DNA of 64,000 nt from Streptomyces sp. NBC_00335 (GTDB lineage Bacteria > Actinomycetota > Actinomycetes > Streptomycetales > Streptomycetaceae). The stretch's first letter is position 1, and each line of letters begins with the position of its first letter. Of this stretch, positions 1-64,000 are shown piece by piece. A model generated the notes under the pieces. That model saw only the letters and a program-made list of their open reading frames with translations, ran no database searches and was not told the origin of the DNA. The position numbers and the translations under genes were made by a program. The stretch lies in NCBI RefSeq assembly GCF_036127095.1, contig NZ_CP108006.1, positions 5,199,501 through 5,263,500 of the forward strand, written 5' to 3'.

Positions 1-554
1 TCGGTGGTGCCGAGCCTGCGGGCGAAGTAGGCATCGCTCTCGGCAGCCGAGTGCACCAACTCGACACCGTTCGTCGCCGCGCTCTGCAGCGGCTTCAGCA
101 CGATCGGGTAGCCCTCGCCCGCGGCAGCGAAGACGCGTGCCTCCGCGGCCGTGGTGACCTGCGCCGAGCGAGCGTGCCGGATTCCGGCGTTGCGCACCAC
201 TTCGACCATCGCTGCCTTCTCGCGCTTGGCCGCAGTCAGCTCGATGCCATTTCCCGTAGGTACACCAAGGAGGTGGGCCAGGTGGTCGGCCACGTAGACG
301 CCGCTTTCCAGGCCGGACACCACGTGTGCGACGTGGTAGGAATCGAGGCGGGCCGTCACGCCTTCGTAGTCACCGTGGAAGTCGATGACTTCGATCACCC
401 CTGCCGCCCGTTCGGGGTGCGCCCACGGGGCATATTCCTCAACGCGGTTGCGCACATGCACCGTCGGGAGGCCGTAGGCGTGGAATGCTGCGGGCAACAA
501 CGCTCCGCTGCTGTAGGCATCGACAATCACACAGACGGTTTCTTTGTTCTTCAT
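1..554 (-). CDS. ATP-grasp ligase, N-terminal part (cut by window edge)
   Basis: Reading leftwards from an ATG at 554 there is an open frame of 184 codons that runs off the window. A GGAGGA ribosome site lies just upstream. The start reads MKNKETVCVIVDAYSSG, a Rossmann-like pre-ATP-grasp domain. Around residues 150-165 the segment YPIVLKPLQSAATNGVE matches the ATP-binding loop of ATP-grasp enzymes. Such enzymes join a carboxylate to an amine through an acyl-phosphate, often in dipeptide or amino-acid natural product pathways. It is the last visible gene of a leftward set, 77 bp after the aminotransferase. The catalytic C-terminal half is outside the window, so the substrate cannot be inferred. 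Confidence 0.8.
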   Translation of the reverse strand, partial: MKNKETVCVIVDAYSSGALLPAAFHAYGLPTVHVRNRVEEYAPWAHPERAAGVIEVIDFHGDYEGVTARLDSYHVAHVVSGLESGVYVADHLAHLLGVPTGNGIELTAAKREKAAMVEVVRNAGIRHARSAQVTTAAEARVFAAAGEGYPIVLKPLQSAATNGVELVHSAAESDAYFARRLGTT

Positions 555-631
555 GGGCTTCCTCCCGAGGTGGTGTGCGCCCGCCGGCCGGGCGGACATC
601 GAGGCCGTACGAAACCGGCCCGCGACGCGTT

Positions 632-1978
632 CTAGGCGAGTCGCGGACTGACGGCCGAGACGGCCTGCATGGCGCTCTCCAGGGCAGTCAGGAAGGACTC
701 GTCGGTCTCTGTTGTCTGCGGCAGCGACAGGGTGACGAAGCCGCTCTTGCCGATGTAGATGCCGCGTTCCAGCAACTCGTGGAACAGGAGCTCCACCGGC
801 CGCCGGTCCGTGCCGGCCAGGTCCGAGGCGCGGTCGACGGACACGTCGGTGGGGTGGATCCCCATGAGGGACCCCCAGCCGGTGGCCTGGAATCCGTGGC
901 ACCGCAGCAGGGTGTCGGCACGCTTCCGCAGCTCTTCGCCACGCTCGAACAGCCCGTCGAGGGCCGCCCGCGTCAGTACGGTGCCCAGCATGGCCGAACT
1001 GGCCGCCATGGAGAACCGGTTGTTGTTGAAGGTGCCCGAGTGGTCGTAGGACCGCTCCCCGCCCCGCGCGATCTGAAGCATCAGCTTCTCCGCACCACCG
1101 ACCACGCCGAATCCGAACCCGCCGCCGATGTACTTGCCCAGAGTCGTCAGGTCGGGGCGGACACCGAGCAGCGACTGGGCCCCGCCGTACGACATGCGGG
1201 AGGTCTGAACCTCGTCGAAGACGAGCACGGACCCGTTCTCGTCACAGAGCGCCCTGAGCCCCTTCAGGAAATCCGGAGCTGCCTGGATGCGCCCCCCGGA
1301 ACCCAGCATCGGCTCCACCAGCACGCACCCGATCTGCTCGGGCCACTGACGGAATGCCTCGCGCACGGACTCGAGGTCGTTGTAGTCGCAGATGACGGAG
1401 TCGAAGGGAACGTTCAGGGACGGGCGCCCACGGCTGAAGCTGAGGAAGCCACCGTGGTATCCGCCGTCGAACACCAGGAGCTTGTTCCGCCCGGTCGACT
1501 TCAGGGCGAGTGAGATCGCCGCCAGATTGGCCTCGGTGCCCGAGCTGGTGAACCGGACGAGGTCCATCGATTCGAAGCGCTCGCACAGGAGCCGCGCGAC
1601 TTCGGCCTCTTCCGCTGCGACCGCCCCGAACGACCAGCCGTTCTCCAGGACCGATGCGACAGCTTCTCGTACCGCTTCGGGATTGTGCCCTGCGAGGCCG
1701 ACGCTGTAATCGCCCAGGTAGTCGAGGTACACCTGGCCGTCGATATCCGTGAGATGACAGCCGGCCGCGGAGGCGACGGTGAAAGGGAAAGGATCGAAGT
1801 CCAACACGGACCGCGTTGTGCCCGAAGGGAGGAACATTCTGGCGTGTGCATGCTGCTTCTCGCTGAGCGGACGCTTCACGGCGTACCGCTGGTAGGAGCT
1901 TTCCAGCGCATTATTGATCATGGCACTCTTCATCATCGTCTCGGGTCCACGAGAACCCGACAAGCCTGTTTTTGACAT
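632..1978 (-). CDS. Class III aminotransferase, glutamate-1-semialdehyde aminomutase type
   Basis: PLP-dependent fold-type I enzyme. Visible family motifs are SSGTEANLAAISLA (phosphate and substrate site), FDEVQTSRMS (PLP-contacting Asp) and TTLGKYIGGG (Schiff-base Lys). The overall pattern is that of HemL-like aminotransferases/aminomutases, of normal length (about 448 residues). The start is uncertain: ATG at 1978 (MSKTG) clears the upstream stop, but the ATG pair at 1936 is also possible; neither has a strong ribosome site. It lies between an opine-dehydrogenase-like gene and an ATP-grasp gene, so it more likely modifies an accessory amino acid than serves haem synthesis. Codon use is less GC-saturated than in the housekeeping genes further right. 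Confidence 0.85.
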   Translation of the reverse strand: MSKTGLSGSRGPETMMKSAMINNALESSYQRYAVKRPLSEKQHAHARMFLPSGTTRSVLDFDPFPFTVASAAGCHLTDIDGQVYLDYLGDYSVGLAGHNPEAVREAVASVLENGWSFGAVAAEEAEVARLLCERFESMDLVRFTSSGTEANLAAISLALKSTGRNKLLVFDGGYHGGFLSFSRGRPSLNVPFDSVICDYNDLESVREAFRQWPEQIGCVLVEPMLGSGGRIQAAPDFLKGLRALCDENGSVLVFDEVQTSRMSYGGAQSLLGVRPDLTTLGKYIGGGFGFGVVGGAEKLMLQIARGGERSYDHSGTFNNNRFSMAASSAMLGTVLTRAALDGLFERGEELRKRADTLLRCHGFQATGWGSLMGIHPTDVSVDRASDLAGTDRRPVELLFHELLERGIYIGKSGFVTLSLPQTTETDESFLTALESAMQAVSAVSPRLA

Positions 1979-1997
1979 GTGAATTGCGGTAGACGCG

Positions 1998-3206
1998 CTA
2001 CACGAGCTGTGGAATGGCGGCAGCGCCATGTGGATGGTGGAGCAGCTGCTTTACGCCCTCGATGCCGGTGTCGATCTTCTCGAGGTAGGGCAGGTACATC
2101 GTGTAGTCCGAGGATTCCGCCCCGATGTCCTGCAAACCGGCCAGTACCTCGCGGAAGTATGCTTCCGTGTGCGGCATCTCCAAGCCGATCGAATCGGCCA
2201 GCCAGCGGATCGTGTAAAAAGCGGGAACGTCCTCCAGGAGAACCCGTGAATCCCGCAGCTCTTCAATGCTTCCGCTGGAGAGCGATCGGTAGATCCCGCG
2301 GCACGACTGCATCATCGCGTAGAAGGAGTCCTGCGGTGGGAGACCGTACTGCCGTTGGATGATCTCGGGGAACTCCTGCGCTTCGGCTCCGAGCTCGCGC
2401 GCCAACAGGACACGCTCCTTGTCGAGCCGATCGAGCCTTTCGGCGAGTGCAGGTGAGATGCCATCGATGTAGTGCGTGTACCTGATGCCCTTGCGCGTCT
2501 TCTCCAGGTTTTCCCGGGCAAGGGCAACCCCCACATGGATGATGTAACCCAGCGGATTGAAGAGCAGATCGATCCCGCCGCAGACATGCATGTCCGGCCA
2601 GGACGGTCTGCCGATCTGGTCGCCGAGCGGGAACATGCGGCGCAGTGCGGCCAGCGCAGCTTCCGGAGCAAGGGAGTAGATCGCCACGTTCACGGAGATC
2701 TTGCGCTTGAACTGGACGCGCGATCCGATCACGCGCGTTCCGTAGAACGAGTCTTCGACAAGGATGACCGAAGTGTCCCGCAGATGGGGGGAATCTCTGA
2801 TCCACTTCGCCAGGACAGGCTGTCCACCCTGGCCTCCGCGCACAAAGACGATCACCTTTCCCGAAAGGTCAACCGAATGCTCAAGGTGATCCAGAAGTTT
2901 CAGTCGGAGGTGCGGTATGTCGGGCACCGTCACGACGATGATGCCGGCGCAATTCAGCTTCCGGAGGCCTTCCGGGCTCCAGATCGAACCGAATTGACTC
3001 CTGGACAGTGAACAGGTTTCCGTCGAACCGGTCACGAGGTTTTCCATGACCAGCCTGGTCCAGTTCCTGCTGCGCTCCTCCATCGCGGTTGAATTCTCGA
3101 TGGAGAGGAGATGGGTACTGAGTCCGTGGCGGGACTTCGTCAGTTCCAGGTCTGCCAGCAGGGTGAGGCCGACGTGTCCTGCGCCAATGATGACGATGTC
3201 AGACAT
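1998..3206 (-). CDS. Opine/octopine dehydrogenase-like NAD(P)-dependent oxidoreductase
   Basis: 402 residues from an ATG at 3206 preceded by GAAGGTGA. The N-terminus is MSDIVIIGAGHVGLTLL, with a GxGxxG dinucleotide site at residues 8-13. The central segment NPLGYIIHVGVALA resembles the NPxxH region of the octopine/nopaline dehydrogenase C-terminal domain, and the length fits that family. Known members reductively join the amine of an amino acid to an alpha-keto acid using NAD(P)H. Longer upstream in-frame starts exist but overlap the preceding gene and lack a ribosome site. It follows the oxygenase gene by 17 bp, suggesting one transcript. The actual substrates are unknown. Confidence 0.75.
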   Translation of the reverse strand: MSDIVIIGAGHVGLTLLADLELTKSRHGLSTHLLSIENSTAMEERSRNWTRLVMENLVTGSTETCSLSRSQFGSIWSPEGLRKLNCAGIIVVTVPDIPHLRLKLLDHLEHSVDLSGKVIVFVRGGQGGQPVLAKWIRDSPHLRDTSVILVEDSFYGTRVIGSRVQFKRKISVNVAIYSLAPEAALAALRRMFPLGDQIGRPSWPDMHVCGGIDLLFNPLGYIIHVGVALARENLEKTRKGIRYTHYIDGISPALAERLDRLDKERVLLARELGAEAQEFPEIIQRQYGLPPQDSFYAMMQSCRGIYRSLSSGSIEELRDSRVLLEDVPAFYTIRWLADSIGLEMPHTEAYFREVLAGLQDIGAESSDYTMYLPYLEKIDTGIEGVKQLLHHPHGAAAIPQLV

Positions 3207-3223
3207 CGAGCGAGTCACCTTCT

Positions 3224-4144
3224 TTAGCTGCTGAGCTGGACCATGCTGTTGCCGTGCCGTGCCGCGATGGCATCCGGCAGGACGTAGGACCGAAGGAGCA
3301 GCCGCTCGCACTTGCCCGGCTGGATCGTGTCCCGGCCGTGTACACAGTGGTCATTGGGAATCAGCACCGACTCACCCTTGAGGATCGAGATGCCGTACTG
3401 CCGGCCGACCTCGAGGGCGGCGCGGCTCAGCTCGGTCAGGGCCTTCGACGCCCGCTCCCGCTCGGAGCCGTCGAGGCCGGCGGCCGGGGTGTACGTGCCG
3501 AAGTTGAGGCGGATCACCGGAGGCTTCCCCTCTTCTTCCACGAGCAGCTCCATACGCCGCACCCGCTCGTGTCCCCAGGACAGTGCCGATCCCGAACGGG
3601 CCTCGAAGTGCCGGAGTCGCAAGGCGTCCTTGGTGTCCTCGGACAGGACCGCGAGCACGTCGCGCGCCGGCGCCAGGAGCGTCTTCGGGACCTCCCCGGC
3701 AGCCACGTGCGGTACGAGCACCAGCGTGCGCGGGCGGCAGTTGTCGCTCGCCCAGGCGAGGTCGTTGTGCATGCTCAGCAGGTCGGTGCCGGAGCTCTTC
3801 TCCGACGAAAGCGTGGTCGGCCGGATGTCGGTGATGTACGAGTGGTTGTACTCGGCGTACGCGACGCAGGTCCCGATCGCTTCTCCGAGCAACAGGCAGA
3901 GGATCTTGCTCTTCTCGACGTCGTCGAACTGCGGCAGGTTCCGCACGTGCACGGGGTCCCCACCTGAAGCGGTGAACGCTGCGTCCACGAAGGGGAGTTC
4001 ACCGCGCACGTCGAGCTGCTGGCGTGCGTAGGAGAGATAGCGGAACTCGGTTTGGCCCGGGCAGTTCGCCAAGACCGTCTCGACGAGGTCGGTGAGACGG
4101 CTCTGATCCTCAAGCGTCAGGTCGAGGCTTGGCATGGTGCGCAT
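3224..4144 (-). CDS. Fe(II)/2-oxoglutarate oxygenase, clavaminate synthase/TauD superfamily
   Basis: 306 residues from an ATG at 4144 with AAAGGA upstream. The iron-binding triad is visible as H126-x-D128 in SMHNDLAW and H269 in CVHGRD, followed by R285 in LLLRSY, which would bind 2-oxoglutarate. This arrangement resembles amino-acid beta-hydroxylases of the clavaminate synthase-like group. Such enzymes hydroxylate or desaturate unactivated carbons, often of arginine, asparagine or lysine. It is probably cotranscribed with the downstream opine-type dehydrogenase. The substrate cannot be read from the sequence. Confidence 0.8.
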   Translation of the reverse strand: MRTMPSLDLTLEDQSRLTDLVETVLANCPGQTEFRYLSYARQQLDVRGELPFVDAAFTASGGDPVHVRNLPQFDDVEKSKILCLLLGEAIGTCVAYAEYNHSYITDIRPTTLSSEKSSGTDLLSMHNDLAWASDNCRPRTLVLVPHVAAGEVPKTLLAPARDVLAVLSEDTKDALRLRHFEARSGSALSWGHERVRRMELLVEEEGKPPVIRLNFGTYTPAAGLDGSERERASKALTELSRAALEVGRQYGISILKGESVLIPNDHCVHGRDTIQPGKCERLLLRSYVLPDAIAARHGNSMVQLSS

Positions 4145-4278
4145 GAAATGTCCTTTGTGCTGTGCCCATGGCGGATTGGTACGTCCATGGAGGTTCCGTT
4201 CGGCCTCGAAATCGGCCGTCATCGGAACGTCGGTGAAGGAGCGATGGCCGCCCGGTGGGGTCGCGGCCAGGGGGCGGC

Positions 4279-4306
4279 GCCCCGGCGGTGTTGGTCACGC
4301 CGGGGC
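4279..4306 (-). terminator. Possible terminator hairpin between the two oxygenase genes
   Basis: A 9-bp GC-only inverted repeat (4279-4287 with 4298-4306) with a 10-nt loop lies 36 bp downstream of the oxygenase gene ending at 4343. It could partly end that transcript before the next oxygenase gene at 4144. No T-tract follows, as is usual in Streptomyces. Confidence 0.4.
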
Positions 4307-4342
4307 GGGGACGGCAGTGATGGATGGTGGGCCTGGACGAGG

Positions 4343-5308
4343 TCAGGCGAACGCGACGAAGACCTGACGCTCGCCGCTGTAGGGCCGCCGGCCGTGCATC
4401 GCCGCGCGGTTGTCGACGAGAAGCACGTCACCGGCCTCCCACTGCACCGGCACCTCGCACTCGTTCAGCGTGCGCTGCACCAGTTCCATGTACTCGCTGG
4501 GGATCTCGCTACCGTCCCCGAACGTGGCGCCGTATCCGATCCAGGTCTCCCAGCGCTCCATGTCCGTCACATCGGGAACGGTGCTGGGGTCCTTGCGCCA
4601 GATGTGGGTCTGGTTGAACCAGGCCTGGCGCTTGTCCGCGCCGACTTCGAACGTGCCGGGTGTCCGATTGGTGGTCAGAAGGCCGAGCGGAGTCCACTTG
4701 GCGGACGTGTAGCTGGCCCGGCAATGCTCCATGACCTCGTCCTTCGAGTCTGTCTCGAAGGTCTCCGCCCAGGACTTGATTCCACTGGGATCGCCCACCG
4801 CGTTCGGCAGGTGCTGGATGTAGGTGACCCCGCGGTCCCTGAAGGCCTCCCGGACCTCGGGCGGAAGCTCCGCGTACACGCGGCGGCCGTCCACGATCGT
4901 GGTCGCCCCGCCTTCCTCGGCCACCACGCTGCATCCGAAGATGAGCGTCCCAGGGTGCCAAGGGGCGTAAGACAGCTCGTTGTGCGCCCTTACGGCACGG
5001 GTCTTGTCGGGCCCGGAAGCGTTGTAGACCAGGCCTCTTTCCGCGTGGCGAGGGGCATCGCCGCCCTTGTAGGCCGCGAGCTCACCGAGCAGGCTGCCGG
5101 CGGCATCCTCGAACTCGTCGATCGACAGCACGCCGAATCCGCGGAAGAGCACGGCTCCGGTTTCTTGGAGAAGGCGCCCTGCCAGCTCTCGCTGCTCGGG
5201 TTCGAGATGTGCCAAGATTTTCGCCGGGTTCGACTCTTGTTGAGTCAATTGAACAAGCGAAGGGAACCCGGATGTGAATGAAACTGTTCCCGCGGTAATG
5301 CTTTCCAT
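4343..5308 (-). CDS. TauD/TfdA-family Fe(II)/2-oxoglutarate oxygenase
   Basis: 321 residues. Motifs are H109-x-E111 in RAHNELSY, the distal H305 in AAMHGRRPY and R314 near the C-terminus. The first carboxylate is Glu rather than the more common Asp; Glu variants occur in a SyrP-like subset of the family. Expected chemistry is oxygen- and 2-oxoglutarate-dependent hydroxylation of an amino-acid-derived substrate. It is the first gene of the leftward set, separated from the second oxygenase by 198 bp that contain a hairpin. No clear ribosome site precedes the ATG, so a short-leader or leaderless start is possible. Confidence 0.8.
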   Translation of the reverse strand: MESITAGTVSFTSGFPSLVQLTQQESNPAKILAHLEPEQRELAGRLLQETGAVLFRGFGVLSIDEFEDAAGSLLGELAAYKGGDAPRHAERGLVYNASGPDKTRAVRAHNELSYAPWHPGTLIFGCSVVAEEGGATTIVDGRRVYAELPPEVREAFRDRGVTYIQHLPNAVGDPSGIKSWAETFETDSKDEVMEHCRASYTSAKWTPLGLLTTNRTPGTFEVGADKRQAWFNQTHIWRKDPSTVPDVTDMERWETWIGYGATFGDGSEIPSEYMELVQRTLNECEVPVQWEAGDVLLVDNRAAMHGRRPYSGERQVFVAFA

Positions 5309-6500
5309 GCCAAAGACCGTATTTCATAAATTCGGGGCGCGATCGTGACCGCGGCCGTTGTGTGCCGTATCCCGGCAAGGCGGTCGACTGCGGCCTGGCA
5401 AGTGCTTCGACCCACCAGCGGTGGATGCTCGGGCCGGCTGTATGTGCAGGAGCCACGCCATGGGGCGGCGAACCGTCCCTGTGCTCCGGCATCTTCGCCG
5501 GAGTCGGGTAACCCTCGAAGCCCATCCCCGCAGGGGGGCAATGGAGGGGTTTCCTTCATCTTTCAGTAAACCGAGTCGGCTGAATGCGGCAGCTGCGGCC
5601 GTCCCGCCTCCGTCACATTCGCCGAGCGCGCCCAGAGGTGCTCCATCCGGGTCCGCATCCCTGCGTGGTCATCCCGGTCGACCTCCTTGGGGTGTCGGTG
5701 TGTGGTCTGTTCCAGTTACGACTGCAACCTGACACGTTGAGTGATGGTGAGTCAACAACCTCTCTGACCTGCAATTTCCTGCGATCCACCTCCTTGCGTG
5801 CAACATCATCTTTGCTGGGTGATGTCCTGAGTGACCCTCAATGTGCCGAGGTGGGTCGCCACGTCGAGGCGGAGCCGACGGGGGACTCGGCGGGGGAGTC
5901 GCGATGCGACGGATGTGCCTCAACCTCATTCTGTTGTGGGCTCGTTGGCCGGTCGAGCCGGCGAGTGTCGAGTGCGCCGAGCGCGCGGAGTGCGCGGGCG
6001 ATCCCTGTCGGGTGGCGTCATTCCGCCCACCGTCCTTGCGTGCGCCCGAGCTGCCGGATTCTTTACCCTGCATTGAATCGACGTCCGCATGGTGAGATAT
6101 CGGCACTGTTGTGGCGGCGGAGATCTGTCGTGAATCCGGCCAAGGCCGAGCGGTTTCCCGTAATGCTCGCGTGAATCGCCTGATGGATTTGGTGACTTTA
6201 TGGGGCAGGCGTAGCCCGTGAGGTGAAACCGGGGCGGGTCGGGCATTGCTGCACTTCAATGCCGACATCTCGCGGCAGGTTTGGCGGGGCGGGAGTCGGG
6301 GGCGGCGGCGATGTGGGCCGGACGGACCTCGGCTGTTCGTGGTCGCAACTCTTGTGGTTCCCGGGCCGGCTCCCGCTTGCCGTCCTGCATAGCCGCATGC
6401 AGAGTGCTCCGTGACTGAATATCCCATCGGTGGCCGACCGGCTGCCCGGCAGATGGGACGTACAGGATGTACGGAACTTAGGGGACGGAGGGGAAACAGG
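5309..6500. other. 1.2-kb stretch without a convincing gene
   Basis: Between the divergent accessory pathway and the RpiR-type regulator no frame has Streptomyces-like third-position GC over a useful length or matches a family. It holds a 7-bp hairpin (CTCCGGC at 5484-5490 with GCCGGAG at 5497-5503) in the upstream region of the leftward set. A 63-codon open frame at 5904-6095 has a GGGGGAG ribosome site but weak codon bias. Base composition is less GC-rich than the flanking genes. It looks like the boundary of an acquired cluster, or regulatory DNA. Confidence 0.5.
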
Positions 6501-7343
6501 ATGAGCGAGAGCCCTGCGGCCCGGCTGCAGAAGCTGTTCGAGGGGCACCGGCTGACGCCGACCCAGCGGCGCATCGCGCACTGCATGGTGCGCGGCGCGG
6601 CGGAGGTGCCCTTCCTGTCGAGCGTGGAGCTCGCCGAGCTGGCCGGGGTGAGCCAGCCGTCGGTGACCCGGTTCGCGGTGGCGCTGGGCTTCGACGGCTA
6701 TCCCGCGCTGCGCCGGCACCTGCGCGAAGTGGCCCCCGCCGAGCGGGCCGCGGGCGGGGAAGAGGACGCGTACAACGAATACCAGCAGGCCGTGCAGGGC
6801 GAGATCGAGAACCTGCGCCGGCTCTCCGCGATGCTCGCCGACCCGGCGCCGGTGCGGGAGGCGGGGCGGCTGCTGGCCGGGTCGAGCCCGCTGCCCGTAC
6901 TGGGGCTGCGCGCGGCCTCCTCGCAGGCGCGCGGGTTCGCGTACTTCGCCGCGAAGGTCCATCCGGACGTCCGGCTGCTCGACGAGGGCGGCTCGATGCT
7001 CGCCGACCGGATCGACGCGGCCGCGGGTGCCGGGGCCTCGGCCCTGCTGTGCTTCGCGCTGCCGCGCCATCCCAAGGAGGTCGCCGAGGCGCTGGAGCAC
7101 GCGCGGGGGGCCGGGCTGAGGGTGGTCACGGTCGCCGATTCGGCCTTCGCGCCGGTGGCCCGCCACTCCGACCTGCTGATCCCGGCGCCCGTCGGCACCG
7201 GCCTCGCCTTCGACACGGCGTGCGCGCCGATGCTGCTGGGGCGGGTGCTGCTGGAGGCGATGGCGGACGCGCTGCCGGACGCGCAGGCGCGGCTGGAGGC
7301 GTTTGACGCGCGGGCCGCGGCGCGGGGGCTGTTCGTGGAGTAG
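6501..7343 (+). CDS. MurR/RpiR-family transcriptional regulator (HTH plus SIS domain)
   Basis: 280 residues from the ATG at 6501, which has GGAGGGGAAACAGG upstream; an earlier in-frame ATG at 6411 lacks a ribosome site. The N-terminal helix-turn-helix lies around residues 30-75 (SVELAELAGVSQPSVTRFAV, then GFDGYPALRRHL). The remainder is a SIS fold of the kind that binds sugar phosphates. Members control sugar, amino-sugar or amino-acid catabolism. No adjacent operon on the same strand reveals its target; the nearest catabolic set is the hut operon about 4.5 kb away. Confidence 0.85.
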   Translation: MSESPAARLQKLFEGHRLTPTQRRIAHCMVRGAAEVPFLSSVELAELAGVSQPSVTRFAVALGFDGYPALRRHLREVAPAERAAGGEEDAYNEYQQAVQGEIENLRRLSAMLADPAPVREAGRLLAGSSPLPVLGLRAASSQARGFAYFAAKVHPDVRLLDEGGSMLADRIDAAAGAGASALLCFALPRHPKEVAEALEHARGAGLRVVTVADSAFAPVARHSDLLIPAPVGTGLAFDTACAPMLLGRVLLEAMADALPDAQARLEAFDARAAARGLFVE

Positions 7344-7422
7344 GCCGCCGGCCGGGTGGGGCTGTGGTCGTGGGGCTGGGGTCGTGGGCCTGCGGTCGGG
7401 TGGGCCTCGCGCGGGGGCGGCC

Positions 7423-8616
7423 CTAGCGGTAGTTCAGTTCCGCCAGCTCCGTGGCCAGGCGCTTGTTCAGTGCCGGGATGCGGGCGAGGAGCGGGAGCAG
7501 GGTGTTGCGTACGGCGCGCAGGGCGGGGTTCCGGGTGGTGGCGATCCGGGTCATCCGGTCGGTCAGCGCGACCACGCGCAGGGCAACGGGGCGTCGGGTG
7601 GCCTCGTAGGCGTCGAGGGCGTCGTCGGTGCCGGTGCCGGTGCCGGTGCCGGTGCCGGGTCCGGTTCCGGTTCCGGTGGTGAGGGTTGTGGTGAGGGCGA
7701 GGCCCAGGGCGTGGCCGTCCTGGATGCCGGTGTTCATGCCCTGGCCGCCGGCCGGGCTGTGTACGTGCGCGGCGTCGCCGGCGAGCAGCAGGCGGCCGGC
7801 GCGGTAGTGGTCCGCGACCCGGTGGTGGACCCGGAACCGCGAGGACCAGACGACCTCGGTGACGGTGGCCTGGGCGGGGGCGCGGGCGTCCAGCAGGGCC
7901 TGGATGAAGGGCAGGCCGGGCTCGGCGGGGGCGTCGTCGACGGTGGCGACCACGCGGTAGCGGCCTCCGGGGAGCGGGGCCACCACGGTGAGACCTGCGG
8001 CGGCGAAGGTGAGGGAGACCTCGCGGGGGCCCGGGGTCCAGTTCATCGTGATGTCGGCGAGGACGAAGGACTCCTCGTAGGCGCTGCCGGTGAAACCGAT
8101 CCCGGCGGCCTCGCGGACCGTGCTGTGCATCCCGTCGGCGCCGACGGCGTAGGCGGCGCGCAGGGTCTCGCCGGTGGCGGTGGTGAGGGTGACCCCGGCG
8201 GCGTCCTGGCTGACGGCGGTGACCTCGTACGGGCGGTGGACGTCGTGTCCGAGGGCGTGCAGCCGGCCGAGGAGCACGGCCTCGGTCTGGTCCTGGGGAA
8301 CCATCAGGGCGTACGAGTGGGCCGTGGGCAGGCCGTCGAAGCTGACGGCGGCGAGCGGCCGGGCGCCGTCGCGGATCCGGAACCGGGTGACGGCCGTGCC
8401 CCGCCGGACCAGCTCGGCGCAGGTGGCCGGGTCGAGCTCGTCGAGGACCTCCAGGGTGCGGGCGTGGACCACGGCGGCGCGGGAGGTGTTGGCGCCCTCG
8501 GCCTGCCGGTCCAGGAGGACGAAGTCGATGCCGGCCCCGGCGAGGGTCAGGGCGAGGGTGAGGCCGGTGGGGCCGGCGCCGACGATGGCGACGTGGGTGG
8601 TGGCGGGGAGCGACAT
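7423..8616 (-). CDS. FAD-dependent aromatic-type monooxygenase
   Basis: 397 residues from an ATG at 8616 with a strong AGGAGGA site. The N-terminal FAD-binding motif reads VAIVGAGPTGLTLAL. The second FAD motif is seen as LLAGDAAHVHSPAGGQGMN near residue 280. This is the class A flavoprotein hydroxylase fold (p-hydroxybenzoate or pentachlorophenol hydroxylase-like). It is divergent from a TetR-family gene and shares a promoter region with four operator-like sites, so it is probably the repressed target, perhaps for detoxification of an aromatic compound or antibiotic. A (GGTGCC)n-like simple repeat within the gene at about 7627-7670 encodes a Gly/Thr-rich run. Confidence 0.85.
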   Translation of the reverse strand: MSLPATTHVAIVGAGPTGLTLALTLAGAGIDFVLLDRQAEGANTSRAAVVHARTLEVLDELDPATCAELVRRGTAVTRFRIRDGARPLAAVSFDGLPTAHSYALMVPQDQTEAVLLGRLHALGHDVHRPYEVTAVSQDAAGVTLTTATGETLRAAYAVGADGMHSTVREAAGIGFTGSAYEESFVLADITMNWTPGPREVSLTFAAAGLTVVAPLPGGRYRVVATVDDAPAEPGLPFIQALLDARAPAQATVTEVVWSSRFRVHHRVADHYRAGRLLLAGDAAHVHSPAGGQGMNTGIQDGHALGLALTTTLTTGTGTGPGTGTGTGTGTDDALDAYEATRRPVALRVVALTDRMTRIATTRNPALRAVRNTLLPLLARIPALNKRLATELAELNYR

Positions 8617-8636
8617 CTTTGTTCTCCTCCTGGATG

Positions 8637-8721
8637 CCAACGGGTGTTGGCCAACGACTGTTGACCTAAGGATGCGGTGGTGGAGGTGGCATGTCAACGG
8701 TTGTTGGCCTACGGTTGTTGG
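8637..8721. promoter_or_regulatory. Four 14-bp operator-like sites between monooxygenase and TetR genes
   Basis: Four copies of a CCAAC-N4-GTTGG-like palindrome lie in two directly abutting pairs: CCAACGGGTGTTGG (8637-8650, perfect) with CCAACGACTGTTGA (8651-8664), and TCAACGGTTGTTGG (8694-8707) with CCTACGGTTGTTGG (8708-8721). The last site ends one base before the TetR ATG. The first pair covers the promoter side of the monooxygenase. This is a textbook layout for autorepression plus control of the divergent gene by the TetR protein. Confidence 0.75.
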
Positions 8722-8722
8722 C

Positions 8723-9307
8723 ATGACGCGAGACGGAGTGGCAGGGGTGGCGGGGGAGACCCGGGGCGGGCAGACCAAGGCGGCGATCCTGCGGGCGGCG
8801 CGGGAGCGGTTCGCTGCGCAGGGGTACGAGCGGACGACGATCCGCGGCGTCGCGGCGGACGCGGGGATCGACCCCTCGATGGTGATGCGGTACTTCGGCA
8901 GCAAGGAGCGGCTCTTCGATGCGGCCCTTGCGGTGGATCTGCGGCTGCCTGATCTGTCGGGGGTTGCGGTGGGGGAGCTGGCGCAGGTGCTGGTGCGGCA
9001 CTTCGTGGAGCGGTGGGAAGGTGATCCGGCGGATGATGCGCTGCTCGTGCTGTTGCGCTCCGCGGTGACCAATGAGGCGGCGGCGGCGCGCATGCGGGAG
9101 GTTTTTGCGACCCAGGTCGCGCCGGCGCTGGCGGGGGCGCTCGGGGTGGAGCGGGGGCTGCGGGTGGCGGGCCTGGTCTCCACCCAGCTCCTGGGGCTGG
9201 CCCTGACCCGCTACCTGCTGCGGCTGCCCCCGATGACGGCGCTCTCGCCGGAGGCGGTGATCGGGGCGCTGACCCCGGTGCTGGAGGCGACGCTGTCCAC
9301 CCCGTGA
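8723..9307 (+). CDS. TetR-family transcriptional repressor
   Basis: 194 residues. The N-terminal helix-turn-helix is visible as TKAAILRAARERFAAQGYE followed by TTIRGVAADAGIDPSMVMRYF and GSKERLFDAAL (residues 17-65). The C-terminal part is helical with an Actinobacteria-type ligand domain ending LALTRYLLRLPPMTALSPEA. The ATG at 8723 directly follows the last palindrome, with no room for a ribosome site, so the transcript may be leaderless. It probably represses itself and the divergent monooxygenase; the ligand is unknown. Confidence 0.9.
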   Translation: MTRDGVAGVAGETRGGQTKAAILRAARERFAAQGYERTTIRGVAADAGIDPSMVMRYFGSKERLFDAALAVDLRLPDLSGVAVGELAQVLVRHFVERWEGDPADDALLVLLRSAVTNEAAAARMREVFATQVAPALAGALGVERGLRVAGLVSTQLLGLALTRYLLRLPPMTALSPEAVIGALTPVLEATLSTP

Positions 9308-9331
9308 TCCCCGGGCGGGGCCGGGGGTTCG

Positions 9332-10169
9332 CCTCAAACGCCGGCGGGGCTGTGTTGTGGCGGGCGTCTGTGTGTATGTGGGGCGGGCTGCGGTGGGTCG
9401 GTGCCGGGGCCGGGGTGGGGTGTCGGCCTGGACTGCATGATTTAGGCGCCCTCTGCTCTACTCCGACAGGGTGCGGGTTGCTCCAGCGCCACAAATCACG
9501 CTCTACGTCCAGGCCAACACCCCACCCCGTCCCCGTCCCCGCCCCGCCGGGCCCGTCCCCTCCGACTCCGGCCCCGCCGGGTCTGTCCCCTCCGACTCGG
9601 GCCCCGCCGGGTCTGTCCCCTCCGACTCGGGCCCCGCCGGGTCTGTCCCCTCCGACTTGGGCCCCGCCGGGTCTGTCCCCTCCGACTCGGGCCCCGCCGG
9701 GCCCGTCTCCTTCGGCCCCGCCGGGTCTGTCCCCTTCGGCTTCGGCCCCGCCGGGCCCGTCTCCTTCGGCTTCGGCCCCGCCGGGGGTTGAACTTTCAGC
9801 CGCCCGGAGCCGGATCCTTCCAGCCGTCTGGGCCATTCCAGCTCCGCCGGGGTTTGTCTTTTCAGCCGTCCGGCGTTTGAGGACCGGGGTCTGGGGCGGA
9901 GCCCCAGGGGTCCGGGCGCAGCCCGGGACCCCGCTTTCAGCCCGTCCGGCGTTTGAGGACCGGGTCCGGGCAGCGCCCGGGGGTATCCCCCAGCCCGTCC
10001 GGCGTTTGAGGACCGGGGTTCGGGCAGCGCCCGGGGGTATCCCCCAGCCCGTCCGGCGTTTGAGGACCGGGTCGGGCAGCGCCCGGGGGCATCCCCCAGC
10101 CTCGTCGGCGTTTGAGGCGCGGGTCCGGGCAGCGCCCGGGGAACGGTGGAAGGGCGGGTAGGGGACTTC
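9332..10169. repeat. Dispersed GGCGTTTGAGG repeat family, first locus
   Basis: The gap 9308-10419 has no convincing gene and is mainly repeats. Copies of a CCGGCGTTTGAGG core occur at about 9332 (inverted), 9863, 9938, 9991, 10045 and 10097. From 9938 they form a tandem array of roughly 53-bp units in which the core alternates with GGGCAGCGCCCGGG. The array ends in a segment reading ACGGTGGAAGGGCGGGTA near 10144, which recurs at about 51158 and 61815. Long open frames here are low-complexity products of the repeat. Confidence 0.75.
9541..9790. repeat. 30-bp minisatellite, about eight units
   Basis: Units starting GCCCCGCCGGG begin at 9541, 9571, 9601, 9631, 9661, 9691 (shortened to 24 bp), 9715, 9745 and, partially, 9775. 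The first five are nearly identical; later ones change the CTCCGACTC part to CTTCGGCTTC. Because 30 is a multiple of three, several frames stay open (Pro/Ser/Gly-rich peptides), but no start with a ribosome site or known domain supports translation. Confidence 0.85.
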
Positions 10170-10419
10170 GCCCCGCAGGGCCGCGCCACCCGCACTCGCC
10201 CACTGGCCCCGCGCAGCGGGTTCGCGGGGCTCGGCCCCGGGGCTGGCCGGAGGGCCGGGCTGCCGAGCCGGGCCCCGGGTCGGGCCCCCGGGTGGGGCCC
10301 CCGGGTCGGGCCCGGGTGGGGCTGCCGGGTCGGGCTCCCGGGTCGGGCCCGGGTGGGGCTCCCGGGGCAGGCTCCCGGGGCGGGCCTCGGGTGGGCTCCA
10401 GGGGGCTAGGGCCCGGGGG

Positions 10420-11829
10420 TCAGAGGAGGGCGTTCGGGGTGGCTGCGCCTGCCTCCGGGGGGATGGTGGAGACGGGCTGGGCCGCGCGGGCCAGGGTGAA
10501 GTGGACCTTGGCCGAGGGGGTCACCGTGAAGCCGTGTACCGGTGGGCGGGGCAGGCTGTTGTAGCCGTAGTGCGCGGTGAAGGCGTACGCCCCGGTGTCG
10601 GGCACGCAGACCAGGTCCCCCGGGGCCAGCAGCGGCAGCTCCCGCGCGGCGGCAAGGAGGTCACCCGCGAAGCACGCCGGCCCGGCGATGTCCTGGGCGA
10701 CGAGGGGCCCCGTCAGCGGAGCCCCCTTCGCGGAGTAGGGGAGGATGCGCAGCGGCCAGGCCGCCGGGGCGTACACCGTGCGGGTGGCCAGCTGGACCCC
10801 CGCGTGCGTGAGCGCGATCGCCCGCCCGCCGGTGGTCTTCGTGTATTCGACGCGTGACAGCACCAGCCCGTGTTTGGCCGTCAGGGACCGCCCGAACTCC
10901 GTGACCAGCCCGTACGCCCCCGAGAAGAGCCCGGGGACGGCCGAGCGCAGCGCGCTCACGTACTCCGCGTAGGTGGGGGTGGCCGCGTCCGAGGTGAAGT
11001 TCACCGGGAGCCCGCCGCCGATGTCCAGGGTGTCGACCTGCCGCCGCCCGGCCGCCGCGTTGATCTCCTCGGCCAGGAGGTGGAGCTCCCGTACTCCTTC
11101 GGCGATCAGTGGGAGCGGGACCCCCTGGGAGCCCGAGTGGGTGTGCAGCCGGGTGAGCCAGGGCCGGTCCAGGTAGGCCCGTACGAGCCACTCGCGCGCG
11201 CCCGGATCACGCAGGGCGATGCCGAACTTCGAGGTGGCCGTGGCGGTGGAGAGGGCGTCGATGGTGCCGGCGCCGGTTTGGGGGTTGATGCGTAGGCCGA
11301 TCGGGGAAGTGGTGGCCGTCGTCGCGAGGAGCGCGTCGAGGCGTTCCAGCTCCTGGCGGTTGTCGGCGTTCAGCGCGACGCCCAGGGCGAGGGCTTCGCG
11401 CAGCTCGGCGGCCGTCTTCGCGGGGGAGTCGAGGACGATGCGTTCCGGCGCGATCCCGGCCGCGCGGGCCAGGGCCAGCTCGCCGGGGCTGGCCACCTCG
11501 CAGCCGAGCCCGGCGTCGGCGAGCAGCCGCAGCACCGGGACGAGCGGGGCCGCTTTGACGGCGAAGGCGTGCAGGACGGGGGTGCCGGGGGCGAGGGCCC
11601 GGGCGAAGGCGCCGGTCAGGGCGGCGGCGGAGGCGCGGATGCCGGCCGTGTCGAGGAGGCAGAGGAGGGGCGTGTCCTCGTCGAGCAGGCCTTGCTCCAC
11701 TGCGGCTCGTACGGCCAGGTCCCGTCGCCGGGCGGCGTCCTCGGCGGTGGGCTCGGAGGTGACCCCGGAGCCGTCCTCGGCGGAGCCTCCGGCGGCGTGC
11801 GCGTGTGCGTCGACTGCCATGTCCGTCAT
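10420..11829 (-). CDS. Fold-type III PLP decarboxylase (Orn/DAP/Arg decarboxylase family 2)
   Basis: 469 residues with an alanine-racemase-like barrel followed by a beta domain. Seen in order are HAFAVKAAPLVPVLRLL (PLP Lys), THSGSQG, DIGGGLPVNF (PLP phosphate glycines), EFGRSL, a CFAGDLL segment and PDTGAYAF near the C-terminus. These match diaminopimelate/ornithine/arginine decarboxylases and relatives. The first 35 residues are a poorly conserved extension; the ATGs at 11829 and 11820 are equally plausible. It is divergent from hutU and shares a 97-bp promoter region with an inverted repeat. Substrate is uncertain; a housekeeping lysA is less likely given the hut context. Confidence 0.8.
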   Translation of the reverse strand: MTDMAVDAHAHAAGGSAEDGSGVTSEPTAEDAARRRDLAVRAAVEQGLLDEDTPLLCLLDTAGIRASAAALTGAFARALAPGTPVLHAFAVKAAPLVPVLRLLADAGLGCEVASPGELALARAAGIAPERIVLDSPAKTAAELREALALGVALNADNRQELERLDALLATTATTSPIGLRINPQTGAGTIDALSTATATSKFGIALRDPGAREWLVRAYLDRPWLTRLHTHSGSQGVPLPLIAEGVRELHLLAEEINAAAGRRQVDTLDIGGGLPVNFTSDAATPTYAEYVSALRSAVPGLFSGAYGLVTEFGRSLTAKHGLVLSRVEYTKTTGGRAIALTHAGVQLATRTVYAPAAWPLRILPYSAKGAPLTGPLVAQDIAGPACFAGDLLAAARELPLLAPGDLVCVPDTGAYAFTAHYGYNSLPRPPVHGFTVTPSAKVHFTLARAAQPVSTIPPEAGAATPNALL

Positions 11830-11866
11830 CCCATCATCCGGCGCGTCCGCCCGCAGCTGTTGACTG

Positions 11867-11899
11867 AATCTATTCAGGGAGTGAAGATGTGAATAGATT
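11867..11899. promoter_or_regulatory. Inverted-repeat operator in the decarboxylase-hutU divergent promoter
   Basis: AATCTATTCA (11867-11876) and TGAATAGATT (11890-11899) form a perfect 10-bp inverted repeat with a 13-nt spacer. Each half is itself nearly palindromic (CTGAAT-CT-ATTCAG on the left, TGAAT-AG-ATTGA on the right), suggesting two adjacent repressor dimers. The AT-rich bases stand out in this GC-rich DNA. The site lies 26 bp before the hutU start and 38 bp before the decarboxylase start, so it could control both. Confidence 0.65.
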
Positions 11900-11924
11900 G
11901 ACCAACAACGGAGGAGGCACCGCC

Positions 11925-13589
11925 ATGTCAGGACCCCGCCCCGTACGTGCCGCGCGAGGTACCGAGCTGAGCACCCTGGGATGGCAGCAGGAGGCCGCGC
12001 TGCGGATGCTCCAGAACAACCTCGACCCCGAGGTCGCCGAGCACCCCGACAAGCTCGTCGTCTACGGCGGCACCGGCAAGGCCGCCCGCGACTGGCGCTC
12101 GTACGACGCGATGGTCCGCACCCTCCAGACCCTCAAGCAGGACGAGACGATGCTCGTCCAGTCCGGCCGCCCGGTCGGCGTGATGCAGACCCACGAGTGG
12201 GCGCCGCGCGTGCTGCTCGCGAACTCCAACCTGGTCGGCGACTGGGCCAACTGGGAGGAGTTCCGCCGCCTGGAGAACCTGGGCCTGACCATGTACGGCC
12301 AGATGACGGCCGGTTCGTGGATCTACATCGGCACCCAGGGCATCCTCCAGGGGACGTACGAGACCTTCGCCGCCGTCGCCGCCAAGAAGTTCAACGGGAC
12401 GCTGGCCGGCACCATTACCCTCACCGCCGGTCTCGGCGGCATGGGCGGCGCCCAGCCGCTCGCCGTGACGATGAACGACGGCGTCGCCATCTGTATCGAC
12501 GTGGACCCGCGCGCCATCGACCGTCGCATCGAGCACCGCTACCTCGATGTCAAGGCCGACAATCTGCGCCACGCCCTCCAGCTCGCCGTCGAGGCCCGTG
12601 ACGCCCGCAAGCCGCTCTCCATCGGCCTGCTCGGCAACGCCGCCGACCTGCTCCCGCAGATGCTCGCCGAGGGCGCGCCGATCGACATCGTGACGGACCA
12701 GACCTCCGCCCACGACCCGCTCGCCTACCTGCCGGTCGGCGTCGACTTCGACGACATGGCCGACTACGCGGCCAAGGACCCGGCGGGCTTCACCACCCGC
12801 GCCCGCGAGTCCATGGCCACGCACGTCGAGGCCATGGTCGGCTTCATGGACGCGGGCGCCGAGGTCTTCGACTACGGCAACTCCATCCGCGGCGAGGCCC
12901 AGCTGGCCGGCTACGACCGCGCCTTCGCCTTCCCCGGCTTCGTCCCCGCCTACATCCGGCCCCTCTTCTGCGAGGGCAAGGGCCCCTTCCGCTGGGCGGC
13001 CCTGTCCGGCGAGGCCTCGGACATCCACAAGACCGACAAGGCGATGCTGGAGCTCTTCCCCGAGAACGAGTCCCTGCACCGCTGGATCAAGATGGCCGGC
13101 GAGCGCGTCCACTTCCAGGGACTGCCCGCCCGCATCTGCTGGCTCGGCTACGGCGAGCGCGACAAGGCCGGCGAGCGCTTCAACGAGATGGTCGCCGACG
13201 GCACCCTCGCCGCCCCCCTCGTCATCGGCCGCGACCACCTGGACTGCGGCTCGGTGGCCTCCCCGTACCGCGAGACCGAGGCCATGCTCGACGGCTCCGA
13301 CGCGATCGCCGACTGGCCGCTGCTCAACGCCATGGTCAACGTGGCCTCCGGCGCCTCCTGGGTCTCCATCCACCACGGCGGCGGCGTCGGCATGGGCCGC
13401 TCCATCCACGCGGGCCAGGTCACGGTCGCCGACGGCACCAAGCTCGCGGGCGAGAAGATCCGCCGCGTGCTCACCAACGACCCGGGCATGGGCGTCATCC
13501 GCCACGTCGACGCCGGCTACGACATCGCCGAGACGGTCGCCGACGAGCGGGGCGTCCGCATCCCGATGCGCGAGGGCGACGACGCGTGA
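11925..13589 (+). CDS. hutU: Urocanate hydratase
   Basis: 554 residues, the usual size for urocanase, from an ATG at 11925 with GGAGGAGG upstream; the earlier in-frame ATG at 11889 lies inside the operator. It converts urocanate to imidazolone propionate with tightly bound NAD+ in histidine catabolism. Recognisable family segments are [18 protein letters not shown] near the start, [18 protein letters not shown] (NAD-binding glycines), [20 protein letters not shown] and a [15 protein letters not shown] segment. It leads an operon with an M20 amidohydrolase, hutF and hutI. hutH is not in the window. Confidence 0.97.
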
Positions 13590-14830
13590 GCGAGGACGCC
13601 ACGGCCGGAGCCTCGTTCCACGCCATGTGGGCCGAGCTCCGGCCCATCGGCCGGGACGCGGGCAGCGGCGGCTACCGCCGCTACGCGTGGACCGGCGCCG
13701 ACGCCGACTGCCGGACCTGGTTCCGGGCGCAGGCCGAGGCGCGCGGGCTCGCGTACGAGACCGACCGCAACGGCAACCAGTGGGCCTGGCTCGGCACTGA
13801 GACATACAAAGACGTCCTGCCCGGTGACGCCGTCGTCACCGGCTCCCACCTGGACTCCGTCCCCGACGGCGGGGCCTTCGACGGCCCCCTCGGGGTGGTG
13901 TCCTCCTTCGCGGCCCTGGACGAACTCCGCAGGAGGGGAGCGGAGTTCTCCAGGCCCCTGGCCATCACCAACTTCGGCGACGAGGAAGGGGCCCGCTTCG
14001 GCCTCGCCTGCGTCGGCTCCCGGCTGGCCGCCGGGCAGCTGACCAAGGAGAAGGCGTACGAGCTCCGCGACGCGGACGGCATCAGCCTCCCGCAGGCGAT
14101 GGAGGCGGCCGGATACGACCCGGCCGGCATCGGCGCCGACCCCGAACGCCTCGCCCGCATCGGTGCCTTCGTCGAACTGCACGTGGAACAGGGCCGGGCC
14201 CTGGACCTGTCCGGGGACCGGGTCGGCGTCGCCTCCGCGATCTGGCCGCACGGCCGCTGGCGCTTCGACTTCCGGGGCGAGGCCAACCACGCCGGCACCA
14301 CCCGGCTGGCCGACCGCCGCGACCCGATGCTGACGTACGCGCAGACCGTGCTCGCGGCCCGCGCCGAGGCGGCCCTGGCCGGGGCCGTGGCCACCTTCGG
14401 GAAGATCTCCGTCGAGCCGAACGGGGTCAACGCCATCCCCTCCCTCGTCCGCGGCTGGCTCGACTCCCGCGCCGCCGACCAGGCCACCCTCGACACGGTC
14501 GTGACCGCGATCGAGAAGGCGGCCCGCGAGCGCGCGGACCAGGAGGGCATCGACCTGGATGTGGTCCGGGAGTCCTTCACCCCCGTCGTCGAGTTCGAGC
14601 ACGCCCTGCGCGAGGAGATGAACCGGATCCTCGGCGGAGCCGTCCCCGTGCTCGGCACGGGCGCGGGACACGACGCCGGAATCCTCTCGGCGGCCGTCCC
14701 GACCGCCATGCTGTTCGTACGCAATCCCACCGGGGTCTCCCACTCCCCGCGGGAGTTCGCCGCCGAGGACGACTGCGTGGCGGGCGTCCTCGCCCTCGCC
14801 GACGTACTGGAAGGCCTCGCATGCAGGTGA
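13586..14830 (+). CDS. M20-family amidohydrolase (allantoate/N-carbamoyl-amino-acid type) in the hut operon
   Basis: 414 residues from a GTG that overlaps the hutU stop by 4 bp. Zinc-ligand motifs of the M20 carbamoylase group are visible: [30 protein letters not shown] and [13 protein letters not shown]. The C-terminal part has GAGHDAG and the usual bacterial dimerisation region. Relatives hydrolyse allantoate or N-carbamoyl amino acids. Between hutU and hutF, with no hutG visible, the natural inference is that it removes the formyl group from N-formylglutamate. That is an inference from position, not from residues. Confidence 0.85.
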
Positions 14831-16176
14831 AGGGGCACGTGCTGAAGACGTACTGGCTGGAGCACGCCTGGCTCGGCACCCATGTCGAGCCGGGCGTAGC
14901 CCTGGACGTATCCGACGACGGGCGGATCTCCGCCCTGCGGACCGGGGCCGAGACCCCGCCCCCGGGGGCCGAGGTCCTGCGCGGCCTGACCGTCCCGGGC
15001 CTGGCCAACGCGCACAGCCACGCCTTCCACCGGGCCCTGCGCTCGACCGTGCAGGTCGGCAGCGGCACCTTCTGGACCTGGCGCGACTTCATGTACAAGG
15101 TCGCCCAGAACCTCACCCCCGACAGCTACTTCGCGCTCGCGCGGGCCGTCTACGCCGAGATGGCGCTGGCCGGCATCACGTCGGTGGGCGAGTTCCACTA
15201 CGTCCACCACGCCCCGGGCGGAGCCCCGTACGCCGACCCCAACGCCATGGGCGAGGCCCTGATCGCGGCCGCCGCCGAGGCCGGCATCCGCATCACGCTC
15301 CTCGACACGGCGTACCTGTCGGCGGGGTTCGGGAAGGCCCCCGAACCCCACCAGCTGCGCTTCTCCGACTCCACCGCGGACGCCTGGGCCGAGCGGGTCT
15401 CGGCCCTCAAGCCCCGCGAACACGCCCTGATCGGCGCCGCGATCCACTCGGTTCGCGCGGTCCCGGCGGGGCAGCTCGCCACCGTCGCCGCCTGGGCGTC
15501 CGAACGCCGGGCCCCGCTCCACGTCCACCTCTCGGAGCAGACCGCCGAGAACGACGCCTGCCTGGCGGCCCACGGCTGCACCCCGACGCAGCTGCTCGCC
15601 GACCACGGGGTGCTCGGCCCGCGCACCACCGGCGTGCACAACACGCACCTCACCGACGGGGACATCGCCCTCCTGGGCTCCACGACCACCGGCACCTGCA
15701 TGTGTCCCACCACCGAACGCGACCTCGCCGACGGCATCGGGCCGGCCGTACGCCTCCAGCGCGCGGGCAGTCCGCTCTCGCTGGGCAGCGACAGCCATGC
15801 GGTGATCGACCTGCTCGAAGAGGCGCGGGCGATGGAACTCAACGAGCGCCTGAGCAGCCGTACGCGGGGCCACTGGACGGCGAACGCCCTGCTCACGGCC
15901 GCTACGGCGGATGGCCACGCGGCCCTCGGCTGGTCCGATTCCGGCCGCCTGGAGGCGGGGGCGCTGGCGGACTTCACCACGATCGCGCTGGACTCCGTCC
16001 GTACGGCGGGACCGCTGCCCCGCCTCGGAGCGGAGACGGCGGTCTTCGCGGCCTCCGCCGCCGATGTCCGCCACACGGTCGTGGCCGGCCGCCACATCGT
16101 CCGCGACGGCGCCCACACTCTGGTCGAGGACGTCCCGTCGGCCTTGGCATCGACCATCGCAGCCCTCCGCTCCTGA
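14821..16176 (+). CDS. hutF: Formimidoylglutamate deiminase
   Basis: 451 residues, overlapping the previous gene by 10 bp. It is an amidohydrolase-fold enzyme with the metal motif NAHSHAFHRALRS and a HutF-typical WTWRDFMY segment. HVHLSEQTAEND supplies a further metal-site region, and GSDSHAVIDLLEEARAMEL the late Asp-containing one. It would deiminate N-formimino-L-glutamate to N-formyl-L-glutamate and ammonia, the branch of histidine breakdown that avoids HutG-type direct hydrolysis. Length and motifs are complete. Confidence 0.92.
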   Translation: MQVKGHVLKTYWLEHAWLGTHVEPGVALDVSDDGRISALRTGAETPPPGAEVLRGLTVPGLANAHSHAFHRALRSTVQVGSGTFWTWRDFMYKVAQNLTPDSYFALARAVYAEMALAGITSVGEFHYVHHAPGGAPYADPNAMGEALIAAAAEAGIRITLLDTAYLSAGFGKAPEPHQLRFSDSTADAWAERVSALKPREHALIGAAIHSVRAVPAGQLATVAAWASERRAPLHVHLSEQTAENDACLAAHGCTPTQLLADHGVLGPRTTGVHNTHLTDGDIALLGSTTTGTCMCPTTERDLADGIGPAVRLQRAGSPLSLGSDSHAVIDLLEEARAMELNERLSSRTRGHWTANALLTAATADGHAALGWSDSGRLEAGALADFTTIALDSVRTAGPLPRLGAETAVFAASAADVRHTVVAGRHIVRDGAHTLVEDVPSALASTIAALRS

Positions 16177-16196
16177 CCCCCCTGCCTGCGGCGCTT

Positions 16197-16391
16197 CCCC
16201 CACCCCGCCCCTTCCCGAACTGGGGCTCCGCCCCAGACCCCGCGCCTCAAACGCCGGCGAGGCCGCATTCAGCCCGCGCGGCGTTTGAGCGCACCGGGCG
16301 CGGAGCGTCCGAACGGGGGCCGGGCGCAGCCCGTGCCCCCAGCGGGGGCCGGGGCCGCAGGCCCCAGTTTCGGGAAGGGGCGGGGTGGGGG
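16197..16391. repeat. Foldback repeat element inserted between hutF and hutI
   Basis: A left arm at 16197-16226 and a right arm at 16361-16391 are inverted copies of about 30 bp that differ only by one extra T on the right. Inside lie two facing copies of the GTTTGAGG core: CCTCAAACGCCGGCG near 16246 and GCGGCGTTTGAG near 16277. The element contains no gene. It occupies nearly all of the hutF-hutI gap (16177-16419), so the transcript could form a long hairpin inside the operon. Confidence 0.8.
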
Positions 16392-16419
16392 AACAACAAC
16401 TCGACGACCCCGAGGAATC

Positions 16420-17598
16420 ATGACCACCACAGCCATCACCAACATCGGCAGCCTCGTCACCAACGACCCCGCCCTGGGCGACGGCACCCCCCTCGGCCTC
16501 ATCGAGAACGCCGCAGTCGTCATCGAGGACGACAAGATCGCCTGGGTCGGCCCCGCCGACAAGGCCCCCGCCGCGGACACGGCGTACGACGCCGAGGGCC
16601 GCACCGCGATCCCCGGCTTCGTCGACTCCCACTCCCACCTCGTCTTCGCGGGCGACCGCACCGCCGAGTTCAACGCCCGCATGTCCGGCCACAGCTACTC
16701 CGCCGGAGGCATCCGCACCACGGTCGCCGCCACCCGCGCCGCCTCCGACGCCGCGCTCGAAGCGAACCTGGTGCGCCACCTCCACGAGGCCCGCCGCCAG
16801 GGCACCACCACCTTCGAGACCAAGTCGGGCTACGGCCTCACGGTCCAGGACGAGGCACGAGCGCTCCGCATCGCCTCCGCGCACACCGAGGAGGTCACCT
16901 ACCTCGGCGCGCACATCGTCTCCCCGGACTACGCCGACGATCCGGCCGGCTACGTGGACCTCGTCACCGGCGAGATGCTGACCGCCTGCGCCCCGTACGC
17001 CCGCTGGGTGGACGTGTTCTGCGAGAAGGGCGCCTTCGACGGGGAGCAGGCCCGGGCGATCCTCACGGCCGGCGCCGCCGCCGGGCTGATCCCGCGCGTC
17101 CACGCCAACCAGCTCTCCCACGGACCCGGCGTACAGCTCGCGGTCGAGCTGGAGGCCGCCTCCGCCGACCACTGCACCCACCTCACCGACGCCGACGTGG
17201 ACGCCCTCGCCCAGGCGGCCGGGACGACCGTCGCCACGCTGCTGCCCGGCGCCGAGTTCTCCACCCGCGCGCAGTGGCCCGATGCCCGCCGGCTCCTCGA
17301 TGCGGGCGTGACCGTGGCGCTGTCGACCGACTGCAACCCGGGCTCCTCCTACACGAGTTCGATGCCGTTCTGCATCGCGCTGGCCGTCCGCGACATGGGG
17401 ATGACCCCGGACGAGGCCCTGTGGTCCGCCACCGCCGGCGGCGCCCGCGCCCTGCGCCGCGCCGACATCGGCACCCTCACCCCCGGCGCCCGCGCGGACC
17501 TCGCCCTGCTCGACGCCCCCAGCCACGTCCACCTCGCCTACCGGCCGGGCGTTCCGCTGGTCTCGGCCGTCTGGCAGAAGGGCCGCAAGACGGCCTGA
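16420..17598 (+). CDS. hutI: Imidazolonepropionase
   Basis: 392 residues from the ATG at 16420 (GAGGA 6 bp upstream); in-frame sequence further upstream is repeat-derived. Amidohydrolase motifs are [20 protein letters not shown] near residue 70, [21 protein letters not shown], and the late metal Asp in [14 protein letters not shown]. The enzyme opens 4-imidazolone-5-propanoate to N-formimino-L-glutamate, the step between HutU and HutF. Normal length, complete. Confidence 0.96.
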
Positions 17599-17614
17599 AA
17601 CAGCCGTAATCCGG

Positions 17615-17650
17615 ACGCCGCAGACCGCCCCCGGGGGCGGTCTGCGGCGT
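17615..17650 (+). terminator. Terminator after hutI
   Basis: A 17-bp perfect inverted repeat (17615-17631 with 17634-17650; in practice about 15 bp with a small loop), almost entirely G and C, lies 17 bp after the hutI stop. Strong stem without a T-tract, typical for Streptomyces. Confidence 0.8.
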
Positions 17651-17775
17651 ATGGACGGGCTGTTGATACGGCGCCGTCCTTTGTCTTCCCTCCGTAAGGC
17701 CCCGGGGCTACCTTGAGCCACCAATCTGATGTGCCGTCAGTAACTTGTGGCCCAAGGTTCGAGGGGAAGACGAAG

Positions 17776-18450
17776 GTGTCCGACCGGAAACGTTCCACCG
17801 CGCTCGCGCTGGCCTCCGCGCTGGCGGGGGCGGCGGTACTGCTGGCCGCCCCCGCAGCCCATGCGGCCGTTGTCGACGTCCAGTACGACTGCAAGACCCC
17901 CATCGGCCCCAAATCGGCGGTCTCGCCGATCGAGATCAAGGGGGTCAAGGAGGGCAACGGCTACAAGCTGACGATGTCCTTCCAGAAGGGCGTCTCCTCC
18001 AGCCCCATCGAGCTCGGCAAGGGTGCGATGACGCCCAGTGCCGTGATCATGCTGGACGGCGCGGAGAAGGTGTCGGTACCGGTCTCCGGTCCGCCCAACT
18101 CCGAGGCCGTTCCGGCCAATACGCCCATCAAGATCAGCGACCTGTCGGGCACGTACACGCCCAAGAAGTCCGGCAAGGTGACGCTCACCGCGGGCGTGCT
18201 CACGATCAAGGCGATGGGTACGACCACCACCTGCACGGCGGGCAACAGCCCCAAGCCGTCACTCGAACTCGACGTGACGGCCGCCGGCGGCAGCGCCACC
18301 GGTTCGACCGGCTCCACCGGGGACAGCCTCCCGCAGACCGGCCCCGAGGACTCCGCCATAGCCCTCGGAACCCTCGGCGCCACCGTGATCCTCTCCGGCG
18401 CCGCAGGCGTGCTCTGGCTGACCCGGCGCGGCCAGCGGGCCGGGTCCTGA
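17776..18450 (+). CDS. Secreted cell-wall-anchored protein with LPQTG sortase signal
   Basis: 224 residues from a GTG at 17776 with GGGGAAG upstream. A signal peptide covers about residues 1-31 (cleavage after AAHA). One extracellular domain of about 120 residues is bounded by C39 (in VQYDCKTPIG) and C153 (in TTTTCTAG), which could form a disulfide. A Gly/Ser/Thr linker follows. The C-terminus has LPQTG at 185-189, a hydrophobic stretch and a positively charged tail (RRGQR), the classical sortase substrate layout. The same domain recurs in the gene at 20686-22005. Function unknown; first gene of a four-gene surface set. Confidence 0.85.
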   Translation: MSDRKRSTALALASALAGAAVLLAAPAAHAAVVDVQYDCKTPIGPKSAVSPIEIKGVKEGNGYKLTMSFQKGVSSSPIELGKGAMTPSAVIMLDGAEKVSVPVSGPPNSEAVPANTPIKISDLSGTYTPKKSGKVTLTAGVLTIKAMGTTTTCTAGNSPKPSLELDVTAAGGSATGSTGSTGDSLPQTGPEDSAIALGTLGATVILSGAAGVLWLTRRGQRAGS

Positions 18451-18467
18451 ACGGAGCGCACCCGGTC

Positions 18468-19502
18468 ATGCCCGTGCTCCCCTCGCCCCGAAGGCCCGGC
18501 GGGTTCCTCCTCGCCGCCGTCGCCGCCGTGGTCACCGCCGTGCTCTCCTGCGCGATGGCGGCCCCGGCCGCCGCCGACGGGCCCGGCTGGACCGCCGAGC
18601 CCGCCGCCGGGACTGCGCCGGCGGCGGCGAAGGCCGGGGCCCGCCCGTACTTCTACCTCTCGGGTCCCTCCGGCACGGTGCTGGAGGACCGCCTCGCCCT
18701 GGTCAACACCAGCGACCGGGAGCACACCGTCACCCTGCGGGGAGCCGACGCCTACAACACGGCGGCCGGCGCCTTCGCGGTGCGCTCGGCCAAAGAGTCC
18801 ATCGGCGCGGGCCTCTGGATCAGCTTCGGCGCGGGCACCACGGTCAAGGTCCCGGCGCGCACCCGCGCCGTGGTCCCCTTCACCGTCACCGTGCCGCCCG
18901 GCTCCCCGCCCGGCGACCACCCGGCCGCCGTCGTCGCCACCGAGTCCGGCCGCGAGGTGGGCGTACGGGTCCACTTGCGCGTCGGCGGCCCGGCGCTGGC
19001 GGCGCTCACGGTCGAGGACGTCTCCGTACGGGGCAAGGGCGCGACCGCGCGCGTCGCGTACGCCCTGGTCAACCGCGGCAACGTGGCCCTCGCCCCCGAG
19101 CTGGTCATCAGCGCCGAGGGAACCCTCGGCAAGGTCGCGGGCCGCAGCGCCCGCACCCTGCCGGTCGAGGTGCTGCCCGGCCAGCGCGTGGAGCTGACCG
19201 AACCCTGGCCGGGCGCGCCCGTGTTCGACCGGGTCGCCCTGACCCTCACCGTGACGGCCCCCGGCGGCGCCCGCGCCACGGGGAGCACCTCGGCCTGGTT
19301 CGTGCCCTGGGGGATCGCGGGCGCGACCGGCCTCGGGCTGCTGGGCCTCGGGGCCGTCGCGGCGGCCGCCCTGCTCCTCGAACGCAAGCGGCGGATCTGG
19401 TCCGGCAGGTCTGGACCGGGGTCCGCGCCCGCGCCGCACGGGAGCGCCGTACCCGAAGAAGCCCCAGCGCCGGAACACGAGTTGACGGGAGCACCCAGGT
19501 GA
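18468..19502 (+). CDS. Secreted membrane-anchored protein, WxL-interacting/DUF916-like
   Basis: 344 residues beginning 18 bp after the previous stop. It has an N-terminal signal peptide (ending around AAPAAADG), two beta-rich extracellular regions and a single transmembrane helix near residues 280-305 followed by a basic cytoplasmic tail. The opening FYLSGPSGTVLEDRLALVNTS and VPPGSPPGDHPAAVVA segments resemble Firmicutes proteins that bind peptidoglycan and WxL proteins (DUF916 type); this is a judgement by eye. The start is not certain because the ribosome site is weak and a GTG lies 6 bp further. It overlaps the next gene by 4 bp, so the two are translationally coupled. Confidence 0.75.
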   Translation: MPVLPSPRRPGGFLLAAVAAVVTAVLSCAMAAPAAADGPGWTAEPAAGTAPAAAKAGARPYFYLSGPSGTVLEDRLALVNTSDREHTVTLRGADAYNTAAGAFAVRSAKESIGAGLWISFGAGTTVKVPARTRAVVPFTVTVPPGSPPGDHPAAVVATESGREVGVRVHLRVGGPALAALTVEDVSVRGKGATARVAYALVNRGNVALAPELVISAEGTLGKVAGRSARTLPVEVLPGQRVELTEPWPGAPVFDRVALTLTVTAPGGARATGSTSAWFVPWGIAGATGLGLLGLGAVAAAALLLERKRRIWSGRSGPGSAPAPHGSAVPEEAPAPEHELTGAPR

Positions 19503-20689
19503 GTGCCAAGGCCGGTGTGAGACACGGCGGCAAGGTCAGGGCCCTGGCCGCGGCGGGACGCGCGGGGCTGGCGGCGGGGCTGCTGGCGTGCGCGCTGGCG
19601 CTGTTCGCGGCGGCCCCGGCCACCGCGGACGACGGGGCCAAACCCGCCGTGGCCCTCTCGCTCAAGGAGGCCGCCAAGGGCACGGAGATAGCCGTGACCG
19701 GAACGGGCTGGCCGGCCAAGACCATGGTGATGCTGCTGGTCTGCGGGCAGAACATGATCGGCGGCACCAACAGCTGCGCCAACGCCGACGGGGTGGCCGT
19801 CTCGGTCGCCGACGACGGGCACTTCTCCGCCCAGCTCCCGGTGGTGGCCCCGCCCAAGCCCTGCCCCTGCGTGGTCAACGTGACCTCCGTCAACGGGGAC
19901 CAGTCCACCGTCGCGGCCCCGCTGAAGATCACCGACCACCCGGTGGCCGACCTGCCCGCCGAGGGCGGCACGGCCCGGCTCGCCCTGCTCACCGGGGTCC
20001 AGCTCAAGGGGGAGGACGGGGTGCTGACCTGGTTCGGGGCCCCGCCCGGCCGGAAGTTCACGGTCACCGTGGGCAATCTCGGCTCCGCGGCCGTCAAGGA
20101 CCCGGTCTTCCAGCTCGGCACCGCCCACGGGGTGTTCGCGCCGACCTGGGAAGAGGTCCGCTGGAAGGGCACCATCCCGCCCGGCGGCAAGGCGGAGGTC
20201 TCCCTCGACGCCACCCTGACCGCCGGCGCCCACGGCGACTACACCCTCTCCCTCAAGTACGGGGAGACGGTGCTGGCCACGCAGCCCTGGGGCGTGGCCC
20301 GCCCGTACGGGGTGCTGCTGTTCTGGGGCCTGCTCCTCCTGGTGGTCCCGGCCGCGATCTTCCGGATCGGCATGGCCGTCGTCGACAGGGTCCGCCCGCG
20401 CGAGTCCGGCCGCCACCGCGGCCACCGCCCGCAGCCCGACCCGGCGGCGGCGGTGACCGCCCGGCTGCCCAAGATCCCGGCGCTGCGGGGGCCCGCGCGG
20501 GGCTCCGTACGAGGAGGACCGCCGGCCCGCTCGGGCCCGGCGGCCGAACCCCCACAGACCACCACGGCGGTACTGCCGTGGTTCACCCCGGACAGCGCGC
20601 CGGGGACAGCAGCACCACCCGACGCACCACAGGCAGCACAGACGTCCGCACCGTCTGAGAACAGTCCGACGACGAAAGGAAAACTGTGA
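19499..20689 (+). CDS. Secreted membrane-anchored protein with N-terminal Ig-like domain
   Basis: 396 residues from a GTG overlapping the previous stop by 4 bp. A signal peptide ends near residue 42 (AAPATADDG). The first domain (about residues 45-140) contains VTGTGWPAKTMVMLLVCG and a later SNGDQST-like loop, a pattern seen in neocarzinostatin-like immunoglobulin folds, with several Cys residues that could pair. A second extracellular beta-rich region follows, then one transmembrane helix (around VLLFWGLLLLVVPAAIF) and a Pro/Arg-rich cytoplasmic tail. No catalytic motif is seen. Position and topology suggest a partner of the neighbouring anchored proteins. Confidence 0.75.
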   Translation: MSAKAGVRHGGKVRALAAAGRAGLAAGLLACALALFAAAPATADDGAKPAVALSLKEAAKGTEIAVTGTGWPAKTMVMLLVCGQNMIGGTNSCANADGVAVSVADDGHFSAQLPVVAPPKPCPCVVNVTSVNGDQSTVAAPLKITDHPVADLPAEGGTARLALLTGVQLKGEDGVLTWFGAPPGRKFTVTVGNLGSAAVKDPVFQLGTAHGVFAPTWEEVRWKGTIPPGGKAEVSLDATLTAGAHGDYTLSLKYGETVLATQPWGVARPYGVLLFWGLLLLVVPAAIFRIGMAVVDRVRPRESGRHRGHRPQPDPAAAVTARLPKIPALRGPARGSVRGGPPARSGPAAEPPQTTTAVLPWFTPDSAPGTAAPPDAPQAAQTSAPSENSPTTKGKL

Positions 20690-22005
20690 ACACCCAACGG
20701 AGGATGAGCGCGGCCGCGGTCGCGCTGCTTCTCGGCGGCGCGGGCATGGTGATGGTGGCCGCTGCCCCGGCCGGCGCGGCCGAGATCTCGTTCCCGACCG
20801 TGTGTGATCCACCGATCGGTAGCAACATCGAGGGGACGACCACGGCCGAGGTCACCGTGACGCCCGCCGAGGCCAAGGTCGGCGATGAGGTGGAGGTGGT
20901 CTGGAAGACCACCAAGGCGGCCTCGGACAACCCGGGCTACACGGATCTGGCGGCGAACTCCGTGACCCCGTCCGGGGTGATCAAGCTGGGCGGGGACGCC
21001 ACCGGCGAGCTGGCGGTGCAGGGCAAGGCGGAGAACCCGGCGATCCCCAAGAACTCGCCGATGGTGGTCACTCCCATGAAGGCGAAGCTCAAGCTGACGA
21101 AGGCCGGCACGGTCACCCTGACCCCGGCCTCGTACAAGATCAACGTGATGAGCACGGACACCGTGTGCACGGCCAAGGAGGGGACGACCGTCCCGGTCGG
21201 GGCCACGATCAAGGTGACCGGCTCGGGCGGCCCGGGCCCGTCGCCCAGCACCACGCCCCCCACCAGCCCGCCGCCCACCAGCAAGCCCCCCACCACCCCG
21301 CCGCCCACCACGGCTCCGCCCACGAGCCAGCCGCCCGCCAGCCCCTCGCCCTCCGCGTCCGGCGGGGGTCAGACCGACTTCCCGGGCCAGACCGTGGACG
21401 TCACCTTCGACTGCGGGTCCTTTATCCAGGGAGGCCCGCTCAAGGGCAAGGTGACGATCAACGCGAAGAAGAACGGCGGCACCTACGACCTGACCGCCAC
21501 CACCGCCAAGGGCGTGATGAACAGCCCCATGGACCTTCCGGCGGGAGCCCTCCAGCCCTCGATGGACATCAAGCTCGGCGGAGCCGACAGCGGGATCGTC
21601 AAGGTCAGCGGCCCGGGCAACCCCGAGCCGATCAAGGGGGGCGCACCGGTCAGCCTCAGTGACATGAAGGGCACCTACAAGCCCGGAAAGACCGGCAAGA
21701 CCACGCTGACCCCGGACAAGCTGACGATCAACGTGGTCATGGCCCCGGGCGCCGCCCCGATCGTGGTGCCCTGCGCCGCGACGGCCAGCTCGGTGTCGCT
21801 CACGCTGGACACCGCCGCCCAGCCCGGCGGCTCCGGCACCTCCGGCACCTCGGGCAGCGCCGCCACCTCCGGCGGCCTCGCCCAGACCGGAGCCTCGGAC
21901 GACGGCGGCATCAAGGCCCTGGCCCTGGTCGCCGGCACGGTCATGCTGCTCGGCGCGGCTGTCTTCACCTTCACCCCGTGGCGCCGCCTGCGCGGCCAGC
22001 GGTAA
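20686..22005 (+). CDS. Secreted two-domain protein with LAQTG sortase signal
   Basis: 439 residues from a GTG overlapping the previous stop by 4 bp; AAAGGA lies upstream. A signal peptide ends near residue 31. Two related Cys-bounded domains flank a Pro/Thr/Ser linker at about residues 180-225. The second domain (DVTFDCGSFIQGG to VVPCAATAS) clearly resembles the single domain of the protein at 17776-18450. The C-terminus shows LAQTG at 398-402, a hydrophobic segment and RRLRGQR. LAxTG is the motif attributed to class E sortases of Actinobacteria. No sortase gene lies in the window. Confidence 0.85.
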   Translation: MNTQRRMSAAAVALLLGGAGMVMVAAAPAGAAEISFPTVCDPPIGSNIEGTTTAEVTVTPAEAKVGDEVEVVWKTTKAASDNPGYTDLAANSVTPSGVIKLGGDATGELAVQGKAENPAIPKNSPMVVTPMKAKLKLTKAGTVTLTPASYKINVMSTDTVCTAKEGTTVPVGATIKVTGSGGPGPSPSTTPPTSPPPTSKPPTTPPPTTAPPTSQPPASPSPSASGGGQTDFPGQTVDVTFDCGSFIQGGPLKGKVTINAKKNGGTYDLTATTAKGVMNSPMDLPAGALQPSMDIKLGGADSGIVKVSGPGNPEPIKGGAPVSLSDMKGTYKPGKTGKTTLTPDKLTINVVMAPGAAPIVVPCAATASSVSLTLDTAAQPGGSGTSGTSGSAATSGGLAQTGASDDGGIKALALVAGTVMLLGAAVFTFTPWRRLRGQR

Positions 22006-22024
22006 GCCCCACCCGGAACGAAGG

Positions 22025-22060
22025 AACGGCCCGGCACACCTTTCGGTGTGCCGGGCCGTT
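22025..22060. terminator. Bidirectional terminator
   Basis: A 16-bp perfect stem (22025-22040 with 22045-22060) with a TTTC loop sits between the convergent surface operon and the peptide transporter gene. It can serve both strands. Confidence 0.9.
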
Positions 22061-22079
22061 CGCCCTGTCGGGGGGTGCG

Positions 22080-23576
22080 TCAGTGCACGCCGCCCATGAG
22101 GGGCTGGACCTTCTTGCGGTACATGTAGATCGCGATACCGGCGAGCACCGCCAGCGCGCCCTGGCTGGCGAACCAGCCCTGGGTGTCCGTCGGGGCACCG
22201 ATCAGCTGGAGCAGAGCGATCGTGGAGTCGCCCGCGGTGACCGCGAGGAAGAAGACGCCCATCATCTGCGAGGCGTACTTCTGCGGCGCCAGCTTGGTGG
22301 TCAGCGACAGGCCGACGGGGGAGAGGGTGAGCTCACCGACGGTCTGGATGAAGTACACGCCGACCAGCCACATCGGGCTGACCTTCGTGTCACCGGTGGC
22401 CAGGCCCTGGGCCATCATCATGACGCCGAAGGAGACGCCGATCATGACCAGCGCGAAGGAGAACTTCGCGAGGGTGGTGGGCTCCTTGGAGCGACGGGCC
22501 AGCGCCACCCACAGCATCGCGAAGAGGGGCGCGAGCGCCATCACGAACAGCGGGTTCAGGGACTGGAACCAGCTCTCCGGGAAGTTGAAGCCGAACAGCG
22601 TGCTGTCCGTGCTGTCCTTCGCGAACAGCGCCAGCGTGGAGCCGGTCTGGTCGTAGATCGCCCAGAAGATCGCGGCGGCGGCGAAGAACCAGACGTACGC
22701 CGACATGCGCGAGCGCTCGACCGTGGAGAGGTCCTTGTCGCGCTTGATGCGCAGGATCGCCCAGGCGGGGAGGACCAGACCGGCGATGGTCAGCGGCCAC
22801 AGCGCGTAGTTGATCGTGAAGATGCCGGCCAGGCCGATGACCGCGTAGGCGGCGACGGCGACGCCGAGCCAGATCAGGCCCTTCTTGAGGACGGAGGACT
22901 TCTCGGCGGCGCTCAGCGGGCTCGGAACCTGGTTCGAGACCGGGTTCAGGTGGCGGAAGCCGAAGAAGTAGAAGGCGAGGCCCAGGGCCATGCCGACACC
23001 GGCCATGGCGAAGCCGAGGTGCCAGTTGACCTCCTGGCCGACGTAGCCGATGGTCAGCGGCGCGACGAAGGCACCGAGGTTGATGCCCATGTAGAAGATC
23101 GTGAAGCCGCCGTCACGGCGGGGGTCGTTCTTGTCGGTGTACAGCTGGCCGACCATCGTGGAGATGTTGGCCTTGAGGACACCGGAACCGGCGGCGATGA
23201 GCGCCAGGCCGATGAAGAACGAGATGGACGAGGGCACCGCCAGCAGGAAGTGACCCGTCATGATCACGACACCGGCAACGGCCACGGCCTTGCGGGCACC
23301 CCACACGCGGTCACCGAGCCAGCCGCCCGGGAGGGCGAGGAGGTAGACCATCGCGTTGTAGACGGAGTAGATCGCGACCGCGGTCGCGTCGTTCATCCCG
23401 AGACCACCGTCGGCGACGTTGGTGGCCAGGAAGAGCACGAGCAGCGCGCGCATGCCGTAGAAGCTGTAGCGCTCCCACATCTCCGTCATGAAGAGGAAGG
23501 CGAGGCCGCTGGGGTGGCCGAGGAAGGTCTTCTCGGTGGCGTTACCGGCCGAGTCCTTCGTCAGGCTGGAAGCCAT
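22080..23576 (-). CDS. Proton-dependent oligopeptide transporter (POT/PTR2 family)
   Basis: 498 residues from an ATG at 23576 (AAGGA upstream). The protein is a major-facilitator membrane protein with about 12-14 helices. POT signatures are visible: EMWERYSFYGMRALLVLFL near the N-terminus and a GFTIFYMGINLGAFVAPL segment in the fourth to fifth helix region. It imports di- and tripeptides using the proton gradient. A longer in-frame upstream extension lacks transporter features and a ribosome site. Its 487-bp upstream region contains two hairpins. Confidence 0.92.
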   Translation of the reverse strand: MASSLTKDSAGNATEKTFLGHPSGLAFLFMTEMWERYSFYGMRALLVLFLATNVADGGLGMNDATAVAIYSVYNAMVYLLALPGGWLGDRVWGARKAVAVAGVVIMTGHFLLAVPSSISFFIGLALIAAGSGVLKANISTMVGQLYTDKNDPRRDGGFTIFYMGINLGAFVAPLTIGYVGQEVNWHLGFAMAGVGMALGLAFYFFGFRHLNPVSNQVPSPLSAAEKSSVLKKGLIWLGVAVAAYAVIGLAGIFTINYALWPLTIAGLVLPAWAILRIKRDKDLSTVERSRMSAYVWFFAAAAIFWAIYDQTGSTLALFAKDSTDSTLFGFNFPESWFQSLNPLFVMALAPLFAMLWVALARRSKEPTTLAKFSFALVMIGVSFGVMMMAQGLATGDTKVSPMWLVGVYFIQTVGELTLSPVGLSLTTKLAPQKYASQMMGVFFLAVTAGDSTIALLQLIGAPTDTQGWFASQGALAVLAGIAIYMYRKKVQPLMGGVH

Positions 23577-24063
23577 GGTCGATCCTTGCTTGCTCGGGAC
23601 GCTTCGCTTCGTGAGCGGAACTGCGCCCGGGACGAGTGGCCGGTACCGGCGGCGGACCTCCCACCCCACGCCCGGGGGTCTCGCCCCGGCGGGGGCGAAG
23701 GAACATCCGTAACCGGGATCCACGCCCGCTCGCGCACCATCGCGCGGCGGGCCCGGCCCATAGGTCATTCACTGTCATCGAGGCCGGACGGGTGAGTCCT
23801 ATCCAGACTTCCCGTCCGATCAGGACAGAAATAGAGACTTTCGGCTGTGTTTGGCTCGAAAGTCTCTTGGAGGTAGTGCATCAGGCGTCTCGACACCATA
23901 CGACACGACAGCGGCGGATATGAAAGTACTTGAGATATGGATCACAGGTTGTGGCGGAACCAACTGGGTACATTCGAAGGCCGTTAGCCGTTCATAAGCC
24001 CAGATAGACAGGGGTCTGCACGTGGGCCTCTTCTTTCCGCCGCCGCGGACTACCATCACCCAC
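23577..24063. promoter_or_regulatory. Divergent intergenic region with two stem-loops
   Basis: No gene was recognised. Two potential hairpins stand close together: CGGACGGG (23785-23792) with CCCGTCCG (23811-23818), and GAGACTTTCG (23834-23843) with CGAAAGTCTC (23857-23866). The region is noticeably richer in A and T from about 23820 to 24020, consistent with promoters for the transporter and for the response regulator. Whether the hairpins act as RNA or as protein sites is unknown. Confidence 0.5.
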
Positions 24064-24741
24064 ATGACGCGTGTACTGCTCGCCGAGGACGACGCATCCA
24101 TCTCGGAACCCCTGGCCCGCGCCCTGCGCCGGGAGGGGTACGAGGTCGAGGTCCGGGAGGACGGCCCCACCGCCCTGGACGCGGGACTGCAGGGCGGCAT
24201 CGATCTCGTCGTCCTGGACCTGGGCCTGCCGGGCATGGACGGTCTTGAGGTCGCCCGAAGGCTGCGCGCCGAGGGCCACGGCTTCCCGATCCTGGTCCTG
24301 ACCGCCCGCGCCGACGAGGTCGACACGGTCGTGGGCCTGGACGCCGGCGCCGACGACTACGTGACCAAGCCCTTCCGTCTCGCCGAGCTGCTCGCCCGCG
24401 TCCGGGCCCTGCTGCGGCGCGGCGCCAACGAGGCCTCCCAGGCGCCCGCCACCCACGGGGTGCGCATCGACGTCGAATCGCACCGCGCCTGGATGGGCGA
24501 GGAGGAGCTCCAGCTCACGGCGAAGGAGTTCGACCTGCTGCGCGTCCTCGTCCGCGACGCCGGCCGGGTCGTCACCCGCGACCAGCTGATGCGCGAGGTC
24601 TGGGACACCACTTGGTGGTCCTCCACCAAGACCCTCGACATGCACATCTCCTGGCTGCGCAAGAAGCTCGGCGACGACGCGGCCAACCCCCGCTACATCG
24701 CCACCGTCCGTGGAGTCGGCTTCCGCTTCGAGAAGAGCTGA
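24064..24741 (+). CDS. OmpR/PhoB-type response regulator
   Basis: 225 residues. The receiver domain shows the acidic pocket LLAEDDASISE, the phosphoacceptor Asp in VVLDLGLPGMDGLEV and the conserved Lys in DDYVTKPF. The C-terminal winged helix contains ELQLTAKEFDLLRVLV and RGVGFRFEKS. The ATG at 24064 is preferred over an in-frame ATG at 24022 because the receiver domain starts directly there. It is followed after 39 bp by its likely kinase. Regulated genes are unknown; the divergent peptide transporter is a neighbour but not a proven target. Confidence 0.93.
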   Translation: MTRVLLAEDDASISEPLARALRREGYEVEVREDGPTALDAGLQGGIDLVVLDLGLPGMDGLEVARRLRAEGHGFPILVLTARADEVDTVVGLDAGADDYVTKPFRLAELLARVRALLRRGANEASQAPATHGVRIDVESHRAWMGEEELQLTAKEFDLLRVLVRDAGRVVTRDQLMREVWDTTWWSSTKTLDMHISWLRKKLGDDAANPRYIATVRGVGFRFEKS

Positions 24742-24780
24742 AACCACCCCGGACCGCATATCTAGGGCATTGTCTGAGCC

Positions 24781-26046
24781 ATGCGCCGCCGCCTGATCAA
24801 CTCCACGCTCGCCGTCGTGCTCGTGGTCATCGCCGTCTTCGGGGTCTCCCTCGTCATCGTCGAGACCCGCACCATCACCAGCAGCGCCCAGGACCGCATC
24901 GAGTCCGAGGCGCTGCGGCTGGTGGGCATCGTCGAGAGCGACGTCCTGGAGAAGAAGCAGGTCGACCCCGGCACCCTCGCCGAACAGCTCGACCCCGGCC
25001 GGTACGCCCGGATCACGATCCCCGGCCGGGAGCCCGTCGAGATCGGCACGCGCATCACCGACAGCGTCATCCGGGGCACCGCCCGCGGGGAGCAGGGCGA
25101 GACCGTGGTCGTCGAGGAGTCCCGCTCCACCGTCACCCGCGAGGTCGGCCGCACCCTGGCCGTGGTCGGCGCGGTCGCCCTGCTCGCCGTCGTGGCGGCC
25201 GTCCTGCTCGCCGTACGCCAGGCCAACCGGCTGGCCTCCCCGCTGACCGACCTCGCCGAGACGGCCGAGCGCCTGGGATCCGGCGACCCGCGGCCCCGCC
25301 ACAAGCGGTACGGGGTCCCCGAGCTGGACCGGGTCGCGGACGTACTGGACTCCAGCGCCGAGCGGATCGGCCGCATGCTCACCGCCGAGCGGCGCCTGGC
25401 CGCGGACGCCTCGCACCAGCTGCGCACCCCGCTGACGGCCCTGTCGATGCGGCTGGAGGAGATCACCGTCACCGACGACCTGGAGACCGTACGGGAGGAG
25501 GCGACGATCGCCCTCACCCAGGTGGAACGGCTCACGGACGTGGTCCAGCGGCTCCTGACGAACTCCAGGGACCCGCGCACGGGCTCCGCCGTCCCCTTCG
25601 ACCTCGACGAGGTCGTCAAACAGCAGCTGGAGGAGTGGCGCCCCGCCTACCGCAGCGCAGGCAGGGCCGTCGTCCGCTCCGGGAAGACCGGCATCCGCGC
25701 CGTGGGCACCCCGGGCGCCGTCTCGCAGGTCCTGGCGACCCTCGTGGAGAACTCCCTCATGCACGGCGGCGGCACCGTGGCCCTGCGGACCCGCGTGATC
25801 GGCAACCAGGCCGTACTGGAGGTCACGGACGAGGGGCCGGGCGTCCCGCCCGACCTCGGCAACCGGATCTTCGAGCGGGCCATCAGCGGCCGCAACTCCA
25901 CCGGCATCGGCCTCGCCGTGGCCCGGGACCTCGCGGAGGCCGACGGCGGCCGCCTGGAGCTCCTCCAGACCCGGCCGCCGGTGTTCGCCCTCTTCCTCAG
26001 CCGGACCGCGCCGACGCCCTCCGAACCGGAGCAGACGGTCCGCTGA
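24781..26046 (+). CDS. Membrane sensor histidine kinase
   Basis: 421 residues. Two transmembrane helices (around residues 10-30 and 125-145) flank a roughly 90-residue extracellular sensor. A HAMP region follows, then the phosphoacceptor helix DASHQLRTPLTALSMRLEE with its His, and an ATPase domain with NSLMHGGGTVAL (N-box), DEGPGVPPD (G1) and GIGLAVARDLAEADGG (G2). It pairs with the preceding response regulator. The start ATG has no strong ribosome site. Confidence 0.93.
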   Translation: MRRRLINSTLAVVLVVIAVFGVSLVIVETRTITSSAQDRIESEALRLVGIVESDVLEKKQVDPGTLAEQLDPGRYARITIPGREPVEIGTRITDSVIRGTARGEQGETVVVEESRSTVTREVGRTLAVVGAVALLAVVAAVLLAVRQANRLASPLTDLAETAERLGSGDPRPRHKRYGVPELDRVADVLDSSAERIGRMLTAERRLAADASHQLRTPLTALSMRLEEITVTDDLETVREEATIALTQVERLTDVVQRLLTNSRDPRTGSAVPFDLDEVVKQQLEEWRPAYRSAGRAVVRSGKTGIRAVGTPGAVSQVLATLVENSLMHGGGTVALRTRVIGNQAVLEVTDEGPGVPPDLGNRIFERAISGRNSTGIGLAVARDLAEADGGRLELLQTRPPVFALFLSRTAPTPSEPEQTVR

Positions 26047-26081
26047 GGGCGGTCGCGACGCCGGGGGTACGGGCCGGGGCC

Positions 26082-26627
26082 TCAGTTCGCGGCGGTCTCC
26101 GGGGTCCGCGCCGGCGCCTGCACGTCCGCCGGGGCATGGCCGTCACGCTGCTCGACGACCAGGGAGGCCGCGGCCGGCGTGGGCAGGGCCTTGAAGACCC
26201 AGGTCCGATAGGACCAGAAGCGGAACACGGTGGCGATGCCGATGCCGGTGAACTTGAAGAAGTTCGAGGCGAGCGGCCCGTCCCAGTGGAAGCCGTACGT
26301 GGCCGTGAACAGGATGCCGTTCTCGATCACGAGCCCGATCGCGCTGAAGGCGACGAACAGCCCGAGCTCACGGGTGCGGCCCGCTCCGGTCCGGTCGGCC
26401 CGGTCCCGGTAGGCGAAGTAGCGGAAGCCCAGGTAGTTCGTGACGATGGCCACCAGGGTGGCTATCACGCTCGCGCGCACCACCTGGAGGTCGGTGACCT
26501 GCCTGATCAGGTTGAAGACGCCCAGGTTGACCAGGACTCCCAGCCCGCCGACGGCCCCGAACCTGGCGATCTCGCGCGCGAGCCCGCGCACGCGGTCGAG
26601 GACGGATCCGCTCTCCGGCTTGCTCAT
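26082..26627 (-). CDS. GtrA-family membrane protein
   Basis: 181 residues with four predicted transmembrane helices. The opening FGAVGGLGVLVNLGVFNLIR and the segment TNYLGFRYFAYRDR are typical of GtrA/DPMS-like proteins, as is FRFWSYRTWVFKA near the end. Family members are thought to help move polyprenyl-phosphate sugars across the membrane. In this neighbourhood it could serve cell-wall glycosylation with the GT87 enzyme further right. It converges with the kinase gene and is divergent from purK. Confidence 0.85.
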   Translation of the reverse strand: MSKPESGSVLDRVRGLAREIARFGAVGGLGVLVNLGVFNLIRQVTDLQVVRASVIATLVAIVTNYLGFRYFAYRDRADRTGAGRTRELGLFVAFSAIGLVIENGILFTATYGFHWDGPLASNFFKFTGIGIATVFRFWSYRTWVFKALPTPAAASLVVEQRDGHAPADVQAPARTPETAAN

Positions 26628-26837
26628 ATGAGGCTCAGTCCTGTCTTCGGGGCCCCCGTATGAGGCGTCACACGTTTTACTGCGCGCGCCCATGCTAAGT
26701 GTCGCCCCATCGGTACGTCTGCGCCTTCGGACACCGTGCGACACACGGCACACCCGTGACCCCCCAGTGCCGAGTACCGGCCACGGACACCCCGATGCGC
26801 GTCCGGATGGCGGAATACCGCCGGATACCCTGGAGGA

Positions 26838-27977
26838 GTGACGTTCCCGGTAGTCGGCATGGTCGGCGGCGGACAGCTCGCCCGCATGACCCACGAGGCG
26901 GGTATCCCCCTCGGCATCAGATTCAAGATCCTCAGTGACACCCCACAGGACTCGGCGGCCCAGGTCGTGAGCGACGTCGTCATCGGCGACTATCGCGATC
27001 TGGAGACCCTGCGCGCCTTCGCGCGCGGCTGTGACGTGATCACCTTCGACCACGAGCACGTGCCCATCGCGCACCTGCGGGCCCTGGAAGCCGACGGCGT
27101 ACCCGTCCGCCCGGGGCCCGACGCGTTGATGCACGCCGCGGACAAGGGGGTGATGCGCGCCAAGCTCGACGAGATCGGCGCGCCCAGCCCCCGCCACCGG
27201 ATCGTGAGCGATCCGGCGGACGCGGCGGCCTTCGCCGAAGAGGTCGGCGGGTTCCCCGTCATCCTCAAGACGGTGCGCGGCGGGTACGACGGAAAGGGCG
27301 TGTGGTTCGTCCGTACGCCGGCGGACGCCGAGGCCCCGTTCAAGGCGGGCGTCCCGGTCCTGGCCGAGGAGAAGGTGGACTTCGTCCGCGAGCTCGCGGC
27401 CAACATCGTCCGCTCCCCGCACGGCCAGGCCGTGTCCTACCCGGTCGTGGAGTCCATCCAGGTGGACGGGGTGTGCGACACGGTCATCGCCCCCGCCCCG
27501 AACCTCTCGGAGGCCCTCGCCGGCGAGGCCCAGGCCCTGGCCCTGCGCATCGCCATGGAGCTCGACGTGACCGGCCACCTGGCCGTGGAGCTCTTCGAGA
27601 CCACCGACGGCCGGATCCTGGTCAACGAACTGGCGATGCGCCCGCACAACAGCGGCCACTGGACCCAGGACGGTGCCATCACCTCCCAGTTCGCCAACCA
27701 CGTACGGGCCGTCCTGGACCTCCCCCTCGGCGACCCGCGCCCCCGCGCCCGCTGGACGGTCATGGCCAACGTGCTCGGCGGGGACTACCCCGACATGTAC
27801 GCGGCGTACCTGCACTGCATGGCCCACGACCCCCAGCTGAAGATCCACATGTACGGCAAGGACGTGAAACAGGGCCGCAAGGTCGGCCACGTCAACACCT
27901 ACGGCGACGATCTTGACGATGTGCTGGAGCGCGCACGTCACGCAGCCGGCTACCTCAGAGGAACGATCACCGAATGA
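26838..27977 (+). CDS. purK: N5-carboxyaminoimidazole ribonucleotide synthase
   Basis: 379 residues, ATP-grasp fold. The N-terminus [18 protein letters not shown] and the motif [15 protein letters not shown] region near residue 100 are characteristic. [18 protein letters not shown] forms the ATP loop, and [18 protein letters not shown] the C-terminal active-site region. It carboxylates AIR with ATP and bicarbonate in purine synthesis. The GTG at 26838 has a TACCCT element just upstream and a ribosome-like GGAGGA only 1-2 bp away, so a leaderless transcript is plausible. It overlaps purE by 4 bp. Confidence 0.96.
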
Positions 27978-28510
27978 GCACCTCCGCAGCAGCTCCCGTC
28001 ATCGGCATCGTCATGGGCTCGGACTCCGACTGGCCCGTCATGGAGGCCGCCGCCCAGGCCCTCGACGAGTTCGAGATCCCCTACGAGGTCGACGTGGTCT
28101 CCGCGCACCGGATGCCGCGCGAGATGATCGCGTACGGGGAGCGGGCCGACGGGCGCGGCCTCAAGGCGATCATCGCGGGCGCGGGCGGCGCCGCCCACCT
28201 GCCCGGCATGCTCGCCTCCGTCACCCCGCTGCCGGTCATCGGCGTACCGGTCCCGCTGAAGTACCTCGACGGCATGGACTCCCTGATGTCGATCGTGCAG
28301 ATGCCGGCCGGAATCCCCGTCGCCACCGTCTCGATCGCCGGCGCCCGCAACGCCGGGCTGCTCGCCGTACGGATGCTGGCCGCGCACGACCCGGAGCTGC
28401 GCGCGCGGATGAACGACTTCCTGCAGGACCTCAACGACCAGGCGACCGAGAAGGGCAAGCGGCTGCGCAACAAGGTGGCCGGCCAGGACTCCTTCGGATT
28501 CGGCAAGTGA
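27974..28510 (+). CDS. purE: N5-carboxyaminoimidazole ribonucleotide mutase
   Basis: 178 residues. It has the PurE signature near the N-terminus ([17 protein letters not shown]), then [11 protein letters not shown] with the active-site His and [15 protein letters not shown]. The enzyme moves the carboxylate from N5 to C4 of the imidazole to give CAIR. ATGA overlap with purK ensures coupled translation; the next gene overlaps its stop by 4 bp too. Confidence 0.97.
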
Positions 28511-29730
28511 GCGCGGCGGGCACGGCGGGCGGGACGGGCGCCGCCCGGCACCTGGACGCCGCGCGCGAACTGCTCGCCGAGCACCCGGTCGTCGACGGCC
28601 ACAACGACCTGCCCTGGGCCCTGCGCGAGACCGTGCGCTACGACCTGGACCGGCGGGACATCGGCCGCGACCAGAAGGGCCACCTGCACACCGACATCCC
28701 CCGGCTGCGCGCCGGCGGGGTCGGTGCGCAGTTCTGGTCGGTCTACGTGCGCTCCGACTACGCGGGGGACGACGCGGTCAGCGCCACCCTGGAGCAGATC
28801 GACGTCGTCGCCCAGCTGATCGACCGTTACCCGCGCGATCTGGTGCGGGCCCTGACGGCCGACGACATGGAGGCGGCGCGCGCCGAGGGCCGGATCGCCT
28901 CGCTGATGGGCGCCGAGGGCGGGCACTCCATCAACAACTCGCTCGCCACCCTGCGCGCCCTGCACCAGCTCGGCGTGCGGTACATGACGCTCACGCACAA
29001 CGACACCATCGACTGGGCGGACTCCGCGACCGACGAGCCCCGGCACGGCGGTCTCAGCGATTTCGGCCGCGAGGTCGTCCGGGAGATGAACCGGATCGGC
29101 ATGCTCGTCGACCTCTCGCACGTCGCCGCGACCACGATGCGCGACGCCCTCGCGGTCACGGCCGCGCCGGTGGTCTTCTCGCACTCCTCGGCGCGGGCGG
29201 TCTGCGACCACGTGCGCAACATCCCCGACGACGTGCTGGCACTGCTGCCGGCCAACGGCGGGGTCGCGATGGCCACCTTCGTGCCCAAGTTCATCCTGCC
29301 GGCGGCCGTGGAGTGGACCCTGGCCGCCGACGAGAACCTGCGCGCGCACGGCCACCACCACCTCGACACCACTCCGGCGGCGATGGCCCTGCACCGGGCC
29401 TTCGAGGAGGCGCGCCCGCGCCCGGTGGCCACGGCCGCCACGGTCGCCGACCACCTCGACCACATGCGCGAGGTGGCCGGCGTCGACCACATCGGCATCG
29501 GCGGGGACTACGACGGCACCGCCTTCACCCCGGCCGGGCTGGACGACGTGGCCGGGTACCCCAACCTGGTCGCCGAGCTGCTGGCACGCCGCTGGTCCAA
29601 GGCCGACCTGGCCAAGCTGACCTGGTCGAACGCGGTACGGACGCTGCGCGACGCCGAAGCGGTGGCGCGCGAGCAGTCGGCCTCCCGGGGCCCGTCCAAC
29701 GCGGTGCTGCCGGCGCCCGCCGCCCCCTGA
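28507..29730 (+). CDS. Zinc membrane dipeptidase (M19, renal dipeptidase family)
   Basis: 407 residues from a GTG overlapping the purE stop. The full binuclear metal site is present: H32 and D34 in [10 protein letters not shown], bridging E137 in LMGAEGG, H205 in DLSHVA, H226 in FSHSSA and D334 in GGDYDG. Family members hydrolyse dipeptides, including L-D forms. From memory, the S. coelicolor counterpart next to purE (Sco3058) has been studied structurally and is the close bacterial relative of human renal dipeptidase. No signal peptide, so probably cytoplasmic. Confidence 0.94.
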
Positions 29731-29910
29731 CCGGCCCCGCCCGGCGGATCCGGCGCACGGGCTGTGACCAGCGGACACCTGCTGGTTACACCCGAACGCC
29801 ACATCCGCCGGGCGCCTCCGGCGTCCCACATGTCACGGTGGCAACATCTTCCCTGCTTCTCTCCCGCTGCTTTTCGCAACGACACAGCCGCCGAGACCGG
29901 AGCGCACGCC

Positions 29911-30987
29911 ATGGCCGACCTGCAGGACGAACCGCACACGAACTCGGTGACCCCCGTGGGCCCGGGCTCCCTAGGAGCCGAGGATCCCCCGGGCGCATTG
30001 CTCCCGGGCGCCCTGGAGCGGGCCTCCGCACTGCTCAGCGTCCATCCCGTGGCGGATGGCTGCAACACCCTGGTCTGGACCCTGCGCGAGAGTCCGTACC
30101 ACGACATCGAGACCTCGGACACGGGCGTCGACACCGACATCCCGCGGCTGCGGGCCGGGGGAGTGGGCGCCCAGTTCTGGTCGCTGCTCACGCCGCGCGA
30201 GGCCGAGGCCACCGACCAGGTGGTGTCCGACACCCTCGAACAGATCGACGGGGCCCTGGCCCTGATGCGCCGTTACCCCGACAGCCTCTGCCTCGCGCTG
30301 ACCGCCGACGACCTGGCGGACGCCCGCAACCGGGGCCGCATCGCCTCCTTCCTCGGACCCGTGCCCGGCCGCACCCTGACGGACTCGCTGGGCACGCTGC
30401 GCGCGTTCCACGCGCTGGGCGTACGGATCCTCGCGCCGGCCGGGGCCCCCTGGGCGACGGGGGGACTGACCGCCTTCGGCCACGAGGTGGTCAAGGAGAT
30501 GAACCGGCTGGCGATGCTGCTGGACCTCACGGGCTGCCCGCCCGCGCCGGCCTGCCAGCTCGCGGCGGCCTCCAAGGCGCCGGTGATCATCTCGCACACC
30601 GGGGCGGCCGCCCTCAATCCGCACCCGGACAACGTGACCGACGAGGTGCTGCTCGCGCTGCGCGCGGCGAACGGCCTGGCGATGGTCAGCTTCGACACCG
30701 CGCTGACCGGGGACTCCCTGCACGCGGTCGCGGACCACGTGGATCACGTACGAGCCGTCGCGGGCCCCCACTGCGTGGGCCTGGGCGCCGGCTTCGGCGC
30801 CGAGCCGGGCCTGGCCCGGCCCGCGGGCCTGGCGGATCCCTCGGGCTATCCGCGGCTGATCGCGGAACTGCTGGAGCGGGGCTGGCCGGAGACCGATCTG
30901 GCACTGCTGACCTGGGGGAACGCCCAGCGGGTGGTGCGCGACGCGGAGTTCACCGCCCGCGCGGCGCAGCACCGTAGGGCGTCCTGA
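29911..30987 (+). CDS. Degenerate M19 dipeptidase paralogue, probably not a metallopeptidase
   Basis: 358 residues from the ATG at 29911 (GGAG upstream). The fold follows the preceding dipeptidase closely ([32 protein letters not shown] and similar segments), so it arose by duplication. Of six metal ligands only one is kept (H229 in ISHTG). The others are replaced: His to C51 and Asp to T53 in VADGCNTLVW, bridging Glu to V151, His to G208, and late Asp to G294. The frame is intact with high third-position GC, so it is not a decaying pseudogene. A binding or regulatory role is possible. Confidence 0.85.
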   Translation: MADLQDEPHTNSVTPVGPGSLGAEDPPGALLPGALERASALLSVHPVADGCNTLVWTLRESPYHDIETSDTGVDTDIPRLRAGGVGAQFWSLLTPREAEATDQVVSDTLEQIDGALALMRRYPDSLCLALTADDLADARNRGRIASFLGPVPGRTLTDSLGTLRAFHALGVRILAPAGAPWATGGLTAFGHEVVKEMNRLAMLLDLTGCPPAPACQLAAASKAPVIISHTGAAALNPHPDNVTDEVLLALRAANGLAMVSFDTALTGDSLHAVADHVDHVRAVAGPHCVGLGAGFGAEPGLARPAGLADPSGYPRLIAELLERGWPETDLALLTWGNAQRVVRDAEFTARAAQHRRAS

Positions 30988-30994
30988 GCGGGAG

Positions 30995-32305
30995 TCAGAC
31001 GCGCGCCGGCACCTCGGAGCCGGCCTTGGGCGCCGGGGCCACGACGGTCTCGGCGCCGTTCGCGTTCACGGCTCCGGTCCCGGTCCCGGGGACGGGGCTC
31101 ACGCTCGCCCGCCACAGGCGCAGGCAGGACCAGACGGCGGCCCAGCCCAGCAGGCCGTTGCGGAGCACCAGGAGGAACGTGCCCAAGCCGGTGCCCGGGA
31201 GGATCTCCGAGCCGTAGGTCAGCGGGTAGATCACGGTGCTGAGCGCGGTGGAGGCCACGATCAGCCAGGCCACCGGGCGCTGCGTGGTGTGCTTGCAGGT
31301 CAGGCAGACGGCCGCGAGGCCGACCAGCCAGATCAGGTACTGCGGGCTGAGCACGCGGCTGGTGATGGTGAAGACGAGGATGGCGCACAGTGCGGCGTCC
31401 AGCGGGGTCGCGGTCGTCCAGCGCCGGGCCTTGACCCGCCACAGCAGCAGCCAGCCGAACCCGACGACCGTGAGGCCGACGGAGAGCAGGGCGACGCTGG
31501 AGACGTACGGGCCGAGGTACTCGTAGGCGCCGTAGCGGACCTCGACCTTCCCGGACCAGGCGCCGACGAGCTTGCCGAGCATCAGGGCCGAGCCGCCGAG
31601 GGACTCGACCTGGATGCCGCGGTTGCCCTGGTTGCCCAGGAAGCCGAGGGTGTCGCGGAAGAACAGCGCGAGCACGGCGAGCAGGACGGCCCCGGCCGCC
31701 ACGGCCGAGACCACGGCGTCGCGGGTGGTGCGGCCGCGCGGGGTGCCGATCAGCGTGAGCAGCGGCCAGACCTTGACCAGGGCGCCGACTCCGGCGAGGA
31801 CCCCGCCGAGCTTGCGGCGGAAGCGCAGGCACAGCAGCGAGCCGACGGCGAGCAGGGTGACCTGGAGGTCGTAGCGGCCGAAGGGCAGCGACAGCAGCAG
31901 CGGCAGCGTGGTCAGCCACAGCACGGCGCCGGCCAGGCTGCCGTCGGCGCGGCGGGCGGCGCGGACCAGGCCGACGGCGATCAGCGCGTCGCAGATCACG
32001 GTCAGGGCGACGAAGGCCTGGAAGTAGCTGAGGAAGGGGAGCAGGTCGGGCGACAGGAAGATGGCCGCCGCGGCCGGCGGGTACTGCCACATGACGTCGT
32101 CGTGCGGCATGGTCCCCGTGACGAGGACGTCGTACCAGTTGTTGTAGGTCTGGGTGATCTCCACGCGCACCGAGGAGGTGCCGTGCAGGTTCACCACCAG
32201 GAGGACCACCATCAGGGTCCGGGTGGCCAGCCAGAAGCCCGCCATGGCCAGGCGGCCGGAGCGCCCCCGGAGTGCGGAATCGATGGTCCTGCTCGTACTG
32301 GTCAT
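30995..32305 (-). CDS. GT87-family (GT-C) mannosyltransferase-like membrane protein
   Basis: 436 residues from the ATG at 32305. About ten transmembrane helices, with LPFGRYDLQVTLLAV and SRVLSPQYLIWLVGL segments typical of DUF2029/GT87 polyprenol-phosphate-mannose-dependent transferases. The acidic NNWYDVL and MPHDDVMWQYPPAAA segments lie in the first extracellular loop where the catalytic residue is expected. It likely transfers a sugar from a lipid carrier on the outer face of the membrane. The sugar and acceptor are unknown. It converges with the preceding gene, with 7 bp between stops. Confidence 0.85.
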   Translation of the reverse strand: MTSTSRTIDSALRGRSGRLAMAGFWLATRTLMVVLLVVNLHGTSSVRVEITQTYNNWYDVLVTGTMPHDDVMWQYPPAAAAIFLSPDLLPFLSYFQAFVALTVICDALIAVGLVRAARRADGSLAGAVLWLTTLPLLLSLPFGRYDLQVTLLAVGSLLCLRFRRKLGGVLAGVGALVKVWPLLTLIGTPRGRTTRDAVVSAVAAGAVLLAVLALFFRDTLGFLGNQGNRGIQVESLGGSALMLGKLVGAWSGKVEVRYGAYEYLGPYVSSVALLSVGLTVVGFGWLLLWRVKARRWTTATPLDAALCAILVFTITSRVLSPQYLIWLVGLAAVCLTCKHTTQRPVAWLIVASTALSTVIYPLTYGSEILPGTGLGTFLLVLRNGLLGWAAVWSCLRLWRASVSPVPGTGTGAVNANGAETVVAPAPKAGSEVPARV

Positions 32306-32484
32306 CGGCCGTGAGTCTAGCGATCCACGGTGTGTGGCCCCGGCTGCTCTCGCCAACGATCCGGTGACGAGATGTGAAACCGTGTATTCCGCAACGAAAT
32401 CGATCAAGGGTCGCCGGGGCGGGCGCGGTGGCCGGGCGTGCTGGTCGGATGCGGTGGTCGGGCGCGGGCGTGCGGGCGCGGCCG

Positions 32485-33828
32485 TCAGGCGCGCGGGCGG
32501 CCCATCGCGCGGTAGGTCCAGCCGGCCGCGCGCCACAGCTCGGGGTCGAGGGCGTTGCGGCCGTCGAGGACGAGCCGGTCGGTGACGACCTCGCCGAGGG
32601 CGGCGGGGTCCAGGTCGCGGAACTCCCGCCACTCGGTGAGGTGCAGGACGACCTCGGCGCCGCGGGCGGCGTCCAGGGCGGTGTCGGCGTACCCGAGGGT
32701 GGGGAAGACGCGGCGGGCGTTGTCCATGCCCTTGGGGTCGTAGACCGTGACCTGGCCGCCCTGGAGGTGGATCTGGCCGGCCACGTTCAGCGCGGGGGAG
32801 TCGCGGACGTCGTCGGAGTCCGGCTTGAAGGTGGCGCCGAGGACGGCGACGCGCTTGCCGAGGAAGGAGCCGCCGACGGCGTCGCGGGCCAGCTCGACCA
32901 TGTGGCCGCGGCGGCGCATGTTGATGGAGTCGACCTCGCGCAGGAAGGTCAGGGCCTGGTCGGCGCCGAGCTCGCCGGCCCGCGCCATGAACGCGCGGAT
33001 GTCCTTGGGCAGGCAGCCCCCGCCGAAACCGATGCCGGCGCGCAGGAACTTCTTCCCGATGCGCTCGTCGTGGCCGATGGCCTCGGCCAGCTTCGCCACG
33101 TCACCGCCGGCGGCCTCGCAGACCTCGGCCATCGCGTTGATGAAGGAGATCTTCGTGGCGAGGAAGGAGTTGGCGGCGGTCTTGACGAGTTCAGCGGTGG
33201 GGAAGTCGGTGACGACCAGCGGGGTGCCCTCGCCCATGGGGGTCGCGTAGACCTCCCGCAGGACCTTCTCGGCGCGTTCGCCGTCGACCCCGATGACGAT
33301 CCGGTCCGGGTGCAGGGTGTCCTGGACGGCGAAGCCCTCGCGCAGGAACTCCGGGTTCCAGGCGAGCTCGATCTCCTCGCCGGCCGGGGCGAGCGCGGTC
33401 AGCTTCGCGGCGAGGCGCTCGGCGGAGCCGACGGGCACGGTGGACTTGCCGACGACCAGGGCGGGCCGGGTCAGGTGCGGGGCGAGCGATTCCATGGCGG
33501 AGTCGACGTAACTCATGTCGCAGGCGTACTCGCCGTGCTTCTGCGGGGTGTTCACGCAGACGAAGTGGACGTCGCCGAAGGCGCCGACCTCCTCCCAGGA
33601 GGTGGTGAAGCGCAGCCGGCCCGTGGAGCCCGGCAGTCCGGCCACGTGCGCGGCCAGCAGTTCCTCCAGTCCGGGCTCGTACATGGGCACGCGCCCGGCG
33701 GCGAGCATGGCGATCTTTTCCGGCACCACGTCCAGTCCGAGCACCTCGAACCCCAGCTCGGCCATTGCCGCGGCGTGCGTGGCGCCGAGGTATCCGGTGC
33801 CGATCACAGTGATCTTGAGGGGGGCCAT
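32485..33828 (-). CDS. UDP-glucose 6-dehydrogenase family protein
   Basis: 447 residues from an ATG at 33828 with AGGAG upstream. The NAD site is ITVIGTGYLGATHAAAM. The middle segment ELVKTAANSFLATKISFINAMAEVCE and the catalytic Cys in GIGFGGGCLPKDIRAF are diagnostic. ATFKPDSDDVRDSPA belongs to the C-terminal UDP-binding domain. The family oxidises UDP-glucose twice to UDP-glucuronate; UDP-mannuronate-forming relatives are less likely. It probably supplies uronic acid for cell-wall polymers, fitting the LCP and glycosyltransferase genes to the right. Confidence 0.93.
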   Translation of the reverse strand: MAPLKITVIGTGYLGATHAAAMAELGFEVLGLDVVPEKIAMLAAGRVPMYEPGLEELLAAHVAGLPGSTGRLRFTTSWEEVGAFGDVHFVCVNTPQKHGEYACDMSYVDSAMESLAPHLTRPALVVGKSTVPVGSAERLAAKLTALAPAGEEIELAWNPEFLREGFAVQDTLHPDRIVIGVDGERAEKVLREVYATPMGEGTPLVVTDFPTAELVKTAANSFLATKISFINAMAEVCEAAGGDVAKLAEAIGHDERIGKKFLRAGIGFGGGCLPKDIRAFMARAGELGADQALTFLREVDSINMRRRGHMVELARDAVGGSFLGKRVAVLGATFKPDSDDVRDSPALNVAGQIHLQGGQVTVYDPKGMDNARRVFPTLGYADTALDAARGAEVVLHLTEWREFRDLDPAALGEVVTDRLVLDGRNALDPELWRAAGWTYRAMGRPRA

Positions 33829-34113
33829 GAGTGCTCCTGGAGGTGCTGGGCCGTTCGCGGCAACCGAGCATAGTCGGGCCGGTGGCCGGGGATGCATTCC
33901 GGCGTCCGTCACCCGTCCGTCACCCGTCCTCCGCCCGGCGCTCACCCGTCCGCGGGCCGGCAGCCGGCCCGTTTCCGCCCGCCCGGAGCCGCGCCCGGGC
34001 CCCGCTGTCATGCAACTCACGTGCGACGCCCGTGTCGCGGTCGGCGGACGGACACTAAGCTTGGGCTACTTAACGGTAGTTAACACCACGCACCACCTGG
34101 GGAGTGAGAGATC
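33829..34113. promoter_or_regulatory. Divergent promoter region with TTAAC palindrome
   Basis: No gene seen. TTAAC (34070-34074), four bases, then GTTAA (34079-34083) form a perfect AT-rich palindrome about 30 bp before the acyl-CoA dehydrogenase start, a likely repressor or activator site. The neighbouring ACTAAGC stretch at about 34054 may be a promoter element. Confidence 0.45.
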
Positions 34114-35286
34114 TTGGCGGGTTCTGCCGACTTCGACCTGTACCGCCCGGCCGAGGAGCACGACATGCTCCGCGAGTCCGTCCGCGCGCTCGCCGAGGCG
34201 AAGATCATGCCCTTCGCCGCCGCGGTCGACGAGGAGTCCCGCTTTCCGCAGGAGGCCCTGGACGCCCTCGTCGCCAGCGACCTGCACGCCGTCCACGTGC
34301 CCGAGACCTACGGCGGCGCGGGCGCCGACGCCCTCGCCACCGTGATCGTGATCGAGGAGGTGGCCCGCGTCTGCGCGTCCTCCTCCCTCATCCCGGCGGT
34401 CAACAAGCTCGGCTCGCTCCCGGTGATCCTCTCCGGATCCGAGGAGCTCAAGGCCAAGTACCTCGGCCCGCTGGCCAAGGGCGACGCGATGTTCTCGTAC
34501 GCCCTCTCCGAGCCCGACGCGGGCTCGGACGCCGCGGGCATGAAGACCCGCGCCGTGCGCGACGGGGACTTCTGGGTGCTCAACGGAGTCAAGCGCTGGA
34601 TCACCAACGCCGGCGTCTCCGAGTACTACACGGTCATGGCCGTCACCGACCCGGAGAAGCGCTCCAAGGGCATCAGCGCCTTCGTCGTCGAGAAGTCCGA
34701 CGAGGGCGTCTCCTTCGGCGCCCCGGAGAAGAAGCTCGGCATCAAGGGCTCCCCGACGCGCGAGGTCTACCTCGACAACGTCCGGATCCCCGCCGACCGC
34801 ATGATCGGCGCCGAGGGCACCGGATTCGCCACCGCGATGAAGACCCTCGACCACACCCGCATCACCATCGCCGCCCAGGCACTGGGCATCGCCCAGGGCG
34901 CCCTGGACTACGCCAAGGGCTACGTCCAGGAGCGCAAGCAGTTCGGCAAGCCGATCGGCGACTTCCAGGGCGTGCAGTTCATGCTCGCGGACATGGCCAT
35001 GAAGATCGAGGCCGCCCGCCAGCTGACCTACTCGGCCGCGGCCCGCTCGGAGCGCGTCTCCGGCGGCGGCCCGCACGAGGACCTCACGTTCTTCGGCGCC
35101 GCGGCCAAGTGCTTCGCCTCCGACGTGGCCATGGAGGTCACCACGGACGCGGTCCAGCTCCTCGGCGGTTACGGCTACACCCGTGACTACCCGGTGGAGC
35201 GCATGATGCGCGACGCGAAGATCACGCAGATTTATGAAGGCACGAATCAGGTTCAGCGGATCGTGATGGCAAGGAACCTGCCGTAA
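34114..35286 (+). CDS. Acyl-CoA dehydrogenase (short-chain type)
   Basis: 390 residues from a TTG at 34114 behind GGGGAGTGAGAG; no later start would keep the N-terminal helix. FAD-binding and family motifs are present: YALSEPDAGSDAAGM, KRWITNAGVSEYYTV, and QLLGGYGYTRDYPVERMMRDAKI. The catalytic Glu sits in QIYEGTNQVQRIVMAR. It oxidises acyl-CoA to trans-2-enoyl-CoA, passing electrons to ETF. No other beta-oxidation gene is adjacent. The upstream palindrome suggests dedicated control. Confidence 0.94.
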   Translation: MAGSADFDLYRPAEEHDMLRESVRALAEAKIMPFAAAVDEESRFPQEALDALVASDLHAVHVPETYGGAGADALATVIVIEEVARVCASSSLIPAVNKLGSLPVILSGSEELKAKYLGPLAKGDAMFSYALSEPDAGSDAAGMKTRAVRDGDFWVLNGVKRWITNAGVSEYYTVMAVTDPEKRSKGISAFVVEKSDEGVSFGAPEKKLGIKGSPTREVYLDNVRIPADRMIGAEGTGFATAMKTLDHTRITIAAQALGIAQGALDYAKGYVQERKQFGKPIGDFQGVQFMLADMAMKIEAARQLTYSAAARSERVSGGGPHEDLTFFGAAAKCFASDVAMEVTTDAVQLLGGYGYTRDYPVERMMRDAKITQIYEGTNQVQRIVMARNLP

Positions 35287-35303
35287 GGGCCTGACCCCGC
35301 CGG

Positions 35304-35342
35304 ACGCGAGGTCCCCCGATCCCTGGTCGGGGGACCTCGCGT
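35304..35342 (+). terminator. Terminator after acyl-CoA dehydrogenase
   Basis: A 16-bp perfect inverted repeat (35304-35319 with 35327-35342) with a 7-nt loop lies 18 bp after the stop codon. Confidence 0.9.
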
Positions 35343-35433
35343 GGTCCGGCCGGCGGCGCACCCCCTAGGCTGTGCGCCGGTCGGCCCCGGGCACGGGGTT
35401 GCGGGGGCGGGGTCGCAGGGGGCGGGGAACAGG

Positions 35434-36087
35434 ATGTCCGTAGAACGTCACATGGCAGGGATGCTCCAGCAGATCGCCCGCCAGCAGGACGTCGTCGAGA
35501 TCGCCCCGCAGGGCACCGCGCAGAAGGCGGCCGCCCTGGCGCACGTGGCGGAGCAGTACGGCTACACGTACGGCTCGGCGTACAGGACCGGCTTCAAGAA
35601 CTCGCTCGTCCAGGTCCGCATGTACCGGGACCCGCGGCCCGAGGCGCGCGTCCGCGAGGCGGCCACCATCACCGCCCATCCGCGGGCGGGCAACGGCGGG
35701 ACGGTGCCGGGGCTGGCGCAGGGGTCGCTGAAGCCGCTACCCGAGGTGGCCGACTCCGTGGCCGTGCTCAAGGACCTCGTCACCTTCGACGTCATGGCCA
35801 TGTACGTCGGAGACCGGCGCCAGAAGGTGGTGTGCTACCTCCTCTGCGCGGTCCTGCCCTTCCTCATGCTCCTCGACGACAAGTCGCCGTTCGAGGCGTT
35901 CCTCTCCGGCGGGCTGGTTGCGCTGCTCGCCACCGTGGCGTTCCAGGTGGGTGTGATCCGCCGCGCGAAGATCGCACGGCGGCTGACGGCCGCCGGGTTC
36001 CACGAGGTGCGCGACGAACGGGGCGCCCGGCGATTCCTGCGCCCGGGGCAGCAGTTGCCCGGCCACGCCAACCCGTTCACCGCCTGA
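35434..36087 (+). CDS. Small membrane protein of unknown function
   Basis: 217 residues from an ATG at 35434 with GGGGAACAGG upstream. The first 130 residues are soluble. Then two adjacent transmembrane helices follow (VVCYLLCAVLPFLMLL and a segment around LVALLATVAFQVGVI) with a short loop. The basic C-terminal tail (RRAKIARRLTAAGFHEVRD) is likely cytoplasmic. No recognised domain. High third-position GC and intact length support a real gene. Confidence 0.75.
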   Translation: MSVERHMAGMLQQIARQQDVVEIAPQGTAQKAAALAHVAEQYGYTYGSAYRTGFKNSLVQVRMYRDPRPEARVREAATITAHPRAGNGGTVPGLAQGSLKPLPEVADSVAVLKDLVTFDVMAMYVGDRRQKVVCYLLCAVLPFLMLLDDKSPFEAFLSGGLVALLATVAFQVGVIRRAKIARRLTAAGFHEVRDERGARRFLRPGQQLPGHANPFTA

Positions 36088-36201
36088 GGCCCTGGCCTGC
36101 GGCGAAGACGACCGCACACATCGGACACCAGCCCCCTGGGGATCCCCCGGATGGGCTAAATTTGGACCTTCGTACGCCGGAACCGGTTGGGGAGAACGCA
36201 A

Positions 36202-37284
36202 ATGACGGAAGCGATCCTGCTGGTCGGCGGACAGGGGACGCGGCTGCGCCCCGTCACGGTGAACACGCCGAAGCCGATGGTCCACACGGCAGGTGTTCCC
36301 TTCCTCGCCCACCAGATAGCCCGCGCCGCCGCCGCCGGCGTCACGCACATCGTGATGGCCACCTGCTACCTCGCCGAGGTCTTCGAGCCCTACTTCGGGG
36401 ACGGATCCGACTTCGGCGTCCACCTGGAGTACGTGGTCGAGGACGAGCCGCTGGGCACCGGCGGCGCCATCCGCAACGCGGCGCGGCTGCTCACCGGCGG
36501 CCCGGACTCCTCGGTGCTGGTCTTCAACGGGGACATCCTCACCGGCCTGGACATCGCCGGGCTCGTCGAATCGCACAAGGCGGCCGACGCCGACGTCTCC
36601 CTGCACCTGGTCCGGGTCGACGACCCGCGCGCCTTCGGCCTGGTCCCCACCGACGCCCACGGGCGGGTGCTGGCCTTCACCGAGAAGCCGCAGACGCCCG
36701 AGGAGATCATCACCGACCAGATCAACGCCGGCTGCTACGTCTTCCGGCGCAGCGTGATCGACACCATCCCGGCCGGCCGGTCCGTCTCCGTGGAGCGCGA
36801 GACCTTCCCCGGTCTGCTCGCCTCCGGGGCCACCTTGCACGGGGTCACCGAGAACACGTACTGGATGGACCTCGGCAAGCCGGAGGCGATCATCCAGGCC
36901 TCCGCCGACCTGGTCCGCGGCGTCGTCCCCTCCCCGGCCGTCCCCGGACGCCGCGGCGAGTCCCTCGTCCTGCCCGGAGCCCACGTGGCGGCCGGGGCCA
37001 AGCTGTCGGGGGGCACCGTCGTGGGCGCCGGAGCCCGCATCGAGGCGGGTGCGGTCGTCCAGGGCTCCATCGTGCTGGCGGACGCGGTCGTCGGCCCCGA
37101 CGCGCAGGTGTCCGCCAGCCTGATCGGCGCCGGCGCCTCGGTGGGCGCGCGGACCGTACTGGACGCCGCCGTCATCGGTGACGCAGCCGAAGTGGGGGCC
37201 GACAACGAGCTCCGCGCCGGCGCCCGGGTCTGGTGCGGGGCGCGGCTGCCCGACGCGGCGATCCGGTTCTCCTCCGACGCCTGA
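36202..37284 (+). CDS. Sugar-1-phosphate nucleotidyltransferase, GDP-mannose pyrophosphorylase type
   Basis: 360 residues from an ATG at 36202 behind GGGGAGAA. The N-terminal nucleotidyltransferase motif reads ILLVGGQGTRLRPVT. VFNGDILTGLDI holds the metal Asp, AFTEKPQTPEE the sugar-contact region, and a TYWMDLGKPEAI segment closes the catalytic domain. A left-handed beta-helix of hexapeptide repeats fills the last 120 residues. Actinobacterial relatives make GDP-mannose from mannose-1-phosphate. This fits the phosphomannomutase gene at the right edge and the mannosyltransferase-like genes nearby. UDP- or dTDP-sugar specificity cannot be excluded. Confidence 0.88.
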   Translation: MTEAILLVGGQGTRLRPVTVNTPKPMVHTAGVPFLAHQIARAAAAGVTHIVMATCYLAEVFEPYFGDGSDFGVHLEYVVEDEPLGTGGAIRNAARLLTGGPDSSVLVFNGDILTGLDIAGLVESHKAADADVSLHLVRVDDPRAFGLVPTDAHGRVLAFTEKPQTPEEIITDQINAGCYVFRRSVIDTIPAGRSVSVERETFPGLLASGATLHGVTENTYWMDLGKPEAIIQASADLVRGVVPSPAVPGRRGESLVLPGAHVAAGAKLSGGTVVGAGARIEAGAVVQGSIVLADAVVGPDAQVSASLIGAGASVGARTVLDAAVIGDAAEVGADNELRAGARVWCGARLPDAAIRFSSDA

Positions 37285-37324
37285 GCCGGACGGGCGCCCC
37301 GCCCAGGGGCGCCCGGCCTCGTGA

Positions 37325-38671
37325 TCAGTTCCCGCGGACGGTGACCTTCTCGTCCTTCTGGATCTGCTGCACCAGCTGCTGCACCTTCGCCTTGTCCCAG
37401 ACGAGGTTGCCGCCGCGCTGACCGGAGATCGGCATGTTCATGGACACGCCGTCACCGCCGCTGATGCCCTTCATCGCGAAGAACATCGACCCCATGTCGT
37501 ACAGCCCCATGTCCTTGTCCACGATCAGCGTGTCCAGACCCGCGCCCAGCACCGGGTACAGCGCGAACGGGTTCAGGATCGTCGTCGGGGTCGCCGCCTG
37601 GCTCGCCAGCGCCGACAGGAACTTCTGCTGGTTCTTGGTCCGCTGGAGGTCCGACTCGGCGAAGGCGTAGCGGGTCCGTACGTAGGCCAGCGACTGCTCG
37701 CCGTTCAGCGTCTGGGTGCCCGCCTTGAAGTCGGCCCCGGACTTCTCGTCCTTGAACCCCTTCTCGATGTTCAGCTCCACCCCGCCCAGCGCGTCCACGA
37801 TGTTCGCGAAGCCGGCGAAGCCGATCTCCGCGTAGTGGTCGATGCGCAGGCCGGTGTTGAACTCCACCGTCCGCACCAGCAGCTCCGGGCCGTCCTGGGC
37901 GTACGCGGCGTTCAGCTTGGTCCGCTTGCCCTTGCCCTCCCACTTCTTGCCCGACTCAGAGCCGACGAAGGACGGGATCTCCACGTCGGAGTCGCGCGGC
38001 AGGGAGATCATCGTGTTCCCGCTGGAGCACTTGGCGAGGATCATCATCGAGTCGGTGCGCTTGCCCTCGGCCGAGCCGGTGTGGAGCTTCTTCTTGTCCT
38101 CGGCGGACATGCCCTCACGGCTGTCGGAGCCCACGATCAGGTAGGTCGTGCAGTCGCCCTCCTTCGGGCGCTCGATGACCTTGGAGAGGTCGACCTCGCG
38201 GCGCACGTTGGAGTCGGCCCAGAAGTACGTGCCGATGCCCGTCACGAGCAGGCCCGAGACCAGCACGATCGAGCCGATCTTGATCCGCCGCCGCCAGTCC
38301 GGGGCCGGTCCCGCAGGCCCGGCCGGGCCGCCGGGGCCACCCGCTCCGTGCCCGCGCGGCCCGCCGGGCGGCTGGCCGCCGCCGTAGACCTGGCCGGTGT
38401 TGTAGCCGCTGTCGTAGCTGCCGTCGCTGTACGAGCCGTCCTGCTGCGGAGGCACGTAAGGGGCGCCGGCCGGCGGCTGGACCGGGCGGCGCGGGGGCTG
38501 CTGGGGCTGCACCGGCTGCTGCCGGGACGCCTGGGGGCCGGGGCCGGGCCGCTGGACGTGCCTCATCCGCCGTGCGCCTTCCGGCTCCGCCTGGCCGCTG
38601 CCGCGGCCGTACCCGTCATCGCGGCGGCCACGCTGGTCCTGCTCACCGCTCCACCCGTCCCAGTCACTCAT
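37325..38671 (-). CDS. LytR-CpsA-Psr (LCP) family protein 1
   Basis: 448 residues from ATG 38671 (MSDWDGWSG). A long Gly/Pro/Gln-rich cytoplasmic N-terminus (about 155 residues) precedes one transmembrane helix and the extracellular LCP domain. Domain motifs are YLIVGSDSREGMSAEDK, ISLPRDSDVEIPSF, KLNAAYAQDGPELLVRTVE and LAYVRTRYAFAESDLQRTKNQQ, which hold the Arg and Asp residues that bind polyprenyl pyrophosphate. LCP enzymes attach wall polymers to peptidoglycan. No C-terminal LytR_C domain is seen. Confidence 0.93.
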   Translation of the reverse strand: MSDWDGWSGEQDQRGRRDDGYGRGSGQAEPEGARRMRHVQRPGPGPQASRQQPVQPQQPPRRPVQPPAGAPYVPPQQDGSYSDGSYDSGYNTGQVYGGGQPPGGPRGHGAGGPGGPAGPAGPAPDWRRRIKIGSIVLVSGLLVTGIGTYFWADSNVRREVDLSKVIERPKEGDCTTYLIVGSDSREGMSAEDKKKLHTGSAEGKRTDSMMILAKCSSGNTMISLPRDSDVEIPSFVGSESGKKWEGKGKRTKLNAAYAQDGPELLVRTVEFNTGLRIDHYAEIGFAGFANIVDALGGVELNIEKGFKDEKSGADFKAGTQTLNGEQSLAYVRTRYAFAESDLQRTKNQQKFLSALASQAATPTTILNPFALYPVLGAGLDTLIVDKDMGLYDMGSMFFAMKGISGGDGVSMNMPISGQRGGNLVWDKAKVQQLVQQIQKDEKVTVRGN

Positions 38672-38777
38672 GTGCCCAAGAATGCCTGGCAGGGAGGGTC
38701 GCCGAACACCCCCGGCGGCTGTTCGTACCGGTGCTGTTGCAGAGTCGATGCCCGCGGGCCGCACTTAAGCTGTCCCC

Positions 38778-39320
38778 ATGACAGAGATACCGGGCGAGCT
38801 TGCGGGGAAGCCGATCTCGGCTTCCCGCACCACCCTGAGCCACATCATGACCGCCAACGACACCAACCTCCTGGGGACGGTGCACGGCGGAGTGATCATG
38901 AAGCTGGTGGACGACGCGGCGGGAGCCGTGGCCGGCCGCCACTCCGGGGGCCCGGCCGTCACCGCCTCCATGGACGAGATGGCCTTCCTGGCCCCCGTCC
39001 GGGTCGGCGACCTCGTCCACGTCAAGGCCCAGTGCAACTGGACCGGCCGCTCCTCCATGGAGATCGGCGTACGCGTCCTCGCGGAGCGGTGGAACGAGTC
39101 CACCCCCGCCACCCAGGTCGGCAGCGCCTACCTCGTCTTCACCGCGGTCGACGCCGACGGCAAGCCCCGCGAGGTCCCGCAGGTGATCCGGGAGACCGAG
39201 CGGGACGAGCGGCGCTACCAGGAAGCCCAGATCCGCCGCACCCACCGGCTCGCCCGCCGCCAGGCCATCCGCGACCTGCGGGAAGAGCGGTCCGCGCAGG
39301 GGCTGGACGCCGACGTCTAG
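38778..39320 (+). CDS. Acyl-CoA thioesterase (hotdog fold)
   Basis: 180 residues. The single hotdog domain starts with SRTTLSHIMTANDTNLLGTVHGGVIMKLVDDAAG, with Asn and His typical of YciA/BFIT-type acyl-CoA thioesterases, followed by VTASMDEMAFLAPVRVGDLV. The C-terminal 40 residues are a charged helix. It hydrolyses acyl-CoA to free acid and CoA; chain length is unknown. It is divergent from LCP protein 1. Confidence 0.9.
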   Translation: MTEIPGELAGKPISASRTTLSHIMTANDTNLLGTVHGGVIMKLVDDAAGAVAGRHSGGPAVTASMDEMAFLAPVRVGDLVHVKAQCNWTGRSSMEIGVRVLAERWNESTPATQVGSAYLVFTAVDADGKPREVPQVIRETERDERRYQEAQIRRTHRLARRQAIRDLREERSAQGLDADV

Positions 39321-39438
39321 TGCGCCCGCACCCGCGCCCGTACCCGTACCGGTACCCGGGCCCGTATCCCCACAGGTACACGTGTCAGGGTGAGCAAGTC
39401 CGCCCGGACCTGCCACCCCGCGCCCCCTGGAAGGCACC

Positions 39439-40257
39439 ATGAAACGCCGCTCGGCCATACTCGCCGGCCTTGCCGGCCTCGCGGGCCTCACAGGCCTCGC
39501 CGCGACGGTCCCGACGATGCTGACGGCGGCCTCCCCGAAGGACCGCGCCGCCGGCGAAGCATCCCCGCAAGCCTCCCCGCAGCCCTCCGGCACGGAGCCG
39601 CCGCCGCAGATCCGCGTCATGCCCCTCGGCGACTCGACGGTCGCCGGCTCGGGAAGCGCCCAGCGCGTCGGCTACCGGCTGCCGCTGCAGCTCCTGATCT
39701 CCGGCCGGTCCGGGTACACCGTCGACTTCGTGGGCTCCCAGGAGCGCGGCCCCATGGCCGACAACCAGCACGAGGGCCACCCCGGCTACACCATCGACCG
39801 GATCCGTGCCGGGGTGGACCGGTGGATCAAGACCTACAGGCCGGACGTGGTCCTGCTCTCGGTCGGTCTCAACGACCTGAACCTGGGCGACGACCCGGAA
39901 CTCGCGGCGGATCAGGCCGCGGACCTGGTGGACCGGATCTTCGCCCTGCGCCCCGGGATCACCGTCATCATGCAGGGCGTGGTCCCCACGACCCCCGGGT
40001 CCAGGCGCCAGGGCCTCACCGCGCAGATCGGCACGTACAACCAGCGGCTCAAGCGGATGGAGGGGGAGCAGCAGGCGGCGGGCAGGCACTTCAGGTTCGT
40101 CAAGGCCCCCTGGCTGATGCCCCTGGAGCGGGCCGACGCCTCCCGGCCGGCCGAGCTCAACGACGGCCTGCACCCGAACGACAGCGGGTACGCGAAGGTG
40201 GCGGACGCCTTCTTCGGGGCCCTGGAGCAGGCCCACGCGGACGGCTGGTTCGGCTGA
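39439..40257 (+). CDS. Secreted SGNH/GDSL hydrolase
   Basis: 272 residues from an ATG behind GGAAGG. A signal peptide covers about residues 1-32. SGNH blocks are in order: MPLGDSTVAGSG (block I, nucleophile Ser), a Gly-containing GHPGYTIDRI, VGLNDLNLGDD (block III Asn), and DGLHPNDSGYAKVADAFF (block V Asp and His). It is an exported esterase or deacetylase; among glycopolymer genes it may deacylate cell-wall carbohydrate. The substrate is unknown. Confidence 0.88.
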   Translation: MKRRSAILAGLAGLAGLTGLAATVPTMLTAASPKDRAAGEASPQASPQPSGTEPPPQIRVMPLGDSTVAGSGSAQRVGYRLPLQLLISGRSGYTVDFVGSQERGPMADNQHEGHPGYTIDRIRAGVDRWIKTYRPDVVLLSVGLNDLNLGDDPELAADQAADLVDRIFALRPGITVIMQGVVPTTPGSRRQGLTAQIGTYNQRLKRMEGEQQAAGRHFRFVKAPWLMPLERADASRPAELNDGLHPNDSGYAKVADAFFGALEQAHADGWFG

Positions 40258-40375
40258 GGGCCTGCGGGCGTCCCGCCTCCGGGCCGCGCGCCCGCCCACC
40301 GGTCCGTCCGCGGCCCGGCGGTCCGTACCGGCTCCGGTGGCCCGTAGCGGCTCCGGTGGCCCCTAGCGGCTCCGG

Positions 40376-41914
40376 TCAGGAGCCGCCGCAGACCACCTGG
40401 TCACCGGTGACCACACCGAACTCGCCCTGGTACGGATCCTCCGCGCGCACCGCCACCACCTTGCGGTAGTCGGCGCCCGCGATCACCACGACGGTCCGCC
40501 CCTGCCCCCGCACGGCCCGCATCTCACTGCCGGGCAGCGCGGTGGACACCGTACGGGCCGACCGGTCCCAGCGCGGGTCGTACGTGATCACCGTGCGCTT
40601 GACGTCCCGGCTCGCGCCGTTGCCCGGAGCCCGGGTGGTGTCGAAGCCGGTGGCGCGCAGCGCCGAGTCCACCCGGGTGCCCAGCCCGTCGATCCGGGTG
40701 CCGTTCTCCACCTGGACCCGGACCTGCCCCGGGGGCACGTCCACCGGCACCGCGGGCTGCCGCCGCACCGGCTTGCCGGCGGCGGGGGCCGCGGGCGGGG
40801 CCATCGGCCGGTCCTCGCGCAGCGCCTGGAAGAGCTTCGCGGCCTTCCCCTCGTCCCATTTCACGGTGGAGCCGATGCCCTTGACCGGGAAGGAGGGGTT
40901 GCCGACGGGCACGGAGGCGAACTCCGAGGAGGACGGGGTGAAATCGCGCATCGCCTGCCCGAGCGCCAGCATCTGCTCCGAGCCGAAGCCCTTGTCGGCC
41001 CGGACCGAGCTCAGCAGGGTGGAGCTGACCTGCTTGAACTTCACGGGGTTGAGCAGCACCCCGCCCCCGGTGGCCTGCTTGATCAGGGCGGCGATGAACC
41101 GCTGCTGACGCTGCATCCGGCCCAGGTCCGAGGCCCCGTCGACATGGCGCGAGCGCACGTACTGCAGGGCCTGGCCGCCGCTGAGCCGGTGGGTGCCGGG
41201 GAGCAGGTCGAGGCCCGTGTTGGGGTCGTGCATGGTCTTGGCGGTGCAGATCTCCACGCCGCCCATGGCGTCGACCGTCTTCATGAAGCTGGTGAAGTCG
41301 ACCTCCAGGTAGTGGTCGATCTTCACGCGGGTCATGTTCTCGACGGTGCGCACGGTCAGCTGGGGCCCGCCCTCGGCGTAGGCGGCGTTGAGCTTCACGG
41401 GGTGGGCCCCGTGCGGTTTGCCGCTGGAGCCGTCCACGTGCTCGGGCAGCTCCACGAAGCTGTCGCGGGGGAGGCTGACCACACTGGCCCGTGCCCGGTC
41501 CGCCGAGAGGTGGACCAGCATGACGGTGTCGGTGCAGTGGCAGGGCGCGCCGCCCAGGCGGTACTCGCGCTTCTCCTCGGCGGTGATCTTGTCGCGGCCG
41601 TCGGTGCCGACGAGCAGGAAGTTCACCCCGTGCCCGGCCTGCGGGCGGTTCTTCATGTCCTTGAAGGGGTCCACGCGCTGGATCCCGGTGTCCAGCCCGG
41701 TCATCACGGCGTGCCCGAGGGCTCCCGAGCCCAGGACGAGCACCGACAGCCCCGCCGCGAGCCGGACCCCCCAGCGGGGTCTGTCCGCCGGCCGCTTCCC
41801 GCCCGCCCGGGGCCCGGCCGGACCGCCTGGCCGCGGCGCGCGCTGCGACGGCCGGGCGGACCGGGCGGGCAGGGCGGGTCGGGTGGGACGGTGCGGCTGG
41901 GGCACGGGGGACAC
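40376..41914 (-). CDS. LCP family protein 2 with LytR_C domain
   Basis: 512 residues. A basic Pro/Arg-rich N-terminus of about 48 residues precedes one transmembrane helix (LAAGLSVLVLGSGALGHAV). The LCP domain shows FLLVGTDGRDKITAEEK, VSLPRDSFVELPEH, KLNAAYAEGGPQLTVRTVE and QYVRSRHVDGASDLGRMQRQQ. A LytR_C domain follows (VRVQVENGTRIDGLGTRV). The GTG at 41914 and the next GTG at 41905 are both possible starts; the latter is better placed behind GAGG. Confidence 0.93.
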   Translation of the reverse strand: MSPVPQPHRPTRPALPARSARPSQRAPRPGGPAGPRAGGKRPADRPRWGVRLAAGLSVLVLGSGALGHAVMTGLDTGIQRVDPFKDMKNRPQAGHGVNFLLVGTDGRDKITAEEKREYRLGGAPCHCTDTVMLVHLSADRARASVVSLPRDSFVELPEHVDGSSGKPHGAHPVKLNAAYAEGGPQLTVRTVENMTRVKIDHYLEVDFTSFMKTVDAMGGVEICTAKTMHDPNTGLDLLPGTHRLSGGQALQYVRSRHVDGASDLGRMQRQQRFIAALIKQATGGGVLLNPVKFKQVSSTLLSSVRADKGFGSEQMLALGQAMRDFTPSSSEFASVPVGNPSFPVKGIGSTVKWDEGKAAKLFQALREDRPMAPPAAPAAGKPVRRQPAVPVDVPPGQVRVQVENGTRIDGLGTRVDSALRATGFDTTRAPGNGASRDVKRTVITYDPRWDRSARTVSTALPGSEMRAVRGQGRTVVVIAGADYRKVVAVRAEDPYQGEFGVVTGDQVVCGGS

Positions 41915-42046
41915 CTCGCACGTTCGGCAGATTCGTCAGAACAGTAGGTCCATACGATCAGCCGCTGTCCGTACTGCTCATCCGGCGCGCACCGGGTTCC
42001 CCCGTACGCGGTAACGTGACACCGATACCCGACCTTGAAGGACCAC

Positions 42047-43087
42047 ATGCCCGCCCAGCAGCCCGCAGTCTCGGTGATCATGCCGGTACTCGACGAGGAG
42101 CGCCATCTGCGCGACTCGGTCCACCACATCCTCGGACAGGAGTACGGGGGTGAAATGGAAGTGGTGATCGCCCTCGGTCCGTCCAAGGACCGGACCGACG
42201 AGATCGCCGCCGAGCTGGTTCGGGAAACCGCGTCCAACGAACGCGCCCGGGTCCAGACCGTCCCGAACCCCACCGGCCGCACCCCCGCCGCCCTCAACGC
42301 GGCCATCCAGGCCTCGCGCCACCCGATCGTCGTCCGCGTGGACGGCCACGGCATGCTCTCCCCGAACTACATCGCCACCGCGGTCCGCCTCCTGGAGGAG
42401 ACCGGCGCGCAGAACGTCGGCGGCATCATGCACGCCGAGGGCGAGAACGCCTGGGAGGACGCCGTCGCCGCCGCGATGACCTCGCGCATCGGCGTCGGCA
42501 ACGCCGCCTTCCACACCGGTGGCAAGGCCGGCCCCGCCGACACCGTCTACCTCGGCGTGTTCCGGCGGGAGGCCCTGGAGGCCGCCGGCGGGTACAACGT
42601 GGAGTTCATCCGCGCCCAGGACTGGGAGCTGAACTTCCGCATCCGCGAGGCCGGCGGGCTGATCTGGTTCTCGCCGGAGCTGAAGGTCCAGTACCGGCCG
42701 CGGCCCTCCGTACGGGCACTCGCCAAGCAGTACAAGGACTACGGGCGCTGGCGCCACGTGGTGGCCCGCTACCACTCGGGCTCCATCAACCTGCGCTACC
42801 TCGCCCCGCCGGCCGCCGTCTGCGCGATCGCCGCAGGGCTGGTCGTCGGAGCGGCCGTCACCCCGTGGGCCTTCGTCATCCCGGCGGGCTACCTCGCGGC
42901 GATCACCGCCGGCTCCGTACCGGCCGGCAAGGGGCTGTCGCTGAAGGCGCGGCTGCGGATCCCCGTCGCCCTGGCGACCATGCACATGTGCTGGGGCTAC
43001 GGCTTCCTGACCAGCCCGCGCTCGCTCGCCGCCAAGGTCATCGCGAGCCGCCGCCCGTCGGTGAGCCGGGACGCCGCCGAGCTCTGA
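42047..43087 (+). CDS. Family 2 glycosyltransferase with C-terminal membrane segments
   Basis: 346 residues from an ATG at 42047 with GAAGGA upstream. The GT-A fold begins VSVIMPVLDEERHLRDSV. The DxD-type motif is VRVDGHGMLS, the acceptor region YLGVFRREALEAAGGYN, and the ED-like catalytic motif RAQDWELNFRIREAGG. About three hydrophobic segments at the C-terminus anchor it in the membrane. It resembles dolichyl-phosphate-mannose or wall-polysaccharide transferases. It lies between LCP genes on the opposite strand. Confidence 0.9.
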   Translation: MPAQQPAVSVIMPVLDEERHLRDSVHHILGQEYGGEMEVVIALGPSKDRTDEIAAELVRETASNERARVQTVPNPTGRTPAALNAAIQASRHPIVVRVDGHGMLSPNYIATAVRLLEETGAQNVGGIMHAEGENAWEDAVAAAMTSRIGVGNAAFHTGGKAGPADTVYLGVFRREALEAAGGYNVEFIRAQDWELNFRIREAGGLIWFSPELKVQYRPRPSVRALAKQYKDYGRWRHVVARYHSGSINLRYLAPPAAVCAIAAGLVVGAAVTPWAFVIPAGYLAAITAGSVPAGKGLSLKARLRIPVALATMHMCWGYGFLTSPRSLAAKVIASRRPSVSRDAAEL

Positions 43088-43100
43088 GCCCCGTACAACA

Positions 43101-43145
43101 CGAAAGGGGTGACCCGGTCCGACGAGGACCGGGTCACCCCTTTCG
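43101..43145. terminator. Bidirectional terminator with 20-bp perfect stem
   Basis: CGAAAGGGGTG... at 43101-43120 pairs perfectly with 43126-43145, with a GACGA loop. It lies between the convergent glycosyltransferase and LCP protein 3 genes and ends with TTTCG. Confidence 0.95.
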
Positions 43146-43171
43146 GCGTTCGGGGGTGTCGGCCCCTCAGC

Positions 43172-44851
43172 TCACCACTGGTACGGCTTGTAGATGTCCA
43201 TGCAGCTGGTGTCCGTTCCATTGAGCACGTCCGCGGACTCGGGGACGTCTCCGGCCTGGGGCGGCGCCTGCTGCGGGTAGACGTTGCCCTCGCGCCAGTC
43301 CGCGCCCACCAGGACCGTGATCTTGGTTGCCGCGGCCGACTTCTGCACGGAGGTGACGGGGATCCCGAGGGCCGTGGCCACGGCCTGCGCGTCGCCGGCC
43401 TGGGCGTCCGTGGCGTAGCGGACGACCGTCGCCTTCTCCGGGGTCAGCGCACCGTCCGGCTTGGCCAGCGCGAACCCCTTGGAGACCAGCTGGCCGGCGA
43501 TGGCCGTGGCCCGCTTGGACACCGCCTGTGCCCCGCTGCCCGTTCCGTTGACCACCTTTACGGCGAGCTTCGCGGGGTTGGAGGACGGCGGCGCGGAGGA
43601 CGGCTGCGGGGTCGGCTCGGTGGAGGGAACGGGCGATCCGCTCCCGGTCGGCGCCGGTTCGCCGTTCTTGTCCATGGCGACGTCCGTGCGCAGCAGGTCC
43701 CACACCTTCGGGGCGTCCGTGGGGTTGAGGATCAGCCGGTCCTTGTCGCTCGGCGCCTGGAGCACCGGGATCGTGGTCGACGTGATGCGGTTGACCGGCA
43801 CGTCCTTGAGCAGCAGGGCGAGGTCGAGGAGCTTCTTGACCGTCCCGATCTCCTCCGACACCTGCAGTGCCTTCGTCGCCGCCTCCGCCAGGCCGGTGAG
43901 GCGGGGGAGGTCGGTGAAGGCGTTCTGGCTCTTGAGGCCGCGCATCATCGAGTTCATGTACATGTGCTGCGCCTTGGCGCGGCCCATGTCGCTGTAGAAG
44001 GAGTGCCGGGTGCGCAGCCACTGGAGCGCCTGCTCGCCCTGGACCCTGGTGGTGCCCGCCTTCAGCTTGAGGCCGGAACCGCCCGTCCCCGAACCGGGCT
44101 TCGACTGGTCGAAGACGTTCTGGTTGACGCAGACGTCGACGCCGCCGATCGCGTCGGCCATGCTCACGACACCGACGAAGTCGATCATCATCCAGTGGTC
44201 GATGTAGACGTTGGTCATCTTCTCCCAGGTGGCCAGGGTGCAGCCGGGCCCCCCGTTCGCGAGACTCTCGTTGATCATCGTCCTGGTGGCTTTGTACTTC
44301 GTGCCCGTCTTGGGATCGGTGCACTCCGGGATGTCCACGATGGTGTCGCGCGGCACGGAGGTGACCGAGGCGTTCTTCCGGTCGGCGGATATGTGGATCA
44401 GCATCTGCACGTCGGCCCGCGCGGGGTCGCCGATCTTGTCCCAGCCCCCGCCGAGCTTCGCGTTCTCCTCGTCCCGGACGTCCGAGCCGAGCATCAGGAT
44501 GTTGATCGGACGCCGGCCCGCGGCGTCGGCCTCGGACTTGGCGACCCCGCTGTCACCGCTCATGCGCTGGCCGCTGCGGATGTTGCCGTTGAGGTGGCGG
44601 TAGTAGAGGTAACCGGCCGCCGCCGTCCCGAGTATGAGCAGCGCCACGATGGAGGCCGCCCAGCGCAGTGCGCGGCGCCGTCCCCGCCGGGCCGGGCGCT
44701 TGCCGCCGCCCGCGCCCCCGCCGCCGCGGCGGCCGGAGCCCGACCTCGGCGCCGGTACGGCACTGGTGGCCGTCGGACGGGTGCCGGCGGCGGATATGCC
44801 GTCGCCGGCCCGGCCCGGCGCCCCCTCCCCATGCACGCTGCTGTGCCTCAC
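43172..44851 (-). CDS. LCP family protein 3 with LytR_C domain
   Basis: 559 residues from a GTG at 44851. A Gly/Arg-rich N-terminus is followed by one transmembrane helix (WAASIVALLILGTAAAGYLYY). LCP motifs include NILMLGSDVRDEENAK, TSVPRDTIVDIPEC, NESLANGGPGCTLATWE and QWLRTRHSFYSDMGRAKAQH. A Pro/Ser linker leads to LytR_C (LAVKVVNGTGSGAQAVS). Paired Cys residues and the ACTS-type surface loop resemble LCP protein 4, its nearest neighbour, so these two probably arose by duplication. Confidence 0.93.
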   Translation of the reverse strand: MRHSSVHGEGAPGRAGDGISAAGTRPTATSAVPAPRSGSGRRGGGGAGGGKRPARRGRRRALRWAASIVALLILGTAAAGYLYYRHLNGNIRSGQRMSGDSGVAKSEADAAGRRPINILMLGSDVRDEENAKLGGGWDKIGDPARADVQMLIHISADRKNASVTSVPRDTIVDIPECTDPKTGTKYKATRTMINESLANGGPGCTLATWEKMTNVYIDHWMMIDFVGVVSMADAIGGVDVCVNQNVFDQSKPGSGTGGSGLKLKAGTTRVQGEQALQWLRTRHSFYSDMGRAKAQHMYMNSMMRGLKSQNAFTDLPRLTGLAEAATKALQVSEEIGTVKKLLDLALLLKDVPVNRITSTTIPVLQAPSDKDRLILNPTDAPKVWDLLRTDVAMDKNGEPAPTGSGSPVPSTEPTPQPSSAPPSSNPAKLAVKVVNGTGSGAQAVSKRATAIAGQLVSKGFALAKPDGALTPEKATVVRYATDAQAGDAQAVATALGIPVTSVQKSAAATKITVLVGADWREGNVYPQQAPPQAGDVPESADVLNGTDTSCMDIYKPYQW

Positions 44852-44952
44852 GCGTCCCCCATCACGATCATTCTGTGTCGGTATTGTGCCGGTCCGATGT
44901 GTTCCGGCACGTCATTTCGTGACCGCGGAGGGCCGGTCGGCCCGCCTGTCGG

Positions 44953-46686
44953 TCACTTGGCGCAGACGGCCTTGTCCGCCTCGACCCGCTGGACGCCTTC
45001 CGGCGCCTGCTGCGGCGCCGTCATGGAGACCCCCGCCCCCTTGAAGTCCGCGCCGAGCGTCAACTTCATCGGCGTCTTGGGCGCGGCGTCGGCCGTGCCC
45101 ACCTTCAGTGCCGTCGCCGGCAGCCCCATCATGTCCGCCAACGCCCTGGCCTGATCGGCCTGGTTGGGCGCGTACTCCAGCTGCGTGGCATCCACCTTGG
45201 CGGGTGCGTTGCCCAGGTTGCTGGACTTGAGCACCCCCTTGGTGTTCTGCAGCCAGTTGAGCGTGCCGGACGCGGATCCGGCCGGGCCGCCGCCGTTGAG
45301 GACGTCCACCCGGACGTCCTTGGCCGCCGCGCGGGGGCCCTGCATCAGGGCGTCCAGCTGGGCCTTCGCGTCCGATGCCGCGGCGTCCTTCGCGGCCTGT
45401 TCCTTCTTCTCGACCTCGGTGAGGGAGACGTCCCCGCGGATCATCTGCAACAGCGGTTCGGCCTGCGTCTGGTTGACCACCACGGTGGCCTTCACCTTTT
45501 CCGCCGGATTGTCGAGCACCGGAAGCGTGGTGAAGGTGATGTTCTTGAGGTCGATGTTCTTCAACTCGCCCGCAAGATCAGTGAGTTTTCCGATCGACCC
45601 TATGCCCGAATCCACGCTCAGCGACTTCGTGGCGGCTTCCGCGAGGGAGAGGAACTTCTTCGGACTCGTCAGCGTTTCCTTGGACTTCATCTCGCGCATC
45701 ATCGAACCGAGGAACTGCTGCTGGGTCTTGATGCGGTCCAGGTCGCTCTCGTTGCCGAAGGCGTGCCGGGTCCGTACGAAGGCCAGTGCCTGCTCGCCCT
45801 GCAGCCGGTGCTCGCCCGCCGTCAGCTTGAGCTTGGAGTCCTTGTCGTTGACGTCCTTGGCCACGCAGACCGGCACCCCGCCGACCGCCGTGCTCAGGTT
45901 CTTCACCGCGTTGAAGTCGGCCATCATGAAGTGGTCGATCTGGATCCCGGTGAGCTCCTTGACCGTGCGCATCGTGCAGCCCGGGTCGCGGCCCGCCTGC
46001 CCGAGGCTGGTGTTGAAGCGGGCCCCGCGCTCGGCGGGGATGTCCTTCGTCGAGCCGTCCGGCTGCTTCGTGGGGCAGACCGGCACGTTGGTGATCAGGT
46101 CGCGGGGGATGGACAGCGCCGTGGCGTTGGAGCGGTCCTTCGAGACGTGGAAGAGGATCGTCGTATCGGCGTGGCCGACGCTGCCGGCGTCCCCGTACCC
46201 CTCGTTGCCCGCACCGCTGCGCTTGTCCGTGCCGATGACCAGGATGTTGATCGGCTGGTCCTTCCTGAACCCGCCGCTCGTGCCCGCGTCGCCGACGTCG
46301 GTGACCACGATGTTGCCGTTCAGGTGCTCGTAATAGAGGTACCCCGCCACCGAGGCGCCGATCAGCAGCACCGCCAGGGTGCCGCCCGTGATGGTCAGGG
46401 CCCGTTTGCGGCCCCCACCGCCGACTTTGCGCGAACGCCCGCCGCGGCGGCCGCCGGGAGGGGGAGCGCCACCGCGGCGCGGTCCGGGGACCGCGGGGGA
46501 CGGGGCGGCGGGGGAGCGGGGAGGAACGGGGGCCCTGCGGGGCGCCGCGCGGGGGACGGACCGCTGCGAGGGTGCTTGCGCAGCGGAATCTTCCAGTCGC
46601 AGCTCGTAGTTGCCGGTGCGGGGGTTGAGTACCCACTGGTCTGCGGGGTCGATCTCGTCGGCCCGTCCACGGCTTTGCGCATCCAC
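44953..46686 (-). CDS. LCP family protein 4 with LytR_C domain
   Basis: 577 residues from a GTG at 46686 with GGAGGA 11 bp upstream. The N-terminus contains DQWVLNPRTGNYELRL, a short segment often found at the head of Streptomyces LCP proteins. Then come a Pro/Arg-rich stretch, one transmembrane helix and the LCP domain (NILVIGTDKRSGAGNE, LSIPRDLITNVPVC, RFNTSLGQAGRDPGCTMRT, AFVRTRHAFGNESDLDRIK). LytR_C (VRVDVLNGGGPAGSAS) closes the protein. It transfers lipid-linked polymer to peptidoglycan by family analogy. Confidence 0.93.
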   Translation of the reverse strand: MDAQSRGRADEIDPADQWVLNPRTGNYELRLEDSAAQAPSQRSVPRAAPRRAPVPPRSPAAPSPAVPGPRRGGAPPPGGRRGGRSRKVGGGGRKRALTITGGTLAVLLIGASVAGYLYYEHLNGNIVVTDVGDAGTSGGFRKDQPINILVIGTDKRSGAGNEGYGDAGSVGHADTTILFHVSKDRSNATALSIPRDLITNVPVCPTKQPDGSTKDIPAERGARFNTSLGQAGRDPGCTMRTVKELTGIQIDHFMMADFNAVKNLSTAVGGVPVCVAKDVNDKDSKLKLTAGEHRLQGEQALAFVRTRHAFGNESDLDRIKTQQQFLGSMMREMKSKETLTSPKKFLSLAEAATKSLSVDSGIGSIGKLTDLAGELKNIDLKNITFTTLPVLDNPAEKVKATVVVNQTQAEPLLQMIRGDVSLTEVEKKEQAAKDAAASDAKAQLDALMQGPRAAAKDVRVDVLNGGGPAGSASGTLNWLQNTKGVLKSSNLGNAPAKVDATQLEYAPNQADQARALADMMGLPATALKVGTADAAPKTPMKLTLGADFKGAGVSMTAPQQAPEGVQRVEADKAVCAK

Positions 46687-46908
46687 GGTTTGCTCGAATC
46701 CTCCGTCGGTGCTTCGCGACGCGCCTCCCCCGGGCGCACGGTCAACGATCCGGCTGCTGGCACACGGCCTCTGTGCTGGCCGGGCGCCGGATCGCTCACC
46801 TTATCCGGACAGGTTCGCCGCAAACCATGCTGGTGATGAATTCCACGCACTTACAACGGGGCAATCGCCTCAACAAGCTCGGCCCGGACACCGGCTTTTG
46901 GGATTGCT

Positions 46909-48150
46909 TTACCGGCAGTCGGCCACGCCGGCCGTGGTACCGGTGAACGTGGGGACGGGGGTGGAGGGCTCCGCGGTTCCCGGGCGGCCCGTTTCGGCGC
47001 GCGCCTCGTCGTCGGCCGCCGCCTCCTCCCGCTCCGCGTCCGGCCGGGAGACCGGAGCGGGCGCGGCCTTGGCCTTGGCCGCGGGCGGGGCGATGGTGAG
47101 CGGCTGGTCCGCCCGCAGCCGCTGGAAGAGCTGGGTGGCGTCCGGCTGGCGCAGTTCGTCCCGGTTCGCGTCGGCGAAGTACGGCCTGCGCGGCACCGTG
47201 AGGAACTTGATCTGGTCGGTCGGGATGTCGCGTACGCCCCGGACCAGTTCGTACAGCCCCCGCAGCGAGGCCAGCCCCGGGTCGGTGGTCACCGAGGAGG
47301 TCGCCGCGTCCAGCAGCGGGTACAGCCGCGCCGGATTGAGCAGCACCCCGTTGCTCTGCACCTTCTTGACGAGCGACCCGAGGAACGCCTGCTGGCGCTC
47401 CATCCGCTCGGTGTCGCTGCCGTTGCCCAGGCTGTGGCGGGCCCGTACGAAGCCCAGCGCCTGCTCGCCCTGCAGGGTCTGGCGGCCCGCCGGCAGCTTC
47501 AGCTTGGCCTCGGTGTCGTCCACCGGCCGCTTCAGGCAGACCTCCACCCCGCCGATGGCGTCCACCATCTTCTTGAAGCCGTTGAAGTCCAGCACCATGT
47601 GGTGATCCACCCGGATCCCGGTCATGGCCTCGACCGTACGGATCGTGCAGGCGGTCCCGCCCCACTCGAAGGCCCAGTTGAACTGGGCGAACTGCTCCCT
47701 GGTGCGGTTGCCGTCAGGCTTCAGGCACGCGGGTATCTCCGTCATCAGGTCCCGCGGTATCGACACCATCGTCGCGCTCTTCCGGTCCGCCGGCAGGTGC
47801 AGCAGGATCGTGGTGTCCGAGCGCTGCGTGCCCTCGTCCTGCCCGTACGGGGCGTTGCCCGCGCCGCTGCGCGAGTCCGAGCCGATCAGCAGGATGTTCT
47901 GGGCGCCGCCCGCCAGGTGGGCCGGGCGCTCCTTGTCGTAGCGCCGCAGCTCGGCGGCGGCGGAGGTGTCCTCGGAGATGTTCCCGTCGAGCTTGGAGTA
48001 GATCCACCAGCCCGTGCCCGCCCCGACGACGACCAGCAGGCCGGTCCCGAGCCCGATCCAGCGCAGCAGCCGGCGCCGCCTGCGGCCGTTCGGAGGCTTC
48101 TCGCCCCCGGCCGCATCGGTGCCGCCCGGTATGCCCGCGCTGTCCCTCAC
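46909..48150 (-). CDS. LCP family protein 5
   Basis: 413 residues from a GTG at 48150. A short basic N-terminus precedes one transmembrane helix (WIGLGTGLLVVVGAGTGWW). LCP motifs are NILLIGSDSRSGAGNAPYG, VSIPRDLMTEIPAC, NWAFEWGGTACTIRTVEAM and GFVRARHSLGNGSDTERMERQQ. The C-terminus is Pro/Ala-rich without LytR_C. The LCP core is intact and close to protein 4. Confidence 0.93.
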   Translation of the reverse strand: MRDSAGIPGGTDAAGGEKPPNGRRRRRLLRWIGLGTGLLVVVGAGTGWWIYSKLDGNISEDTSAAAELRRYDKERPAHLAGGAQNILLIGSDSRSGAGNAPYGQDEGTQRSDTTILLHLPADRKSATMVSIPRDLMTEIPACLKPDGNRTREQFAQFNWAFEWGGTACTIRTVEAMTGIRVDHHMVLDFNGFKKMVDAIGGVEVCLKRPVDDTEAKLKLPAGRQTLQGEQALGFVRARHSLGNGSDTERMERQQAFLGSLVKKVQSNGVLLNPARLYPLLDAATSSVTTDPGLASLRGLYELVRGVRDIPTDQIKFLTVPRRPYFADANRDELRQPDATQLFQRLRADQPLTIAPPAAKAKAAPAPVSRPDAEREEAAADDEARAETGRPGTAEPSTPVPTFTGTTAGVADCR

Positions 48151-48329
48151 TCGCGTTCCGTCCCCTCACCCGAACCGGTACGGGCCGTACGGGTGAGTAC
48201 GGCCTGTGCCGATCCTGCCCCCGGGGGCTGGATGCGGCCCGGGGGCGCGGCCCTGTATAGGGCCATGTGGGTGACAAATCGGTCAGATCCGGCGTTGGGC
48301 GGTGTGGGTGACGGCGGGGCCGCGCCGGA

Positions 48330-49079
48330 TCAGGCCGTGTGGGTGACCCGCTCGCTCTCGATCCGCTGGGCCAGCGCGCCGTCCGCCAGCCCCTCGGCAT
48401 TGCGGCACAGCACCACGGAGCCGCCCGTGGCCAGCGCCGCGTAGAGCCCGGCCGAGAGACCCTCCCAGCTGTCGTAGCCCTGGCGGGACAGCACCCGAGC
48501 CCCCTCGCCGAAGCCGAGCTTCACCGCGTCCTCGCGGGCCCGCTCGCAGATCCCCGCGTACGAGAGCTCCTCGCCGCCGACCACCAGCCCCGGGCCGTCC
48601 GCGTCCACCGGCTGGAAGGGCGCGAAGCGGTCGCCCTGCCCCGGCACCTCCACGGCGTAGTCGGCGAACCCGGCCGGCGGCTGCGGGAAGCGTCCGCCCA
48701 GCGGCCGCAGCGCGAGCGCCACCCGCTCGCCCGAGCACGCGGCGGCCTCCTCCAGGGTGTCCGGCCCGCTCACCACCAGATCGGCGCCGGCCGGATCCCC
48801 GCCGACCTCGGCGACGACCCCGACGGAGGCGCAGGCGAGCAGCCACACGGCGCTCTGCCAGTGCGCGGGGAGCAGCAGGGCGAGCCGGTCGCCGGGCTCG
48901 GCGCCCAGGTCGCCCTGGAGCAGATTGGCGGTCTTGGCCACCCAATTGGCGAAGGTGGCGACGGACAATTCGACGCGCTCGCCCGTGGCGTCGTCGTAGA
49001 AGGTGACGAGCGGGCGGCCGGGATCGGCGGCGAGCGCGGATCGCAGCAGGTCGGCAGGGGTGCGGTCAGTGGCGTTCAC
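48330..49079 (-). CDS. TIGR03089-like truncated AMP-binding protein
   Basis: 249 residues from a GTG at 49079 (MNATDRTPADLL). It matches only the N-terminal part of acyl-CoA synthetase-like enzymes (TFYDDATGERVELSVATFANWVAKTANLL, then PGDRLALLLPAHWQSAVWLL). The usual YTSGTTG phosphate loop and the C-terminal lid are absent. I recall TIGR03089 as a conserved actinobacterial family with this shape, so it is a real short protein rather than a fragment. It probably does not activate acids. It is divergent from the amidase gene. Confidence 0.8.
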   Translation of the reverse strand: MNATDRTPADLLRSALAADPGRPLVTFYDDATGERVELSVATFANWVAKTANLLQGDLGAEPGDRLALLLPAHWQSAVWLLACASVGVVAEVGGDPAGADLVVSGPDTLEEAAACSGERVALALRPLGGRFPQPPAGFADYAVEVPGQGDRFAPFQPVDADGPGLVVGGEELSYAGICERAREDAVKLGFGEGARVLSRQGYDSWEGLSAGLYAALATGGSVVLCRNAEGLADGALAQRIESERVTHTA

Positions 49080-49108
49080 GGACCAGAGCCTACGCGGGGC
49101 GGCCCGCC

Positions 49109-49155
49109 CCCCTCCTCCGTACGGCCGCAGCACGATCCCCCGTACGGAGGAGGGG
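49109..49155. promoter_or_regulatory. 16-bp perfect inverted repeat in divergent promoter
   Basis: CCCCTCCTCCGTACGG (49109-49124) and CCGTACGGAGGAGGGG (49140-49155), 15 bp apart, lie between the TIGR03089 and amidase starts. In this position it more likely binds a regulator than ends transcription, though it could fold as RNA from either strand. Confidence 0.55.
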
Positions 49156-49229
49156 TATCACCGCCGGGGCCGGACGGTACGTCAGTTCTCGGATGGCGCG
49201 GGCCCGCGGCAGTCCCCAGCATCCTTTCC

Positions 49230-50660
49230 ATGCGTGCATTCCTTGCTTCCTCCATCGGCGTCGCGACGGCTGCCGCACTGGCCCTGCCGCTCGCGCTCTC
49301 CTCCACGGCCCTCGCCCACCCGGCGGCGACGCAGCCATCGGCCCGGGCGGACTCGGCAGCCCCCGCGGCCCCAGCCGGATCCACCCAGTCCCTGCCGCTC
49401 GTCCCCGTGGGACCCGCGGCGGACCGAACCCCCGGCGTCCCCGGCATGAGCACCTCGCCCCGGCTGCCCGAGACGCGCGGCCTGTCGGCGCGCGAGGTCA
49501 AGACCTTCTCCCTGGTCGGCGTCGTCTGGGACGACGCGAGCACCCACCTCGACGGCCGCGTCCAGGTCCGCACCCGCTCGGTGGCCACCTCGGACTGGTC
49601 CGAATGGCAGGACGTCGACACCCACAACAGCGAACACGCCGCCGACCCCGACACGGTCGAACGCGGCTCCGGCCGGGTCCGCGGCAGCACCGCCCCCCTG
49701 TGGGTCGGACAGTCCGACGGCATCGAGGTCCGCGTCCAGGCGGAACCGGGCGGCCGCGTGGTGAGCAGCGGGCTCCCGACGGGCATGCGCATCGAACTGG
49801 TGGACCCGGGAGACACGACCCGCCCCCAGTCGGACGCGAAGAACGGCAACGCGGGAGAAGCCTCGCCCGTCGTCGACGACGACGACAAGGGGGAGCTGGC
49901 CCTCCTCCCCGGCATGACCATGGAGATGGCGGAGTCCTCCTCCGCCAACGTGCCGATGGCCCCCCTGGGAGCCCAGGAGATCCCCGCCCTCAACAAGGCC
50001 GACTCCACCGCCGACGCGGTCCTCGTCGACGAGGCGCTCGCGGCCGCCCCGTACATCGGCCCGCGCCCGAAGATCGTCACCCGGCTGGGATGGGGCGCGG
50101 ACGAGAGCCTGCGCGAGAAGGGCTTCGTCTACACGAACACGGTCAAGGCCGCCTTCGTCCACCACACGGCCTCGGGCAACAACTACGCCTGCAAGGACGC
50201 CCCGGCCGTCCTGCGCAGCCTGTACCGCTACCACGTGGTCAGCAGCGGCTGGCGCGACATCGGCTACAACTTCGCCGTCGACAAGTGCGGCACCGTCTAC
50301 GAGGGCCGGGCGGGCGGAGTCGCCAAGGCGGTGCTCGGCGCGCACACCATGGGCTTCAACACGGACAGCATGGGCGTGGCGGTCATCGGCACCTTCGCCT
50401 CCACGGCGCCCCCCAAGGCGGCGGTCGACGCGGTGGCCCGCCTCACGGCCTGGAAGCTGGGCCTCTTCGGAGCGGACCCCCGCGCGAAGACCACCCTCCG
50501 CTCGGGCGGCGGCAACCTCTACGCCAAGGGCAGCAACGTCCGCCTGAACGTCATCTCGGGCCACCGCGACGGCTTCGCCACGGAATGCCCCGGCCGCCAC
50601 CTCTACACCCAACTCCCCCCCACCCGAACCGCCTCGGCCAAACTCCAGGGCCGCCCCTGA
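49230..50660 (+). CDS. Secreted peptidoglycan amidase with PGRP/amidase_2 domain
   Basis: 476 residues from an ATG at 49230. A signal peptide ends near residue 29 (TALAHPAA). A central region of about 150 residues is typical of long actinobacterial amidases. The C-terminal PGRP domain begins with WGADESLREKG. Its zinc site is visible as H311 or H312 in FVHHTASGN, H445 in ISGHRDG and C453 in ATECPGR. It cleaves the lactyl-amide bond between muramic acid and the stem peptide outside the cell. The ribosome site is not obvious. Confidence 0.92.
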   Translation: MRAFLASSIGVATAAALALPLALSSTALAHPAATQPSARADSAAPAAPAGSTQSLPLVPVGPAADRTPGVPGMSTSPRLPETRGLSAREVKTFSLVGVVWDDASTHLDGRVQVRTRSVATSDWSEWQDVDTHNSEHAADPDTVERGSGRVRGSTAPLWVGQSDGIEVRVQAEPGGRVVSSGLPTGMRIELVDPGDTTRPQSDAKNGNAGEASPVVDDDDKGELALLPGMTMEMAESSSANVPMAPLGAQEIPALNKADSTADAVLVDEALAAAPYIGPRPKIVTRLGWGADESLREKGFVYTNTVKAAFVHHTASGNNYACKDAPAVLRSLYRYHVVSSGWRDIGYNFAVDKCGTVYEGRAGGVAKAVLGAHTMGFNTDSMGVAVIGTFASTAPPKAAVDAVARLTAWKLGLFGADPRAKTTLRSGGGNLYAKGSNVRLNVISGHRDGFATECPGRHLYTQLPPTRTASAKLQGRP

Positions 50661-51204
50661 TCCCTTCTCAACACGCCGCGCACCTTTCTGACGCGTCCCT
50701 CGCACGGTCCGGCCCTGGCGGGCCTCCCCGGCTTCGGCCCGCTGCGCCGGACTCCGTCCGGCGGTGGCCGGACGGGGCTTCCGCCACTGCCGTCGCGGCG
50801 TGGGGCCGGTGGGCGGGTGTGGCTGGCTTGGCCCTGCGGGGCGAGTTCCCCTACCCGCCCTTCGCCCGTTCCCCGGGCTCGGCCCGGACCCTTGCCGCGT
50901 GCGGCGCCGTTGCCGGGGGCCAGCCCCCGGAACCCCCGCTCCTCAAACGCCGGAGGGGCTGGAATTGCCCTGCGGGCAATCCAGCCCCTCCGGCGTTTGA
51001 GGAGCGGGGTCTGGGGCGGAGCCCCAGGGGGTCCGGGCGCAGCCCGGGACCCCTTCCAGCCCGTCCGGTGTTAGAGGACCGGTGTCCAGGCGGCGCCCGG
51101 GGACACACTCAGCCTCGCCGGCGTTTGAGGCGCGGGTCCGGGCGGCGCCCGGGGAACGGTGGAAGGGCGGGTAGGGGACGGCCCCGCAGGGCTACGCTCA
51201 AGGC
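50661..51204. repeat. Dispersed GGCGTTTGAGG repeat family, third locus, with large hairpin
   Basis: No gene in 544 bp. The centre is a near-perfect palindrome: a 37-nt left arm (50934-50970) and 36-nt right arm (50974-51009) differ by one inserted A and enclose a TGC loop; each arm holds one CGGCGTTTGAGG core. Further cores occur near 51062 and 51116. The module GTGGAAGGGCGGGTAGGGGA recurs at about 51160 (and an inverted relative near 50843). It occupies the space between the amidase and DNA glycosylase genes. Confidence 0.8.
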
Positions 51205-52314
51205 ATGGCCGGCCGCTACGACCCACTCACCCGCACCGCGATCCGCGGCGGCCGCACCACCGTGCCCGACCCCACCCCGGCGGCGCCCCAGGGCACGGAC
51301 GGCCCGGGCACCAGCCCGAGCGACGGCCCGGCCCCGGGCCCGCGCACCAGCCAAGCCCCCGGCTCAGCCCCCCGCACAGCCCCCCGCCCAGGAACCCGCA
51401 CCTGGACCCCACCCGGCCCGGTGGACCTGGGCCTCATCCTCGGCCCCCTCAGACGCGGCCCCGCCGACCCCACCTTCCGGGCCACCGCGGGAGCGGTCTG
51501 GCGGGCCAGCCGCACCCCCGCCGGCCCGGCCACGCTCCGTGTCGCGCGGGACGGGACCGAGGTGACCGCCACCGCCTGGGGCCCCGGCGCCGACTGGATC
51601 CTCGACGGCCTGCCCGAGCTGCTCGGCTCCGCCGACGACCCGGCCGCCTTCGTCCCCCGCCACCGCCTCGTGCACGCCAGCCACCGCCGTCGCCCGGGCC
51701 TGCGCCTGACCCGCACCGGCCTGGTCCTGGAGTCCCTGATCCCGACGGTCCTGGAACAGAAGGTCACCGCCGACGAGGCGTACCGCGCCTGGCGCCGCCT
51801 CGTACGCCAGTACGGCGAACCGGCTCCGGGCCCGGGCCCGGACGGAGGCGGCCGCGGCGCCGGCAGCACCCTCTACGTCATGCCCGACCCCCGCACCTGG
51901 ACCCTCATCCCCTCCTGGGACTGGCACAAGGCCGGAGTCGACTCCAAGCGCTCGGCCACCATCGTCCGCGTGGCCCGCCACGCCGCCCGCCTCGAAGAGG
52001 CCACCGCCATGGACCTGCCGGCGGCCACCGCCCGGCTGGAGGCGATCCCCGGCATCGGCCCGTGGACCTCCACCGAAACCCTCCAGCGCAGCAACGGCGC
52101 CGCCGACGCCGTCACCACCGGCGACCTCCACCTGCCCGGCATCATCGGCTACGCCCTGGCCGGGGACCGGGACGCCGACGACGCCGCCATGCTGGAGCTC
52201 CTCGCCCCCTACGCCGGCCAGCGCCACCGCGCGGCCCGGCTCGTCCTCCTGGCCGGCGCCGCCCCGCCCCGCCGGGCCCCGCGGATGCCCCGGAGCGACA
52301 TCGGCAAGCTCTAA
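51205..52314 (+). CDS. DNA-3-methyladenine glycosylase family protein (HhH-GPD)
   Basis: 369 residues. The first 70 are a Pro/Gly-rich extension, partly repeat-like. The glycosylase fold follows with VLEQKVTADEAYRAWRRLV, a helix-hairpin-helix LEAIPGIGPWTSTE and the catalytic Asp in TTGDLHLPGI. AlkA-type enzymes remove alkylated bases for base-excision repair. The ATG at 51205 was chosen for lack of a better start; the true N-terminus may be later. Confidence 0.85.
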   Translation: MAGRYDPLTRTAIRGGRTTVPDPTPAAPQGTDGPGTSPSDGPAPGPRTSQAPGSAPRTAPRPGTRTWTPPGPVDLGLILGPLRRGPADPTFRATAGAVWRASRTPAGPATLRVARDGTEVTATAWGPGADWILDGLPELLGSADDPAAFVPRHRLVHASHRRRPGLRLTRTGLVLESLIPTVLEQKVTADEAYRAWRRLVRQYGEPAPGPGPDGGGRGAGSTLYVMPDPRTWTLIPSWDWHKAGVDSKRSATIVRVARHAARLEEATAMDLPAATARLEAIPGIGPWTSTETLQRSNGAADAVTTGDLHLPGIIGYALAGDRDADDAAMLELLAPYAGQRHRAARLVLLAGAAPPRRAPRMPRSDIGKL

Positions 52315-52336
52315 GTGCCGATCGGCCCCCGCAGGG

Positions 52337-53641
52337 TCACCGCACCTCGATGAACTCCTCCGCAGCCCGCCCCGCCCGCTCCGCCGGAGCGACCGCGGCG
52401 TGGCCCACGGCCACCGCCCCCATCGGATCCCAGTCCTCCGGAAGCCCGAGCACCTTGCGCACCAAGTCCCGGCAGAACATCGTCGAGGACACCCACGCGG
52501 AGCCCAGCCGCTCCCCGGCCAGCGCGACCAGGAAGTTCTGCACGCCCGCGCCCATCGCGACGACGAACATCTCCCGCTCCGCCGCGTCCCGCCGGGCGTG
52601 CCCGTAGTCGTGCGCGCCGTCGGTGACCAGGCAGGGCACCACCAGGTACGGCGCGGCCCGCAGGACGTCGCCCCGCCGGACCCGCTTCGCGATGGACTCC
52701 TCGGACTTCCCGTCCCGCCGCAGGTCATCGATCCAGGCGTCCCGCATCGCGTCCAGCAGCTCCAGCCGCGCACCCGCCGATTCCAGCAGGACGAACCGCC
52801 ACGGCGTCGTGTGGTGCGGGGCCGGTGCCGTGACGGCGGCCGCCACCGCGCGGCGCACCGCGCCCGGGTCCACCGGCTCGGACGTGAAGGCCCGTACGGT
52901 ACGCCGCTGCGTCACGGCTTCCCGTACCGCCTCCGAGGTGCCCAGCCGGAACATGTCGTCGGCCGGCGAGCGCACCAGGTCGGCCGCCGAGGACCCCTCG
53001 CCCAGTACGTGCGCCAGCCCGCGCACCACCGCCACCGGAAGGCCCTCGGCCTTGCCCTTGACCAGGTCGCCGGCGGCGGCCAGCTCATCGGCGGTCGCGA
53101 CGACCGTCGCGCTCAGCGGGTTCCCGTGGGCGTCGGTGCCGCCGCGCAGGTCGTCCAGGACCCGTACGCCGGCCGAGCCGATCGCCACGTCGGTGAGCCC
53201 GGTGCGCCACGGCCGCCCGAAGGTGTCCGTCACGATCACGCCCACGTCCACGGAGAGCAGCTCCCGCAGGCCCGTCCGGATCGCGGCGGCCGAGGCGTCG
53301 GGGTCCTCGGGCAGCAGCAGGACGGTGCCGGCCTCGGTGTTCGAGGCGTCGACCCCGGCCGCCGCCATGACCAGCCCCTGCCGGTTCTCCACGATCCGCA
53401 GGGTCCCGCGGCGCGCGACGACCCGTACGGTCTCGGCGTCGATCGCCTCCTCGCGCGAATCGGCGCGGACGATCCGGCCCTCCGCCTTGGAGACGATCTT
53501 CGAGGTGACGAGCAGGACGTCGCCGTCCCACAGCTCCGGCCCGGCGGCGGCGATCAGCGCCGCCAGGTCGTCCCCGGGCCGCACCTCGGGGATCCCGCCG
53601 AGGGCCCGGACCTCGTACGAGGGCACGTGCGGGGCGGTCAC
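52337..53641 (-). CDS. fbiB: Coenzyme F420-0:L-glutamate ligase / nitroreductase-type fusion
   Basis: 434 residues from a GTG overlapping fbiA by 4 bp. The N-terminal half is the F420-0 glutamate ligase ([38 protein letters not shown]). The C-terminal half (from about residue 240) is an FMN-binding nitroreductase-type domain starting [21 protein letters not shown] and ending with [17 protein letters not shown]. This is the actinobacterial FbiB layout, which adds glutamates to F420 and reduces dehydro-F420. Confidence 0.95.
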
Positions 53642-54597
53642 CGGGAGGCCTCCGCCAGTTCCAGCGCGGCCCGCGCCATCTCCGCGGTGGCGGCCAGGTC
53701 GGTCATCATCAGCGGGACCGCCCGGCAGGTGATGCCGGCGGCCTCCACCGCAGCGACGGAGTCCGCGTCGGCGGTGTCGACGAGCCAGCCGTCGAGCAGC
53801 TCGGTGCCGTAGTGCAGGGCGACGGCCGAGGCGGTGGACTCGACGCCCACGGCGGCGAGCACCTTGTCGGCCATCCCGCGCACGGGGGCGCCCCCGACGA
53901 TGGGGGAGAGGCCCACCACGGGGGCCGCGGCGGCGGCCACGGCCTCGCGGATGCCGGGTACGGCGAGGATGGTCCCCACCGACACCACGGGGTTGGACGG
54001 CGGGAAGAGGATCACGTCGGCGGCCGCGATGGCCTCCAGGACTCCGGGCGCGGGCTTGGCCTGCTCGGCGCCCACGGGGACGACGGCCTCGGCGTCCACC
54101 GCGGCACGCATCCGGACCCAGTACTCCTGGAAGTGGATGACCCGGCGCTCGCCGCTCTGGGAGTCGGTGATCGCGACGTGCGTCTCGACGCGGTCGTCGG
54201 ACATGGGGAGCAGCCGGACGCCGGGCTGCCAGCGGTCGCAGAGGGCTTCGGTGACGGCGCTGAGCGGGTAGCCCGCACCGAGCATCTGCGTACGGACGAT
54301 GTGGGTGGCGAAGTCGCGGTCACCGAGGCCGAACCAGGTCGGTCCGACCCCGTACGCGGCCAGTTCCTCCTTGACGGTGAAGGACTCGTCGGTGCGGCCC
54401 CATCCCTGGTCCTCGTTGATGCCACCGCCGAGGGTGTACATCACGGTGTCCAGATCGGGGCAGACCTTGAGCCCGAACAGGTGAATGTCGTCACCGGTGT
54501 TGCCGATGACCGTGATGTCCGCGTCGGGAACGGCGGACTGGAGACCTCGGAGGAAACGGGCGCCGCCGATGCCGCCGGCCAGAACAACAATGCGCAT
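53638..54597 (-). CDS. fbiA: 2-phospho-L-lactate transferase family, F420 biosynthesis
   Basis: 319 residues from an ATG at 54597. The CofD/FbiA pattern is present: [61 protein letters not shown] and [19 protein letters not shown]. It moves a phosphoenolpyruvate- or phospholactate-derived group onto the deazaflavin Fo. It is cotranscribed and translationally coupled with fbiB. Confidence 0.96.
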
Positions 54598-54680
54598 GCC
54601 GACAGTCTCTCAGCCGCAGGCCGATCCCCTGAGGGGTGGTGGTCGGGCGACGGGGCGGGACCGTCAGGCGGGCAGACGGC

Positions 54681-55238
54681 CTAGACGGAGAGGGCCTCGG
54701 GCCGGGCCGGAGAGCAGCTGTGCATCGGCATCTCGGTCAGGCCGGGGAAGTACACGTGCAGGCTGACGGCCCCGTCGAGGCTGTCGTTCTGCACCTCGTG
54801 GGCGTAGCCGGGGGCGAAGACGCGCTGGGAGCCGGCGCCGAGGGCGAGCGGGCCGCGGGCGGTGTGCTCGGTCAGCTCGCCGTCCAGGACGGTCAGCACG
54901 CCGGAGGAGGCGCCGTGGTCGTGCAGGCCGCTGCCCTGGCCGGGGACCCAGCTCAGCAGCCAGACCTCGTAGCCGGGGCCGGTGCGCAGCCGGTGGTACC
55001 AGCGGGTCGTGGCGTCGTACCGGACCAGGTGCTCCCACTCGGAGCGGTCGGCGGCGATGGAACGCGCGAGGCCCACGAACTCGGCGACGGTGGCCGGGTG
55101 CTCGCGGGCGGGCTGCAGGAGGTGCTGTACGGAGAGGATGTCGCCGGCGATCTGGAGGTCGCTCTCGACCATCGCGGTGGATGCATCGGCGGATGCATCG
55201 GTGGTGGGGGTGGTGTTCAGGGTGTTGGTGCTGTTCAT
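54681..55238 (-). CDS. Cysteine dioxygenase (cupin)
   Basis: 185 residues. Iron-binding His residues are visible as H106 and H108 in GSGLHDHGASSG and H147 in FAPGYAHEVQND. The conserved Tyr is Y163 in LHVYFPGL; the position occupied by the crosslinking Cys in mammals is Gly, as in other bacterial forms. It oxidises cysteine to cysteine sulfinate with O2. The first 25 residues are a Thr/Ser/Asp-rich extension including a short repeat (DASADAST). Confidence 0.9.
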   Translation of the reverse strand: MNSTNTLNTTPTTDASADASTAMVESDLQIAGDILSVQHLLQPAREHPATVAEFVGLARSIAADRSEWEHLVRYDATTRWYHRLRTGPGYEVWLLSWVPGQGSGLHDHGASSGVLTVLDGELTEHTARGPLALGAGSQRVFAPGYAHEVQNDSLDGAVSLHVYFPGLTEMPMHSCSPARPEALSV

Positions 55239-55897
55239 CGGGGGGTTCCTCGACGGATGTCAGTCGTGCGGCGGTTGCTGTGGGGGCGAGCTGGAGCTCA
55301 GGGGAGCCGGAGCTCCCGAGGCATCAACAGCTGCAACAGCAACAGCGAACCTGGGCAGCGCACAGGAACCCACGAATGGGGGTCCGGGTGGCGGCTGAGG
55401 GCGCTGACATGGCTACAAGAAGACCGGGTGGGGGGCCGGACTGTCAACCCAATGTCCGATTTGGTAGAAAAGTTTCACCTCATCCGGTTACCGTGCGCGG
55501 AGAAAGGTTTGTGCAGTCAGTGTCAGGGGATGTGGCGCTTCGAGTCGTGCCGCATCCCGCTGTGGCGGCTCTCAAACCCGTAAAGACGTGCGATGTCGTT
55601 CTGTGGCTGAAATGTGATCTGCGCCGCTTCTTCGGCTGGATCGGAACCCCACCACAGAGTGACGCGTCGACTACGGGGGAGGGGGTCCCTCGGATAGCGC
55701 CTGTGGCATGTGTCACGATTTTTGGCGATTTGAACACTTTCTGCATAGGCTTGGTTCCGCAGAGTGAATAAGGGGCCCAATAGCAGATCTCGGCTTGACT
55801 GCGCTGGAGCCCCGCACTTGTAATTTCACTCGTGTCGTTACGTAGCGATGAGTGACGGCATGACCACGGGGACGCACAGACAGAGCGAGGGGCGCAC
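55239..55897. promoter_or_regulatory. Long upstream region of whiB
   Basis: Over 650 bp without a convincing gene. A promoter-like pair lies close to whiB: TTGACT (55795-55800) and TGTAAT (55819-55824), 18 bp apart, giving a leader of roughly 65 nt. The region is markedly richer in A and T than the neighbours. A 60-90-codon open frame from a GTG near 55511 has only about 60 percent GC at third positions, so it is not called as a gene. whiB in Streptomyces is developmentally controlled from upstream promoters. Confidence 0.5.
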
Positions 55898-56161
55898 ATG
55901 ACCGAGCTGGTTCAGGAACTGCTGGTCGAGGAGGCGGACGAAGAGCTCGGATGGCAGGAGCGAGCTCTCTGCGCCCAGACCGACCCCGAGTCCTTCTTTC
56001 CCGAGAAGGGCGGCTCGACCCGCGAGGCCAAGAAGGTCTGCCTCGCCTGCGAAGTCCGCTCGGAATGCCTTGAGTACGCCCTCGCCAACGACGAGCGATT
56101 CGGCATCTGGGGCGGACTGTCCGAGCGCGAGCGGCGACGCCTGAAGAAGGCCGCCGTCTGA
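55898..56161 (+). CDS. whiB: WhiB, iron-sulfur sporulation regulator
   Basis: 87 residues from an ATG with GAGGGG upstream, identical in length to Streptomyces WhiB. The four Fe-S cysteines are C25, C48, C51 and C57 (LCAQTD and CLACEVRSEC). The turn motif GIWGGLSERERRRLKK follows at 69-85. WhiB works with WhiA to stop aerial growth and start sporulation septation. Its presence with cysteine dioxygenase, fbiAB and manB supports a whiB-type Streptomyces locus. Confidence 0.97.
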   Translation: MTELVQELLVEEADEELGWQERALCAQTDPESFFPEKGGSTREAKKVCLACEVRSECLEYALANDERFGIWGGLSERERRRLKKAAV

Positions 56162-56507
56162 AGCGCCCTCGGCGCGCACCGAACGGCGCCCACGGCAGGG
56201 CCCGCGGCACGGCCCGCGGCACGGCCCACGACATATCCGGCGACATATCCAGCGGCACGCCCGACGGCATAGCCGCCTGTGCATCCGGCCTCACGCACGG
56301 CAGCGGCCGCAGTGCACACATCGGTACAAAACGCAGTACAGCGAACGGCACGAACAGCACGGCACCGAGCAGAGCAAACGGTCCGCCTCCTGCACCTTCC
56401 CCGCAGGAGGCGGACCGCTGTGTTCCCAGCCGTTAGTGTGGGGCGCTGTCCAGCAGCCTCCGAGGGCACAACACCCCCGGACCCCCGGCCGGAGGGCCCG
56501 TACCGCG
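56162..56507. other. whiB downstream region with short repeats
   Basis: No gene. At 56190-56290 short imperfect repeats occur: GCGGCACGGCCC copies and two ACATATCC(G/A)GCG copies. A strong terminator lies at 56379-56417. The remaining 90 bp carry the ribosome site (GGAGGG) of the glycosyltransferase gene. Confidence 0.6.
56379..56417 (+). terminator. Terminator after whiB
   Basis: CGGTCCGCCTCCTGC (56379-56393) pairs perfectly with 56403-56417 around a 9-nt loop, about 220 bp after the whiB stop. Confidence 0.9.
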
Positions 56508-59500
56508 ATGTCCCTGCACAGCCAGTCGAGCGCCTCCCACCAGGCTGCCGCCGCACCAGAGTTCCCCCGGCACGTCGTCACCGCGGTCCTCGTCGCCCAT
56601 GACGGCTCCCGCTGGCTGCCCCGGACCCTCGCCGGTCTCCTCGGCCAGGAACGCCCCGCCCAGAGCCACATCGCCGCCGACACCGGCAGCGCCGACGAAT
56701 CCGCGCGCCTGCTCGGCGAGGCCCTCGGCGAGGACCGGGTCCTGCACCTCGCCCGCCGCACCGGCTTCGGCGCGGCCGTCGACGAAGCCGCCCGCACCGC
56801 CGGCACCCTGACCCCCGAGGAACTCCCGTACCTCAAGCGCCCCTCCGGCTGGGATCCCGTCAGCCGCACCTGGCGCGACGACACGTACGACCTCCCCGAC
56901 CTGCCCCACGGCGAACCCGTCCAGTGGCTCTGGCTGCTCCACGACGACTGCGCACCCGAGCCCGACGCCCTCGCCGAACTGCTGCGCGTCGCCGACGAGA
57001 ACCCCGAAGCCGCCGTCATCGGCCCCAAACTGCGCGGCTGGTACGACAAGAAGCAGCTCCTCGAAGTCGGCGTCACCATCGCCCGCAGCGGCCGCCGCTG
57101 GACCGGCCTCGACCGGCGCGAACAGGACCAGGGCCAGCACGACCAGGTCCAGCCCGTCCTGTCCGTGTCCAGCGCCGGCATGCTGATCCGCCGCGACGTC
57201 TACGACGCCCTCGGCGGCTTCGACCGCCGCCTGCCCCTCATGCGCGACGACGTCGACCTGTGCTGGCGCGTCCAGAGCGCCGGCCACACCGTCCTCATCG
57301 CCCCCGACGCCGTACTGCGGCACGCCGAGGCCTCCGCCCGCGAACGCCGCACCGTCGACTGCGTCGGCCGCTCCGCCGCCAGCCCGCACCGCGTCGACAA
57401 GGCCGGCGCCGTCTACACGCTGCTGGCCAACAGCCCCGGCCGCGCCCTCCCGTACGTCATGCTGCGCATCCTCTTCGGCACCGTCCTGCGCACCCTCGCC
57501 TACCTCGTCGGCAAGGCCCCCGGACAGGCCGTCGACGAGATCACCGGCCTCCTCGCCACCCTGCTCCGCCCCGGCCGGATCCTCGGAGCCCGCCGCCGCA
57601 GAGGTCGCGCCGCCGTCTCCGCCAAGGAACTGCGCCCCCTCTTCCCGCCGCCCGGCGCCAGCCTGCGCGCCAACGCCGAACAGCTCGCCGGCTACTTCGG
57701 CGCCGACGGCGACACCGAGACCAGCGCCGCCGGCCGGCACGGCGGAGCCGTCGAATCGGGACCCGGCGGAGACGACGCCGACTACCTGGACATCGAACAG
57801 TTCGCGCGCCTCAAGCGGATCGCCCGCAAGCCCGCGCCCGTCCTCTTCGGCCTCCTCCTGCTCGTCTCCCTGATCGCCTGCCGCTCCCTCCTCGGCAGCG
57901 GCTCCCTGATGGGCGGAGCCCTGCTCCCCGCCCCCGACGGCGGACTCGACCTCTGGCGCGTCTACGCCGACGGCTGGCAGCCCGTCGGCACCGGCACCAC
58001 CGCCGGAGCACCGCCCTACCTCGCCGTCCTCGGCGCCCTCTCCACCCTGCTCCTCGGCTCCACCGACGCCGCCCTGACCCTGCTGCTCGTCTGCTCGGTC
58101 CCGCTCGCCGGCCTCACCGCCTACTTCGCCTCCCGGCCGCTGGTGGAATCCCGGCTGCTGCGCGCCTGGGCGGCCATCGCCTACGCCTTCCTCCCCGCCG
58201 TCACCGGAGCCCTCGCCGGCGGCCGCCTCGGCACCGCAGTCCTCGCGATCCTGCTCCCGCTCATCGCCCGCTCCGCCGTCGCCGCCTTCGGCTTCGGCGA
58301 GGGCGAGGGCAGCTGGCGCTCCGCCTGGACCCACACCCTCCTGCTGACCCTGGCCACCGCCTTCACCCCCGTCGTCTGGCCGCTCGCCGCCGTCCTCGGA
58401 GCCGCCGCGCTGGTCCTGCGCCGCGCGCACTGGAAGACGTACGGCCCCCGCCTCCTCGCGACGCTCGGCGTCCCGCTCCTCGTGCTCGCCCCCTGGTCGC
58501 TGAGCCTGTTCACCCACCCCGCGCGCTTCCTGCGCGAGGCCGGACTGCCCTACGGCGCCGGCTCGGCCACCGCACTGGACCTGCTCGGCATCAGCCCCGG
58601 CGGCCCCCGCACCGCCGGCGGCCTGATCCTCCTCGGCGTCGTCCTCGCCGCCCTGGCCGCCCTGCTGCGCGCCGACCGGCAGTTCGCCGTACGCGCCGCC
58701 TGGGTCACCGCGCTCGCCGCGCTGGTCCTTGCCGTCCTCGTCAACCGCACCGCCTGGGCCGGCCCCGCCACCCTCGTCTACGGCCTCGCCCTGCTGGCCG
58801 CCGCCGTCATCGGCGCCGACGGGGCCAAGGAGCGCGTCGCCGCCCGCAGCTTCGGCTGGCGCCAGCCCCTCGCCGCCCTGATCGCGCTCGCCGCCGCCGT
58901 CGGCCCGCTCGTCGGCGCGGCCGGCTGGATGCTCAGCGGAGCCGCCGGGCCGCTGGAGCGCCGCGACCCCGTCCAGGTCCCCGCCTTCGTCGCCGAAGAG
59001 AGCGGAACCCGCGACCAGGCCCGCACCCTCGTCATCGGCGCGGACTCCCCGGCCGCCCTCTCCTACAGCCTGGTCCGCGGCTCCGGCGGCCGCCTCGGCG
59101 ACGCCGAACTCGCCGACCGGTCCGGCAGCGACGCCCGCCTCGACAAGGTCGTCTCCAGCCTCGTCGCCGGCTCCGGCGCCGACCAGACCGACCAGCTCGG
59201 CGGCTTCGCCATCCGCTACGTCCTCGTCCGCGACGGCGCCCCGCAGGAGATCGGCCGCGTCCTCGACGCCACCCCCGGCCTCAGCCGCCTCAGCAAGCTC
59301 GAAGGCAGCGCCCTGTGGCGCCTCGACCGGCAGGTCGCCCGCGCCGTCATCGTCTCCGGCAAGCCCGGCGAGGCACCCATCCCCGTCGCCTCCGGCCCCG
59401 TCGAGGCCCGCACCAAGATCCCGGCGGGCGAGGCCGGCCGCGTCCTGCGCATCGCCGACCGGGCCGACGCCGGCTGGCGGGCCACCCTCGACGGCAAGCC

Positions 59501-60182
59501 GCTCCAGCCCAAGACGCTCGACGGCTGGGCGCAGGGCTTCGAACTCCCCGCCGCCGGCGGCGAGCTCGACCTCGCCCACGAGGACGCCCTCACCCTGACC
59601 GCCTGGCACTGGGCCCAGGGCCTGCTCGCCCTGGTGCTCCTGGTCATGGCCCTGCCGGGCCGCCGCGCCCGCCTCGACGACGACCTCCCCGAGGAGGAGG
59701 CCGCCGCCGCGGAGGAGCACGGCGAAGGCCGCCGGGCCCGCCGCCTGCGCGAGCAGTCCGAGCCGGAACGCCGGCCCGAGTCCGCCCCCGCCGAGGCGGC
59801 CGTCGCGGCCGACCCGTACGCGCAGATCCCCGCGCAGCAGGCGTACGGCGACGACGCGTACGCCTACCAGCAGCCGGCGTACGGAGACCAGGGCGGCTAC
59901 GCCTACGGCGGCCAGGAGCAGCAGCAGCCCCAGCAGTACGACCAGTACCCGTACGGGCAGCAGCCGCAGCAGCAGCAGCAGTACACCGGCCACCCGGACG
60001 CCCAGTACGAGCAGCCGTACCAGCCCGATCAGCCGTACGAGCAGCCGTACCCGCCCTACGGGCAGCAGCCCGCCCCCCACGACGGCTACGAAGCCACCGA
60101 CGGCTACGACCCCTACGGCCAGCACGACAGCCAGCACGACGGGCAGCACGCCCCGCGTCCGGACGGGAGCCCCCAGCAGTGA
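56508..60182 (+). CDS. Very large GT2 glycosyltransferase/polytopic membrane protein with Gln/Tyr-rich tail
   Basis: 1224 residues from an ATG at 56508 (GGAGGG upstream). Residues about 20-330 are a GT2 domain (AVLVAHDGSRWLPRTLAGLL, LLHDDCAPEPDAL, GGFDRRLPLMRDDVDLCWRV with the catalytic carboxylates). From about residue 440 a polytopic region with roughly a dozen helices and a large extracellular loop follows, ending near residue 1050. The last 120 residues are dominated by Gln, Tyr, Pro and Gly (QQPAYGDQGGYAYGG, PYEQPYPPYG). It probably makes or extends an envelope glycan. It is coupled by a 4-bp overlap to a secreted DUF5719 protein. Confidence 0.88.
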   Translation: MSLHSQSSASHQAAAAPEFPRHVVTAVLVAHDGSRWLPRTLAGLLGQERPAQSHIAADTGSADESARLLGEALGEDRVLHLARRTGFGAAVDEAARTAGTLTPEELPYLKRPSGWDPVSRTWRDDTYDLPDLPHGEPVQWLWLLHDDCAPEPDALAELLRVADENPEAAVIGPKLRGWYDKKQLLEVGVTIARSGRRWTGLDRREQDQGQHDQVQPVLSVSSAGMLIRRDVYDALGGFDRRLPLMRDDVDLCWRVQSAGHTVLIAPDAVLRHAEASARERRTVDCVGRSAASPHRVDKAGAVYTLLANSPGRALPYVMLRILFGTVLRTLAYLVGKAPGQAVDEITGLLATLLRPGRILGARRRRGRAAVSAKELRPLFPPPGASLRANAEQLAGYFGADGDTETSAAGRHGGAVESGPGGDDADYLDIEQFARLKRIARKPAPVLFGLLLLVSLIACRSLLGSGSLMGGALLPAPDGGLDLWRVYADGWQPVGTGTTAGAPPYLAVLGALSTLLLGSTDAALTLLLVCSVPLAGLTAYFASRPLVESRLLRAWAAIAYAFLPAVTGALAGGRLGTAVLAILLPLIARSAVAAFGFGEGEGSWRSAWTHTLLLTLATAFTPVVWPLAAVLGAAALVLRRAHWKTYGPRLLATLGVPLLVLAPWSLSLFTHPARFLREAGLPYGAGSATALDLLGISPGGPRTAGGLILLGVVLAALAALLRADRQFAVRAAWVTALAALVLAVLVNRTAWAGPATLVYGLALLAAAVIGADGAKERVAARSFGWRQPLAALIALAAAVGPLVGAAGWMLSGAAGPLERRDPVQVPAFVAEESGTRDQARTLVIGADSPAALSYSLVRGSGGRLGDAELADRSGSDARLDKVVSSLVAGSGADQTDQLGGFAIRYVLVRDGAPQEIGRVLDATPGLSRLSKLEGSALWRLDRQVARAVIVSGKPGEAPIPVASGPVEARTKIPAGEAGRVLRIADRADAGWRATLDGKPLQPKTLDGWAQGFELPAAGGELDLAHEDALTLTAWHWAQGLLALVLLVMALPGRRARLDDDLPEEEAAAAEEHGEGRRARRLREQSEPERRPESAPAEAAVAADPYAQIPAQQAYGDDAYAYQQPAYGDQGGYAYGGQEQQQPQQYDQYPYGQQPQQQQQYTGHPDAQYEQPYQPDQPYEQPYPPYGQQPAPHDGYEATDGYDPYGQHDSQHDGQHAPRPDGSPQQ

Positions 60183-61669
60183 AGCAGCGCGTACCCCTCA
60201 CGCTCGCCGCCGTCACGGCCGCCCTGGCCGCCGTCACCGGCCTCGCCACCCTCACCGCACCGGCCGCCGACGGGGCCTCCACCGCCTCGGCGGGCAAGTC
60301 GGCGGCCCGGATGCCGGTCGAGCGGTCCCTGCTGGTGTGCCCCGCGCCCAGCACCTCCGACATCGCCGAGACCCTGTACACGGCGATCACCCCGGGCACG
60401 GCCGCCCCCGGAGGCAAGGGCACGGCCCGGCTGCTGGGCGCGACCAAGGAAGCCAAGACCGTCCTGGAACTCAAGGAGCCCGGCAAGCCCGTGCGCGCCC
60501 AGGCCTCCGGCGCCGAGGCCCCCGCGCTCAGCGGCGTGGCCGACGGGTTCCTCGCCCCCGGCTGGAGCGCGCAGCAGACCACCGTGGTCTCGGTCGGCCG
60601 TACGCGCGGCCTGCTCGGCGTCGGCTGCACCCGGCCCGGCACCGACTTCTGGTTCCCCGGCGTGAGCACCGCCAAGGGCCGCGAGGACTACGTCCACCTC
60701 ACCAACCCCGACGACACCGCGGCCGTGGTGGACATCAAGATGTTCGGCCCGGACGGCGCGGTCAAGGCCGAAGCGGGCACCAGCGAGAACATCCGCATCG
60801 ACCCGAAGTCCAGCAAGGCCATCTCCCTGGCCTCCCTCGCCCCCGGCGCACAGCTCGCGGACGTCACCGCCCACGTCACCACCCGCGCGGGCCGGGTCGG
60901 GGCCACCGCCCAGGCGGGCGAGGAAGGCGTCGGCTCCGACTGGCTGCCCGCCTCCGTGGACCCGGCGGGCACCCTGGTCCTGCCCGGCATCCCGGCGGAC
61001 GCCACCTCCGTACGGCTGGTCGCCTTCGCCCCCGGTGACGAGGACGCGGACCTCCAGGTGAAGCTGGCCGGGCCGAACGGCTCGATCAGCCCCGCGGGCA
61101 GCGAGCGGCTCCACGTCAAGGCCGGCATGACCGCGAGCCTCGACCTCAAGGACGTCACCCGAGGCGAGGCGGGCTCCCTGGTCCTGTCCCCGGCCGACGC
61201 CAAGAAGCCCGTCGTCCCGGTGGTCGCCGCCCTACGGGTGGTCCGCGGCAGCGGAGCCAAGCAGGAGACCGGCTTCATCCAGGCCGCCGCCCCCGTCGGC
61301 ACGCGGGCCACCGTCGCCGACAACCGCCCCGAGGCGAACGCCACCCTGCTGTCGCTGACGGCCCCGCCCGGAGCCGACGCCAAGGTCAAGGTGACGGCCA
61401 CGCCCGGCACGGACGGCGGCGAACCCGCCTCCCAGGAGGTCACGGTCAAGGGCGGCACCACGCAGACCCTGACGCTCGCCCCGGCGGGCGGCAAGGGCGC
61501 CTACGCCCTCACCGTGGAAACCCTCTCGGGCGGCCCCGTCCACGCGTCCCGCACCCTGACGATCCCCCGCGACGGCATCCCGATGTTCACCACCCAAACC
61601 CTCTCGGACGACCACTCCACGGTCTCGGTCCCCAAGGCCACCCAGGACCTCTCGGTCCTGACGCAGTAG
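60179..61669 (+). CDS. Secreted DUF5719-family protein
   Basis: 496 residues from a GTG overlapping the glycosyltransferase stop by 4 bp. A signal peptide or N-terminal anchor covers about residues 1-28 (LTLAAVTAALAAVTGLATL). The rest is beta-rich with VERSLLVCPAP near the mature N-terminus, GCTRPGTDFWFPGVST and YVHLTNPDDTAAVVDIKMFG. DUF5719 proteins are commonly encoded beside the large GT2 protein in Actinobacteria, from memory. No catalytic motif is seen; an accessory subunit outside the membrane is likely. Confidence 0.85.
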   Translation: MKQRVPLTLAAVTAALAAVTGLATLTAPAADGASTASAGKSAARMPVERSLLVCPAPSTSDIAETLYTAITPGTAAPGGKGTARLLGATKEAKTVLELKEPGKPVRAQASGAEAPALSGVADGFLAPGWSAQQTTVVSVGRTRGLLGVGCTRPGTDFWFPGVSTAKGREDYVHLTNPDDTAAVVDIKMFGPDGAVKAEAGTSENIRIDPKSSKAISLASLAPGAQLADVTAHVTTRAGRVGATAQAGEEGVGSDWLPASVDPAGTLVLPGIPADATSVRLVAFAPGDEDADLQVKLAGPNGSISPAGSERLHVKAGMTASLDLKDVTRGEAGSLVLSPADAKKPVVPVVAALRVVRGSGAKQETGFIQAAAPVGTRATVADNRPEANATLLSLTAPPGADAKVKVTATPGTDGGEPASQEVTVKGGTTQTLTLAPAGGKGAYALTVETLSGGPVHASRTLTIPRDGIPMFTTQTLSDDHSTVSVPKATQDLSVLTQ

Positions 61670-61689
61670 GCGGGCATTCCAGCCGCCGG

Positions 61690-61850
61690 GCGCCCTTCAG
61701 CCGTCCGGCGCTTGAGGACCGGGGTCTGGGGCGGAGCCCCAGGGGTTCCGGGCGCAGCCCGACACTCTCAGCCCGTCCGGCGTTTGAGGACCGGGTCCGG
61801 GCAGCGCCCGGGGAACGGTGGAAGGGCGGGTAGGGGACAGCCCCGCAGGG
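61690..61850. repeat. Dispersed GGCGTTTGAGG repeat family, fourth locus
   Basis: Two cores (GTCCGGCGCTTGAGGACC near 61699 and GTCCGGCGTTTGAGGACC near 61774) flank a GGGGCGGAGCCCC module. They end in the module ACGGTGGAAGGGCGGGTA near 61815, the same order as at the first locus (9863-10169). The rest of the gap to 61953 is a GGCGGGCCG-rich low-complexity stretch. Confidence 0.8.
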
Positions 61851-61953
61851 CCGCCTCCCAGCACCGCCGACGCGAGGCGGGCCGACGCGAGGCAGGCCGG
61901 CGCAGGCGGGCCGGGCCGGGCCGACGCGGGCCTGCCCGGCAAGGGCGGCGACC

Positions 61954-62448
61954 CTAGTCGGACCCGTACCGCGGATCCACCGTCTCGGGCGACAGCCCCA
62001 ACAACTCCGCAACCTGCTCCACCACGATCTCGTGCACCAGCATCGCCCGCTCGTCCCGAGACTTCGCCCGAATCTCCACCGGCCGCCGGAACACCACGAT
62101 CCGGGCCGGCCGCCCGTCCGCGGCCTCCGCCAGCGCCCCCAACGGCACCGCCTCGTCGTTCCACCCGGCCTCCGCCCCCCCGGGCGGCCCAGGCACGTCG
62201 CCGATCATGAACTCAACCTCCGCCAGCTGCGGCCACCGTCGCTCCAGCCGCTCCACGGAGTCCCGTACGAGGTCCCCGAAGAGCTCCCCCCGGCTCGCCG
62301 ACAGCGGTACCTGCGGAGGGGCCACCGGCCCGCGCATCCCGCGGCCGTGCCGGTCGCGCCGCCGCACCCGAGGCTCACCGGAGGGGGACCCGCCGGGCAG
62401 GGAGGCGGCAGGGGGCACGGGAGGGGGAGGCAGAGTGCTGTCCGTCAC
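61954..62448 (-). CDS. Metallopeptidase-fold protein lacking the HExxH motif
   Basis: 164 residues from a GTG at 62448. After a Pro/Arg-rich start comes the short zincin-like domain: FGDLVRDSVERLERRWPQLAEVEF, then GRPARIVVFRRPVEIRA and the helix MLVHEIVVEQVAELLGLSPE. Minimal metallopeptidases of this family carry HExxH at that place; here the second His is Val, so a standard zinc site is not present. The remainder fits the family in length and order. Function unknown. Confidence 0.75.
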   Translation of the reverse strand: MTDSTLPPPPVPPAASLPGGSPSGEPRVRRRDRHGRGMRGPVAPPQVPLSASRGELFGDLVRDSVERLERRWPQLAEVEFMIGDVPGPPGGAEAGWNDEAVPLGALAEAADGRPARIVVFRRPVEIRAKSRDERAMLVHEIVVEQVAELLGLSPETVDPRYGSD

Positions 62449-62562
62449 CCCCGCAGCGTAGCCCGCACATCCGCGCCGGGGCGGGGGAGATCGCACGACA
62501 CGGGGGAGCGGGCGGGGGAGTGTCGTCGCGGCCCGGTCAAGAGTGCGGTACCGTCCAACGTC

Positions 62563-62937
62563 GTGAGCCTTGTACGTCGCTGTTCGCGCACCGCGTGCGG
62601 CCGCCCTGCCGTCGCGACTCTGACGTACGTCTACGCCGATTCGACCGCAGTTCTCGGCCCGCTCGCCACCTACGCCGAACCCCACTGCTACGACCTCTGC
62701 GCCGAGCACTCGGAGCGCCTGACCGCCCCGCGCGGCTGGGACGTCGTACGCCTCACCGATGGTTCGGCGCCCTCGCGCCCCACTGGTGACGACCTCGAAG
62801 CCCTCGCCAACGCCGTGCGCGAGGCGGCCCGTCCGCCGGAGCGCGCGGCCGGGGCCGGCGGCGCTGGTCAGGGCGGTCCCGGCACCGGGGAGACGCGTCG
62901 CGGGCACCTGCGCGTCTTGCGCTCGCCGGATTCCTGA
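62563..62937 (+). CDS. DUF3499-family small protein
   Basis: 124 residues from a GTG at 62563. The conserved core is VRRCSRTACGRPAVATLTYVYADSTAV and HCYDLCAEHSERLTAPRGW, in which four Cys and nearby His residues could hold zinc. A TACCGT element lies 8 bp before the GTG, suggesting leaderless transcription. It sits directly before the phosphomannomutase gene, as in other Actinobacteria from memory, which hints at a related role. The last 40 residues are low-complexity. Confidence 0.85.
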   Translation: MSLVRRCSRTACGRPAVATLTYVYADSTAVLGPLATYAEPHCYDLCAEHSERLTAPRGWDVVRLTDGSAPSRPTGDDLEALANAVREAARPPERAAGAGGAGQGGPGTGETRRGHLRVLRSPDS

Positions 62938-63016
62938 CATTCAGTTGATCTGAAAAGCCGCCCTGCGGCCACGGTAGGTTTGCCTCACCGCACACCACCT
63001 TCAGGAGGGCACGCAG

Positions 63017-64000
63017 TGGCCACCGATCTTTCGAACATCGTCAAGGCGTACGACGTACGAGGCGTGGTGCCGGACGAGTGGGACGAGCACCTGGCCGAGC
63101 TGTTCGGTGCCGCCTTCGTCGAGGTGACCGGTGCCCGGGCCATCGTCATCGGCCACGACATGCGGCCCTCCTCCCCGGCCCTGTCGGGCGCCTTCGCGCG
63201 CGGCGCGGCCGCCCGCGGCGTGGACGTCACCCTCATCGGGCTGTGCTCCACCGACCAGCTGTACTACGCCTCCGGCAAGCTGAACCTGCCGGGCGCGATG
63301 TTCACGGCCTCGCACAACCCGGCGCAGTACAACGGCATCAAGCTCTGCCGGGCCGGCGCCGCCCCGGTCGGCCAGGACACCGGCCTGTCCACCATCCGCG
63401 AGCTCGCCGAGAAGTGGAGCGACGAGGGCGCCCCGGCGATCCCCGCCGGCACCGTCCCCGGCACCGTCACCGAGCAGGACACCCTCACCGGCTACGCCGA
63501 CCACCTGAAGGGCCTGGTCGACCTCACCGCCGTCCGCCCGCTCAAGGTCGTCGTCGACGCGGGCAACGGCATGGGCGGGCACACCGTCCCCACCGTCTTC
63601 ACGGGCCTCCCGCTGGACCTGGTCCCCATGTACTTCGAGCTGGACGGGACCTTCCCGAACCACGAGGCCAACCCCCTCGACCCGAAGAACATCGTCGACC
63701 TCCAGGCCCGCGTACTGGCCGAGGGCGCCGACCTCGGCATCGCCTTCGACGGCGACGCCGACCGCTGCTTCATCGTCGACGAGCGCGGCCAGGGCGTCTC
63801 CCCGTCCGCCATCACCGCCCTGGTCGCCGCCCGCGAACTGGCCCGCAACGGCGGCACCGGCACCGTGATCCACAACCTGATCACCTCCTGGTCCGTCCCC
63901 GAGGTCGTCCGCGAGAACGGCGGCACCCCCGTCCGCACGCGCGTCGGCCACTCCTTCATCAAGGAGGAGATGGCCAAGTCCGGCGCCATCTTCGGCGGCG
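63017..64000 (+). CDS. manB: Phosphomannomutase/phosphoglucomutase (cut by window edge)
   Basis: A GTG at 63017 with AGGAGG upstream opens a frame that runs beyond the window (328 residues visible). Phosphohexomutase motifs are VKAYDVRGVVPDEWDEH, the phosphoserine loop MFTASHNPAQYNGIK, and the metal loop GIAFDGDADRCFIVDE. It interconverts mannose-6-phosphate and mannose-1-phosphate, the precursor of GDP-mannose. It connects to the nucleotidyltransferase at 36202 and the mannosyltransferase-like genes. The C-terminal sugar- and phosphate-binding domain is not visible. Confidence 0.93.

Follow-up and report, generated by a model that had tools for sequence, protein, structure and literature searches.

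Does Streptomyces possess a counterpart of the Csc clusters of Firmicutes, and what would such a system look like there? The question is raised by four consecutive genes, here g1 to g4, in a 64-kb stretch of DNA analysed as a whole (the window), which a preliminary description had tentatively read as an actinobacterial version of those clusters. According to the excerpts of PMC1534035 consulted, a Csc cluster comprises cscA, encoding a DUF916 protein, cscB and cscC, encoding WxL proteins, and cscD, encoding a small LPxTG protein; CscA measures 320 to 380 amino acids, mostly with a pI above 9, and CscD 90 to 140 amino acids (PMC1534035 and PMC10599100, likewise in excerpt). The four genes are arranged as follows.

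17776..18450, plus strand: g1, GTG start, 224 amino acids; secreted, one Cys domain and an LPQTG sortase signal
18468..19502, plus strand: g2, ATG start, 344 amino acids; membrane protein resembling the WxL-interacting protein (WxLIP)
19499..20689, plus strand: g3, GTG start, 396 amino acids; neocarzinostatin-like membrane protein with a predicted cytosolic tail
20686..22005, plus strand: g4, GTG start, 439 amino acids; secreted, two Cys domains and an LAQTG sortase signal

The arrangement described earlier, with four same-strand genes of which three are joined by 4-bp overlaps, was borne out: the overlaps lie at g2/g3 and g3/g4, and 17 bp separate the g1 stop from the ATG of g2. Each product begins with a hydrophobic signal segment, in agreement with the signal peptides claimed for all four. 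The upstream neighbours are presumably two hut genes, and the downstream genes we take to be a response regulator/sensor kinase pair and, on the opposite strand, a POT transporter. All of these assignments were read off the sequence rather than obtained by a family scan. No sortase-like match was found within the 64-kb window. A conserved block precedes g1.

17680..17740, plus strand: conserved block 5' of g1, from an alignment of 75 upstream regions; probably a promoter or regulatory element

The block closes with the palindrome TCTGATGTGCCGTCAG (17725-17740), and the alignment contains TCTGA in 74 and CCGTCAG in 57 of the 75 regions. With at most one mismatch, the palindrome occurs at 17 sites genome-wide, against 2 for the reversed control, and similar sequences lie shortly upstream of several WxL genes. 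A palindrome-based regulon of surface genes was nevertheless rejected, since other inspected sites adjoin P450, thiolase and acyl-CoA genes, so that the element is not specific to surface genes.

The grouping of the four genes is widely kept, and many Streptomyces genomes carry the operon at the same conserved position. Among 101 Streptomyces genomes, g1 is present in 77 and g2-like genes, paralogs counted, in 75. The 76 g1-bearing genomes other than our own gave 77 loci (two from G012), and in 60 of these all four genes follow one another in order on the same strand, i.e., in 61 of 77 genomes with the window included; since order and strand recur in this way, the grouping is more than chance, and the genes, far from being rarely together, usually are. 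The remaining genomes have g1 and g3 only (seven, including G098), g1, g3 and g4 (two), g1, g2 and g3 (four, two of them at contig ends) or g1 and g2 (one, at a contig end), while G012 has g1 beside hutF/hutI, a long way from g2-g3-g4, and G046 has it on a separate contig. Thus, the most constant pair is g1 with g3, and g2 or g4 can be absent; g2 in particular is not needed everywhere, because seven of the 77 genomes hold g1 and g3 only and two hold g1, g3 and g4. Ranked by g3, 74 of the top 80 named loci, out of at least 567 relatives, also have the complete ordered operon; this set was chosen by similarity and is hence not an unbiased sample. Of the 80 best named relatives of g3, 79 are titled Streptomyces and one 'Actinobacteria bacterium'. 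Across 246 genomes drawn class-wide, 23 contained the Cys domain and 28 the g3 core; both occurred together in the same 14 Streptomyces genomes, and eight Streptomyces genomes had neither.

The outer genes of the operon, g1 and g4, encode the putative wall proteins.

17869..18285, plus strand: Cys domain of g1; matches no Pfam family
18328..18342, plus strand: LPQTG of g1, from the sequence
20782..21219, plus strand: first Cys domain of g4 (domain 1); nearest match, the N-terminal domain of WxL proteins (hhalign)
21220..21381, plus strand: Pro/Thr/Ser-rich linker of g4, from the sequence
21382..21816, plus strand: second Cys domain of g4 (domain 2); nearest match, g1 (hhalign)
21877..21891, plus strand: LAQTG of g4, from the sequence

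The two sortase signals reported previously proved to be strict in the orthologs, with LPxTG in 74 of 74 for g1 and LAxTG in 63 of 63 for g4, counted after removal of 15 rows of unfitting length (12 of them g1-sized matches of the g4 query) and of two false g1 rows. In g1, the motif is accompanied by a hydrophobic segment and a basic tail, and the sortase-signal model TIGR01167 is passed (23.8 bits, cut-off 15.9); g4 was judged by its motif and hydrophobic segment, and no sortase-signal model was passed for it. Both proteins would therefore, going by their motifs, be fixed covalently to peptidoglycan by sortases. The Cys-bounded domain said to be common to g1 and g4 was recovered by hhalign between g1 and domain 2 of g4 (E 5.5e-47, 43% identity) and domain 1 (E 2e-36, 27% identity), both Cys columns being invariant in the 47 domains chosen. 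Moreover, domain 1 of g4 aligned with the N-terminal domains of WxL proteins (E 1.1e-33, 39% identity), so that the Cys domain of g1 and g4 is akin to the head of WxL proteins. The WxL domain itself was used as a hhalign control and gave no match to the Cys domains, and at E 1 PF13731 (WxL) matched neither g1 nor g4.

The first membrane protein, g2, connects the operon with WxLIP.

18579..19307, plus strand: residues 38-280 of g2, a pair of Ig-like domains that align structurally with WxLIP
19308..19403, plus strand: residues 281-312 of g2, membrane helix towards the C terminus (AlphaFold model and hydrophobicity)

The single transmembrane helix near the C terminus that had been assigned to g2 and g3 corresponds to one hydrophobic segment in each (286-304 and 272-290, respectively, by a simple Kyte-Doolittle scan), above threshold in 47 of 64 g2 and 73 of 73 g3 orthologs, and to one long helix, 281-312, in the AlphaFold model of g2. 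A lipoprotein reading of g2 was rejected because Cys28 is not conserved, 42 of the 64 orthologs having no Cys after residue 25. The resemblance of g2 to WxL-interacting/DUF916 proteins is subthreshold in PF06030 (DUF916), which scores 18.9 bits, under its cut-off of 27.3, but paralogs and structural comparison back it. The WxLIP chains took ranks 1 and 2 among the 982 structures compared with the g2 model, which pairs the WxLIP fold with a C-terminal helix; the closest structural relation of g2 among the chains compared is thus to WxLIP/DUF916-DUF3324. The alignment to Enterococcus faecium WxLIP (PDB 9i25/9i1y) spans both Ig-like domains, with 12-13% identity and an rmsd of 4.9-5.5. By sequence, the family list for 61 g2 members contains no DUF3324/WxLIP_HBD family, and a profile built from the g2 type alone ranked a GBS repeat (4e-5) ahead of WxLIP (E 0.054) among PDB sequences.

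The kinship of g2 with WxLIP is further established by its paralogs. In its own genome g2 has four matches, and the other three (L031, L032 and L033) each combine a g2 paralog that passes PF06030 with a neighbour ending in a WxL-like domain and devoid of a sortase signal. The WxL scores of these neighbours (18.8, 21.8 and 22.6 bits) are under the cut-off of 25; PF13731 matches 11 of 13 WxL-type partners at E 0.1 and, with other families included, 20 of 20 excised WxL domains, at best with 5.9e-10. The WxLIPs of L272, L275, L282 and L283 also pass PF06030, with 31.5, 33.7, 46.4 and 38.0 bits. The Cys domain heads the WxL protein in L032, L033 and most other Streptomyces loci inspected, and no Cys-domain match was found in the WxL protein of L031, L034, L036, L037, L049 and L050. 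Sortase genes occur next to the WxL cluster of L272 and, in L287, next to a Cys-domain protein. Actinobacteria therefore also hold WxL and WxLIP clusters proper.

The second membrane protein, g3, is kin to a member of part of these clusters.

19673..19843, plus strand: neocarzinostatin-like stretch of g3 (residues 59-115; PF00960 22.2 bits, cut-off 25)
20312..20368, plus strand: membrane segment of g3 (residues 272-290, Kyte-Doolittle)
20573..20584, plus strand: LPWF motif of g3, shared by 69 of 73 orthologs; lies in the tail predicted to be cytosolic (topology inferred)

A g3-like gene accompanies WxLIP and WxL in 11 loci besides those of the window type (L033, L272-L275, L277 and L279-L283), a count that includes the near-identical L275, L277 and L279 and leaves out three weak matches (f31, and f14 twice). 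In both L281 and L282, a single WxLIP and a single g3-like gene go with a pair of WxL proteins; a g3-like match with neither WxLIP nor WxL occurs in L284 and L285, and L286 has a partial g3-like match only. The protein consists of a neocarzinostatin-like head, a second conserved Ig-like region, one transmembrane segment and a variable tail, which would reach the cytosol. The sequence of the head resembles neocarzinostatin and the enediyne chromoproteins; g3 differs from them in its membrane anchor, second Ig-like region and predicted cytosolic tail, and in scoring below both curated cut-offs (PF00960, and the NCBIfam chromoprotein model NF040680 with 36.4 bits against 86); many close homologs bear a precomputed PF00960 label. 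With L221 added, LPWF is absent in five of seven orthologs from loci without g2 and g4 and in none of the 67 others (Fisher 1.3e-6, kinship not corrected for).

Trees suggest how the operon and the WxL clusters are related. Among 40 WxLIP rows, the 15 window-type g2 proteins cluster together (100/100) and fall within a larger set of 28 rows (98/96). The other members of this set have WxL proteins as neighbours; for L035, the scored neighbour belongs to the close relative L032. In the g3 tree, with 30 rows, the window type is likewise united (98/100), with long branches elsewhere. Since a WxL partner occurs on the other branches, its loss in the window-type group is the simplest reading, and the g2 tree and the shared Cys domain support loss of the WxL domain with replacement by sortase anchors; the direction of change is inferred, because the root is the midpoint. 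The operon looks like a derived WxL cluster with sortase anchors in place of the WxL domain. The proposed counterpart of the Csc clusters is thus upheld as a kinship and refined: WxL and WxLIP clusters proper also exist in actinobacteria, and the window operon is apparently a derived form without the WxL domain.

Like the Csc clusters, the operon encodes only secreted surface proteins, among them two wall-attached partners and a basic DUF916-type membrane protein with a C-terminal transmembrane helix (CscA; mature g2 has a pI of 10.1). However, its wall partners carry the Cys domain and sortase signals instead of a WxL domain, both exceed CscD in size, and the neocarzinostatin-like membrane protein is an addition; it seems by analogy to work like a Csc cluster, yet it lacks the WxL domain and a CscD, and g2 stays under the PF06030 cut-off. 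With the actinobacterial clusters it shares homologous WxLIP and g3 and, in L033 and L272, the Cys domain on the WxL protein; these clusters differ in retaining the WxL domain, and the WxL proteins inspected have no sortase signal. In the open-licence literature on DUF916/WxL in Streptomyces or actinobacteria and on neocarzinostatin with LPXTG, the parts consulted do not describe the operon, which may have been reported elsewhere; they mention DUF916-Era fusions in Streptomyces (PMC10582724, in excerpt) and DUF916 in the vicinity of genes for HupE and metallophosphatase (PMC12537917, in excerpt).

Building on the established kinship and architecture, we propose complex formation and a role, and consider it somewhat probable that the operon encodes a wall-to-membrane surface complex descended from actinobacterial WxL clusters, with g2 docking the wall proteins and g3 as a further member. 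In such a complex, g1 and g4 would be exported and linked by sortase to peptidoglycan, g2, held in the membrane with its two Ig domains, would dock them as WxLIP docks WxL, and g3 would join the same assembly, its LPWF-bearing tail extending into the cytosol; the WxL domain would have been lost in this lineage and sortase anchors substituted, as the midpoint-rooted tree suggests. The docking target of g2 may be the Cys domain or may have been the lost WxL domain, the partner in the solved E. faecium pair (9i25/9i1y) being a WxL protein. The proposal in the excerpted text of PMC10599100 is that WxLIP binds WxL and stabilises it on the peptidoglycan, a beta-hairpin strand of WxLIP being predicted to insert into WxL. 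The most likely role would be tethering or organising the hyphal envelope surface, which we prefer because the nearest studied sortase-anchored pair, CwpA/CwpB of Actinoplanes missouriensis, changes hyphal surface properties and controls exploration and sporangium formation (PMC13251363, in excerpt). It is possible to hypothesize further, if only tentatively, a trans-envelope tether, in which a WxLIP-like receptor clips the wall-linked pair and the LPWF arm of g3 couples it to internal growth or signalling machinery; if true, a WxL complex would here have been reconstructed around sortase anchors and fitted with a cytosolic arm.

An improbable alternative casts g2, and possibly g3, as assembly factors in the membrane that keep g1 and g4 foldable or sortable until sortase acts, with no lasting complex; against it, the WxLIP structural matches of g2 lie about 5 Z units above those of assembly-factor type, g1 persists without g2 in nine of 77 genomes, and WxLIP has been proposed to stay bound to WxL (PMC10599100, same excerpts). 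Quite unlikely, too, is a surface coat made by g1 and g4 alone in the manner of CwpA/CwpB, with g2 and g3 acting separately. The excerpts of PMC13251363 do present cwpA/cwpB as an operon of two SrtE-anchored proteins with LPVTG motifs, and the four Cys of CwpA (44, 146, 213 and 292) resemble in layout those of g4 (40, 161, 243 and 363), a likeness of Cys positions rather than of compared sequence; neither a DUF916-type nor a g3-like partner is mentioned in the excerpts. Against such a coat, mature g1 and g4 show no marked hydrophobicity (GRAVY -0.10 and -0.18), and gene overlaps and kept order tie g2 and g3 to the operon. We also doubt strongly that the system captures a ligand, with the wall proteins presenting a small hydrophobic molecule, the neocarzinostatin-like head of g3 binding it and the tail signalling or handing it on: the two subthreshold chromoprotein scores and four Cys invariant in the g3 alignment speak for it, whereas the g3 profiles found no match among PDB sequences supporting a chromoprotein pocket and the operon has no transporter or enzyme. 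That four unrelated surface genes are merely adjacent, g2 being a generic Ig-like protein as weak FixG_C, NPCBM_assoc, DUF7507 and fn3_5 matches in its family could indicate, is scarcely credible and already disfavoured by conserved order and overlaps, by a WxLIP fold ranking above other Ig pairs and by g2 paralogs linked to WxL proteins.

The proposed surface complex bears on the envelope of Streptomyces, where losing both class E sortases blocks sporulation (PMC5148588, in excerpt), in that it proposes partners for sortase substrates of unassigned role, and the LPWF tail motif of g3 offers a concrete handle for seeking a cytosolic partner. The WxL/Csc literature, as far as the excerpts consulted extend, concerns Firmicutes; a Streptomyces operon is now tied to that system, and WxL and WxLIP clusters are shown in further actinobacterial families. 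In the operon itself, we see a natural case in which the WxL wall anchor has seemingly been swapped for sortase anchors and the membrane partner retained.

Upstream of g1, the first gene of the operon, a palindrome of the CTGAYGnnCCRTCAG type is found (window positions 17725 to 17740), and palindromes of this type also occur upstream of several WxL genes (L041, 8110; L042, 3737; L044, 8062; L047, 3578). Across the whole genome, we counted 17 sites of the g1-type palindrome versus 2 for the reversed control, and some of them adjoin P450 and acyl-CoA genes. Furthermore, the gap between hutI and g1 presents a long GC-rich inverted repeat devoid of a T run (17616 to 17649), which is terminator-like by eye; the consensus scan listed none.

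In genome G012, g1 (L052, 5063 to 5740, beside hutF/hutI) lies about 2 Mb from g2-g3-g4 (L122, 3165 to 6537, beside the POT transporter and response regulator genes), a separation that seems to be a rearrangement. In genome G070 (L038, 5661 to 6865), an inverted copy of part of g2 and g1 is placed between these two genes.

Among the paralogs of the WxLIP-like g2, one stop-free frame runs from the WxLIP paralog into the GTPase Era at L032 (4900 to 7386) and L035 (4940 to 7171), and Era is a separate or unfused gene following the paralog in loci L041, L042, L044, and L047 of other genomes. DUF916-Era combinations are attributed to certain Streptomyces in a review on Era (PMC10582724). The WxL, WxLIP, and g3-like cluster at L033 in the own genome includes a fourth gene (7872 to 9659), the product of which comprises, by eye, a membrane part followed by an ABC-like C-terminal half and had no Pfam match at an E value of 0.1. 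At L049 (5778 to 10231) and L050, a purple-acid-phosphatase-like protein ends in a WxL domain and is adjoined by a WxLIP and, at L049, also by a HupE-like membrane protein; such neighbours are reported for Ang-2 in PMC12537917.

As regards the Cys domain, the 915-residue protein at L276 (3308 to 6055) features an LPNTG end and two weak Cys-domain matches, and a nearby membrane protein (7159 to 7863) resembles, by eye, the one (9401 to 10108) adjoining the WxL cluster of L272. In a single genome, G245, class F-like sortase genes (L287, L288, and L289; PF04203 scored for the L287 gene only) adjoin Cys-domain proteins with no clear LPxTG. These pairs recall AMIS_11010 and AMIS_36440, which adjoin srtF1 and srtF4 according to PMC13251363.
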